42,027 bases of DNA. Origin: Paraburkholderia sp. GTDB taxonomy: Bacteria; Pseudomonadota; Gammaproteobacteria; Burkholderiales; Burkholderiaceae. A program made the position numbers and the translations under genes. The stretch is taken from the NCBI GenBank assembly GCA_031286755.1, contig JAITTX010000341.1, positions 1-42,027 on the forward strand. The letters run 5' to 3'. This document shows, piece by piece, positions 1 through 42,027 of this stretch (the first letter of the stretch is position 1; every line of letters starts with the position of its first letter). Below the pieces are notes generated by a model, which saw only the letters and a program-made list of their open reading frames with translations, was not told where the DNA came from and did not search any database.

Positions 1-16
1 CTGAAATCCAGGCGCT

Positions 17-1057
17 TTATCTTTCTTTGCTCGCGCCGGAGCGCCCTTTGCCTGCCGTGACGGCTGCCTCGCCCGAAAGGCGGCGGCCACGCCGCAGCGC
101 CGGTTTCGCATGCGCTGCCGCGCCACGTTCGCGCGCAGCCTCTCTCACCGCGTCGATCAACGCGCGTCCTGCGGCTGTGGGTTGCGTGTCGGTGCGCTGG
201 ATCAGGCCAACGGGCTCCTCGCCGCCCGCGCTCGGCAGCGGCAGACGCACCAGCGTCCCCGCGCGCAGATCGTATTCGACCGCCCCCGACGGCACGAACC
301 AGACTGCGTCGTTTTCGAGTGCAAGGGCCCGCCCCACCGAAACCGACAGCAATTCGACGAACGAGGTGAGCGGAGGCGCGCCCCACGCCGCCAGCAGACT
401 GTCCGCGGCCTGACGAATCAGCGTTCCAAATGGCGGCAGCACCAGCGGAAACTGCGTGGGGAACTGGGCGAGCGGCAACGCCGATACGGCCTCCTGCGCG
501 AGCGGATGCCCCGAACGCACGACCACCGCCAGCGGTTCGTTGTAGAGCTGCTCAAAGCTCAGGCCCACCATGCGCTCCGGATCCGCAAGGCGTCCGAGCG
601 CGAAACTGATCGCGCCCGCTTTCAGGCGCTCGAGCAATTCCGCGTTGGCTGCCGTCATGAGCCGCACGCTCACGCGCGGCCACTCGCCGGCGAAACGCCG
701 CAATGCGGCCGGCACGAGCGCGGTCGCCACCGTCGGCAACACCCCAATGTCGAGCGTGGCCGCCACCGCGCCCTCTTCGCGCGCCAGCAGCGCAACGCCC
801 TGGCGCAGCGCGCTCACGCACGCGCTCGCGTGCGGCATGAAAAGCTGCCCCTCCCGCGTCGGCACCGCCCCGTGCCGCCCGCGCTCGAACAGCTTCACGC
901 CGAGCGCGGACTCCAGCTCGGCGATTGTCTTCGAAACCGCTGGCTGTGTAATCGACAGGCTCTCGGCCGCCTGCTGCACGCTGCCAAACTGGGCAACCGC
1001 GAGAAAGCACTGAAGATGGCGAAATTTGACGCGCGAGTCCGCAAGCCGGTTTTGCAT
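17..1057 (-). CDS. pcaQ: LysR-type regulator PcaQ of the protocatechuate genes
   Basis: A 346-residue LysR-family transcription factor. The N-terminal winged helix-turn-helix (about residues 10-70, with VKFRHLQCFLAVAQ and SITQPAVSKTIAELE) is followed by a periplasmic-binding-like effector domain from about residue 100. The opening VKFRHL is typical of PcaQ, and the gene is divergent from pcaHG, which is the usual PcaQ arrangement; the family activates the pca genes in response to beta-carboxy-muconate-type intermediates. The C-terminal 30 residues are basic and low in complexity (KPALRRGRRLSG...), longer than usual. The ATG lies inside a palindromic operator (1056-1070), so the protein probably represses its own gene when bound. 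The family is sure; the PcaQ name rests on context and the N-terminus. Confidence 0.87.
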   Translation of the reverse strand: MQNRLADSRVKFRHLQCFLAVAQFGSVQQAAESLSITQPAVSKTIAELESALGVKLFERGRHGAVPTREGQLFMPHASACVSALRQGVALLAREEGAVAATLDIGVLPTVATALVPAALRRFAGEWPRVSVRLMTAANAELLERLKAGAISFALGRLADPERMVGLSFEQLYNEPLAVVVRSGHPLAQEAVSALPLAQFPTQFPLVLPPFGTLIRQAADSLLAAWGAPPLTSFVELLSVSVGRALALENDAVWFVPSGAVEYDLRAGTLVRLPLPSAGGEEPVGLIQRTDTQPTAAGRALIDAVREAARERGAAAHAKPALRRGRRLSGEAAVTAGKGRSGASKER

Positions 1058-1070
1058 AACGATTGGTTAT
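1056..1070. promoter_or_regulatory. LysR (PcaQ) palindromic operator ATAAC-N5-GTTAT
   Basis: Perfect 5-bp arms ATAAC and GTTAT flank GATTG, and the site contains the T-N11-A signature of LysR-type sites (T1057, A1069). It overlaps the pcaQ start codon and lies about 125 bp before pcaH. It resembles the ATAACC/GGTTA palindrome described for PcaQ in rhizobia, with a spacing one base shorter. The assignment to PcaQ is inferred from position. Confidence 0.6.
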
Positions 1071-1091
1071 ACGAGATGCGAGAAAACGTCA

Positions 1092-1102
1092 TTTTGCATA
1101 AC
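1092..1102. promoter_or_regulatory. Second copy of PcaQ half-site (11-bp exact repeat)
   Basis: TTTTGCATAAC occurs here and at 1050-1060, exactly 42 bp apart, which is four helical turns. This is the expected geometry of a LysR recognition site plus activation site in front of pcaH. The second copy lacks the GTTAT partner, as activation half-sites often do. Confidence 0.5.
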
Positions 1103-1195
1103 TTTTCGCCTTGGATAAAGTGGCGGCATGCGTGCGCTGCGACCGTCCGCCGCGCAGCGCACCTTCCGCCCACAATCCTGCCAGGAGACACCCCC

Positions 1196-1900
1196 ATGGA
1201 CGAGTCCTTCCTGTCGCCGCGCGACTTCGACTCGCATCCGGCGTATGTCTATCCGCCGTATCGCTCATCGGTCAAACGCGGCCCGACCCTGCCGCTGATT
1301 CCACTAAAGGAAAAATTGCGCAATCTGCATGCGCCCGTGTACGGCGCGGAAGACCTCGGCGCGCTCGACCACGATCTCACGCGCAATGCAGCGCGCAACG
1401 GTGAGCCGCTCGGCGAGCGCATCATCGTCGCGGGCCGCGTGCTGGACGAAGGCGGCAAGCCGGTGCGCAACACGCTGGTCGAAATCTGGCAGGCCAACGC
1501 GGCGGGACGCTATGTCCACAAACAGGACCAGCACGATGCGCCGCTGGATCCGAATTTCCTGGGCGCTGGACGCTGCCTGACCGACAACGAAGGCCGCTAT
1601 CGCTTCCTCACGATCAAGCCGGGCGCGTACCCATGGGGCAATCATCCCAATGCGTGGAGGCCGAATCACATTCACTTCTCGCTGTTCGGCGATTACTTCG
1701 GCTCGCGTCTCGTCACGCAAATGTATTTCCCCGGCGACCCGCTGCTCGCCTACGACCCGATCTTCCAGGGCACGCCCGAGCAGGCGCGCGATCGCATGGT
1801 TTCGCGCTTCTCGCTCGACACCACCGAAGAAGGCTATGCACTCGGCTACGAATTCGACATCGTGCTGCGCGGCCCGAACCAGACCCCCATGGAGCGTTGA
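1196..1900 (+). CDS. pcaH: Protocatechuate 3,4-dioxygenase beta subunit
   Basis: Beta subunit (234 residues) of the non-haem Fe(III) intradiol dioxygenase that cleaves protocatechuate to beta-carboxy-cis,cis-muconate in the cytosol. The iron ligands are visible: Tyr106 (AGRYVHK), Tyr145 (GAYPWG), His158 and His160 (RPNHIH), matching the Tyr-Tyr-His-His set of the Pseudomonas enzyme. The ATG at 1196 is preceded by AGGAG at 1183-1187; the frame stays open upstream, but the family length and this ribosome site fix the start. The stop is followed after two bases by pcaG, so the two are co-translated. Expression is probably PcaQ-activated from the 1058-1195 region. Confidence 0.97.
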   Translation: MDESFLSPRDFDSHPAYVYPPYRSSVKRGPTLPLIPLKEKLRNLHAPVYGAEDLGALDHDLTRNAARNGEPLGERIIVAGRVLDEGGKPVRNTLVEIWQANAAGRYVHKQDQHDAPLDPNFLGAGRCLTDNEGRYRFLTIKPGAYPWGNHPNAWRPNHIHFSLFGDYFGSRLVTQMYFPGDPLLAYDPIFQGTPEQARDRMVSRFSLDTTEEGYALGYEFDIVLRGPNQTPMER

Positions 1901-1902
1901 TC

Positions 1903-2490
1903 ATGGCACTCAAAGAAACGCCTTCGCAAACGGTCGGCCCGTACTTCGCCTACGGGCTGTGCCCGCAGCAATACGACTTCGATTTCAAGAGCCTCTTCAC
2001 GCCCGAGATGGCCGGACCGCAAACGCCCGGTGAGCACATCACGCTGATGGGCCGCGTAATCGACGGCGATGGCAACCCGGTATTCGACGCCATGCTGGAG
2101 TTCTCGCAGGTCGACGCCAATGGCCAGTACCCCGCGTCGCGCGCGCAGGTCGCGGAAACCGGCTTTCGCGGTTTCGCGCGCGTGGGCACCGGCACGGATC
2201 CCGAGCAGCGCTTCATCGTGCGCACCGTGAAGCCGGGCCGCGAGCAGGCGGGCGAAGCGCCGCACGTCAACGTGATCGTCATGATGCGCGGGATGCTCAC
2301 GCACACGTTCACACGCATCTATTTCGACGACGAAGCCGCTGCGAATGCCGCCGACCCGGTGCTCGCCTCGGTACCCGAAGCACGCCGCAACACGCTGGTC
2401 GCGCGCCGCAGCGAGCAGGCCGGTCATATCGTTTACCACTTCGACATCCGCATGCAGGGCGAAAGCGAAACGGTGTTCTTCGATCTGTGA
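1903..2490 (+). CDS. pcaG: Protocatechuate 3,4-dioxygenase alpha subunit
   Basis: Alpha subunit (195 residues) of protocatechuate 3,4-dioxygenase. It starts with the family signature TPSQTVGPYFAYGL and keeps the intradiol dioxygenase fold, but as in all alpha chains it lacks the Tyr/His iron set; its role is to shape the active site shared with PcaH. The start at 1903 lies two bases after the pcaH stop, and the end of pcaH supplies GGAG as ribosome site. Nothing downstream belongs to the pathway: pcaB, pcaC, pcaD, pcaI and pcaJ are not in this window, so the rest of the beta-ketoadipate route must be elsewhere. Confidence 0.96.
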   Translation: MALKETPSQTVGPYFAYGLCPQQYDFDFKSLFTPEMAGPQTPGEHITLMGRVIDGDGNPVFDAMLEFSQVDANGQYPASRAQVAETGFRGFARVGTGTDPEQRFIVRTVKPGREQAGEAPHVNVIVMMRGMLTHTFTRIYFDDEAAANAADPVLASVPEARRNTLVARRSEQAGHIVYHFDIRMQGESETVFFDL

Positions 2491-2628
2491 TGTGAGGTTG
2501 CGCGGCGGCGCCTGTCGCGGGCCACGCCGCAGATCCGCCTTTGGCGCGCCTTCATGAGGCTTTCACGAACAGACCCCAAGATTACAAGGGCTGCGATTTG
2601 ATCGCGGAACTCCGAGTCGTACTTTGAC

Positions 2629-2657
2629 GAAGCCTGCCTCGAGCAGGCTTCTTTTTT
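2629..2657 (+). terminator. Rho-independent terminator after pcaHG
   Basis: A 9-bp stem GAAGCCTGC / GCAGGCTTC with a CTCGA loop is followed by six T residues (2652-2657). It lies 140 bp after pcaG and also faces the converging nnrU-like gene. Confidence 0.85.
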
Positions 2658-2667
2658 GCGGCCCGCG

Positions 2668-3249
2668 TCAGCCGAGCGGACGCACGCCGATCAACACGCC
2701 GTGCAGCCAGAAGGCGAATATCGCCCACGCAACGAGCCCGATCACGATTACCAGCACGTCGCGCGCGAGCGTGCCCTGCGCATAAACGACACCGGCCTCG
2801 CGCTCGCGCCGCCGGTCCGCGCGCAGCTTGACCAATGACCAGGCCAGCAATGAGACGAACAGGACGATGGCGTGCAGCGTGCCGTTGGCGAGCAGGTGCG
2901 CAAACGCCCAGAGCGCCACGCCGCTCAAGAACGGCTGGCCGCCCAGCGCGCGCTTGATGTGATTGCCCGGCACGCAGGCGGCCATGACCATCACGAAGGC
3001 GATCGCAGTCAGCAGCGCGGTGACGTGCGCCATGCCGAACGGCGGCAGCCAGACCGGCACGGGATAGCGCCGCGCGAGTCCGTAGCCCGAGACGATCAGC
3101 ACGATGCCAACAATCGAGAGCAGCCCGAAGACGCCGCGCCAGGCCGGCATGCCGAAACGCTCGATCTGCGCCTCGCGCCAGGGCGCGGCTACGACGCGAA
3201 TCAAATGCAGGGCAATGAAGATTGCAAGACCCACCACCAATAACGCCAT
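2668..3249 (-). CDS. NnrU family membrane protein
   Basis: A 193-residue protein with five or six hydrophobic segments (for example MALLVVGLAIFIALHL at the N-terminus, then stretches near residues 35-55, 68-90, 100-130 and 165-185). The HLIRV and AHLLANG patterns are those of the NnrU family. Members are inner-membrane proteins found near nitric-oxide or denitrification genes; the family is related to MAPEG/isoprenylcysteine methyltransferase-like folds and its reaction is unknown. The ATG at 3249 is chosen because a run of six G (ribosome site) lies seven bases upstream; an in-frame ATG at 3330 would add a non-conserved tail. No denitrification genes lie nearby. It is monocistronic. Confidence 0.75.
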   Translation of the reverse strand: MALLVVGLAIFIALHLIRVVAAPWREAQIERFGMPAWRGVFGLLSIVGIVLIVSGYGLARRYPVPVWLPPFGMAHVTALLTAIAFVMVMAACVPGNHIKRALGGQPFLSGVALWAFAHLLANGTLHAIVLFVSLLAWSLVKLRADRRREREAGVVYAQGTLARDVLVIVIGLVAWAIFAFWLHGVLIGVRPLG

Positions 3250-3552
3250 ATTCGCCCCCCTGGATACGGCATAAGCGCAATGGCCGGTATTGTGGCGCAA
3301 CTCCACGGCGCGGCCAATCGGCAAGATCAACGATCTTCCGACGAATATGCGCTTAAACGGCTTATGGTCAAACCGGAATGGGCGGATGCAAACAAAGCGC
3401 CATTGATTAAATGGGCAATATCCACCGAAAGGTATTTTTAAAACGACACTGAATTATTGCCGGAATGACTCAAACCGCCAGGCAGCCTGCAGAATCAGGA
3501 AGATCGCGGCGCGCATGGGTCCACCCGCGGCCGCCACGCGCCGCCTTGCCCG
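3250..3552. other. Intergenic region, no gene seen
   Basis: This stretch lies between the nnrU-like start and the end of the small H-NS-like gene. It is AT-richer in 3335-3460. I see no convincing open frame, terminator or repeat. The 11-mer ATGGGCAATAT at 3411-3421 also forms half of the palindrome at 10649-10670, probably by chance. Confidence 0.5.
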
Positions 3553-3783
3553 CTAGCAACGGAAATGCTCTATGTCCTGCCCTGCATGCTTGTAGCGCAA
3601 CAGCCAGGTCGGCATGTCGCCTTCCCCATTCCAGGTATTGCCATATGCATCGCGGTACATCGGCTGCCGTTCACTTTCGGCAATGGATAATTCAAGATCT
3701 TCGAGCGTAATGTCGTACTCTTCCATGCGGCGTTTAATCCACAGGATGAGCCGTTCGCGCGCCTCACCGTCGAGGTCGAACAT
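3553..3783 (-). CDS. Small H-NS C-terminal-domain-like protein with acidic loop
   Basis: A 76-residue protein. Residues 43-62 (YRDAYGNTWNGEGDMPTW) follow the H-NS/MvaT-type C-terminal pattern Y-x-D-x-x-G-x-T-W-x-G-x-G-x-x-P-x-W-L. The first 40 residues form a short charged helix and are too short for the usual two-part H-NS oligomerisation domain. The DNA-contacting GRGRRP-type loop of true H-NS proteins is replaced by GEGDMP, so two basic positions are acidic. GAGGA lies 9 bases before the ATG at 3783; the open frame upstream is not conserved-looking. The role is unknown: it may not bind DNA in the classic way, or may interact with other H-NS proteins. Confidence 0.7.
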   Translation of the reverse strand: MFDLDGEARERLILWIKRRMEEYDITLEDLELSIAESERQPMYRDAYGNTWNGEGDMPTWLLRYKHAGQDIEHFRC

Positions 3784-3844
3784 CGGATAATTCCTCTCGC
3801 ATCGCAAGGACAAGGCGTCAATCGATATCGATTCGTTTGCCCTG

Positions 3845-3878
3845 AAAAGACAAAGGCTTCGCCAGATGCCGCGAAGCC
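3845..3878 (-). terminator. Minus-strand Rho-independent terminator
   Basis: An 8-bp stem GGCTTCGC / GCGAAGCC (3855-3862 with 3871-3878) and 8-base loop is followed on the minus strand by TTTGTCTTTT. It lies 240 bp downstream of uvrA and before the H-NS-like gene, so it probably ends the uvrA transcript. Confidence 0.75.
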
Positions 3879-4115
3879 CTGCTGCACTGATGAGGTGGCC
3901 AGGGTAGGAAACCCGCGGCCGGTTCGGAGGGGATCTGAGGTCCGCTGCTCCACTCGCCAGAATGTGTCGCCAAAAATGCGCGGCGACTTGCTGCAAGCGG
4001 AGCCCATCATACCTTGCGCGAGCCGCCCAGATCAAGCGGTTTGACGCCCGCGAGGCCCGCGCAGCGCGCTCGCCGGCGTCAAACCGGATCCGCTCACGCG
4101 GTGCTCATGGGGCAC
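3879..4115. other. uvrA 3' untranslated region, structured
   Basis: There are 237 bp between the uvrA stop and its terminator with no convincing gene. The minus strand has GC-rich, foldable sequence at 3880-3960, including GGGTTTCCTACCC, which looks faintly like a T-arm. I cannot build a tRNA from it. It could be a long 3' UTR or a 3'-derived small RNA. Confidence 0.35.
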
Positions 4116-7100
4116 TCATGAGGCGCTCGCGCGCCGGTTCGCGGCACGCACGCCGTCCGTGGCGGCCTCGCCCGCCACGTCATCGCGCGGCGCGGCGGAC
4201 AGTGACGGCTGCACGCCGTTCGCCGCCCGCGCGAGTACCGGCCCGAGCGCCGCGCCGGTGTGGCTCGCGGCCATCTTCACGAGCCCTTCCGGATTCGCCG
4301 CGCCGACGATCGTGCCGCCACCCACACCGCCCTCGGGACCGAGATCGATGATCCAGTCGGCTTCCGCGATCACGTCGAGGTCGTGCTCGATCACGACCAC
4401 GCTATGCCCCCCGTCGGCGAGACGATGCAGCACGCGAATGAGGCGCGCCACGTCCGCCATGTGCAGGCCCACGGTGGGTTCGTCGAGCACGTAGAGCGTG
4501 TGCGGCGCCTTCTGGCCGCGCCGCGTGATGTCGTCGCGCACCTTGGACAGTTCCGTGACGAGCTTGATGCGCTGCGCCTCGCCGCCCGAGAGCGTGGGCG
4601 ACGGCTGGCCGAGCGTGAGATAGCCGAGCCCGACGTCCTTCATGAGCTGCAACGGATGCGCAATGCTGGTCATCGCGCCGAAGAACTCCACGGCCTCGTC
4701 GATCTCCATCGTGAGCACTTCGCCGATATTCCGGCCACGCCATGTCACGGCCAGAGTTTCCGGATTGAAACGCTGGCCATGACAGACATCGCACGGCACT
4801 TTCACATCGGGAAGAAAGCTCATGCCGATCGTGCGCACGCCCTGGCCTTCGCACGCGGGACAGCGGCCATCGCCGGTATTGAACGAAAAACGCGACGCGC
4901 TGTAGCCACGCGCGCGCGCCTCGAGCGTATCGGCAAAGAGACGGCGAATCGCGTCCCACACGCCGATATAGGTGGCGGGACACGAGCGCGGCGTTTTTCC
5001 GATCGGCGTCTGGTCGACTTCGAGCACGCGGTCGATGGTTTCCCATCCGCTAATCGAGTCGCAGCCCTGCCACGTATGCGAAACATCGAGCTTCGGCCGC
5101 GCGCTCGTGCGCGCCAGCACGCTCGAACGGCGCTCCGCCGCGCCTGGGGCGCTTGCCTTCACCGCCTTGCGCGCGCGGCGCTCCGCCGGCGACGACAGCA
5201 CCGAGCGCCCCACCGCATCGAGCAGATTCGAAAGCAGCACGTCGCGCGCGAGCGTCGACTTGCCCGAGCCGCTCACACCGGTGATCGCCACGAGGCGGCC
5301 GAGCGGAATGTTCGCCGTCACGTTGCGCAGGTTGTGCAGCTTGCCGCCGTGCACCGTGAGCCACTGCGCGGGCACGGCTTCGCGGCCCGCGCGCGCCGGC
5401 TTCACTTCGCGGCGCGGCTGCAACGGATGCACGATCGGATGCGCGAGATAGCGGCCCGTGATGGAGTCGGCCTGCGCCGCGAGATCGGCGACCTTGCCCT
5501 GCGCGACCACGCGTCCGCCGCGCTTGCCGGCGCTCGGCCCGATATCGATGATGTGATCCGCGCGGCGGATCGTGTCTTCGTCGTGCTCGACGACGACGAG
5601 CGTATTGCCCTTCTCGCCAAGGTTGCGCAGCGCGTCGAGCAGGATCTGGTTGTCGCGCGGATGCAGGCCAATGGTCGGCTCGTCGAGCACATAGCACACG
5701 CCCTGCAGATTACTGCCGAGCTGCGCCGCGAGACGAATGCGCTGCGCTTCGCCGCCCGAGAGACTCGGCGCGGCGCGATCGAGGCTCAGATAGCCGAGCC
5801 CGACTTCTTCGAGAAACTGCAGGCGGCTGCGGATTTCGCTCACCACGTCGCGCGCGATTTGCGCATCGCGTCCGTTCAGTTCGAGCGCTTCGACCCAGCG
5901 GCGCGTTTCGGCCACGGTCCACTGCGCCACATCGACGATCGCATGCTCGTCGAACGTCACCGCGCGCGCCTCGGGATTCAGGCGCGTGCCGTGGCAATCC
6001 GGGCATGGCTCGTCGACCATGCCATCCGGCTCCTGCTCTTCGGACGGCAAGGTCTGTTCGCGGCCGCGATCGTCGGCGGCCAGAACGGTATCGTCATAAG
6101 CCGCGCGCTGCTCGCGCGTGAGTGCCAGGCCGGTGCCCACACAGGTCGTGCACCAGCCGTGCTTGCTGTTGTACGAGAACATGCGCGGATCGAGCTCGGG
6201 ATAGCTCGTGCCGCACACGGGGCACGCGCGCCGCGTCGAGAGCACCTTCACCGCGCCGATGTGCGCAGTCGAACCGCCGTTGCCGAGCGCATGATCGAGC
6301 CCATCGAGCGGCGCCAGCAGATGCACGATGCCCTTGCCCGCTTCGAGCGTGACATCGAGCATCTGACGCAATTGCGCCTCGTTTTCGGGCTCGATCACGA
6401 GATCGCCAACCGGCAACTCGATCGTGTGCTCACGGAAACGGTCGAGCTTCGGCCACGGCGCGACCGGCACGAATTCGCCGTCCACGCGCAGATGCGTATT
6501 GCCGCGCGCCTTCGCCCATTTCGCGAGATCGGTGTACACGCCCTTGCGGTTCACGACGAGCGGCGCGAGCAGCCCCACGTGCTCGCCGCGATGCTCGCGC
6601 AGCAGTTGCGCGACGATCGCGTCCACGCTCTGCGACGTGACCGGCGTGCCGTCGTGCACGCAATGCTGCACGCCGAGCTTCACATACAGGAGCCGCAAGA
6701 AGTGCCACACTTCGGAGGTGGTCGCCACCGTGCTCTTGCGGCCGCCGCGCGAAAGGCGCTGCTCGATGGCCACAGTGGGTGGAATGCCGTAGACGGCATC
6801 GACTTCCGGCCGCCCCGCGGGCTGCACGATGGAACGCGCGTAGGCATTCAGCGACTCGAGGTAACGACGCTGGCCCTCATGGAACAGAATGTCGAACGCG
6901 AGCGTGGACTTACCCGAGCCCGAGACGCCGGTGATCACATTGAAGCGGCCATGCGGGATGTCGACGTCGAGCGCCTTGAGGTTGTGTTCGCGCGCGTTCA
7001 CGATGCGCACCACGTCCTCGCCCTGAATCTCGCGGCGCGCCTGCGCCGCGCGCAACGCCGTTTGCAGCGCCACGCCCTCTTCTTCCGCAACGAGCGTGCC

Positions 7101-10091
7101 GGCGCCATGGCCGAGCGCGGCTTCGTAACGCTCGAGCGCCGCGCCCGTGTGCGAGCGCGGGCATGCGATCACGTCGTCCGGGGTGCCCACGCACACCACC
7201 TCGCCGCCCGCGTCGCCGCCTTCGGGACCGAGGTCGATCAGCCAGTCCGCGGCACGGATCACGTCGAGGTTATGCTCGATCACGAGCAGCGAATGGCCGC
7301 CCGCGAGCAGCTTGCCGAACGCGCGCATCAGCTTGGCGATGTCGTCGAAATGCAGACCCGTCGTGGGCTCGTCGAACATGAAAAGGCGCCCACCCGCCGC
7401 TTGCTCCGTGCTCTCCTTACCCTTGGCCTGCGCCGTTTCCGCGAGATAGCCGGCGAGCTTCAGGCGCTGCGCCTCGCCGCCCGAAAGCGTGGGCACAGGC
7501 TGGCCGAGCTTCACGTATTCGAGGCCCACGTCGACGATCGGCTGGATCACGCGCAATACTTCGGTATCCTCACGGAAGCACTGCGCCGCCTCGCTCACGG
7601 TGAGATCCAGAACGTCCGCCACGGAAAGCGTGCGGCCGCCGCGCCCGATTTTCACTTCGAGCACTTCGGGGCGATAGCGGCTGCCATCGCAGTCCGGGCA
7701 ACGCAGATAGACGTCGCTCAGGAACTGCATTTCGATGTGCTCGAAGCCCGAGCCGCCGCAGGTCGGGCAACGCCCCTCGCCCGAGTTGAAGCTGAACATG
7801 CCCGCCGTATAGCCGCGCTGCTTCGCGAGCGGCGCCCTGGCGAACAGCTTGCGGATCTCGTCGAACGCGCCCACGTAGCTGGCGGGATTCGAACGCGCGG
7901 TCTTGCCGATCGGCGACTGGTCGACGAACACCGCGTCGCTGATCTGCTCCGCGCCGCCCAGATGGTGGTAGACGCCCGGCGCTTCGGTCGCCTTGCCCAG
8001 ATGGCGCGCGAGCGCCGGATACAGCACGTCCTGCACGAGCGTCGATTTGCCCGAGCCCGAGACGCCTGTCACGCACACGAGCCGCCGCAGCGGAATCTCC
8101 ACCGTCACATCGCGCAAGTTATGCTCGCTCGCGCCTTCGAGCACGAGGCGCGGCGTGCCCGCATCGACAGCGCGGCGCGCCCAGTGCGAGGCGTCGGCAA
8201 CGGCGCGTTGGCCGCCCAGGTACTCGCCCGTCAAGGTGCCGGACGAGCGGATCTCGTCGGGCGTGCCGTCGTAGACGATCGTGCCGCCCCGCTCGCCGGG
8301 GCCGGGCCCCATGTCGATCAGACGGTCGGCGGCCAGCATCACCGAGGGATCGTGCTCCACGACCACGAGCGTGTTGCCCGCATCGCGCAAGCGCTGCATC
8401 GCCTCGACGATGCGGTTCAGATCGCGCGGATGCAGGCCGATGCTCGGCTCGTCGAGCACGAACAGCGTTTTCGTAAGCGACGTGCCAAGCGCCGTGGTCA
8501 GGTTGATGCGCTGCACCTCGCCACCCGAGAGCGTGCGACTCTGGCGGTCGAGCGTGAGATAGCCGAGCCCGACGTCGCACAGATACTTCAAGCGCGTGCG
8601 CACTTCGGCGAGCAGCAGCTTGAGTGCGTCGTCAAGCAGTGCCGAGGACAACGAAAGATCGTCGAAGAACCGGCGGATGCGCTCGATCGGCAGCAACATG
8701 ATGTCGTGCAGCGTGAGACCAGGCAGCGCTTCGAGCTGCGCACGCGACCACGCCACGCCGTGCGGCATGAAGCGCGCCTCGGGCGCGAGCACTTCGGCGG
8801 CATTGTCCGCAGTGCCCAGACGCCATTGCAGCGCCTCCGTTTTCAGGCGCGCACCGCCGCAGGTTTCGCACGGCGTGTAGCTGCGGTACTTCGAAAGCAG
8901 CACGCGAATGTGCATCTTGTACGCCTTCGACTCCAGGTACTGGAAGAAGCGCTTGACGCCATACCACTGCGATTGCCAACTGCCCTTCCAGTCGGGCGTG
9001 CCGTTGAGCACCCAGTCGCGCTGCTCCTGGGTCAGGTCGGACCACGCGGTGTCGCGTGGAATGCCGGCCTTGGTCGCATAGCGCAGCAGGTCGTCCTGGC
9101 ATTCCTTCCACGCGGGCGTCTGCAGCGGCTTGATGGCGCCGCCGCGCAGCGTCTTGCGCGCGTCGGGAATCACGAGCCCCCAGTCCACGCCGATCACGCG
9201 GCCGAAGCCGCGGCACACATCGCACGCGCCGTAGGCCGAATTGAACGAGAACAGCGCCGGCTGCGGGTCCGCATAGCGCAGGTCGCTGTCCGGGCAATGC
9301 AGGCCGGTGGAAAAGCGCCAGATTTGCGGCTCGGGTTGCGCATCGGAAACATCGGCCGCAGCGTCGGTTTCCGATACGACATAAATGTTCACGCGCCCGG
9401 CGCCGCGCCTGAGCGACGCCTCGATCGCCTCGATGACGCGGCTCTTTTCCACGTTCTGCAGGCGGAAACGGTCGGCCACCACATCGAGCATCTTGCGCGT
9501 GCCATCGGCGGTTTTCACTTCGCGCTGCGCCTGCACGCGCGTATAGCCGCTGGCAGAAAGCCATTGGGCGACTTCCTCTTCAGTCGTCGTCTCGGGCAGC
9601 TCGACCGGAAACGTCACGACAAGGCGCGGGTCGCCCGCGGCCGTGCGCGAGCGCAGTTCCGCGTAGATCGTCTCGGGCGTGTCGTGACGCACTGGCTGCG
9701 CGGTCACTCGGTCGAAGAGATTCGCGGCACGTGCATAGAGCAGCTTCAGGTGGTCGTTCAGCTCCGTCATCGTGCCTACCGTGGAGCGCGAACTGCGCAC
9801 GGGGGTGGGCTGGTCGATGGCGATGGCGGGCGGCACGCCGTCGACGCGATCGACCTGCGGCCGGTCCATGCGGTCGAGAAACTGACGCGCATAGGCACTG
9901 AAGGTTTCGACGTAACGGCGCTGCCCTTCCGCATAAAGGGTGTCGAACACGAGGCTGGACTTGCCCGAGCCGGACGGCCCGGTCACAACCGTCATTTGGC
10001 CGGTGTGCAGGTCGAGGTCGAGATTTTTGAGGTTGTGCTGGCGGGCACCGCGGATTCGGATGGATCGGTTATCGCTCACTTGCGCTGGCAT
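4116..10091 (-). CDS. uvrA: Tandem UvrA (UvrA-UvrA fusion), excinuclease ABC subunit A
   Basis: A 1,991-residue protein made of two complete UvrA units in one chain. Four Walker A motifs (GxSGSGKS) lie near residues 40, 679, 1059 and 1609, and four LSGGE signatures near 522, 868, 1446 and 1833. Each unit keeps the UvrA zinc modules (CPTCGGSG...CPDCDGSRY in the first, CPACEGQG...CDVCHGQRF in the second). UvrA normally works as a dimer of about 940-residue chains that finds bulky DNA lesions and loads UvrB; here one chain carries the four cassettes of a dimer. Such double-length UvrA paralogues are known in Burkholderiales, usually beside a normal uvrA. The start is uncertain: ATG at 10091 fits the family (NRSIRIRGARQHNLKNL follows), GTG at 10079 is possible, and ATG at 10172 would sit five bases from the LexA box. 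It is monocistronic and SOS-controlled. Confidence 0.93.
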   Translation of the reverse strand: MPAQVSDNRSIRIRGARQHNLKNLDLDLHTGQMTVVTGPSGSGKSSLVFDTLYAEGQRRYVETFSAYARQFLDRMDRPQVDRVDGVPPAIAIDQPTPVRSSRSTVGTMTELNDHLKLLYARAANLFDRVTAQPVRHDTPETIYAELRSRTAAGDPRLVVTFPVELPETTTEEEVAQWLSASGYTRVQAQREVKTADGTRKMLDVVADRFRLQNVEKSRVIEAIEASLRRGAGRVNIYVVSETDAAADVSDAQPEPQIWRFSTGLHCPDSDLRYADPQPALFSFNSAYGACDVCRGFGRVIGVDWGLVIPDARKTLRGGAIKPLQTPAWKECQDDLLRYATKAGIPRDTAWSDLTQEQRDWVLNGTPDWKGSWQSQWYGVKRFFQYLESKAYKMHIRVLLSKYRSYTPCETCGGARLKTEALQWRLGTADNAAEVLAPEARFMPHGVAWSRAQLEALPGLTLHDIMLLPIERIRRFFDDLSLSSALLDDALKLLLAEVRTRLKYLCDVGLGYLTLDRQSRTLSGGEVQRINLTTALGTSLTKTLFVLDEPSIGLHPRDLNRIVEAMQRLRDAGNTLVVVEHDPSVMLAADRLIDMGPGPGERGGTIVYDGTPDEIRSSGTLTGEYLGGQRAVADASHWARRAVDAGTPRLVLEGASEHNLRDVTVEIPLRRLVCVTGVSGSGKSTLVQDVLYPALARHLGKATEAPGVYHHLGGAEQISDAVFVDQSPIGKTARSNPASYVGAFDEIRKLFARAPLAKQRGYTAGMFSFNSGEGRCPTCGGSGFEHIEMQFLSDVYLRCPDCDGSRYRPEVLEVKIGRGGRTLSVADVLDLTVSEAAQCFREDTEVLRVIQPIVDVGLEYVKLGQPVPTLSGGEAQRLKLAGYLAETAQAKGKESTEQAAGGRLFMFDEPTTGLHFDDIAKLMRAFGKLLAGGHSLLVIEHNLDVIRAADWLIDLGPEGGDAGGEVVCVGTPDDVIACPRSHTGAALERYEAALGHGAGTLVAEEEGVALQTALRAAQARREIQGEDVVRIVNAREHNLKALDVDIPHGRFNVITGVSGSGKSTLAFDILFHEGQRRYLESLNAYARSIVQPAGRPEVDAVYGIPPTVAIEQRLSRGGRKSTVATTSEVWHFLRLLYVKLGVQHCVHDGTPVTSQSVDAIVAQLLREHRGEHVGLLAPLVVNRKGVYTDLAKWAKARGNTHLRVDGEFVPVAPWPKLDRFREHTIELPVGDLVIEPENEAQLRQMLDVTLEAGKGIVHLLAPLDGLDHALGNGGSTAHIGAVKVLSTRRACPVCGTSYPELDPRMFSYNSKHGWCTTCVGTGLALTREQRAAYDDTVLAADDRGREQTLPSEEQEPDGMVDEPCPDCHGTRLNPEARAVTFDEHAIVDVAQWTVAETRRWVEALELNGRDAQIARDVVSEIRSRLQFLEEVGLGYLSLDRAAPSLSGGEAQRIRLAAQLGSNLQGVCYVLDEPTIGLHPRDNQILLDALRNLGEKGNTLVVVEHDEDTIRRADHIIDIGPSAGKRGGRVVAQGKVADLAAQADSITGRYLAHPIVHPLQPRREVKPARAGREAVPAQWLTVHGGKLHNLRNVTANIPLGRLVAITGVSGSGKSTLARDVLLSNLLDAVGRSVLSSPAERRARKAVKASAPGAAERRSSVLARTSARPKLDVSHTWQGCDSISGWETIDRVLEVDQTPIGKTPRSCPATYIGVWDAIRRLFADTLEARARGYSASRFSFNTGDGRCPACEGQGVRTIGMSFLPDVKVPCDVCHGQRFNPETLAVTWRGRNIGEVLTMEIDEAVEFFGAMTSIAHPLQLMKDVGLGYLTLGQPSPTLSGGEAQRIKLVTELSKVRDDITRRGQKAPHTLYVLDEPTVGLHMADVARLIRVLHRLADGGHSVVVIEHDLDVIAEADWIIDLGPEGGVGGGTIVGAANPEGLVKMAASHTGAALGPVLARAANGVQPSLSAAPRDDVAGEAATDGVRAANRRASAS

Positions 10092-10176
10092 TCCGGGTGG
10101 ATGAAACGCGTGGGGAGCCGGGCGGCGCGGCCCGGCAGATCGCAGCCCGGCACGGGCTGTCTGGGTTGGCATTCTA

Positions 10177-10192
10177 CTGTATATTTATACAG
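10177..10192 (-). promoter_or_regulatory. LexA (SOS) box upstream of tandem uvrA
   Basis: CTGTATATTTATACAG keeps both CTGT and ACAG arms and an AT-only core, one base from the E. coli consensus CTGTATATATATACAG. The AT core also supplies a -10-like TATAAA on the minus strand, so bound LexA would cover the promoter. It is 85 bp before the chosen start. Confidence 0.9.
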
Positions 10193-10270
10193 CACGCTGG
10201 GTGCGTGTGCCGTGTGCCACGCGCGCCGGCCAGCATGCAACCCGGCCGCACGGCCAGTCCTTCCGGGCGG

Positions 10271-10311
10271 AAAAACAAGGTTGTGCGCGCATCGGCGCGA
10301 TGCGCGCACAA
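10271..10311 (-). terminator. Terminator after the ABM monooxygenase gene
   Basis: A perfect 14-bp stem TTGTGCGCGCATCG / CGATGCGCGCACAA with a 3-base loop starts 8 bp after the stop at 10320. On the minus strand CCTTGTTTTT follows. It separates this operon from the LexA-controlled uvrA. Confidence 0.75.
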
Positions 10312-10319
10312 GAGCGGTT

Positions 10320-10619
10320 TCAGGCTGCGATGTCCACGCCCGTCAGGGTCTTGACGTCGACCGGCTCGGCCAGCCAGGCGCCGATCTTTGCGCGAAACGC
10401 CACGTAATGCGCGCTCTCGCGATGTGCCTGCACGGCGGCTTCGTCCACATAGGTTTCGTAAATGTAGAACCCCGCCGCGCCATCCGCGCGGCGCAGCAAG
10501 TCGTAGCGGCGGTTGCCCGCTTCCTTGCGCGTTTGCGCCACCATGTGACGCAGTTCCGCCTCGATATCGGCAACGTGTTCGGGCTTCGGCGTGATGCTCG
10601 CAAAGAGATAAATGCTCAT
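10320..10619 (-). CDS. Antibiotic-biosynthesis-monooxygenase (ABM) domain protein, YgiN-like
   Basis: A 99-residue single-domain protein with the ferredoxin-like ABM fold pattern: an opening beta strand IYLFASITPKPEHVADIEAELRHMV, the YDLLRRADGAAGFYIYETYVDEAAVQAHRES core and the closing helix. Relatives include YgiN, a putative quinol monooxygenase, and small haem- or quinone-modifying enzymes; they act in the cytosol without a cofactor. The start at 10619 has AAGGAA nine bases upstream. It follows the XenA-type reductase by 57 bp on the same strand, so the pair probably forms an operon acting on quinones or electrophilic enones. The substrate is unknown. Confidence 0.78.
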   Translation of the reverse strand: MSIYLFASITPKPEHVADIEAELRHMVAQTRKEAGNRRYDLLRRADGAAGFYIYETYVDEAAVQAHRESAHYVAFRAKIGAWLAEPVDVKTLTGVDIAA

Positions 10620-10643
10620 CAATATTTCCTTATCGTCAACAAA

Positions 10644-10670
10644 ATTGCCGATGGGCAATATTGCCCATCG
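10644..10670. promoter_or_regulatory. Palindrome with three overlapping ATTGCC/GGCAAT half-sites
   Basis: A perfect 22-bp palindrome at 10649-10670 (arm CGATGGGCAAT followed at once by its complement) overlaps a second inverted repeat, ATTGCC-GATG-GGCAAT (10644-10659). The three half-sites allow two mutually exclusive hairpins. It lies between the xenA-like stop and the ABM gene start, and could be an operator, an attenuator or an RNA processing site. Confidence 0.55.
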
Positions 10671-10676
10671 CCCTGC

Positions 10677-11774
10677 TTAACTTACCTTGTAACGCTCGAG
10701 CCAATGCGCGTAGGGCGCGGGCAGCGTCCATGCGGCACGCTCGACCTTAAGCTCCTGCGCGGCAAAGTACGGCCAGTGCGGATTCGCGAGATGCGCGCGG
10801 CCCACCATCACCAGATCGAGCTGCTCCGAGGCGACGCATCGCTCCGCCAGTTCCGGCACGCCGATGCCCCATGCGGACGACACCGGCAGGCCCGCCGCGC
10901 GGCGCACCTTCTGCGCGATCGGCGCGAGGAAAGCCGGCGCCCAGGGAACCCGCGCCGCCGGGGTGGAAAAGCCCACGCTCACGCTCAGCATGTCGAGCCC
11001 TTCGCGCTTGAAACCCTTGGCCAGCTCGATCGACTCGGCTAGCGTCTGCTCGTCGCGGCCATCGTATTCGATTACGCCGAAGCGTGCCGTCAGCGGCAGA
11101 TGTTCCGGCCACACCTTGCGCACCGCGGCCAGCGTTTCCAGAAGGAAACGGCTGCGGTTTTCGAGGCTGCCGCCATAGGCGTCGTTGCGCTGGTTCGAAT
11201 GCTCCGAAAAGAAACTCTGGCCGAGATAGCCATGCGCGAAGTGCAGTTCGAGCCATTCGAAGCCGGCGTCGAGCGCACGCTTCGCCGCCGCGACAAAGTC
11301 CTCGCGCACACGTGCGATGTCGTCGAGCGTCATTGCGCGCGGGACTTTCGGCAGGTGCGCGCCGAACTCGATCGGGGACGGCGCGATCGTCTGCCAGCCA
11401 CCCGCATCGCCTTCGGCGATATGGTCGTCGCCTTCCCACGGACGGTTCGCGCTCGCCTTGCGGCCCGCGTGCGCGATCTGAATGCCCGGCACCGCGCCGG
11501 CCGCCTTGATTGCCGCGACCGTCGGTGCAAAGGCCTTGGCCTGCCCGTCGTTCCAGATGCCCGTGCAGCCCGGCGTGATGCGGCCTTCCGGCGAAACCGC
11601 CGTGGCTTCGACAATCACGAGGCCCGCGCCGCCGCGCGCGATTTGCGCGTAGTGAGCGTGATGCCAGTCGTTCGGCATGCCGTCGACGGCCATGTACTGG
11701 CACATCGGCGGAACGGCGATACGGTTGCGCAGCGACGCGCCCTTGAGCTTGAACGGTTCAAACAATGCAGACAT
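10677..11774 (-). CDS. xenA: Old yellow enzyme, xenobiotic reductase A type
   Basis: A 365-residue FMN-dependent ene-reductase that uses NAD(P)H to reduce activated C=C bonds (enones, maleimides, nitro compounds). Long stretches look like Pseudomonas XenA: the N-terminus LRNRIAVPPMCQYMA with Cys25, which tunes FMN, GIQIAHAGRKASANRPWEGDDHIA, and the active-site ELHFAHGYLGQSFFSEHSN with His178, His181 and Tyr183 at the XenA positions. The length equals the family's. AGGAGAG precedes the ATG by 6 bases. It is followed by the ABM gene on the same strand. A NemR-type repressor, known elsewhere to control OYE genes, lies 1.3 kb away, but I see no matching operator before this gene. Confidence 0.93.
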   Translation of the reverse strand: MSALFEPFKLKGASLRNRIAVPPMCQYMAVDGMPNDWHHAHYAQIARGGAGLVIVEATAVSPEGRITPGCTGIWNDGQAKAFAPTVAAIKAAGAVPGIQIAHAGRKASANRPWEGDDHIAEGDAGGWQTIAPSPIEFGAHLPKVPRAMTLDDIARVREDFVAAAKRALDAGFEWLELHFAHGYLGQSFFSEHSNQRNDAYGGSLENRSRFLLETLAAVRKVWPEHLPLTARFGVIEYDGRDEQTLAESIELAKGFKREGLDMLSVSVGFSTPAARVPWAPAFLAPIAQKVRRAAGLPVSSAWGIGVPELAERCVASEQLDLVMVGRAHLANPHWPYFAAQELKVERAAWTLPAPYAHWLERYKVS

Positions 11775-12196
11775 CTAATGCTCTCCTGTATCAACCAGAG
11801 CTGCCACTTCAGGGACTGGCTCCGGTCTCGTAACGGTTACTGATTGACGCAAGCCGCATCACGCGCGACGCCTGCGCCGGGTTGAAAAATCGGGATTTCC
11901 TGTCGGCAACCGGCAGCCCTGCCACTGGCCAAACCGCTGGCCAAACCGGTTGCCTGGCAGGCGGCATATGCACAGCCACACCGCAGCCGGACACAACATG
12001 CCTGGCGTTGCCGAAAGGAAATGGAGATCAGAAACGGACGGCGGCCGTCACGCAACGGCCTTGATCCGTTGAGCGCGGCCCGCGACCGGCAGACCCGCGC
12101 GCTCGCCGGATGCAGTTCGCGGGCGAGGCATCCGGTCGAGAGGCTCGAAGCCAGGCTGGCCGCGCCTGCAATTTTTTGCGGACGGCCAGTCCATGC
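11775..12196. other. Intergenic region upstream of xenA-like gene, no gene seen
   Basis: There are 422 bp between the xenA-like start and the end of the DJ-1 gene. It holds a back-to-back 12-bp direct repeat, CTGGCCAAACCG at 11925-11936 and 11937-11948. I found no NemR-type box (TAGAC...GTCTA), no clear terminator and no convincing reading frame. Confidence 0.5.
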
Positions 12197-12880
12197 TCAC
12201 TTGCCGCGCAGCGCCGCAAGCAGCGCATGCGCAACGGGTTCCGACGAAGCCGGGTTCTGCCCCGTGATCAGCAGCCCGTCGGTCTCGACATGCGCTGCCC
12301 AGTCCGCGGCCTTTGTGTACTTCCCGCCGCTTTCCTTGAGCATGTCCTCGACGAGGAACGGCACCACCTCGGTCAACTGCACCGCGGCTTCTTCGCTATT
12401 CGAAAAGCCGGTGACCGCCTTGCCCGCCACCAGCGGCCGGCCATCCGCGCCCTTCACGTGGCGCAGCACGCCCGGCGCGTGGCACACGGCTGCAACCGGC
12501 TTGCCCGCCGCTATCGTCTTCTCGACCAGTGCGATGGAGACCGGATCTTCCGCAAGATCCCACAGCGGGCCATGACCGCCCGGATAGAACACGGCGTCGA
12601 ACGCGCTCGCGTCGACATCGGCGAGACGTTTCGTATTGGAAAGCTCCGCGCGCGCCGCGACGTCGGCATCGAAGCGGCGCGTGGCATCGGTCTGGGCCGA
12701 AGGGTCGCTGCTCTTCGGATCGAGCGGGGGCTGGCCGCCCCTGGGTGAAGCCAGCGTGATCTGCGCGCCCGCGTCGCGCAACGCGTAGTACGGCGCGGCG
12801 AATTCCTCCAGCCAGAAACCGGTCTTCTTGCCCGTGTTGCCGAGGTCTTCGTGCGAAGTCAAAACGATCAATACCTTCAT
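12197..12880 (-). CDS. DJ-1/PfpI family protein (Hsp31/glyoxalase III-like)
   Basis: A 227-residue type 1 glutamine-amidotransferase-like protein. The nucleophile elbow AAVCHAPGVL gives Cys133 and His134, an acidic pair Glu25-Glu26 (FWLEEF) sits where the family has its partner acid, and GGHGPLWDL forms the conserved glycine loop. The length and the N-terminal VLTSHEDLGNTGKKTGFWLEEFAAPYY fit the Hsp31-like branch, which contains glutathione-independent glyoxalases and protein deglycases acting on methylglyoxal. AGAGGAA lies nine bases before the ATG. A NemR-type operator stands 83 bp upstream and nemR itself is the next gene, so reactive electrophiles probably induce it. Glyoxalase activity is inferred. 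Confidence 0.87.
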   Translation of the reverse strand: MKVLIVLTSHEDLGNTGKKTGFWLEEFAAPYYALRDAGAQITLASPRGGQPPLDPKSSDPSAQTDATRRFDADVAARAELSNTKRLADVDASAFDAVFYPGGHGPLWDLAEDPVSIALVEKTIAAGKPVAAVCHAPGVLRHVKGADGRPLVAGKAVTGFSNSEEAAVQLTEVVPFLVEDMLKESGGKYTKAADWAAHVETDGLLITGQNPASSEPVAHALLAALRGK

Positions 12881-12962
12881 CGGCGTTCCTCTTTTCGGTG
12901 ATGTCCAGACGCTTGCGCGCCCCCGCGAAACCAGTCGACACGGCATTCGATGCACGCGCTAT

Positions 12963-12977
12963 TAGACCGGTCGTCTA
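12963..12977 (-). promoter_or_regulatory. NemR-type operator before the DJ-1 gene
   Basis: TAGAC-N5-GTCTA. Read on the minus strand it is TAGACGACCGGTCTA, one base different from the copy at 13700-13714. Its right arm runs into a -10-like TCTAAT, so a bound repressor would block the promoter. Confidence 0.75.
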
Positions 12978-13073
12978 TTCACTTGCCGCACCAGGAGGTC
13001 TCTGCATGGCGCCCGCTCAAGGGCTCCGGCTCGCTGGAATCCTGCTGCTTGCGTGGCGTCGATGCGCGCCCGA

Positions 13074-13676
13074 TCAAACGCCGGGCGGCAGGCTCAACAA
13101 CTGCCGCGTGGTCGCCATTGCAGCGTCGAGCGGGCTGCGGTCACGATGGATCTTCTCCATCAGCGTCGCGCCAAGCCACAGTTGATACAGGGCCGCCGCC
13201 GTTACGGCCGCATCGCTCACACCCGCGAGCGACCCGTCGGCGCAGCCTTCCTTGATGCACGCCGCAATGCGCCCGACGATCTCGTCCGTGCCGCGGCGCA
13301 GGACCGCGCGCATCGGCTCGGAAAGATCGCTCACCTCCGCGCCCAGCTTCACCGCGAGGCACTTGCCGTCGGGACCGTCCGCACATTGCATCACACGCCA
13401 CGCGTCGAAATAACCGATGAGCCGCGCGGCCGGCGTGCCCGCCGCGCTCACGAGTTGCGCCTCGAGGCGTTCCACGTACTCGGTGAAATACGACGTCAGC
13501 AACGCTTCGCCGAACGCCTCCTTCGAGCCGAAATAGTGATAGAACGACCCCTTGGGGACGCCGGCGGCCGCGAGAATCTCGTTGAGACCCACGGCCGAAA
13601 AACCCTTGCCCAGCAGAATGGGCATGGCGGTATCGAGAATGTGTTGCCGCGTTTCGACGGCTGGCGCTGCGTTCAT
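13074..13676 (-). CDS. nemR: TetR-family electrophile sensor NemR
   Basis: A 200-residue TetR repressor. The helix-turn-helix (LNEILAAAGVPKGSFYHYFGSKEAFGEALL, residues 31-60) and the core KCLAVKLGAEVSDLSEPMRAVL follow E. coli NemR closely. Cys98, Cys106 and Lys175 fall at exactly the E. coli numbers; in E. coli, oxidation by hypochlorite joins Cys106 to Lys175 and releases DNA, and quinones and methylglyoxal also inactivate the protein. The other E. coli cysteines (21 and 116) are Leu and Ser here, while Cys140 and Cys145 are extra. The start at 13676 fits the family; the frame upstream is unrelated. Operators lie before this gene (13700) and the DJ-1 gene, so it is probably autoregulated. 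Confidence 0.9.
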   Translation of the reverse strand: MNAAPAVETRQHILDTAMPILLGKGFSAVGLNEILAAAGVPKGSFYHYFGSKEAFGEALLTSYFTEYVERLEAQLVSAAGTPAARLIGYFDAWRVMQCADGPDGKCLAVKLGAEVSDLSEPMRAVLRRGTDEIVGRIAACIKEGCADGSLAGVSDAAVTAAALYQLWLGATLMEKIHRDRSPLDAAMATTRQLLSLPPGV

Positions 13677-13699
13677 GGGCTGCCATGTTACAGGCCGAA

Positions 13700-13714
13700 T
13701 AGACCAGTCGTCTA
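13700..13714 (-). promoter_or_regulatory. NemR-type operator before nemR
   Basis: TAGAC-N5-GTCTA; on the minus strand TAGACGACTGGTCTA. It is 23 bp before the nemR start and 159 bp before the divergent esterase gene, so it could control both. Confidence 0.75.
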
Positions 13715-13873
13715 GTAATCTCACATTTGATGTAGTGTCATTGCCCAGCGGCCCGCACGCGTCTTGCGCAGCGAATGCCGATCGAACCGCGATGGCCGGC
13801 GCGCTACGCCCGACGCACGGCGTGCGACGCGTGGCCATTTCGCATCGGAAACTCACCACCCGGAGAGACAGTC

Positions 13874-14524
13874 ATGTCGTCACGCACCCTGCTCTGTTAC
13901 GGCGATTCCAATACTCATGGCACCAAGCCGCTCAACCTGCCCGGCGTGCTCGAGCGCTTCGGCCCTGCCGAGCGCTGGCCCGGCGTGCTGGCCGCGACGC
14001 TCGGCGGCGGATGGCGAGTGATCGAAGAAGGCCTGCCCGCGCGCACCACGGTTCACGACGATCCGATCGAAGGTCATCACAAGAACGGTCTCGCGTATCT
14101 GCGGCCGTGCCTGGAGAGTCAGTTGCCGGTCGACGTGGTCGCGCTCATGCTCGGCACCAACGATCTCAAGACGCGCTTTTCCGTCACGCCCGCCGACATC
14201 GCCAATTCGGTCGACGTGCTGCTCGAAACGCTCGTGGCATGCCGCGCGGGCCCTGGCGGCTCGACGCCGCATGTGTTGCTGATGTCCCCGGTGCCGATCG
14301 ACGAAGTGGGCTTCCTTGGCGAAATCTTCACGGGCGGCGCGGTCAAATCGCGCCTGCTGGCGCCGCTCTACGAACGCGTGGCGGTGAAATACGGTTCGGC
14401 ATTTCTCGACGCCGGGGAAATCGCAAGAGTCAGCCCCACCGACGGCGTGCACTACGAAGCCGACCAGCACCACAAGCTCGGCAAGGCCGTTGCGGAAGTC
14501 GTGCGGCAGCGCTTCAACGACTGA
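13874..14524 (+). CDS. SGNH/GDSL hydrolase, arylesterase type
   Basis: A 216-residue cytosolic SGNH hydrolase. Block I has GDSNTHG with nucleophile Ser12, block III has MLGTND with Asn96, and block V has TDGVHYEA with Asp190 and His193. FGPAERWPGVLA, IEEGLPARTT and DDP closely resemble the Mycobacterium smegmatis aryl esterase/acyltransferase, which hydrolyses short esters and performs perhydrolysis or acyl transfer as an octamer. There is no signal peptide. GGAGAG precedes the ATG at 13874; an upstream in-frame ATG lacks a ribosome site. It is divergent from nemR, so the operator at 13700 may regulate it. The natural substrate is unknown. Confidence 0.88.
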   Translation: MSSRTLLCYGDSNTHGTKPLNLPGVLERFGPAERWPGVLAATLGGGWRVIEEGLPARTTVHDDPIEGHHKNGLAYLRPCLESQLPVDVVALMLGTNDLKTRFSVTPADIANSVDVLLETLVACRAGPGGSTPHVLLMSPVPIDEVGFLGEIFTGGAVKSRLLAPLYERVAVKYGSAFLDAGEIARVSPTDGVHYEADQHHKLGKAVAEVVRQRFND

Positions 14525-14573
14525 GCGGCAAGCCGCTGGAACGCGGCGTTTCCGAAACGAAATCCCGGATACA

Positions 14574-14613
14574 AAATGAAAAACGCCGCCGGGCCGAAGC
14601 CCAGGCGGCGTTT
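14574..14613 (-). terminator. Terminator of the cyo operon (weakly bidirectional)
   Basis: A 10-bp stem AAACGCCGCC / GGCGGCGTTT (14581-14590 with 14604-14613). On the minus strand the stem runs into TTCATTTTG, giving a good terminator for cyoABCD. Only a short T run follows on the plus strand for the esterase gene. Confidence 0.8.
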
Positions 14614-14662
14614 GCCTGGCCGTCACGCCCGGCGCGAACGCCGGACGCAAACAAACAGGAGA

Positions 14663-14992
14663 TCAACGCGACATCATGTTCATGCCGACGTTGTGCATGA
14701 CCCACACCGTGCCGCCAACGACGATCAACACCGTCAACACGGTATAGGCGAACGCGGTCACGTTCCAGCGCTGGCTGGACGACGAGTTCATGTGCAGGAA
14801 GAACACGAGGTGCACGAGGATCTGCACGACCGCCAGCGCGGCAAGGCCGAGCAGCGCGGTTTCGCGCGAGAAGCCGCCATGCAGCACGAGCCAGAACGAA
14901 GCGGCCGTGAGCACCACCGCCAGGACGAAACCCGCCAGATAGCCGCCGAAGCTGCCGTGGCTTTCTTCTTCGTGGATGGAATGAGCACTCAT
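14663..14992 (-). CDS. cyoD: Cytochrome bo3 ubiquinol oxidase subunit IV
   Basis: A 109-residue protein with three membrane helices (about residues 17-38, 46-67 and 80-101) and the family hallmark LVHLVFFLHM. Subunit IV is the small accessory chain of the cytochrome o oxidase that helps assemble the haem-copper centre of subunit I. A hydrophilic start (SAHSIHEEESHGS) precedes the first helix, as in E. coli CyoD (109 residues). It begins directly after the cyoC stop. No cyoE (haem O synthase) follows; the operon ends at a terminator, so haem O must come from a gene outside the window. Confidence 0.95.
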   Translation of the reverse strand: MSAHSIHEEESHGSFGGYLAGFVLAVVLTAASFWLVLHGGFSRETALLGLAALAVVQILVHLVFFLHMNSSSSQRWNVTAFAYTVLTVLIVVGGTVWVMHNVGMNMMSR

Positions 14993-15604
14993 TTAGATCA
15001 CGCTCGCAAGATAAACAAAGGAGAACACGCAGATCCAGACGATGTCCAGAAAGTGCCAGAAAAGGCTCAGGCACGACAGGCGGCGAATTTCGCGCTCGCC
15101 GATGGCCGGCGCCTTCAGCGTCTGCACCATCAGCACGATCATCCAGATCATGCCGAACGTCACGTGGATACCGTGGGTGGCCACCAGCGTGAAGAACGAC
15201 GAGAGGAACGCGCTGCGCTGCGGGCCCGCGCCTTCCGCGATCAGGTGCGCGAACTCGTTCAGTTCGAAGTACAGGAACGTCGCGCCCAGCAGGAACGTGA
15301 CGGCCAGCCAGAACAGCACCTGGCCGGTGCGCTTCTTGTGCGCGCCGATCATCGCGAAGCCGTACGTGATGGACGACAGCAGCAGCACTGCCGTTTCCAT
15401 CGCGACACCCGGAATGTCGAACAGGTCCTTGCCGGTCGGGCCGCCCGCGAACTGGTTCTGCATCACGGCGAACACTGCGAACAGCGAGCCGAACAGAATG
15501 CAGTCCGTCATCAGGTACAGCCAGAAGCCGAACACCGAGTGTGACGGCGGGTGATCGTGGTGATCGTGCTCCGCGAGTGCGGCCGCACTTGTATGCGTCG
15601 ACAT
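14993..15604 (-). CDS. cyoC: Cytochrome bo3 ubiquinol oxidase subunit III
   Basis: A 203-residue protein with five membrane helices, matching E. coli CyoC (204 residues). Recognisable segments are FGFWLYLMTDCILFGSLFAVFAV in the first helix, the ETAVLLLSSITYGFAMI segment and HGIHVTFGMIWMIV with the conserved His pair. Subunit III stabilises the oxidase and does not carry redox centres. A His/Asp-rich N-terminus (EHDHHDHPPSH) is a local feature. The ATG shares one base with the cyoB stop (TGATG), showing translational coupling. Confidence 0.96.
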   Translation of the reverse strand: MSTHTSAAALAEHDHHDHPPSHSVFGFWLYLMTDCILFGSLFAVFAVMQNQFAGGPTGKDLFDIPGVAMETAVLLLSSITYGFAMIGAHKKRTGQVLFWLAVTFLLGATFLYFELNEFAHLIAEGAGPQRSAFLSSFFTLVATHGIHVTFGMIWMIVLMVQTLKAPAIGEREIRRLSCLSLFWHFLDIVWICVFSFVYLASVI

Positions 15605-17637
15605 CAGTTGGCCTCCAGTGCTTCTTCAACCTTGCCACGACGCTGCTTGTCAGCGAACGCCTTGACCAGTGCGCGGTTGCGCAGTTCTTCGTCTGCCCGG
15701 ACCTTGGCGGCCGGGATGTAGTAGCCCTCGTTCTTCTGGAAGCTGTAGCCGATTGCCGTCGCGAGAATGCCGACGAAAGCCGCAATCATGAGCCACCAGA
15801 TGTGCCAGATGCCAGCGAAGCCGAGCACCAGGCTGAAGAAGCCGATAAAGACGCCTGCGCTCGTGTTCGAGGGCATGTGGATGTCGCTGGACTTCGTGTT
15901 CGCGACGTCCGGCGTTTCGCGGCCCATTTCCTTCATGTGGGCGAATTCGTCGAGCTCACTCACGTGCGGGATGACCGGGAAGTTATACGACGGCGGCGGC
16001 GACGAGATCGACCATTCCAGCGTGCGGCCACCCCACGGATCGCCCGTCAGGTCGCGGTTTTCCGGCAGGTTGCGATCGCGGATCGAAACGTACAGCTGTG
16101 CGAACTGGTGCACGATGCCGATCAGCACGAGCACGGCGCCGAACCAGGCGATCAGCATCCACGGATGCCATGCCGGATTGTCGTAGTGGTTCAGACGGCG
16201 GGTTGCGCCCATGAAGCCGAGCACGTACAGCGGCGTGAACGCGACATAGAAGCCCGTGAGCCAGAACCAGAACGCGCGCCGGCCGAGCTTCTCGTTGAGC
16301 TTGAAGCCGAACACCTTCGGGAACCAGAAGTTCATGCCGGCGAGATAGCCGAACAGCACGCCGCCGATGATCACGTTGTGGAAGTGAGCAATCAGGAACA
16401 GCGAGTTGTGCAGCACGAAGTCCGCGCCCGGGATCGCCATCATCACGCCGGTCATGCCGCCGATGGTGAAGGTGACCATGAAGCCGAGCGTCCACAGCAC
16501 CGACGAATTGAACTCGAGACGGCCACGGTAGATCGTGAACAGCCAGTTAAAGATCTTCACGCCGGTCGGGATCGAGATGATCATCGTCGCGATGCCGAAG
16601 AACGCGTTCACGTCGGCGCCCGAGCCCATCGTGAAGAAGTGGTGCAGCCACACGAGGAATGCCAGCACCATGATCGCGCAGGTCGCGTAGACCATCGCCT
16701 TGTAGCCAAACAGCGGCTTCTTGGCGAAGGTCGAGACGACTTCCGAGAAGATGCCGAACGCCGGCAGGATCAGGATGTACACCTCGGGGTGGCCCCAGGC
16801 CCAGATCAGGTTCAGGTACAGCATGGCGTTGCCGCCGCCATCGTTCGTGAAGAAGTGCATGCCCATGTAGCGGTCGAGGCCGAGCAGCGCGAGCGCGATG
16901 GTCAGGACCGGGAACGAAGCCATGATCAGCACGTTCGTGCACAGCGCCGTCCACGTGAACACCGGCATCTTCATCATCGTCATGCCGGGGGCACGCATCT
17001 TGATGATGGTGACGAAGAAGTTCACGCCGGTCAGCAGCGTGCCGACACCGGAGAGCTGCAGCGCCCACAGATAGTAGTCGACGCCTACCCCTGGACTGTA
17101 TGCGAGCTCCGAAAGCGGCGGATACGCGAGCCAGCCGGTTTGCGCGAATTCACCGACGACCAGCGAGATCATCAGCAGGGCCGCGCCAACAGCGGTCATC
17201 CAGAACGACAGCGAATTCAGGAACGGGAACGCCACGTCGCGTGCGCCGATCTGCAGCGGCACGATGATGTTCATCAGGCCGACCATGAAGGCCATGGCCA
17301 TGAAGAAAATCATGATCACGCCGTGCGCCGTGAAGATCTGGTCGTAGTGATGCGGCGGGAGGTAACCCGGCGCGTTGTACGCAAGCGCGAGCTGGGTACG
17401 CATCATGATGGCGTCGGCGAAGCCGCGCACGAGCATGACGAGGGCGACGACGATGTACATCACGCCCAGACGCTTGTGGTCGACGCTCGTCAGCCACTCC
17501 GTCCAGAGATATTTCCACTTACCGAGGTAAGTGACGCCACCGAGCACGAGTGCTCCGATGAGCGCCATGCCGATCATCGTGCCGACGATAATCGGCTCGT
17601 GATACGGAATGGCATCCAGTGTAAGTTTTCCGAACAT
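15604..17637 (-). CDS. cyoB: Cytochrome bo3 ubiquinol oxidase subunit I
   Basis: The 677-residue catalytic, proton-pumping haem-copper subunit. It shows the His-Tyr crosslink motif [14 protein letters not shown], the CuB pair in WLHHFFTMG, the haem ligands in [12 protein letters not shown], and the low-spin haem region [26 protein letters not shown]. About 15 hydrophobic helices are present, and E. coli CyoB has 663 residues. The enzyme oxidises ubiquinol and reduces oxygen to water at the inner membrane. It lies six bases after cyoA and overlaps cyoC by one base, in the order A-B-C-D. Confidence 0.98.
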
Positions 17638-17643
17638 GCCTGG

Positions 17644-18531
17644 TTACCCCTTGGTCACGCACGACGGGTCACTGAAATTCGTGACGTGGCCGTTGTTGTA
17701 CTTCGCGATGATGTTGTTGAAGAGCTTCGGGTCGACCGTCGAGAAGTACTCAACCGGAGCCTTCTCGCTCGGCTGCGCGACCGTCGCGTATTGATCCATC
17801 GAAAGCGACGTCGTGGACGCCTTGACCTTCTGGACCCATGCGTCGAAGTCTTGCTGGTTCGTTGCGAGCGTGCGGAACTTCATGTCCGAGAAGCCCTTGC
17901 CGCTGAAATTCGCCGAGATGCCCGCGTAGTCGCCGGCGTGGTCGGCGATCAGGTGCAGGCGCGTCTGCATGCCCGCCATCGCGTAGACCTGGGTGCCAAG
18001 CTGCGGGATGAAGAACGAGTTCATCACCGAGTCGGACGTGATGCTGAAATTGACCGGCGTGCCCACCGGCACAGCCAGCTGGTTCACCGTTGCAATGCCG
18101 AGGTCCGGATAGATGAAGAGCCACTTCCAGTCCAGCGCGACCACTTCGACGCGGATCGGCTTGACGTTCGATTCGAGCGGCTTGTAGGGGTCGAGCTCGT
18201 GCGTGGTTTTCCACGTGAGCACGCCGAGGAACAGAATGATCAGCGTCGGGACGGTCCAGACGACGACTTCAATGGCCGTCGAGTGCGACCATTTCGGCGC
18301 ATAGGTGGCGTTGCGGTTCGACGCGCGATAGCGGTACGCGAACCACAGCGTCAGGATGATCACGGGAATCACCACGATCAGCATGGCCCAGGTGGAAGTC
18401 GCGATCAGCGACTTTTCCGCCATGCCCACGCTACCTTTGGGGTCGAGGACCTCCATGTTGCATCCGGAAAGACACATGGCCAATCCGGCACTGACGGGAA
18501 GCAGTAACCTTTGCAAGGTCGTTCTTTTCAT
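17644..18531 (-). CDS. cyoA: Cytochrome bo3 ubiquinol oxidase subunit II
   Basis: A 295-residue lipoprotein-type subunit II. The start at 18531 gives a lipoprotein signal, MKRTTLQRLL...LSGC, with the lipid-anchored cysteine, followed by two membrane helices (about residues 40-62 and 80-105) and a periplasmic cupredoxin-like domain. As expected for a quinol rather than cytochrome c oxidase, it lacks a copper A Cys/His cluster (FFIPQLGTQVYAMAGMQTRLHL is the corresponding region). An alternative ATG at 18555 would add eight residues. It is the first gene of cyoABCD, with a sigma-70-like promoter at 18607-18634. Confidence 0.95.
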   Translation of the reverse strand: MKRTTLQRLLLPVSAGLAMCLSGCNMEVLDPKGSVGMAEKSLIATSTWAMLIVVIPVIILTLWFAYRYRASNRNATYAPKWSHSTAIEVVVWTVPTLIILFLGVLTWKTTHELDPYKPLESNVKPIRVEVVALDWKWLFIYPDLGIATVNQLAVPVGTPVNFSITSDSVMNSFFIPQLGTQVYAMAGMQTRLHLIADHAGDYAGISANFSGKGFSDMKFRTLATNQQDFDAWVQKVKASTTSLSMDQYATVAQPSEKAPVEYFSTVDPKLFNNIIAKYNNGHVTNFSDPSCVTKG

Positions 18532-18606
18532 CACGTTTGCCTGAAATTCATTCATTGAATAGTTCCGGACACATCCCCTGACATTCGACAAAGGAAGCGC
18601 GCCCGA

Positions 18607-18634
18607 ATCATACAGCCGCTCTGATCGAAGACAA
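18607..18634 (-). promoter_or_regulatory. Putative sigma-70 promoter of cyoABCD
   Basis: On the minus strand, TTGTCT (18629-18634) and TATGAT (18607-18612) are separated by 16 bp, about 75 bp before the cyoA start. I saw no obvious Fnr or ArcA-type box overlapping it. Confidence 0.5.
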
Positions 18635-18887
18635 TCAATGAATGCAGAAAATGACCTTTGCCAAAACAGAATTGAGACACTATGTCGCATGTGTTCACGA
18701 GGTTTGTCGCGCCTCGGGAACACACGCACATCGCGCTCCGTTTCCGCCTTGACATCGATCCGCAGCGGCTCTTTTCGAATCTTAAAATTCGAAACCTTCC
18801 AGACGCACTCGCGCGCCGCGCCGCCTCATGGCGGGGCGGCGCGCAGGTGCGCCGTCATTCCTTACTGATCACTTGCTTGCGCTTGCA
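18635..18887. other. Intergenic region between nuoM and cyoA
   Basis: Together with the promoter and leader below it, this makes a 356-bp gap. It holds a GC-rich hairpin near 18813-18842 (GGCGGCGC-type arms) just after nuoM, without a T tract, which may mark the nuoM transcript end. No gene seen. Confidence 0.4.
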
Positions 18888-20435
18888 TCACGTCGGCGAG
18901 TGTTGCGCGGCACGAACATCGGTGCCCGCGCGCACGGCTTCCGCAGGCGCGCCATCGTCGACGGGTTGCTTCGAGCGGCCGGCCTGGGTGACGAGGTTCG
19001 CCGCCGAGAGCTCGATCGCATCGGTCATGGGCTTCGGATAGAGGCCCACTGCCAGCACCAGCGCTGCGAGCGAAGCAAAGATCAGCGTTTCGCGGCGGCC
19101 GATGTCGGCCAGCTTCGCCACGCTCTTGTTCGCCACAGCGCCGAAGATCACGCGCTTGTACATCCACAGGGTGTACGCAGCGCTCAGAATGACGGTCGTC
19201 GCGGCAATCGCGCCGACCCAGAAGTTCACGCGGATCGCGCCCATGATGACCATGAACTCGCCCACGAAGCCCGAGGTGCCCGGCAGGCCCAGGTTGGCCA
19301 TGCAGAACAGCATCATGAAAGCGGCGTAGCGCGGCATCACGTTGGCGACGCCGCCATAGGCCGAGATCGTGCGCGTCTTCGTGCGATCGAACAGCACGCC
19401 GACCGAGAGCAGCAACGCGCCCGAGACGAAACCGTACGAGATCATCTGCACGATCGCGCCTTCGGTGCCGATCTGGTTGAAGAGGAACAGGCCCAGCGTG
19501 ACGAGGCCCATGTGGGCAACCGTCGAGTACGCGAGCATCTTGGTCATGTCGGTCTGCGCGAGCGCGAGCAGGCTCGAATACACCACGGCCACGAGCGAGA
19601 GCGTGATGATCGCCGGCGCGAAGAAGTGCGCGGCGTCGGGCGTGATCGGCAGCGTGAAGCGCAGGAAGCCGTAGCCGCCGAGCTTGAGCATCGCCATCAG
19701 CACGGTTGCGCCGGTGGGTGCTTCGAGGTGGACGTCGGGCAGCCAGGTGTGGAACGGCCACATCGGCACCTTGACCGCGAAGGCCGCGAAGAAGCCGATG
19801 AAGATGAGAATCTGCGGAACGAAGCCGAGCGTCAAGTCATGCCACGCCGACATGTCGAAGGTGTGCGACTGGCTGTAGAGGTACAGCATCGACAGCAGCA
19901 TCAGCAGCGAGCCGGCGAGCGAGAAGAAGAAGAACTTCACCGCGGCGTAGGTGCGGCGTGCGTGGCCCCACGTGCCGATCAGCAGGTACAGCGGAATCAG
20001 CGTCGCTTCGAAGAACACGAAGAAGAGCATGCCGTCGGTGGCCGCGAAGGTGCCGACCATCAGACCCGAGAGAATCAGGAACGCGCCGAAGTACTGGGCG
20101 ACGCGCACCGTGATCGAGGCCCACGAGGCAATCACGATCACGAGCGTGGTGAACGCGGTCAACACGACGAGCCACATCGAAATGCCATCGATCCCGAGAC
20201 GCCAGGCCACGCCGAACTCGGGCAGCCAGTTGCGGAATTCGACGAACTGCATGCCGGCAACGTGGTTGTCAAACCCCGTGATCAGCGGCAAGGTCAGCAG
20301 CAGGCCAACAACGGCGCCGATCAACGACAGCCAGCGGGCGCGCTGCGGATGACGGTCCGACCCGACGCGCAGCACGGCTACGCCGAACAGGATGGGAATC
20401 CAGATCGCCAGACTCAGGAATGGAACGGAATGCAT
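18888..20435 (-). CDS. nuoM: Orphan NADH-quinone oxidoreductase subunit M (NuoM-like)
   Basis: A 515-residue antiporter-like membrane subunit with about 14 helices. The residues needed for proton transfer in complex I are kept: Glu143 (FFEATLIPLY), Lys222 (FAVKVPMWPFHTWLPDVHLEAP), Lys251 (MLKLGGYGF) and Glu393 (FVGEFM). The length matches E. coli NuoM (509). Unlike the usual nuoA-N operon, no other complex I gene is present on either side. The last 40 residues form a hydrophilic tail. It may be a second NuoM serving complex I under certain conditions, or a stand-alone ion-translocating protein. AAGG lies about nine bases before the ATG. An Fnr-like sequence stands 217 bp upstream. Confidence 0.9.
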   Translation of the reverse strand: MHSVPFLSLAIWIPILFGVAVLRVGSDRHPQRARWLSLIGAVVGLLLTLPLITGFDNHVAGMQFVEFRNWLPEFGVAWRLGIDGISMWLVVLTAFTTLVIVIASWASITVRVAQYFGAFLILSGLMVGTFAATDGMLFFVFFEATLIPLYLLIGTWGHARRTYAAVKFFFFSLAGSLLMLLSMLYLYSQSHTFDMSAWHDLTLGFVPQILIFIGFFAAFAVKVPMWPFHTWLPDVHLEAPTGATVLMAMLKLGGYGFLRFTLPITPDAAHFFAPAIITLSLVAVVYSSLLALAQTDMTKMLAYSTVAHMGLVTLGLFLFNQIGTEGAIVQMISYGFVSGALLLSVGVLFDRTKTRTISAYGGVANVMPRYAAFMMLFCMANLGLPGTSGFVGEFMVIMGAIRVNFWVGAIAATTVILSAAYTLWMYKRVIFGAVANKSVAKLADIGRRETLIFASLAALVLAVGLYPKPMTDAIELSAANLVTQAGRSKQPVDDGAPAEAVRAGTDVRAAQHSPT

Positions 20436-20897
20436 TTCAACGGGACCTTAAAAATGCGGAGCGAATAGCTTCCTCGGCGCACGGACTCGGGCGCAGGCAA
20501 ATTGAAAGATTGACGTGGGGTGAAAATCGGACCAGACAGGCTGTAACGGATTTGTCAGCTACGAGGCGAAATGCAACACACGTTCAAGGGTTAACGAGGG
20601 TAATCGGAATACGGAAGTTTTGCAGCGCAACAACTCGAACCAGATCAACGATTGATGCAAGTCATTGTTTTTAATCAGATTCATACTAAGACGAAATACA
20701 ACAAATTGCTCTGCGCACATGCTTTTTGATCTGGAAAGTGCCCCTTGCGACTTCCATGACCAGCCCGGGAGCGACATGTCGTCGCTTCGTGCGGCCCGAA
20801 TAATACCTTACTTGTTTCTTTCGGTTCAATGACTTATGCATCGCCGCAGGGTGCCTGGAACCGTGCCAGCCCCGCCCCGCGCGCGTTTGCGCGGTGC
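20436..20897. other. Long AT-richer leader/promoter region upstream of nuoM
   Basis: No convincing gene. AT content is locally high at 20540-20720 compared with the window. It holds an Fnr/Anr-like sequence at 20652-20665. The right end abuts the strong minus-strand terminator at 20898. Confidence 0.45.
20652..20665 (-). promoter_or_regulatory. Fnr/Anr-like box upstream of nuoM
   Basis: TTGAT-GCAA-GTCAT, one mismatch from the TTGAT-N4-(A/G)TCAA consensus of oxygen-sensing Crp/Fnr regulators. A single imperfect site; treat as a hint. Confidence 0.3.
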
Positions 20898-20928
20898 AAA
20901 AAAAACCCCGGCCGCTTGCCGGCCGGGG
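20898..20928 (-). terminator. Strong minus-strand terminator with no protein gene in front
   Basis: An 8-bp stem CCCCGGCC / GGCCGGGG (20906-20913 with 20921-20928) and 7-base loop is followed on the minus strand by eight T. No minus-strand protein gene ends near it, so it probably terminates a small RNA. Confidence 0.85.
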
Positions 20929-21010
20929 TCAACTCTCACGGTGCGCCAGCGGCGCTGGTACACGCATGGCCGGCACTTTAGCCCCTTCCGGCCCCTGAAT
21001 TAAGCCGTTT
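20898..21010 (-). ncRNA. Candidate Fur-regulated small RNA
   Basis: Inferred from three features read on the minus strand: a Fur box at 21098-21118, then two hairpins (GGCCGG/CCGGCC arms at 20968-20993 and CCAGC/GCTGG at 20946-20958), then the terminator with eight T at 20898. The 5' end is unknown and could lie anywhere from about 21070 to 21000. A 12-codon frame beginning MRVPAPLAHRES (20967-20929) ends at the terminator and may be chance or a tiny leader peptide. The arrangement recalls iron-starvation RNAs such as RyhB and PrrF, but I recognise no sequence likeness. Confidence 0.35.
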
Positions 21011-21097
21011 GCCTGGAAGAGTCTTTTCTGGCTTGCTGCCGGATCCGGGCCTCTTTGTCGATGTATCGAACGATCTTGAATTGGCGCTGATTTATTT

Positions 21098-21118
21098 TGC
21101 AAATGAGAATCATTTGCA
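21098..21118. promoter_or_regulatory. Fur box between candidate sRNA and Cys-rich gene
   Basis: Perfect 9-bp arms TGCAAATGA and TCATTTGCA around GAA. Aligned to the 19-bp Fur consensus (GATAATGAT-A-ATCATTATC), 14 of 19 positions agree. It can serve both the plus-strand gene (74 bp to its start) and minus-strand transcription. Confidence 0.8.
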
Positions 21119-21191
21119 TTTGATGATGACTTACGGCACCATGAAGCCGGAGTTCGTGCTGAAGCACGCATTCCAGCCGACAGGAGGCTTC

Positions 21192-21671
21192 ATGAACCAC
21201 ACCGCCCCATTCGAGCGAAACGACACGCTCATCGACGAGACCTTCGTCCAGCACCCGGACAGCGCCGAACAAACCGTGCTGCGCGCGGTGCGCACCTGGC
21301 TGCGCCCCCACTGCGATGCGTATGGCAAGGCCGAAAACTGGCGGGGCGTGCTCGCCGAGGCCGGGCTCGCCGTGGAAGGCATCGACCAGTTCGAGCTGCT
21401 GATGGCCGCGCTGTGCCGCACCTCGTGCCGCCCGCTCGATACGCGCTGCCGTTGCGCATCCGAACTCGCGAAAGACGAAGGCTCGCTACTGCAGGTCATC
21501 GCCCTGCTGCAATCGACGCGCAGCGAGGCCGCCGTGCAGTTGCTCAACGACTGGCTGCCGGCGCCGTGCGTGAGCGGCATGCTCAAGACGGCGCGCTGGT
21601 TCGCCATCGCGCTGCTCGACGCGGGCCTGCGGCTGAGCCACCGCGCGCGCCGCGTCACGTACATGCACTGA
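21192..21671 (+). CDS. Cys-rich protein of unknown function behind a Fur box
   Basis: I do not recognise this 159-residue protein. It is soluble-looking, mostly helical, with no signal peptide. Six cysteines stand out: Cys41, then Cys75-x3-Cys79-x6-Cys86-x-Cys88, and Cys126, a spacing that could bind a metal or an Fe-S cluster. The tail is basic (RLSHRARRVTYMH). The start at 21192 is set by a perfect AGGAGG eight bases upstream. With the Fur box 74 bp before the start, it is likely made under iron limitation. It could be a Fe-S or iron-handling accessory protein, but that is inference from the cysteines and the operator. Confidence 0.75.
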   Translation: MNHTAPFERNDTLIDETFVQHPDSAEQTVLRAVRTWLRPHCDAYGKAENWRGVLAEAGLAVEGIDQFELLMAALCRTSCRPLDTRCRCASELAKDEGSLLQVIALLQSTRSEAAVQLLNDWLPAPCVSGMLKTARWFAIALLDAGLRLSHRARRVTYMH

Positions 21672-21736
21672 AGGTTTCCGAGGCCGCGCGGCGATTGATG
21701 GCGCAGAGATTGCGCGGCCCCGGTGTGCGCCGAAAA

Positions 21737-23164
21737 TTAATCAGGATCACCAATTACATCGTCGCGATGCCTGGTGCCGCCAGCACTGTCCGCGCCGCGG
21801 CCCTGCCCCGCGCGCGTGCCGAAGCGCGTTCTCGCATGACGCCGCACGGCGCGCGCCATGTGCGGATACAGCTCGCCCGGAACGGCGAACAGCACGAGCG
21901 CGCAAAGCGCGAGCACACCGCAGAACAGGAACGTGCCGCGATACCCGAACGCCTGCACGAGCAGGCCCGACAGCACACCGGAAAGAATCGAGCCCAGCCG
22001 CGCGGCGTTGAAGAACAGCGCCGTGGCGCGACCGGGCGAGTCGGGCATCAGGTCCTGCACATAAGTCATGCCGAGACACGACGTGACGGCCACCACGAAC
22101 GCGTTGAGGATCTGCATGGGAATGAGCGCGTGCACGCCGGGCGCCGCCGACATCGACACGAAGTACACGGCATGCACGACGGCGCAGGCGGCGAGCCAGC
22201 GCAGCTTGTTCAGGCGCGAGGCCTTCGCGCCGAGCGCGAGCATCATGGGAATTTCCATGAACGCGCCGAGCCCGAGCATGATCGAAACGTCGATGCGCGT
22301 GCCCTGGAGCCCATGCACGATATAGAGCGGCAGCACGATCATCGTCGCGTTGGCGGCAAGGCCGATGAGCGTGAGCGCAACCACCGCGCGCATGATGTCG
22401 CTCTGCGAGACGTCGGGCGCGCTCACGCGCACGCGCTGCTTCACCGGCGGCTGCACCTCGGCTTGAACGAGCGGCTGCCCTTCGTAAGGCGCCGCGGCCT
22501 CTTCGGCTTGCTCCGCTGCAACTTCCCCTGCCGTGGGCCGCGTCATCAGATGCTGCGTGGCGTGCTCGTCCTGGCGCGGCTCGCGCATGCGCCAGACGAT
22601 CGTGCCGCATGCCGCGAAGCTCGCCGCCGCGAACAGGAAAAGTCCGTAGAAGCTGGTGGCCGCGAGCACCAGCGCGCCCACCGCCGGCCCGAACACCCAG
22701 GCCGCCGAAAGAATCGTGCGCAGCGTGGCGCTCGCGAAGGTGCGCTCGGCATCGTCGGCGGCCGGCAATGCCGCACGGCTGAACGAGAACACGAGCGAGA
22801 GCGCGCAACCGCCCGCGCCGATGAACGCAATGCCCACCGCGAGCAGCAGACGGTAGTCGCGCACGATGCACAAGCACAAATAGCCGAGCGTGGCCGCGCA
22901 CAGCGAAGCGAGCAGCAGCGGCCGATGCTTGCCCGTGGCGTCGCTCCAGCGCCCGGCCACCGTGCTGGCGATGACGCCGCTCGCCGCGATCGCGGTCATG
23001 AACACGCCGAGCCGGAACGGCGTCATGCCGGCGCGTTCGACGCCGAACAAGGACAGATACGGTGCGGTGAACGACATCGCCACGCCCAGCATCAGGGTGG
23101 CGCCAGCGAGCGGCAGAAAACCTGGAATACGCAGAAGACCGGCAAAGCGCGAGTTCTTGAGCAC
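21737..23164 (-). CDS. MFS efflux transporter, sugar-efflux (SET) type
   Basis: A 12-helix major facilitator protein of about 475 residues. FLPLAGATLMLGVAMSFTAPYLSLFGVERAGMTPFRLG and the GRWSDATGKHRPLLL loop 2-3 motif fit the SetA/SotA sugar-efflux branch. A long Ala/Glu-rich hydrophilic loop of about 60 residues lies in the middle (between helices 6 and 7), longer than usual. The start is uncertain: GTG at 23164 (VLKNSRFAGLLRIPGFLP) fits the family, while a TTG at 23272 would add 36 residues; neither has a ribosome site. It converges with the Cys-rich gene, 65 bp apart. The substrate is unknown. Confidence 0.82.
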   Translation of the reverse strand: MLKNSRFAGLLRIPGFLPLAGATLMLGVAMSFTAPYLSLFGVERAGMTPFRLGVFMTAIAASGVIASTVAGRWSDATGKHRPLLLASLCAATLGYLCLCIVRDYRLLLAVGIAFIGAGGCALSLVFSFSRAALPAADDAERTFASATLRTILSAAWVFGPAVGALVLAATSFYGLFLFAAASFAACGTIVWRMREPRQDEHATQHLMTRPTAGEVAAEQAEEAAAPYEGQPLVQAEVQPPVKQRVRVSAPDVSQSDIMRAVVALTLIGLAANATMIVLPLYIVHGLQGTRIDVSIMLGLGAFMEIPMMLALGAKASRLNKLRWLAACAVVHAVYFVSMSAAPGVHALIPMQILNAFVVAVTSCLGMTYVQDLMPDSPGRATALFFNAARLGSILSGVLSGLLVQAFGYRGTFLFCGVLALCALVLFAVPGELYPHMARAVRRHARTRFGTRAGQGRGADSAGGTRHRDDVIGDPD

Positions 23165-23294
23165 GGCGCGACGCAGAGTGGGAAGAGAAGCCGCGACGCG
23201 CGGGGCGCCGCGATCAGGCGTGATGAGCGCGATTATCGGCGCGAAGCCGAACCTCGCGCAAGGCGGTTGCAAGGCGTGTCAGCATGTGAGCGCA

Positions 23295-23358
23295 CTATCC
23301 ACAGATTTTGTTGAGAGCCCTGTGCGTAACCCGGGGACGAATGCGGCAAGTCCCTGAT
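23295..23358. repeat. 64-bp unit 1 with convergent DnaA-box-like pair
   Basis: Begins CTATCCACAG, one base from the DnaA box TTATCCACA, and at positions 27-35 has TGTGCGTAA, the reverse complement of a two-mismatch box. Ends in TGAT. 47 of 64 bases match unit 2. Confidence 0.7.
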
Positions 23359-23428
23359 GTGTATCGGATTGTGCACGCCGTTTCCAGACACAGCAGATTT
23401 GCCGCCGATACGAAAATCCGTGCCGCGC

Positions 23429-23492
23429 TTGTCCACAGTTTTTGTTCACAGCCTTGTGGGCAACCTTGGGACATATGCGCCAAACTCATGAT
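23429..23492. repeat. 64-bp unit 2 with convergent DnaA-box-like pair
   Basis: Begins TTGTCCACAG (one mismatch to TTATCCACA) and has TGTGGGCAA at positions 27-35 in inverted orientation. Ends CTCATGAT. Confidence 0.7.
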
Positions 23493-23548
23493 TTAAAACA
23501 GCAAGTGTCCGAAAGCCACGGCGGATGCACAAATTTTGCGCGAAAAAG

Positions 23549-23612
23549 TTGTCCACAGTTTTTGGTGACAACTCTGTTGATAACCGCCTGGGGATCTCGC
23601 CAACTCATTGAT
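23549..23612. repeat. 64-bp unit 3 with convergent DnaA-box-like pair
   Basis: Begins TTGTCCACAG and has TGTTGATAA at positions 27-35; read inverted this is TTATCAACA, one mismatch from the DnaA box. Ends CTCATTGAT. Confidence 0.7.
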
Positions 23613-23693
23613 CGGACGACAAGTTCATCGCTTCAGTCACGGAAGCGGCAATTGCGTTTCCAATGAGCAACCCGTCCGACCATCGCCACAGCA

Positions 23694-25412
23694 TCACGCC
23701 AGTTCGAGCGCCGCCGTGAGATCGCCCGGTGGCGTCTGCTCGCGCGAAGCGCAGGCGCGCTCGCGCGCCGCCACGCCGTCGAGTGGCGCGAGGCCATGCA
23801 CGCGGCTGATGAAGCGCAGGATCGAGTTGGTGTCGTAGAACGTGTGGTCCACGTAGCCCTTCTTCGCGAACGGCGCGATCACGAGCGCCGGAATACGCGA
23901 GCCCGGTCCCCAGCGGTCGCCCTGCGGCGGCGCGACCGGATCCCACCAGCCGCCGTTCTCGTCGTGCGTCATCACGATCACCGTGTTCGCCCAATGCTCG
24001 CTGCGCTGCAGATGCTCGATCACGGCCGCGATGTGGCGGTCGCCCGACGCCACGTCGGCATAGCCCGCGTGCATGTTCAGGTTGCCCTGCGGCTTGTAGA
24101 ACGTGACGGCGGGCAGCCGTCCCGCGTCGATGTCGGCTAGCAGGCGGTTCGTGGCCGGGTCGTCGCCGAGGCCCGCGTCGCGCAGGTGGCGCGCGCGCGC
24201 AGCCGTGCCCGGCGCATAGTTGGCGAAGTAATTGAACGGCTGATGGTGATACTGGAAGTCGGGCACGGCGCCCGTGTCGCGATGGTCGAGCGCATATTGC
24301 CAGGCCCCGCTGTACCAGGCCCAGTCGACGCCTTTCGCGGAAAGCCGGTCGCCGATCGTCGCATAGGTTTGCGGCGGCAGCACGCGCGGATTGGCGGGGT
24401 CGGCCCATGCGGGATTGCCTCCCTCCGCGGGTCGCACGTTGCTCGGCTGATACGGCGGCGCCATCGTGTTGACCGCGTAGCCGTCGGGCGTGAAGAGCCC
24501 GTCGTTCACGAACTTCGGAGGCCCGCCCAGCGCCGAAGGCGGGCAATTGGGCGCAAGCTTCAGACGCGTGCCGAGCGGATCGTCGCCTTCGAGCACGGAG
24601 ACCAGATGCTTCGCCGGGCTCGACTGAATGTCCGGATAGTACGGCGCCTGCGCGGAAATCAGATAGATGTGGTTGAGCCAGGAGCCGCCAAACGCCGCCA
24701 TGAAGAAGTTGTCGCAAAGCGTGTATTGCCGCGCGAGTTTCCAGAGCCGCAGCGTATCGGCGGAGTTCTCGTAGTGCCCCATCACGAGGCCGCCCGAGTC
24801 GCCCCACGCGGCGAACTGGTCGTTGCGCCCGGCGTTGATCTGCATCTGGTTCTGGTAGAAGCGATGAATGAGATCGCGCGTTTTGATTCCGTTCGGCAAC
24901 GGATTGCCGTGCGCGTCCACGATGCGAAACGGCTGGTTCGCAAGGCCGGTAATGGCCTGCTCGCCGATCATGTAGCGCTTGCCGTCGAGCTCCTGCGCCT
25001 GCGGAACCAGGCCGCCCCAGATCTTCGGCAATTGCGCGAGCGGCGTCTTGCCGTCGCGGTCGAGTTGCGTATAGCGCGCTGCCGGCACGCCGGAGAGCGG
25101 CGTCTGCACACCCGGAAAACCAGCGTAGAGGTTAACAAAGCTGCGGTTCTCCGCGTAGATCACGACGATGTGACGCACCTGGTCGCGCAGCGCCGCATCG
25201 AGGCGCGCGTCGCCCGCGCTGCGCGGCGCGGCGCCCGCGGCTGGCTCGTTCGACTGGCAGCCGCCGAGCGCGAGCCCCACCCCAACAGCCGCGATCCCGC
25301 CGAGCACGCGCCGGCGAGCGGGGTCGTGAGGACCGTCTCGGTCGGCGCCGCTCCGGTCCAGCGTTTTGTCATGGCCTTGCGGGTCGGGTGCGATCGTGTC
25401 GTCTTGCTGCAT
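23694..25412 (-). CDS. AcpA-type phosphoesterase (acid phosphatase / phospholipase C family), Tat lipoprotein
   Basis: A 572-residue phosphoesterase-family enzyme that hydrolyses phosphate esters outside the cytoplasm. The N-terminus carries a Tat signal (Arg33-Arg35, RRRVLGG) followed by a hydrophobic stretch and a lipobox LGGC (Cys52), so it is probably folded and metal-loaded before export and then lipid-anchored. Metal-site motifs are YAENRSFVNLY near residue 86 and THDENGGWWDPV near 495, as in Francisella AcpA and bacterial phospholipase C. AGGAGG stands before the ATG. The phosphatase versus phospholipase choice cannot be made from sequence alone. It is monocistronic; the DnaA-box repeats lie downstream. 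Confidence 0.9.
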   Translation of the reverse strand: MQQDDTIAPDPQGHDKTLDRSGADRDGPHDPARRRVLGGIAAVGVGLALGGCQSNEPAAGAAPRSAGDARLDAALRDQVRHIVVIYAENRSFVNLYAGFPGVQTPLSGVPAARYTQLDRDGKTPLAQLPKIWGGLVPQAQELDGKRYMIGEQAITGLANQPFRIVDAHGNPLPNGIKTRDLIHRFYQNQMQINAGRNDQFAAWGDSGGLVMGHYENSADTLRLWKLARQYTLCDNFFMAAFGGSWLNHIYLISAQAPYYPDIQSSPAKHLVSVLEGDDPLGTRLKLAPNCPPSALGGPPKFVNDGLFTPDGYAVNTMAPPYQPSNVRPAEGGNPAWADPANPRVLPPQTYATIGDRLSAKGVDWAWYSGAWQYALDHRDTGAVPDFQYHHQPFNYFANYAPGTAARARHLRDAGLGDDPATNRLLADIDAGRLPAVTFYKPQGNLNMHAGYADVASGDRHIAAVIEHLQRSEHWANTVIVMTHDENGGWWDPVAPPQGDRWGPGSRIPALVIAPFAKKGYVDHTFYDTNSILRFISRVHGLAPLDGVAARERACASREQTPPGDLTAALELA

Positions 25413-25546
25413 CGGCTTGCCTCCTGTTGGTGGAAGGTCGCGCGAGCGCTCGCGCTGCGCTTGTCACCAGGAGGATACCGTGCACCGGCCGATATGCGCG
25501 CGCCGCGCTGCGTCCGGGCGCGCTCAGGCGCATTCAGGTGTGCGGG

Positions 25547-27079
25547 CTACGCCGCCGTCCCGCGCCCCCCGGCTGCGCCAAGGCCGGTGCGCTGCTGCGC
25601 GCCCCACTTGCGGCGGCCGAGCAGGAAGTGCAGCCAGCCGAGCGCGGCGCCGGCGTGGCGCATCAACTGGAACGAGAACGGCTCGAAAATCGCCGCGAGC
25701 AGCGCCATGCCGAAGCTGGAGCTCGCGCGGTCTCCGCTCCAGCGCCGGTACGCATGCACCGAAAACAGATGGAACGCGAGGTCGATCGCAATCTTCCCGA
25801 CGATCACCGCCAGCACCGGCAGCACGATCGTGAAGCGCCCGTCGAAGAGAAAGCCCAGCAGCAGCGCGAACGCCGTGAGCCCGTAAATGGGCTGTACGGT
25901 GTCGAACGCCTTCACCGGCAGCATCATGAGGCCGAGCTTGCCGTAGCGACGGTTCCCGGTCATGTCGCGATACCAGTACTGGGTCTGCAGGAAGCCCGCG
26001 AACCAGCGGCGGCGCTGCCGCAGGAAGCTTGCGAGCGTGCCGGGTGCGTCGGTGCGGGCGCGGGCGGCACCGATCACGCGCACGTCCCAGCCGAGCGCTT
26101 CACGCGCCGAGTGGCGCCGCAGCCGGTGAATCAGTTCGTAATCCTCTACAAGACAGTGCGGATCGAAACCGCCCACCGCCATCACCGCGTCGCGCCGGAA
26201 AGCCGCGAACGCCCCCGAGACGAGCAGCAGGCTGTCCGCGCGCATCCACGCGAAACGCGAAACGAAATTGCGAATGTACTCGTAGGTCTGGAACCACTGG
26301 AAAAAACGCCCGCTCGGCGTGGTGCCGCAGACCGGCGTGAGCAACCCCGCCGCCGCCACGAGCGCGGGCTCGCGGCCAAACGCGTCGGCCATGGCGGCGC
26401 AGGCGTCGGGTTCGAGCAGCGTGTCGGCATCGACGGTCATCACCGCGTCGGTGCGAATCACGCCGAGCGCCGCGTTGAGCGCGCGCGCCTTGCCGCCGTG
26501 CGGCAGCCTCAGCCAGCGCAGATTCGGATAGCCGGGCGAAGGCGGGCTCAAGCGTCCCTCGCCGGGGTCGGCCAGGCCGTAGCGCCTCGCGAGCAGCGCC
26601 GCAGTGCCGTCGCTCGAGCCATCATCGGCGATCACGATCTGCTGCGGCGCGCGGGTCTGCGCGAACAGCGCGTCGAGCGTGACCGGCAGCACCGTTGCCT
26701 CGTTGTGCGCGGCGACGATCACGCCGAGCGTCGGCCGCGAAGCCGGCGATGCCGATGTGAATGCCGACGGGGATGCCGATGCAGCGGCCGTGCCTGCAAC
26801 CGCGTTCGCCACACCGGCAGGGCGCAGCAGCACGCGCGCCTGCCAGGCCACGAACACGAGCAGCAGCGTGTCGTAGATCACATAGGCAATGCCGGTCGAC
26901 CACGCGACCACGCCCTGCAGAAAAAACGCGCGCGCAAACAGCACGCACCAGAGCACCATGACGCCCAGATGAATCGCGATGCTGACAAACGGCGTGCGCG
27001 GCGGCGCGAGGCGCGGCGACGTGCGCGCGAGCGCCTCGTCGAGCGAGTCGTCCAGGCGTGTCCTGTTAGCGGCGTTCAC
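25547..27079 (-). CDS. Membrane glycosyltransferase family 2 (processive type)
   Basis: A 510-residue inner-membrane GT2 enzyme. It has two N-terminal helices (about residues 31-80), then the cytosolic GT domain with GVIVAAHNEATVLP, the nucleotide-binding DDGSSDG, the metal-binding DAD in VDADTLLEPDA, the catalytic VEDYELIHRL and the QRRRWFAGF (QxxRW) motif of processive enzymes, then several C-terminal helices. Relatives are PgaC, hyaluronan synthase and cellulose synthase-like proteins that add sugars to an exported polymer. The GTG start at 27079 overlaps the cytochrome b561 stop by four bases (GTGA), setting the start and showing coupling. No export or modification genes are nearby. A low-complexity Ala/Ser/Pro linker follows helix 2. 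Confidence 0.85.
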   Translation of the reverse strand: MNAANRTRLDDSLDEALARTSPRLAPPRTPFVSIAIHLGVMVLWCVLFARAFFLQGVVAWSTGIAYVIYDTLLLVFVAWQARVLLRPAGVANAVAGTAAASASPSAFTSASPASRPTLGVIVAAHNEATVLPVTLDALFAQTRAPQQIVIADDGSSDGTAALLARRYGLADPGEGRLSPPSPGYPNLRWLRLPHGGKARALNAALGVIRTDAVMTVDADTLLEPDACAAMADAFGREPALVAAAGLLTPVCGTTPSGRFFQWFQTYEYIRNFVSRFAWMRADSLLLVSGAFAAFRRDAVMAVGGFDPHCLVEDYELIHRLRRHSAREALGWDVRVIGAARARTDAPGTLASFLRQRRRWFAGFLQTQYWYRDMTGNRRYGKLGLMMLPVKAFDTVQPIYGLTAFALLLGFLFDGRFTIVLPVLAVIVGKIAIDLAFHLFSVHAYRRWSGDRASSSFGMALLAAIFEPFSFQLMRHAGAALGWLHFLLGRRKWGAQQRTGLGAAGGRGTAA

Positions 27080-27651
27080 GGCATCATCCGGCGCAGCACC
27101 GAATGCCGATCGATCCACTGGTGCTTCAGCGCACCCGCGACATGCAGCGCGAGCACGCCGTACAGCGCATAGCTGCAAACCGTGTGCAGCGCGCCGAATT
27201 GATCGTGCAACTGGTTTTTGGTTGCGGGATCGAGATTCATGATGAAGCCGATGCGCGGCCACTGAAAAAGGCCAAACAGATACATCGGATGCGAAGCGGC
27301 GGCCACCCAGGCGGAGTCGTGCAGCCAGCCCGAAAGCGGCATCGCGAAGATGAGCAGGTACAGCGCGACATGCGCGGCGTGCGCCGCCGTGCGCTCCCAC
27401 GAGGGAAACTCCGCAGGCAGCGGAGGCGGCCGGTGCGCGCAGCGCCACAGCACGCGCACGATAGCCAGGCCCAGCACGGTAATGCCGATGGATTTGTGCG
27501 TGTCGATGACGAAGCGGATCGATTCGTCGGACAGCGTGCCGTCGGGCAATAGCGCGGCGGTCAGGCCGAGCGCGACATTCGCGAGGATCAGCAGCGCGAT
27601 CGACCAGTGCAACAGCACGGCAACGCGCGTGTACTTCTGCGCGGCGGCCAT
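27076..27651 (-). CDS. Cytochrome b561 (di-haem membrane cytochrome)
   Basis: A 191-residue bacterial cytochrome b561 with four membrane helices. Candidate haem ligands are His15 (VLLHWSIALL), His52 (DTHKSIGI), His156 (ALHTVCSYAL) and His170 (LALHVAGALKHQWIDR). It moves electrons between the quinone pool and a partner, or scavenges superoxide as E. coli CybB is proposed to do. The ATG at 27651 fits the family; GAGG is only three bases away, and an upstream GTG at 27690 is possible. It overlaps the following glycosyltransferase by four bases and starts 254 bp after the catalase gene on the same strand, with a strong terminator between. Confidence 0.85.
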   Translation of the reverse strand: MAAAQKYTRVAVLLHWSIALLILANVALGLTAALLPDGTLSDESIRFVIDTHKSIGITVLGLAIVRVLWRCAHRPPPLPAEFPSWERTAAHAAHVALYLLIFAMPLSGWLHDSAWVAAASHPMYLFGLFQWPRIGFIMNLDPATKNQLHDQFGALHTVCSYALYGVLALHVAGALKHQWIDRHSVLRRMMP

Positions 27652-27803
27652 GACCTCGAAACCAGGTTTGGTGGAAAGGGAAGTTTTCACGTGAGCATGC
27701 CGTAACGTTTCAGTCTGGAATAACGCGCCGCGCGGCGGATTTATTCCCTCGCGCATTATGCGCCCGCAGCCTCGCGCCGCGCACAAGCACACAGGCATCG
27801 ATG

Positions 27804-27841
27804 AAAAAAAGCCGGAGCGGTGCATATGCACCGCTCCGGCT
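27804..27841 (-). terminator. Catalase terminator, 32-bp perfect palindrome
   Basis: 16-bp arms beginning AGCCGGAGCGG and meeting at GCATATGC, with no mismatch, are followed on the minus strand by seven T (27804-27810). It lies 65 bp after the catalase stop. Confidence 0.88.
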
Positions 27842-27905
27842 CTCCGCTCGACCGCACGCGCCAATTCAGGCATTCAGCGCACTAGCGGCCCAGCCAGGGT
27901 GGCCC

Positions 27906-29369
27906 TCACTTGCCGCTGCCCGCCTTGGCTTCGACCTGGCGGCCGATGTCGGCATCGACATTCTTCCAGTACTCGAACACGCGCTCGCGCACCGGGCTGC
28001 GCACCCCGCCCATGCTCGCCACCACCTGCTCGACGAGTTGCGCGCGTTGCTGGTCGTTGAAGACGTTGCGCACGAGATGGCCCGCCTGGCCGAAATCGTC
28101 GTCTTCGGCATGCAGCGTATAGGCGCTGCGCACCATTTCACCATCGGACTCCCAGCTATCTTCAACGGCTCCGGTCTGATCGGCCCATGGACGCCCGCCG
28201 CTGTTCGGCGCATAGGTTGGCGCGTTACCGCTGTGCTCGAACGTCATGTTGCCGTCGAACATATAGGTCTGCACGGGCGTTTTCGGGCGGTTCACCGGCA
28301 ACTGGTGGAAGTTCGTGCCAATGCGCGCGCGCTGCGCATCGTTATAGGCAAACGCGCGGCCCAGCAGCATCTTGTCCGGAGACAGGCCGATGCCCGGCAC
28401 CGTGTTGCCCGGCGAGAACGCGGCCTGCTCGATCTGCGCGAAGAAGTTCTCCGGATTGCGATTGAGCGTCATCGTGCCGACCTTGATGAGCGGATAGTCC
28501 TTGTGCGACCACGTCTTGGTCAGATCGAACGGATTGAAGCGATAAGTCTTTGCGTCGGCATAGGGCATGACCTGCACGGAGACCGCCCACGACGGATGCT
28601 CGCCGCGCTGGATCGCCTCGAAGAGATCACGGCGATGGAAATCTGCGTCGCGGCCGGCCATGGCCTCGGCTTCGGCGTTGGTGAAGAACTGCATGCCCTG
28701 GTTCGTGTGGAAGTGGTACTTGACCCAGAACTTCTCGCCCTTCGCGTTGACCCACATGAACGTATGCGAGCCGTAGCCATTCATATGGCGCCATGTCTTG
28801 GGCAACCCGCGCTCGCCCATCAGATACGTCACCTGGTGCGCCGACTCCGGATTGCTGGTCCAGAAGTCCCATTGCATGTGGCCGTCGCGCAAGCCCGAAT
28901 CGGGCAGGCGCTTCTGGCTGCGGATGAAGTGCGGAAACTTCATCGGGTCGCGCACGAAGAACACCGGCGTGTTGTTGCCGACCAGATCGTAGTTGCCTTC
29001 GGTGGTATAGAACTTCAGCGAGAACCCGCGCACGTCGCGCCATGTGTCCGGGCTGCCCATCTCGCCCGCCACGGTGGAAAAACGCGCGAGCACTTCGGTG
29101 CTGGCGCCCTTCTGGAACAGGGCCGCCTTCGTATACTTCGAGACGTCCTCCGTGACCTTCAACTCGCCGAACGCGCCCGCGCCCTTCGCATGCGGTTGGC
29201 GCTCCGGCACCTTCTCGCGGTTGAAGTGCGCCATTTGCTCGAGAAAATGCACGTCGTGCAGCAGGATCGGGCCATCCGGACCGACGCTGAGCGAGTTGCG
29301 GTCGCTAACCGCCGGCGCGCCGGCGCCCGTCGTGGATTTGCCGAGAGACTTGCCGCTCGAATCAGCCAT
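27906..29369 (-). CDS. Monofunctional haem catalase (clade 3 type)
   Basis: A 487-residue small-subunit catalase that dismutates hydrogen peroxide. The distal histidine is His60 ([14 protein letters not shown]), the distal asparagine is Asn133 ([14 protein letters not shown]), and the proximal haem tyrosine lies in [23 protein letters not shown]. The length is typical of KatA-like clade 3 enzymes. The N-terminal 25 residues ([18 protein letters not shown]) are a Ser/Gly-rich extension but not a signal peptide. The start at 29369 has AGGAGA ten bases upstream; the open frame beyond it is not homologous-looking. It is monocistronic with its own palindromic terminator. No OxyR gene is next to it. 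Confidence 0.95.
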
Positions 29370-29895
29370 TTCACATCTCCTGTGTCGACCGGAGCTCGCG
29401 TGCCGACCAGAGCGAGTTCCGCCGTTCGCGCCGGAGCGCAGGCTCCGGACCCATGCAGAACACCTGCCCTGATCTTGTAACGATGACTCCGGCCCGGTGG
29501 GAAGCCGCGCTCGCCGGATGCGCTGCGAGCCGTTGCTGCAAAGGGCGTCGCGGCTCGATTGGGAACGACCCGGCGCGCTGCCCGCCACACCGGGGAACGA
29601 CCATTGTGCACTGAGTCGCGATGCGCTGCGCTTGAGCGGTTCAGGCCGCGCAACGCATGCGCTAGAGATGGGAGGCGCCGGCCGGGCATCTCCCGTTTCC
29701 GATCCGCAACGCCGCGGCCCGGATGATTTCGCCGGAAAAAATCCGCCATTTCGAGCCGCCATTCCACACACGAATCATGCGTTTCGCATAGGAAATTCCG
29801 TGCACCGCATGTTGCTTTCAGGGCGCCTTCGCCGTATCTCTATTTCCAATGCGAATCAAGCGTTTACTGAAATGTTGCGACGCACAAAAATTCTC
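29370..29895. other. Long intergenic region between catalase and phasin
   Basis: About 530 bp without a convincing gene on either strand. It contains a small inverted repeat, ATGCG-TTT-CGCAT, near 29778-29790 and a GAGATG...CATCTC pair near 29663-29695. The catalase promoter must lie here, but I could not pick it out. Confidence 0.45.
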
Positions 29896-29923
29896 TTGAC
29901 ACGTCTTTGTTTTGAGATATCAT
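29896..29923 (+). promoter_or_regulatory. Sigma-70 promoter of the phasin gene
   Basis: A consensus TTGACA (29896-29901), 16 bp, then TATCAT (29918-29923), giving a leader of about 100 bases. It is the clearest housekeeping promoter in the window and fits the high expression of phasins. Confidence 0.75.
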
Positions 29924-30031
29924 GGACTCGATTGCTGCATCGCACCAATGCGCGAACCGGTGATCGACAGAAAGTTTTCTTTTTTTCGTAACGGAACCGA
30001 CGCGTAGCGGTCCACCCTCAGGAACGACGAC

Positions 30032-30592
30032 ATGACTCTGCCTACCCCCGAACAATTCGCCGCCACCCAGAAAGCCGGTCTTGAAGCCCTCTTCGGTCTC
30101 ACGAACAAGGCGTTCGAAGGCGCAGTCAAGCTCGCCGAACTGAACATCGAAACGGCTCGCGCCGCCATCGCGGAAGGCCAGGAACATGCCCAGCGCACGC
30201 TCTCGGCCAAGGATCCGCAAGGCTTCTTCGCCCTGCAGGCTGGCTTCGCGCAACCGGCCGCCGAGAAGGCCCTGGCCTACGGCCGCAATGTCTACGCGAT
30301 CGTCTCGGCCGCGCAGGCGGAATTCTCGCAAGCCGCGCAAAGCCAGATCGAGCAGCAGCAGCACGCCGTGCAGTCGTTCATCGACAACGCCGCGAAGAAT
30401 GCACCGGCCGGCTCGGAAAGCGCCGTCGCTGCATTCAAGTCGGCGATCACGGCCGCGCAAGGCGCCTATGAATCGGTGAGCAAGGCTGCCAAGCAGGCTA
30501 CCGAAATGGCCGAAAGCAACTTCGAAGCCGTCACCAAGGCCGCATCGAAGGCTGCCGCTCAAGCCTCGCGCGGCGCGAAGCAGGCAGTGTAA
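30032..30592 (+). CDS. phaP: Phasin, polyhydroxyalkanoate granule protein
   Basis: A 186-residue phasin that coats polyhydroxybutyrate granules and limits their size. The N-terminus [41 protein letters not shown] is the classic Burkholderiales phasin opening. The rest is Ala-rich amphipathic helix with many Glu/Lys/Gln, ending in the Lys/Ala-rich [17 protein letters not shown] tail that resembles PhaF/phasin C-termini. There is no signal or membrane segment. AGGAAC precedes the ATG. It has its own strong promoter and a bidirectional terminator, and so is monocistronic; phaC, phaA and phaB are not in the window. Confidence 0.95.
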
Positions 30593-30652
30593 CGAACCGG
30601 ACCAACGCCCCTGGGCGCGGTTGACCCGGCGCCCTGGCGGGCGGTGCGGTCG

Positions 30653-30692
30653 AAAAAAAGCGGGATTCGCACGAAGCGAATCCCGCTTTTTT
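30653..30692. terminator. Bidirectional terminator between phaP and the GntR gene
   Basis: A 12-bp stem AGCGGGATTCGC / GCGAATCCCGCT (30659-30670 with 30676-30687) with loop ACGAA, flanked by an A run on the left and a T run on the right, so it works on both converging transcripts. Confidence 0.9.
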
Positions 30693-30713
30693 CATGGGCG
30701 GCTCACACCCGCT

Positions 30714-31403
30714 TCAGGAGCCGAACATGCGGCTCACCGCGCGCTCGAGATGGTCGCGCATGGCTTGCGAGGCGCGCTCGACATCGCGCGCCTGAATGGC
30801 CTCCAGCACCTCGAGGTGCTCCTGCTGCACGACGCGCTGCCGCTCGATGGACTTCACGAGCGAGAGATTGCGCGACAGATTCATGCTGAACACCATCTGT
30901 TCCTGAATGCCCGAAAGCGCGGTGATGAAGAACTGATTCTTCGACGCGCGGGCAACGGCCCTATGAAAAGCGAAGTCGTCCTTGGCGCCAATGCCCGACG
31001 TTTCGATGAGGGTCTGGAGGTTGTCCCATTCGTGGCGAATCGCGGCGATATCGGCGTCGTCGGCTTTCTGCGCGGCGAGCGCCGCCGCGCCCGCCTCGAC
31101 CACCACGCGGTACTCGTAGCAGCGCCGGATGTCCGACAACGTTTCGAGCGGCGCGAAGCGGCGCACGTCCGGGTCGGGGCGGCGCATGACCGTGGTTCCC
31201 GAGCCGTGGCGCGTGGCGATGATGCCGTCCGCGCGCAACTGCGCGAGCGCCTCGCGCACCGTGGGGCGCGAGGTCGCGAAGCGTTCCGCGAGCATGTGCT
31301 CGGTCGGCAGCCGCTCCCCTTCCTTGTATTCGCCTTCGATGATGCGGTTCAGGATGTCGCTGTAAATCCGCGCCGGCATGTTCGGCGCTTTTTGCTCAGA
31401 CAT
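30714..31403 (-). CDS. GntR-family (FadR/FCD subfamily) regulator of the sugar-acid cluster
   Basis: A 229-residue repressor. The winged helix (residues 10-75) contains GEYKEGERLPTEHMLAERFATSRPTVREALAQLRADGII. The FCD effector domain (about 90-225) keeps the metal-site residues in DDFAFHRAVARAS, QEHLEVLEAI and MRDHLERA. FCD regulators typically sense sugar acids, and hexuronate regulators such as ExuR/UxuR belong here. The start at 31403 has no good ribosome site; Met9 is an alternative. A GTATG-T-CATAC palindrome lies 43 bp upstream, and operators with the FadR-type GT-N3-AC core lie in the divergent promoters of the rraA-like and MFS genes, so this protein is the likely controller. Confidence 0.88.
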   Translation of the reverse strand: MSEQKAPNMPARIYSDILNRIIEGEYKEGERLPTEHMLAERFATSRPTVREALAQLRADGIIATRHGSGTTVMRRPDPDVRRFAPLETLSDIRRCYEYRVVVEAGAAALAAQKADDADIAAIRHEWDNLQTLIETSGIGAKDDFAFHRAVARASKNQFFITALSGIQEQMVFSMNLSRNLSLVKSIERQRVVQQEHLEVLEAIQARDVERASQAMRDHLERAVSRMFGS

Positions 31404-31445
31404 GGTGAGGTGCTACGCGGTGAGTTGTCAGGTATGTCCCGGTTT

Positions 31446-31456
31446 GTATGTCATAC
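31446..31456. promoter_or_regulatory. Palindrome before the GntR gene, possible autoregulatory operator
   Basis: Perfect GTATG-T-CATAC, also readable as a GT-CAT-AC core (31448-31458) of the FadR-type TNGTNNNACNA site with mismatched outer bases. Confidence 0.45.
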
Positions 31457-31552
31457 GGCGCGCGAATTGAGCGCGCCGCCCCTGCCGCACGGCTTGTAGC
31501 GAGCGTGAATTCGCGCGCGCCCTTCTTCAAAACCGCGCTTCAAAACCGTTCC

Positions 31553-32494
31553 TCAATCGAGCGCGCTCACGCCGATGCGCAACGCAGCCGTCTCGGCCTG
31601 CCCCGGCGCCAGCCAGCGCAAACCCAGACCGCTGTGAATCGCATCGGGCAAGCCGAGCCAGGGCTCCACGCAATAGAAGTCCGAATCGGGCGCGAGCGTC
31701 CACGACGTCACGGCATACCAGGGCACCGAGCCGGGACGGCGCAGATCGATTTCAACGGCGCGCCGCAGCGTGGGCATCTCGATGCGCACCGGACACGCCG
31801 GCTCGCCTTCCAGGCAATGAAACCGGTCGACGATTCGCGGGTCGTCGAGCGTGTAGCGCGCGGCGCCCGCCTCGGGCGCCGTCGTGGCGCCGTCCGCCCG
31901 TTGATGCCGATACACGTTGCGCGGCAGCGCGAGCATGGCCTCGCCGCGCTGCGCATGCGGCAGGGCGAAATAGAAATGATGGCCGGCGTAATACGGCATG
32001 CGGGCATCGCCGGTATCGCGTGCACGGGCCGCCTCGGCCCCGGCCGTGTTCGTCGTGATCAACTCGACGTCGAGCGTCGCTTCGTCCACGAGCCGATAAA
32101 CGGCTTCGAAGCGAAAACGAAACGGAAAGCCCTCGCACGTCGCTGCGCTGTCGGTCAACGTCATGCGCACGCCATGGCCTTGCGCATCGACTTGCGCGTC
32201 GAACGGCAACTCGCGCGCGAAACCGTGCATGGGCACTTCGCGCACCACGCCCCGCGCGTCGCGCCATAAGCCGATGCGCCCGTCCACGCGATGGCGGGCG
32301 ATGAAAGGAAACAACAGCGGATTCCCGCCGCGCACCAGCGCCGGCTGGCTCCAGTCGGCCGCATCGGGCCAGTGGATGACCGGCGCGCCATGCAGATGCC
32401 ACGAGAGCAACCGCCCGCCGGCTTGCGGCGCGATCAGCAGGCGCGAGCCGCCGCGCACGATTTCGATGACGTCCTGATCCTGAAACTTCGCCAT
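31553..32494 (-). CDS. Aldose 1-epimerase (mutarotase) family protein
   Basis: A 313-residue beta-sandwich mutarotase-like protein that interconverts alpha and beta anomers of a sugar. Family landmarks are SWHLHGAPVIHWPDA, GNPLLFPFIARHRVDGR, a histidine in YYAGHHFYFALP, and the C-terminal acid in FYCVEPWLGLPDAIHSG. No ribosome site is seen before the ATG at 32494. It follows the RraA-like gene by 77 bp on the same strand, so the two likely share the promoter at 33386-33415. Uronate dehydrogenases use one pyranose anomer, so this protein could feed the Udh encoded 3 kb away; that link is inference. Confidence 0.82.
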   Translation of the reverse strand: MAKFQDQDVIEIVRGGSRLLIAPQAGGRLLSWHLHGAPVIHWPDAADWSQPALVRGGNPLLFPFIARHRVDGRIGLWRDARGVVREVPMHGFARELPFDAQVDAQGHGVRMTLTDSAATCEGFPFRFRFEAVYRLVDEATLDVELITTNTAGAEAARARDTGDARMPYYAGHHFYFALPHAQRGEAMLALPRNVYRHQRADGATTAPEAGAARYTLDDPRIVDRFHCLEGEPACPVRIEMPTLRRAVEIDLRRPGSVPWYAVTSWTLAPDSDFYCVEPWLGLPDAIHSGLGLRWLAPGQAETAALRIGVSALD

Positions 32495-32571
32495 GGTTTA
32501 TTGCGTTATTTCGTATCGGAAAAAGAGAAAAATTCCGGCGCGGCCTTGCGCAGTGCGGCGCGCGATGGCGC

Positions 32572-33306
32572 TCAACGCCGCGCCTGCTTCCACTCGGCGT
32601 AGGCGGCCAGCGTCGCCTCGTTCGGCGGATAGGTGCCGGGCAGCGCCGCGCCCGCCTCGATGCGCTCGGTAATGAAGCACTCGAGTTCCTCCTGCTCCCA
32701 TGCCGCCTGCGCCACGGTCTCGGCCAGGTGGCGCGGGATCACGACCACGCCGTCGGTGTCGCCCACGATGATGTCGCCCGGGTACACGGCCACGCCGCCG
32801 CAACCGATGGGCACATTCAGGTCGACCGTATGGTGCCGGCACAAATTGAGCGGCGCCGAACCGCCCGCGCAGAACACCGGCAGGCCGAGCGCGGCAATCG
32901 TCGCGCTGTCGCGCACGGGGCCGTCCGACACCATGCCGGCCACGCCGCGTACCCGCATGCGCGTGGCGAGGATCGAGCCCATCGAGGCGGCGTCGGTCAC
33001 GCCGCGGCAATCCTGCACGAGGACGGCGCCGGCCGGCACGGTCTCGACGCCCTTGCGCTGCGGATGCTCGGGGTTCTGGAACGCGCTCAGTTGATCGAGG
33101 TCTTCGCGCGCCGGGATGTTGCGCATCGTGAAGGCCGGGCCGACCAGATTGGGCGCGCCCGGCGCCGGAACGGCAAGCGGCTTCACGCCCTGCACGAAGA
33201 CGTTGCGCAGCCCGTGCTTGAAAAGCTGGGTGGTCAGCGTCGCGGTGGAAACATGGCGCAGTTGTTCGAGGGCTTGTTCGCTGACGGCAATGGCAGGTGA
33301 ATTCAT
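32572..33306 (-). CDS. RraA-like protein, possible pyruvate-type aldolase
   Basis: A 244-residue member of the RraA/HMG-CHA aldolase family. The core DCRGVTDAASMG, GVAGMVSDGPVRDSATI (Arg132-Asp133 of the DGxVRD motif) and YPGDIIVGDTDGVVVIP are clear. The DGxVRD acid-base pair is kept in the class II aldolases that split 4-hydroxy-4-methyl-2-oxoglutarate or oxaloacetate, so the protein is probably catalytic rather than an RNase E inhibitor. It is longer than E. coli RraA (161 residues). The start at 33306 fits the family; the frame upstream is not conserved. It is first of a two-gene unit with the mutarotase. The substrate is probably a sugar-acid breakdown product but unknown. Confidence 0.85.
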   Translation of the reverse strand: MNSPAIAVSEQALEQLRHVSTATLTTQLFKHGLRNVFVQGVKPLAVPAPGAPNLVGPAFTMRNIPAREDLDQLSAFQNPEHPQRKGVETVPAGAVLVQDCRGVTDAASMGSILATRMRVRGVAGMVSDGPVRDSATIAALGLPVFCAGGSAPLNLCRHHTVDLNVPIGCGGVAVYPGDIIVGDTDGVVVIPRHLAETVAQAAWEQEELECFITERIEAGAALPGTYPPNEATLAAYAEWKQARR

Positions 33307-33385
33307 CGTGTCTCGTCCATTTTTTTGGGCTGCGCGGCAGGCCGCGCACGCAGGCGGCTCGAACACTGTCGAGCATCACGCCACC

Positions 33386-33415
33386 ATTGTTGTAATACAA
33401 CACGAAAATTGTCAA
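33386..33415 (-). promoter_or_regulatory. Promoter of the rraA-like/mutarotase operon
   Basis: Minus strand: consensus TTGACA (33410-33415), 18 bp, AACAAT (33386-33391). The operator at 33388-33402 lies in the spacer and -10. Confidence 0.6.
33388..33402. promoter_or_regulatory. FadR/GntR-type operator in the rraA-like promoter
   Basis: Perfect palindrome TGTTGTA-A-TACAACA; the centre TTGTAATACAA (33390-33400) matches the FadR-subfamily site TNGTNNNACNA at every fixed base. Sited between -35 and -10, it suits repression. Confidence 0.7.
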
Positions 33416-33589
33416 CCAGCCCGGCACGCCTCGGGGGCGCACCAGTCATCCGACAACCCGGCTCACCCGGCCAGCACGCAGGCGATCGCACGCAATCACA
33501 CGCTTATCGCCGCGACCATCGCGGATTGACGGCGCGAGCAGGCACGCGACGCTCCACGCGCCCCAGGGAAATCCCCATCGACACAATAT
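33416..33589. other. Spacer between divergent uronate-cluster promoters
   Basis: No gene or clear motif seen. The whole divergent region between the rraA-like start (33306) and the MFS start (33857) is 550 bp; its operators and promoters are listed separately. Confidence 0.4.
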
Positions 33590-33618
33590 TTGCTTTACAA
33601 CTTTGACGTAAATAGAAT
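33590..33618 (+). promoter_or_regulatory. Putative promoter of the MFS-udh unit
   Basis: TTGCTT (33590-33595), 17 bp, TAGAAT (33613-33618). It predicts a start of transcription near 33625, inside the ATGT-CTT-ACAT palindrome, and a leader of about 230 bases. Confidence 0.45.
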
Positions 33619-33619
33619 G

Positions 33620-33630
33620 ATGTCTTACAT
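33620..33630. promoter_or_regulatory. Second GT-N3-AC operator, at the MFS transcription start
   Basis: ATGT-CTT-ACAT, a palindrome with the GT-N3-AC core of FadR-type sites but with A and T at the outer positions. A wider TGTC...GACA symmetry (33621-33634) overlaps it. Confidence 0.45.
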
Positions 33631-33856
33631 GACAAACTCAAAGCGCATCCGTTCCAGCCAGATACAGTGCGCCGGCAAACGAATGCACAGGATGCACCGC
33701 GAACGGGGAAAGCGTCGGTAAAGCGGCAGCACAGGGTCACCAGGTTGCATGACAACGTGGCCCACGCGCGGCCGGCGAGCACACGCATACAACTTCCAGG
33801 CAGCACCCCGCTGGCATGGAACCGGAATCAGGCTTCGGCACGACAGGAGACGAGCA

Positions 33857-35176
33857 GTGCAACGCAAGACTATCAAGGGGCTTCGGTGGTGGATCATCGG
33901 CCTCATCATGATCGGCACGGTTTTCAACTATCTCGCGCGCAGTTCGCTTTCCGTGGCGGCGCCCACGCTCACCGAAACGCTCCACATGTCCACGCAGCAG
34001 TATTCGTACGTGGTCACCGCCTTCCAGGGCTGCTATGCACTCGCGCAGCCGATCGCCGGCTTCGTGCTCGACTCCGTGGGCGTCAAGATCGGCTTCGCCA
34101 TCTTCGCGTTCGGCTGGGCCATCGCCAACATGCTGCACGGCCTCGCCTCCAGCTGGCCCTCGCTCGCCTTCTTCCGGGGCCTGCTCGGCGTGAGCGAAGC
34201 CGCCATCTTCCCGGCCGGCATGAAGGCCATCAGCCAGTGGTTCCCGGCCAAAGAGCGCTCGGTCGCCACGGGCTGGCTGAACACCGGCACGTCGATCGGC
34301 GCGATGCTCGCGCCCCCGCTCGTGGTCTGGTGCATTCTCAAGTACAACTGGCAATTCGCCTTCGTGCTGACCGGCGGCGTCGCGCTGATCTGGGTGGCCC
34401 TGTGGCTCGTATTCTTCCGCTCGCCGGCCGAGCACACGATGCTCTCGCAGGACGAAGCCGAGTACATCCGCGCGGGCCAGGACGCCGCGCAGCAGAGCAC
34501 CGCGGGCAAGCGTCCGTCGTGGAAGGAAGTGCTCAAGCAGCGCCGCTTCTGGGGCATCGGCATCCCGCGCATGCTCGCCGAGCCGGCATGGCAGACCTTC
34601 GGCGCGTGGATCCCGCTCTACATGGTCACCGTGCGCCACATGAACCTGAAGGAAATCGCGCTGTTCGCATGGATGCCGTTTCTCGCCGCCGACCTCGGCT
34701 GCCTGATCGGCGGCTATCTCGCGCCGCTGTTCATCCGCTGGTTCGGCTGCTCGCTCATCACCTCGCGCAAGCTCGTCATCGCCACCGGCGCCGTGCTGAT
34801 GATCGGCCCCGCCTGCGTGGGCCTCGTCGCGAGCCCGTATGCCGCCATCGCGCTCTTCTGCGTGGGCACCTTCGCGCACCAGACCATTTCGGGCGCCCTG
34901 TTCACGCTCGCCTCCGACGTCTTCGGCCAGCACGAAGTGGCCACGGCCACCGGCCTCTCGGGCATGTTCGGCTACCTCGGCGCGACGGTGTTCTCGCTCA
35001 TCGTCGGTGCGGTGGCGGGCACGATCGGCTATAACCCCTTGTTCGTGTGCCTCATGCTGTTCGATCTGATCGGCGCGGTGGTTGCCTGGCGGCTGATCTC
35101 GAATCAACAGCAGGACAACGAACGCAATCATGCGGTTGGCGCCGCGCTCCAGCCGGCGCACAGAGTGAAAGCCTGA
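33857..35176 (+). CDS. MFS sugar-acid transporter (ExuT/GudP-like, ACS family)
   Basis: A 439-residue, 12-helix anion:cation symporter family permease for hexuronate or aldarate uptake. RWWIIGLIMIGTVFNYLARSSLSVAAPTL in helix 1, GFVLDSVGVKIGF in loop 2-3 and LGVSEAAIFPAGMKAISQWFPAKERSVATGWLNTGTSIGAMLAPPLVVW are typical of GudP, GarP and ExuT. The GTG at 33857 is chosen because AGGAGA lies six bases upstream; the frame is open further up but unrelated. It is followed by a strong terminator and then udh on the same strand. Regulation by the GntR protein is suggested by the operator at 33620. The exact substrate (galacturonate or glucuronate) cannot be told. Confidence 0.88.
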   Translation: MQRKTIKGLRWWIIGLIMIGTVFNYLARSSLSVAAPTLTETLHMSTQQYSYVVTAFQGCYALAQPIAGFVLDSVGVKIGFAIFAFGWAIANMLHGLASSWPSLAFFRGLLGVSEAAIFPAGMKAISQWFPAKERSVATGWLNTGTSIGAMLAPPLVVWCILKYNWQFAFVLTGGVALIWVALWLVFFRSPAEHTMLSQDEAEYIRAGQDAAQQSTAGKRPSWKEVLKQRRFWGIGIPRMLAEPAWQTFGAWIPLYMVTVRHMNLKEIALFAWMPFLAADLGCLIGGYLAPLFIRWFGCSLITSRKLVIATGAVLMIGPACVGLVASPYAAIALFCVGTFAHQTISGALFTLASDVFGQHEVATATGLSGMFGYLGATVFSLIVGAVAGTIGYNPLFVCLMLFDLIGAVVAWRLISNQQQDNERNHAVGAALQPAHRVKA

Positions 35177-35187
35177 CCGTTTCATCG

Positions 35188-35237
35188 GCCGGCGCCCGGA
35201 GCACACCCGGGCGCCGGCTTTCGGCGTTTTTATGTGA
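35188..35237 (+). terminator. Terminator between the MFS gene and udh
   Basis: A 12-bp stem GCCGGCGCCCGG / CCGGGCGCCGGC (35188-35199 with 35207-35218), followed by TTTCGGCGTTTTTA. It ends 13 bp before the udh start, so it may also modulate read-through into udh. Confidence 0.75.
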
Positions 35238-35249
35238 GGTAACCCCACT

Positions 35250-36074
35250 GTGAAGAAAGTTGCATTGTCCGGCGCGGCCGGCCAGCTCGGCACCGTCTTG
35301 CGCAAGGGCCTGCTCGAACGCGGCGTGAACCTGCGCTCGGCGGCTGGCTCGAAGCCGCTCACGCCGCTCGTTGCCGGCGAAGATGTCATGCACGGCGATC
35401 TGCGCGATCCCGCAGTGGTCGACCGCCTGCTCGACGGCGTCGACGTGCTCATCCACATGGCCGGCACGAGCGTCGAGCGGCCGCTGCCCGAGATCATCGA
35501 AAACAACCTGCGCGGGCTCGTCGAGATCTACGAAGGCGCGCGCCGCCACGGCACGCAGCGCATCCTGTTCGCGAGCTCGAATCACGCGATCGGCATGTAT
35601 CCGGTGGAAGACCCGCTCACGCTCGATTGCGCGTTCCGCCCCGACGGTTTTTATGGTCTCAGCAAGGCGTGGGGCGAATCGCTCGCGCGGCTCTACTGGG
35701 ACAAGCACGGCATCGAGACCGTGAACGTGCGCATCGGCAGTTGCCTGCCGAAGCCCACCGAGTTCCGCCACCTGAGCACGTGGTTCGGCCACGACGATCT
35801 GTTCCATCTCGTCGATCGCGTGATCAATGTGGAGTCGATCGGCTTCGCGGTCGTGTGGGGCGTGTCGAACAATACGCGCAGCTACTGGGTGCAAAGCGGC
35901 GCGAACGACGATGCCGGACGGCTGGGTTTCACGCCGCAGCAAGACGCGGAAGACTACGCGGCCGAGATTCTCGCGCGGGAAAACCCGCTCGATGCGGTGG
36001 CGCAGCGCTATCAGGGCGGAAGTTTCGCGAGCTTCGATTTCACGCCGGCGGACCAGCGCGTCAAGAAGGCCTGA
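35250..36074 (+). CDS. udh: Uronate dehydrogenase
   Basis: A 274-residue short-chain dehydrogenase (extended SDR) that oxidises galacturonate or glucuronate with NAD+ to the aldaro-lactone, the first step of the oxidative uronate pathway. The NAD site is SGAAGQLGTVLR. SSNHAIGMYP gives the Ser region, and Tyr135-x3-Lys139 (FYGLSKAWGE) is the catalytic pair; RIGSCLPKPTEFRHLSTWFGHDDL is a signature of Udh. The length fits the Pseudomonas and Agrobacterium enzymes (about 265). The start is a GTG at 35250 preceded by TGAGG. The later enzymes (lactonase, galactarate dehydratase, keto-deoxy-glucarate steps) are not in the window unless the IlvD/Edd and RraA-like genes act there. Confidence 0.93.
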   Translation: MKKVALSGAAGQLGTVLRKGLLERGVNLRSAAGSKPLTPLVAGEDVMHGDLRDPAVVDRLLDGVDVLIHMAGTSVERPLPEIIENNLRGLVEIYEGARRHGTQRILFASSNHAIGMYPVEDPLTLDCAFRPDGFYGLSKAWGESLARLYWDKHGIETVNVRIGSCLPKPTEFRHLSTWFGHDDLFHLVDRVINVESIGFAVVWGVSNNTRSYWVQSGANDDAGRLGFTPQQDAEDYAAEILARENPLDAVAQRYQGGSFASFDFTPADQRVKKA

Positions 36075-36120
36075 TGCCTTGCGCTGCCTGAACGCCTCGC
36101 GAATCGTCGCGACGCATGCG

Positions 36121-36148
36121 AAAAAAGCGCCCACACGGGCGCTTTTTT
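36121..36148. terminator. Bidirectional terminator between udh and the TauE-like gene
   Basis: AAAAAAGCGCCC-ACAC-GGGCGCTTTTTT, symmetrical, with a U tract for both converging transcripts. Confidence 0.92.
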
Positions 36149-36177
36149 CATTTCCGCGCGGGTCACGCTACGCGGGT

Positions 36178-36222
36178 CGCACTACGCGTGCCGCCCTGCG
36201 TGGGCCGCACTACGCGTGCCGC
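36178..36222. repeat. 17-bp direct repeat after the TauE-like gene
   Basis: CGCACTACGCGTGCCGC occurs at 36178-36194 and 36206-36222, period 28, with a weaker third copy just left (CACGCTACGCGGGTCGC). It ends exactly at the stop codon of the TauE-like gene. No function seen; probably slippage. Confidence 0.6.
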
Positions 36223-37017
36223 TTAAAGCACGCCCGACTTGATGATCATCTGCACCGCCGCCGCCAGCACGCACACGAGCACGACGACGCGGAACACCAT
36301 CGGATGCAGCTTGTCGCGCAACGGCCGGATCAGGAACATGCCCGCGATGGACGGTATGCTCGCGGCGGCGGAGATCGCGAGGTCGGCGCCGCTCGCATGC
36401 GCGCCGCCGCTGAAAGTGGTGACCAGCGTGAGCACTGACACGACCAGAATGATGGCGATCTGCTTGGTGAACACGCGGCCCGTCGCGCCCGTGGCGATCA
36501 GATACATCGCGAGCAGCGGCCCGGGCACCGACGCAATGCTCTCCATGAGCGCCGCGCCGAAGCCGAGCGCGAAGCCCACCGGCTTGACGATCGACGGCGC
36601 CAGCGTGAGCCGCGGCGCGGCGAGCAGCAGCACGACAGCCAGCATCAGCGTGCCGCCCGACGCGGCCAGCGCGTGGTGCGGCTCCATCCGGATCAGCACG
36701 GCCACGCCCACGATATTGCCGATCACCGTGCCGATCAGCGGCGCGGCGATCTGCCTGACCGTCTTCCACATCTCTCCGCCCTCGAGCGCCTGCGGAATGT
36801 TGCCGAGGATGATCGGCATCGAAAGCAGCAGAACAGCCTCTTTCACCGGCAGGAAATGCGTGAGGATCGGCATGGCGACGAGCGGCACGCCAATGCCGGT
36901 CACCCCCTTCACCATGCCGCCGAGCACGAGCGCAATGGCAATGCCGCAGAGTGCGAGCACATCGAACGCCTGCATGTGCGGGAGCAGGACGCCCCCGGTC
37001 AGATGGAAGTCGAACAT
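36223..37017 (-). CDS. TauE/SafE family membrane exporter
   Basis: A 264-residue protein with about eight helices arranged as two similar halves, the TauE/SafE (sulfite/organic acid exporter) fold. GGMVKGVTGIGVPLVAMPILTHFLPVKEAVLL in the first half and GFGAALMESIASVPGPLLAMYL...TGRVFTKQIAIILVV in the second half are the family's repeated G-x-x-x-G helices. Members export sulfite, sulfoacetate or small organic anions; nearby sugar-acid genes hint at an organic acid, but this is inference. The start at 37017 has no obvious ribosome site. It follows the porin on the same strand, behind a terminator. Confidence 0.82.
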   Translation of the reverse strand: MFDFHLTGGVLLPHMQAFDVLALCGIAIALVLGGMVKGVTGIGVPLVAMPILTHFLPVKEAVLLLSMPIILGNIPQALEGGEMWKTVRQIAAPLIGTVIGNIVGVAVLIRMEPHHALAASGGTLMLAVVLLLAAPRLTLAPSIVKPVGFALGFGAALMESIASVPGPLLAMYLIATGATGRVFTKQIAIILVVSVLTLVTTFSGGAHASGADLAISAAASIPSIAGMFLIRPLRDKLHPMVFRVVVLVCVLAAAVQMIIKSGVL

Positions 37018-37040
37018 CGGTCTAGTCAGGTGCGTGTTAT

Positions 37041-37052
37041 TTGTATGGACAA
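37041..37052. promoter_or_regulatory. Palindrome upstream of the TauE-like gene
   Basis: TTGT-ATGG-ACAA, resembling the TTGT-N3-ACAA operator at 33390 but with a 4-base centre; 24 bp before the gene start. It may belong to the same regulon; weak. Confidence 0.35.
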
Positions 37053-37204
37053 GCGCGTACGAACAGGCGCGTAGAACGGGCGCAGCGGCGGCGCAGGTTC
37101 GCGATGCCGGGCCTGCATGATAGCGCAGCGCTGCCGAACTCACCTGGCATCCCTGCGGCAGCGCTTCGCGCGCGCGGCCCTCGCCCATGAAAGTGCATAT
37201 GCGC

Positions 37205-37239
37205 AACGAAAAGCGGCGGCGCCGCAATGGCGCCGCCGC
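37205..37239 (-). terminator. Porin terminator
   Basis: An 11-bp GC stem GCGGCGGCGCC / GGCGCCGCCGC (37213-37223 with 37229-37239), followed on the minus strand by TTTTCGTT. It is 33 bp after the porin stop. Confidence 0.8.
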
Positions 37240-37271
37240 GAAGACCGCGTCGGAGTGTGAACGCGTGAAAA

Positions 37272-38471
37272 TCAGAAGCGATGCACGATGCCGATCGCCC
37301 CCGCGAACTGGCTGCGCGACGAGGACGGCGCACCGTTCTGGCCGTCGCCGATATCGGCGGTCGCATCGATGATGCTGCCCGCGCCGTTCGTGCCCAGCGT
37401 CTGGCCGCCCGCGCGCTGGTACGCCTCCACGAAGTACAGGCCCGTGCGCTTCGAGATGGTGTAGTACTGCGAGAGGTTGAACTGCTGGTACGAGGCCGCG
37501 CTGGTGATGCCGTTGGCCTTGGTCGCGCGCGTGTAGCTGTAGCCTGCCGCGAGATCGAGCGTGGTGAACGGCTTGTAGTGCAGCACGACGCCGCCGGTGT
37601 TCCAGATCTGCGTGTCGAAGAACTTCGAGCCCGAGCCCGCGACGTACTGCACGTTCGAATAGGACGCCGAGATGTCCCACTGCGAATTGAACGCGTAGCC
37701 GCCCGTCACGGCGAAGCGCTGTTGCGCCTGCGCCGTCTGGAAGCCGTTCGTGATGCCCGAAACGCCCGGCTCGCCATTGCTGCTCGCCGTGGAATTCGCG
37801 CCCCACGCGCCGCCGCCGCTCGTCGAGTTGGTCAGGCGCTCGAAGCCCACCGCGAGGCCGACCGGGCCGCGAATGTAGTTCGCCGCGACGCTCCACGTCT
37901 GGCCCGCGCCGGTGCTGCCCGGCACGCCGCCGAGCGCATACATGCCGCTCACGGTGAAGCCGGCGATATTCGGCGAGGTATAGACCACCGAATTATTGAT
38001 GCGGTAGATCGTGTCCAGCGAGTCCAGGTCGCCCGGGTGCGCGCCGTAGGCGCCGGTCAGCCAGGTGGTCGGGCTGTACGGCGAGAGCAGCGTGTAGTAC
38101 GGCGCATACTGGCGGCCCATCGTGAGCGTGCCGTATTGCTGGTTCGCGACGCCCACATAGGCCGTGCGGCTGAACATCATGCCCGTGGTCTGCTCCGTGC
38201 CGCTGGCCGGGTTGAAGCCTTCTTCGAGCTGGAAGATCGCGCGCGTGCCGCCGCCCAGATCCTCACTGCCCTTCAAGCCGAAGCGCGAGCCAGCCCAGAT
38301 GCCCTGAGCCATCTTGACGACCGAGTGGCCGCCCGAGGTCTGGCCCAGCGATGTCGCACTGCTCTGATAGCCGATGCCGGCATCGACGATGCCGTACAGC
38401 GTGACACTGCTCTGGGCATGCGCGCCCAGTGCGGCGAGTCCAAGCGTTGATGCGAGAATGGTTTTCTTCAT
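37272..38471 (-). CDS. Outer-membrane porin, Burkholderia OpcP/Omp38 type
   Basis: A 399-residue general porin of the Gram-negative beta-barrel family. It has a signal peptide (MKKTILASTLGLAALGAHA, cut before Gln20), then the mature start QSSVTLYGIVDAGIGYQS, the constriction-loop region and the closing aromatic residue Phe399 (IGIVHRF) needed for assembly by the BAM complex. The strands alternate Gly/aromatic residues as in Omp38. CAGGAG lies nine bases before the ATG. It sits between the dehydratase and the TauE-like gene, so it probably admits the sugar acid used by this cluster. Confidence 0.94.
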   Translation of the reverse strand: MKKTILASTLGLAALGAHAQSSVTLYGIVDAGIGYQSSATSLGQTSGGHSVVKMAQGIWAGSRFGLKGSEDLGGGTRAIFQLEEGFNPASGTEQTTGMMFSRTAYVGVANQQYGTLTMGRQYAPYYTLLSPYSPTTWLTGAYGAHPGDLDSLDTIYRINNSVVYTSPNIAGFTVSGMYALGGVPGSTGAGQTWSVAANYIRGPVGLAVGFERLTNSTSGGGAWGANSTASSNGEPGVSGITNGFQTAQAQQRFAVTGGYAFNSQWDISASYSNVQYVAGSGSKFFDTQIWNTGGVVLHYKPFTTLDLAAGYSYTRATKANGITSAASYQQFNLSQYYTISKRTGLYFVEAYQRAGGQTLGTNGAGSIIDATADIGDGQNGAPSSSRSQFAGAIGIVHRF

Positions 38472-38708
38472 CTGTACTCCTGCCTTGTAGTCGTTGTGAT
38501 GTATTGCGTGCTTTCGCCTGTTTGCTGCTACTTGCGCGAGCCCGAAACGCACCTGCCCCTGTCGAGCCGCCCGGGGAGCGCTGCTGCCCTGTACCGCATG
38601 CGCTCCCCGCCTGCCTGTGCCGGATCCCGTCTCCCCCGCGATGCGTGGCGGATCCCGCTGTGAATTTCGCCGCGAATTTTACTGTGTGAAGCTGGAGCTG
38701 CAAATCCC

Positions 38709-40457
38709 TCAGTGAATCTCGGGCTCGCCTGCGCCACTGCACGATCCCGCAACGCCGTCGCGTTGCAGGAAGTCGAATTCGCACCCCTTGTCGGCCTGCA
38801 TCACGTGCATCTGGTACATCGCGCCATAGCCGCGCGTGAAGCGCGGCGCGGGCTCGACCCACGCGGCCTTGCGGCGCGCCATTTCCTCGTCGGAGATGAG
38901 CACGTTCAGGCGGCGCTCCGGCACGTTCAGCTCGATCAGGTCGCCGTCCTGCACGAGTGCGAGCGGTCCGCCAACGAACGATTCCGGCGCCACGTGCAGC
39001 ACGCACGCGCCATAGCTCGTGCCGCTCATGCGCGCGTCCGAGATGCGCAGCATGTCGCGCACGCCCTTCTTGAGGATCTTCTGCGGAATCGGCAGCTGGC
39101 CCCACTCGGGCATGCCCGGCGCGCCCACCGGCCCCGCGTGTTGCAGCACGATCACGCTGTTCTCGTCGCAATCGAGTTCCTCGCTGTCGATGCGCGCGGC
39201 CATGTCGTTGTAGTCCTTGAACACGACGGCCTTGCCCGTATGCACGTGCAGGCGCTGTTCGGCCGCGCCGGGCTTGATGACCGCGCCGTCCGGCGCGAGA
39301 TTGCCGCGCAACACGGCGAGCCCCGTGTCCGGCATCAGCGGCTTCGCGCGGCGATAGATCACCTCTTCGCTGTAAATTTCGGCATCGGCGATGTTCTCGC
39401 CGAGCGTCTTGCCGTTCACGGTCATCTGCGCGCCGTCGATCAGGTCGCCGAGCTCCTTGAGCATCGCGCGCAGCCCGCCCGCGTAATAGAAGTCCTCCAT
39501 GAGGTACTTGCCGGTCGGGCGGATGTTCGCGAGCACCGGCGTGCGGCGCGCGATCTCGTCGTACTGCGCGAGCGTGAGGTCGACGCCGGCGCGGCGCGCG
39601 AGCGCGATCATGTGCACGATGGCGTTGGTGGAGCCCGAGAGCACGAGGCAGGTGGTCACCGCGTTATCGACCGACTGGCGCGTGATGATGTCCGAGGGCT
39701 TCAAGTCTTCCCACACCATCTCGACGATGCGCATGCCCGTTTTCGCCGACATCTGCGCGTGGCGCGAATCCGGCGCGGGAATCGAAGCGAAGCCCGGCAG
39801 CGTGAAGCCGAGCGCCTCGGCGGCGCTCGTCATGGTGGAGGCCGTGCCCATCGTCATGCAATGGCCCGGCGAGCGCGCGATGCCGCCTTCCACGCCCTTC
39901 CAGTCGTCCTCGGTGATCTTGCCCGCGCGCAGGTCGGCCCAGTATTTCCAGGTGTCCGAGCCCGAGCCGAGCGTCACGCCGTTCCAGTTGCCGTTGAGCA
40001 TCGGGCCCGCGGGCAGGAAGATCGTCGGCAGATCCATCGACACCGCGCCCATCAAGAGCGCGGGCGTGGTCTTGTCGCAGCCGCCCATCAGCACCACGCC
40101 ATCGGCCGGATAGGAGCGCAGCGTCTCTTCGGCTTCCATGGCGAGGAAGTTGCGATAGAGCATCGTGGTGGGCTTCTGGAACGGCTCGGAGAGCGTCTGC
40201 ACCGGCAGCTCGATCGGGAAGCCGCCCGCCTGCCAGATGCCGCGCTTGACCTCCTCCACACGCTGCTTGAAGTGCGTATGGCAAGGGTTCATCTCGCTCC
40301 ACGTGTTGAGGATGGCGATGACCGGCTTGCCCGCGTACTCCTCGCGGCTGTAGCCCATCTGCGCCGTGCGCGAGCGATGGCCGAACGAACGCAGGTCGTT
40401 CACGCCATACCAGCGGTGGCTGCGCAGTTCTTCGGGGGTCTTTCGCTTGTTGCTCAT
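38709..40457 (-). CDS. IlvD/Edd family sugar-acid dehydratase
   Basis: A 582-residue Fe-S dehydratase. Cys59 (EMNPCHTH), Cys127 (MGGCDKTTP) and Cys200 ([13 protein letters not shown]) sit at the same numbers as the [2Fe-2S] ligands of Rhizobium L-arabinonate dehydratase, and SDARMSG supplies the catalytic serine. It converts an aldonate to a 2-keto-3-deoxy acid with magnesium. Likely substrates are L-arabonate, D-galactonate or D-xylonate; the sequence does not decide. The C-terminus ([15 protein letters not shown]) is short and local. AAGGCAAG precedes the ATG. It lies 56 bp after the ABC permeases on the same strand, probably as part of their operon. Confidence 0.9.
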
Positions 40458-40513
40458 CTTGCCTTAACTCCAGGTGTTTCCGCGGATGTGTCAATAAAAC
40501 TGCCGGCGCTCCG

Positions 40514-41440
40514 CTAGCGCGATTCCTTCACTCGCGACACGAGCTGTGTCGGGCTCACGAACTGCAACGCGATCAGCACCCATGCCAGCGTGATGGCCAT
40601 GTAGATCATCGCCATGGCGTCGATCGATTGCGGCGCGCGCACGCCCGTCGAGAACACCGCGTAATACAGCGCGACGACGAGCGTTTGCGTATCGGGTCCG
40701 GCGGTAAAAAAAGTGAGTTCGAACATGCCTATCGTGCGCACCAGCACGAGCAGCCCGGCCGCCAGCATCCCCGGCACGAGCAGCGGCAGCAATACATAAC
40801 GGAAATAGCGCAGCGTGTTCGCGCCGAAAATGCGCGCGGCCGATTCCAGATTCGGATCGATCTGCTCGATGAACGGCGTCATCACGAGAATCACGAACGG
40901 CAGCGCGGGCACGAGGTTCGCGAAGATCACGCCGGGCAGCGTGCCGGCGAGGCCGAAGTGATACATCGCGGTGGCCATCGGAATGCCGTAGGTGACGGGC
41001 GGCACCATCAGCGGCAGCAGGAACACGAGCATGGCAATGCGCTTGCCGGGAAACTGCGCGCGCGCCAGCGCGTAGGCGGCGGGCACGCCGAGCGCGATGG
41101 AGAGCAGCACGACCGCGCCCACTACCTCGAACGTCACCCACAGCACGCTGCCGAGCTGGAAGTCACGCCATGCCTGCGCGTACCAGTGCAGCGTGAAGCC
41201 TTGCGGCAGCGGCGTGCCGAACCAGCGCGTGGCGATGGAGTTCACGCCCACCGTCGCGATCAGCAACAGCACGTTGAGCAGGAAGAACGCCATGCCGCCC
41301 CACACGAGCCCTTTCCAGAGCACCACGGGCAGGCGCGCGGCCGGCTTCGTCCGTGGGGTTTTGGCGGCCGGCGCGGGACGCTCCTCGCGCACCGGCGCGC
41401 CCGCGTGCAGCCCCGCCGCGTTGTGTTGATGTGCGCCCAT
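40514..41440 (-). CDS. ABC transporter permease (PotC-like, second)
   Basis: A 308-residue inner-membrane permease of the spermidine/putrescine-iron branch. A Pro/Ala-rich cytosolic start (residues 1-35) precedes six helices. The EAA loop AARIFGANTLRYFRYVLLPLLVPGM, which docks the ATPase, is near residue 200. The ATG overlaps the stop of the first permease by one base (TGATG). AAAGG lies before the start. The ligand is unknown, but the next gene is a sugar-acid dehydratase. The binding protein and ATPase must lie to the right, outside the window. Confidence 0.88.
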   Translation of the reverse strand: MGAHQHNAAGLHAGAPVREERPAPAAKTPRTKPAARLPVVLWKGLVWGGMAFFLLNVLLLIATVGVNSIATRWFGTPLPQGFTLHWYAQAWRDFQLGSVLWVTFEVVGAVVLLSIALGVPAAYALARAQFPGKRIAMLVFLLPLMVPPVTYGIPMATAMYHFGLAGTLPGVIFANLVPALPFVILVMTPFIEQIDPNLESAARIFGANTLRYFRYVLLPLLVPGMLAAGLLVLVRTIGMFELTFFTAGPDTQTLVVALYYAVFSTGVRAPQSIDAMAMIYMAITLAWVLIALQFVSPTQLVSRVKESR

Positions 41441-42027
41441 CAGCCTTTCCCTCCGCTCACCGGGCCCGAATAGAAGTAGCGCTTCGCGCCGAGCATCGCG
41501 GCCACCACGATCAATTGCACGAAGCCCATCACGATGGCGATGGTCGAGGCGAGCGAGTAGTCGTAGCTCTCGAACGCCGCTTCCGAAGCCGCGATGGAAA
41601 TCACGCGTGTGGGACCCGCGGGCGCGCCGAGCAGCACCGCGGACGGAAACACGGAATACGCCTGCACGAACGAAAGACACGCGGCCATCGTGAGGCCGGG
41701 CGCGAGCAGCGGCAGATAAATCTGCCGGAACTGCTGCCACGGCCCCGCGCCCAGCGTGGCCGCCGCGCGCGCGAGCGTGGGGTCGATGCCGCTCACGTAC
41801 GAAAGCGTCAGCAGGAAGGCGAACGGAAAGCCCGAGACGATCAGCGAGATCAGCACGCCCCAGTAGTTGTGCGTGAGGCGAATCTCTTCGTTGGTGTAGA
41901 GATGCAGTGCGTGCAGCGCCTGCGGAAACCAGCCGTTCGGGCCGAAGTAGCTCAGCATGCCGTCGGCGATCAGCACGGTGCCGAGCGTGACCGGAATCAC
42001 GAGCAGCGTCGTCACGAGCTTCTGATA
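41440..42027 (-). CDS. ABC transporter permease (PotB-like, first), cut by the window edge
   Basis: The C-terminal 195 residues of a permease; the 5' end lies beyond the right edge, since the frame is open to the last base. The EAA loop AAATLGAGPWQQFRQIYLPLLAPGL is complete, followed by three helices. NEEIRLTHNYWGVLISLIVSGFPFAFLLT precedes it. It pairs with the next permease through a one-base overlap, as expected for a heterodimeric importer. Confidence 0.88.
   Translation of the reverse strand, partial: YQKLVTTLLVIPVTLGTVLIADGMLSYFGPNGWFPQALHALHLYTNEEIRLTHNYWGVLISLIVSGFPFAFLLTLSYVSGIDPTLARAAATLGAGPWQQFRQIYLPLLAPGLTMAACLSFVQAYSVFPSAVLLGAPAGPTRVISIAASEAAFESYDYSLASTIAIVMGFVQLIVVAAMLGAKRYFYSGPVSGGKG

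Follow-up and report, generated by a model that had tools for sequence, protein, structure and literature searches.

In Escherichia coli, the DARS elements act in the opposite sense to datA, and ATP-DnaA is regenerated at them. The DARS core is defined as three DnaA boxes in which box I is oriented opposite to boxes II and III, with an identical spacing in DARS1 and DARS2, and the IHF site of datA is placed between its box 2 and box 3 (PMC5742627). The head-to-head box pair of DARS has been called functionally essential (PMC10380432), the counterpart in DARS2 of the middle box discussed below is described as crucial, and full activity of DARS1 requires the flank past its last box (both PMC4585315). 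Conservation of the DARS2 core is reported among gamma-proteobacteria related to E. coli (PMC4245941); one review places DARS in E. coli-proximal beta- or gamma-proteobacteria (PMC5742627), another speaks of DARS-like sequences in "many proteobacterial species" (PMC10380432), and a third mentions DARS for Vibrio cholerae (PMC6090056). No DARS array in the Burkholderiaceae is among the matches listed in our literature searches, which covered mostly non-subscription articles and had the 2009 DARS report outside their scope. In B. cenocepacia, a replication study has charted the places with three or more DnaA boxes per 100 bp, and some of the sites described here may appear, unremarked, in its figure (PMC4948915).

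The stretch of DNA analysed here (the window, 42,027 bp) is one entire contig of a 6.66-Mb Paraburkholderia genome, which is in 599 contigs and about 86% complete. All three copies of a 64-bp unit lie in the 421-bp gap between an MFS transporter ORF and a PF04185 phosphoesterase gene, the latter presumably acpA (phospholipase C-like), as follows.

23295..23358, + strand: DARS-like unit 1, with an IHF-like site at 23347-23358 (CAAGTCCCTGAT, 7/8)
Boxes of unit 1: DnaA box 23295-23303, + strand (CTATCCACA); weak box 23309-23317, - strand (TGTTGAGAG on the + strand); box 23321-23329, - strand (TGTGCGTAA)
23359..23428, no strand: spacer 1, 70 bp, holding a poorly conserved GTATCGG/CCGATAC inverted repeat
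23429..23492, + strand: DARS-like unit 2, with an IHF-like site at 23481-23492 (CAAACTCATGAT, 7/8)
Boxes of unit 2: DnaA box 23429-23437, + strand (TTGTCCACA); weak box 23443-23451, - strand (TGTTCACAG); box 23455-23463, - strand (TGTGGGCAA)
23493..23548, no strand: spacer 2, 56 bp
23549..23612, + strand: DARS-like unit 3, with an IHF-like site at 23601-23612 (CAACTCATTGAT, 8/8)
Boxes of unit 3: DnaA box 23549-23557, + strand (TTGTCCACA); weak box 23563-23571, - strand (TGGTGACAA); box 23575-23583, - strand (TGTTGATAA)
21737..23272, - strand: flanking MFS transporter ORF, given for context, its true start possibly downstream of the ORF start
23694..25412, - strand: flanking PF04185 phosphoesterase gene, family from Pfam, given for context

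The first-pass annotation of this DNA had described the repeats and two of their boxes, and its coordinates, box sequences, offsets, 70- and 56-bp spacers and TGAT ends are all correct to the base; to these we add a third, weaker DnaA box, inverted and starting at offset 14, and the reading of the shared tail as an IHF consensus on the opposite strand. A repeat search of the window returned three copies with the same starts as the units, covering their first 37 bases. With at most one mismatch, TTATCCACA matched 6 times in the 42 kb against 2.04 expected, four of the matches falling within the 290-bp repeat stretch, and 6 matches were reached in 2 of 100 shuffled windows. On a profile built from 93 units of other loci and genera the window units score 60.9, 59.5 and 56.7, against -22.5 for the next site of the window and -21.7 for the best of 100 order-1 Markov windows, a test that is incompletely independent because the training units were found by models seeded from the window. 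An Rfam scan of 22800-24200 and a search of a plasmid collection for the unit both returned no match. Nearly all named relatives of the MFS protein carry a Paraburkholderia or Burkholderia sp. label.

The architecture of the unit was established on 232 matches of at least 24 bits from fetched loci, 162 of them distinct and 85 below 82% mutual identity, with DnaA boxes scored against TTATnCACA (8 letters). The order is a + box at offset 0, a weak - box at 14, a - box at 26 and then a predicted IHF site. At most one mismatch is present in the first box in 83/85 units and in the last in 62/85, and the middle box averages 2.76 mismatches of the 8 scored letters, with at least three in 62 of the 85 units. 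Read as a + box at offset 13, the middle position averages 3.06 mismatches, and most other offsets give 5-7. In units of genus g12 (L250, L252, L256, L258) the middle box is TGTTGGCAA. The tail agrees with YAAnnnnTTGAT, from the E. coli consensus printed as TAAnnnnTTGATW (PMC8682772), in 7 or all 8 of its letters for 64 of the 85 distinct units, at one fixed offset; at none of the other offsets (60 tried) was the motif found in more than 3/85 units. By reading, the window units carry 7, 7 and 8 of the 8 letters. The IHF-like site begins 17 bp past the last box, a distance that may not be that of DARS2.

The same box arrangement is found in both DARS cores of E. coli. In DARS1, located in the bioD-uvrB gap, the boxes lie at 813107 (+), +14 (-) and +26 (-), and in the rppH-mutH gap the DARS2 core triad at 2969135 reads 0+/14-/26-, flanked by the ends of published deletion primers, which are printed for a study replacing DARS2 "DnaA box I-III" (PMC4585315). 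The unit possesses both the three-box core with box I opposite to boxes II and III and the 0/14/26 spacing that is common to DARS1 and DARS2. A core profile of 35 columns, derived from the 85 Burkholderiaceae units alone, was run over both strands of four stretches of the E. coli genome (199.6 kb, ~4.3% of the genome) chosen for DARS1, DARS2, oriC and datA. DARS2 ranked first (21.7 bits) and DARS1 second (18.5 bits), 18 bits above the third-ranked site at 0.5; all subsequent sites fell below zero, the best of the datA gap at -0.8, and oriC was absent from the top 14. Since this profile places DARS2 and DARS1 first, the unit is best regarded as a DARS-type core and not as a datA copy or a relic origin. 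The third-ranked site (0.5 bits; E. coli 2969451, in L113 at ~1952) is a third triad of DARS geometry within the DARS2 region. The Burkholderiaceae units themselves average 45.1 on the core profile, and consequently the E. coli cores are related to them by layout and are not close copies. When only the two outer boxes were profiled, DARS2 ranked first (13.0) and DARS1 third (11.8), rank 2 being DARS2 read backwards, and unrelated E. coli sites came near at 11.1 bits; much of the discrimination is therefore carried by the middle block. Likewise, the profile from the 93 units of other loci and genera gave DARS2 and DARS1 17.0 and 15.6 against -0.1 for the next site. Among 252 combinations of spacing and orientation, the unit geometry came first when judged by the second-ranked locus (22.6 bits, the loci being DARS2 and DARS1) and second when judged by the best locus, the top combination being offsets 14/24 with 26.5 bits, also in the DARS2 region.

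The unit departs from both E. coli elements in other respects. DARS1 is a single core with a perfect middle box, whereas here the core is repeated in an array and its middle box is degenerate; that of DARS2 has one mismatch, against the mean of 2.76 in the units. DARS2 works with IHF, but its IHF and Fis sites are part of a long regulatory region, whereas each of the tandem units has one IHF-like site of its own. This tail is on the last-box side, the same side as the flank that DARS1 requires. No strict match to the IHF consensus was found in the DARS1 locus (L112), nor in the DARS2 locus despite its published IHF sites.

In order to assess constraint, the gap was aligned in 17 sequences, namely the window and 16 of the 17 named three-unit loci (L044, which has a weak third unit, was left out). 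Mean pairwise identity is 0.81, 0.79 and 0.86 for units 1-3, the third being the most conserved, against 0.62 and 0.63 in the spacers and 0.67 and 0.63 in the flanks, and the true unit placement ranks 1 among 421 circular shifts for excess conservation over spacers. This alignment and the unit searches described below uphold the first-pass view of a non-coding DnaA-box locus that gene lists miss, and place it in relatives as well. The GTATCGG...CCGATAC inverted repeat noted at the same time is present in spacer 1, but it is intact in only 2 of the 17 aligned sequences and therefore probably incidental. The position between the MFS and acpA genes, on whose conservation that annotation had let its reading depend, recurs in relatives: among 79 named MFS loci, one or more units occur in the 900 bp upstream of the MFS gene in 22, three units in 17, and none there in the other 57, which mostly encode more distant MFS proteins. 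In L039 the array stays next to acpA with ~3.2 kb between it and the MFS gene, and in L035 it is split by ~3.2 kb with a TPR/glycosyltransferase-41 gene, arrangements which imply that the array is not simply the MFS promoter. An ORF between array and MFS gene in the former (L039:4134-5549) combines a phage GPD-like part with a T6SS TssG domain. In L042, L044, L052 and L053 the upstream sequence examined contained no match to acpA. Neighbouring units less than 300 bp apart have the same direction in 63/66 pairs, and helical phasing of the array gaps (113-230 bp) is weak, the vector length being 0.26 for n=63 with non-independent homologues.

The unit is widespread in the family. At E <=0.01 and with partial matches counted, model R1 gave 3-17 matches per genome in 12 genomes, 7 of them in the window's own genome, and at E <=1e-3, with stricter filters, model R2 matched 85 of 100 sampled family genomes, in 21 of 25 genera, many of them weakly; the 15 family genomes with no R2 match measure 0.2-2.8 Mb. 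In an order-level sample, matches occurred in 56/80 genomes, mostly weak and partial. The clearest exceptions are two genomes outside the family, G242 (8 matches) and G292 (3), several of whose matches are full-length, a pattern that may reflect patchy gain, transfer or loss. Large arrays occur in five g12 genomes, where 6-9 units are packed into 3-4.2 kb; the contig concerned lacks dnaA and measures 2.3-2.8 Mb in four of these genomes and 0.64 Mb in G190. In four g12 loci (L250, L252, L256, L258), 7-9 units are interleaved with a LysR-type regulator gene and adjoin a histidine kinase gene, these neighbours being assigned by Pfam on L250 only and by blastp in the others.

On the contig that carries dnaA, a class-A PBP gene is found no more than 1.7 kb from a unit in 18/21 genomes (genera g1, g10, g12, g14 and g25), the gene being called by the Pfam families Transgly, Transpeptidase and PCB_OB in four and by tblastn at 74-97% identity in the rest; the regions of this sample were chosen for holding a unit, and more dnaA-contig units lie elsewhere (L179, L186, L190, L276, L277). 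The pair was not found in the dnaA-contig regions sampled from G015, G166 and G187. In G090 it is found on a 1.88-Mb contig without dnaA (L281), the dnaA contig measuring 6.58 Mb, which looks like replicon fusion, exchange or misassembly. The chr1 site departs from the same-direction arrays at L157:9101-9240 and L163:9095-9234, where it consists of two divergent units with only ~7 bp between them. On chr2, a second cluster of two or three units adjoins a chemotaxis-receptor gene in G032, G002, G003 and G017 (Pfam in G032 only), and in G032 and G002 the Rep3/ParAB genes are ~52 kb away from this cluster; the array of window type in these two genomes is removed from those genes by ~0.38 and ~0.34 of chr2, respectively, circular replicons being assumed. 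Lone triads are also observed near chr2 rep/par genes (L160:4275-4316, L166:6124-6167 and L183:6656-6692), the profile match ending before the tail; the distance to the Rep3 gene is ~2.9 kb in L160 and L166 and ~5 kb in L183, and it is possible that such a triad is a DnaA element of ori2. On a third replicon, one unit adjoins a Rep3 gene (L162; L167 and L172 by gene clusters). PF10134, with matches in 2/11 genomes, is not the Rep family of most chr2 origins, Rep3 (PF01051/PF21205) being found instead, and no dif site was detected in 11 genomes with up to 3 mismatches to the consensus used.

The distribution between replicons is uneven. In 25 genomes (all 26 but the fragmented G000, total sizes rounded to 0.1 Mb), the dnaA contigs (93.3 Mb in total) carry 56 full-length units and the remaining 83.7 Mb carry 127, at densities of 0.60/Mb and 1.52/Mb, a ratio of 2.5; density is higher elsewhere in 20/25 genomes and lower in four (G015, G036, G166, G185), and G206 has zero units. 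For 15 genomes with assigned chr1 and chr2 (G000, G015, G090, G158, G166, G187, G190, G192, G206, G219 and G235 of the 26 being omitted), the 56.4 Mb of chr1 hold 37 units and the 39.9 Mb of chr2 hold 94, with densities of 0.66 and 2.36 per Mb (ratio 3.6) and 0.37 and 0.95 clusters per Mb. Both tallies drop matches with E >1e-4 or not spanning model columns 10 to 60, and no p-value is attached to them because array units and related genomes are not independent.

Based on these results, we hypothesize, with a probability of roughly 0.65, that the three units of the stretch are DnaA-reactivating elements of DARS type which act by nucleotide exchange, a predicted IHF site being attached to each. 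Judged by its sequence, the unit very probably belongs to the DARS class, an assignment firmer than the exchange claim, for which two points leave more doubt: of the three boxes the middle one, a perfect box in DARS1, is the poorest match here, and a combination of DnaA boxes with IHF also makes up datA. ADP-DnaA would bind the head-to-head boxes 0(+)/14(-) and box 26(-), a bend introduced by IHF 17 bp past the last box would aid the release of ADP from the DnaA oligomer, and apo-DnaA would depart and rebind ATP, so that more ATP-DnaA would be available for the next initiation. On the protein side, IhfA scores above the cut-off in 8/8 genomes, the window's own included, and the DnaA of three Paraburkholderia genomes (L145, L148, L150) keeps 14/14 of the E. 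coli residues checked, including D269, R285 and L290 and the box-contacting residues. The window's own genome has a DnaA fragment only, and the residue comparison refers to these three other genomes. The support for the DARS reading comes from the anatomy of the unit, the match to DARS in geometry and profile, conservation above that of the spacers, synteny, IhfA and the DnaA residues in three genomes; the weak middle box, an IHF distance that may not be that of DARS2 and the tail-less match near chr2 rep/par genes count against it.

DnaA boxes with an IHF site in an intergenic region are also the recipe of datA, and the array might instead drive DnaA-ATP hydrolysis or titrate DnaA, thereby delaying re-initiation. 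Arrays of up to 9 units in ~4 kb could titrate much DnaA, and DARS1, DARS2 and datA are themselves reported to supply much of the titration power of E. coli (PMC12371093). Nevertheless, on the core profile the best site of the datA gap reaches only -0.8, where the DARS cores score 21.7 and 18.5, and plain titration does not need a fixed convergent geometry; we consider a datA-type function unlikely. In the unit the IHF-like site follows the boxes, and in datA it lies between box 2 and box 3. The datA-like titration locus of the first-pass annotation is accordingly kept as an alternative only, and its other proposal, a relic or cryptic origin, is disfavoured, the box geometry being that of E. 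coli DARS1 and DARS2 and oriC lying outside the top 14. An origin would be consistent with the single units near chr2 rep/par genes (in L160, ~2.9 kb from Rep3) and next to a Rep3 gene on a third replicon, but no initiator gene was found among the seven window genes scanned with Pfam, genomes hold several copies (with partial matches counted, 3-17 in each of 12 genomes), and more than 700 kb separate the array from the chr2 rep genes in G032 and G002, which leaves this reading a negligible probability. Membership of the class of oriC- or Rep-type replication origins, which calls for an adjacent initiator gene and one site per replicon, is opposed by the same scan of seven window genes and by the 3-17 matches per genome. 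The first-pass annotation would have taken a repeat scattered over many sites and unconnected with replication as refuting its reading; this applies by half, since the sites are many but some of them adjoin Rep3/ParAB genes.

Control by DnaA and IHF of the transcription of the MFS gene or of other neighbours would account for the units within 900 bp upstream of that gene in 22/79 named loci, three of them in 17. It is improbable, given that units persist while the neighbours change (L039, L035, L042, L044, L052, L053) and that others flank PBP, chemotaxis-receptor, Rep3 and LysR genes; the absence of a sigma-70-like promoter from 23100-23800 in a simple consensus scan is a weak point on the same side. 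The co-orientation of 63/66 close unit pairs and the higher density off the dnaA contig would agree with a site for nucleoid organisation or segregation that uses DnaA and IHF, or with another reader of DnaA boxes, but the exact DARS spacing is then left unexplained, and we regard this explanation as highly improbable.

A DARS-type array on secondary replicons invites comparison with chrI-4/crtS of V. cholerae, a non-origin site which affects replication in a genome of two chromosomes and has been likened to DARS (PMC3937223). Both belong to multi-chromosome genomes and neither is an origin, but crtS, on chr1, acts on RctB and promotes chr2 replication, whereas the sites described here are of DnaA type and denser on secondary replicons. 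As most units are off the dnaA replicon, a dosage coupling between replicons is suggested. We may speculate, doubtful as it is, that Burkholderiaceae have amplified DARS-IHF modules mostly onto secondary chromosomes, so that duplication of chr2 raises DnaA recharging. If true, DnaA-dependent initiation of chr1 would be tied to the replication state of chr2 by a cross-chromosome checkpoint that is based on DnaA and runs counter to Vibrio crtS. The portable 64-bp module of three DnaA boxes and an IHF-like site, single or in up to 9 copies, offers well-defined sites that can be deleted, as well as a less complex substrate than DARS2 for studies of IHF-driven DnaA recharging, and it bears on how one DnaA times several replicons in multi-chromosome Burkholderiaceae.
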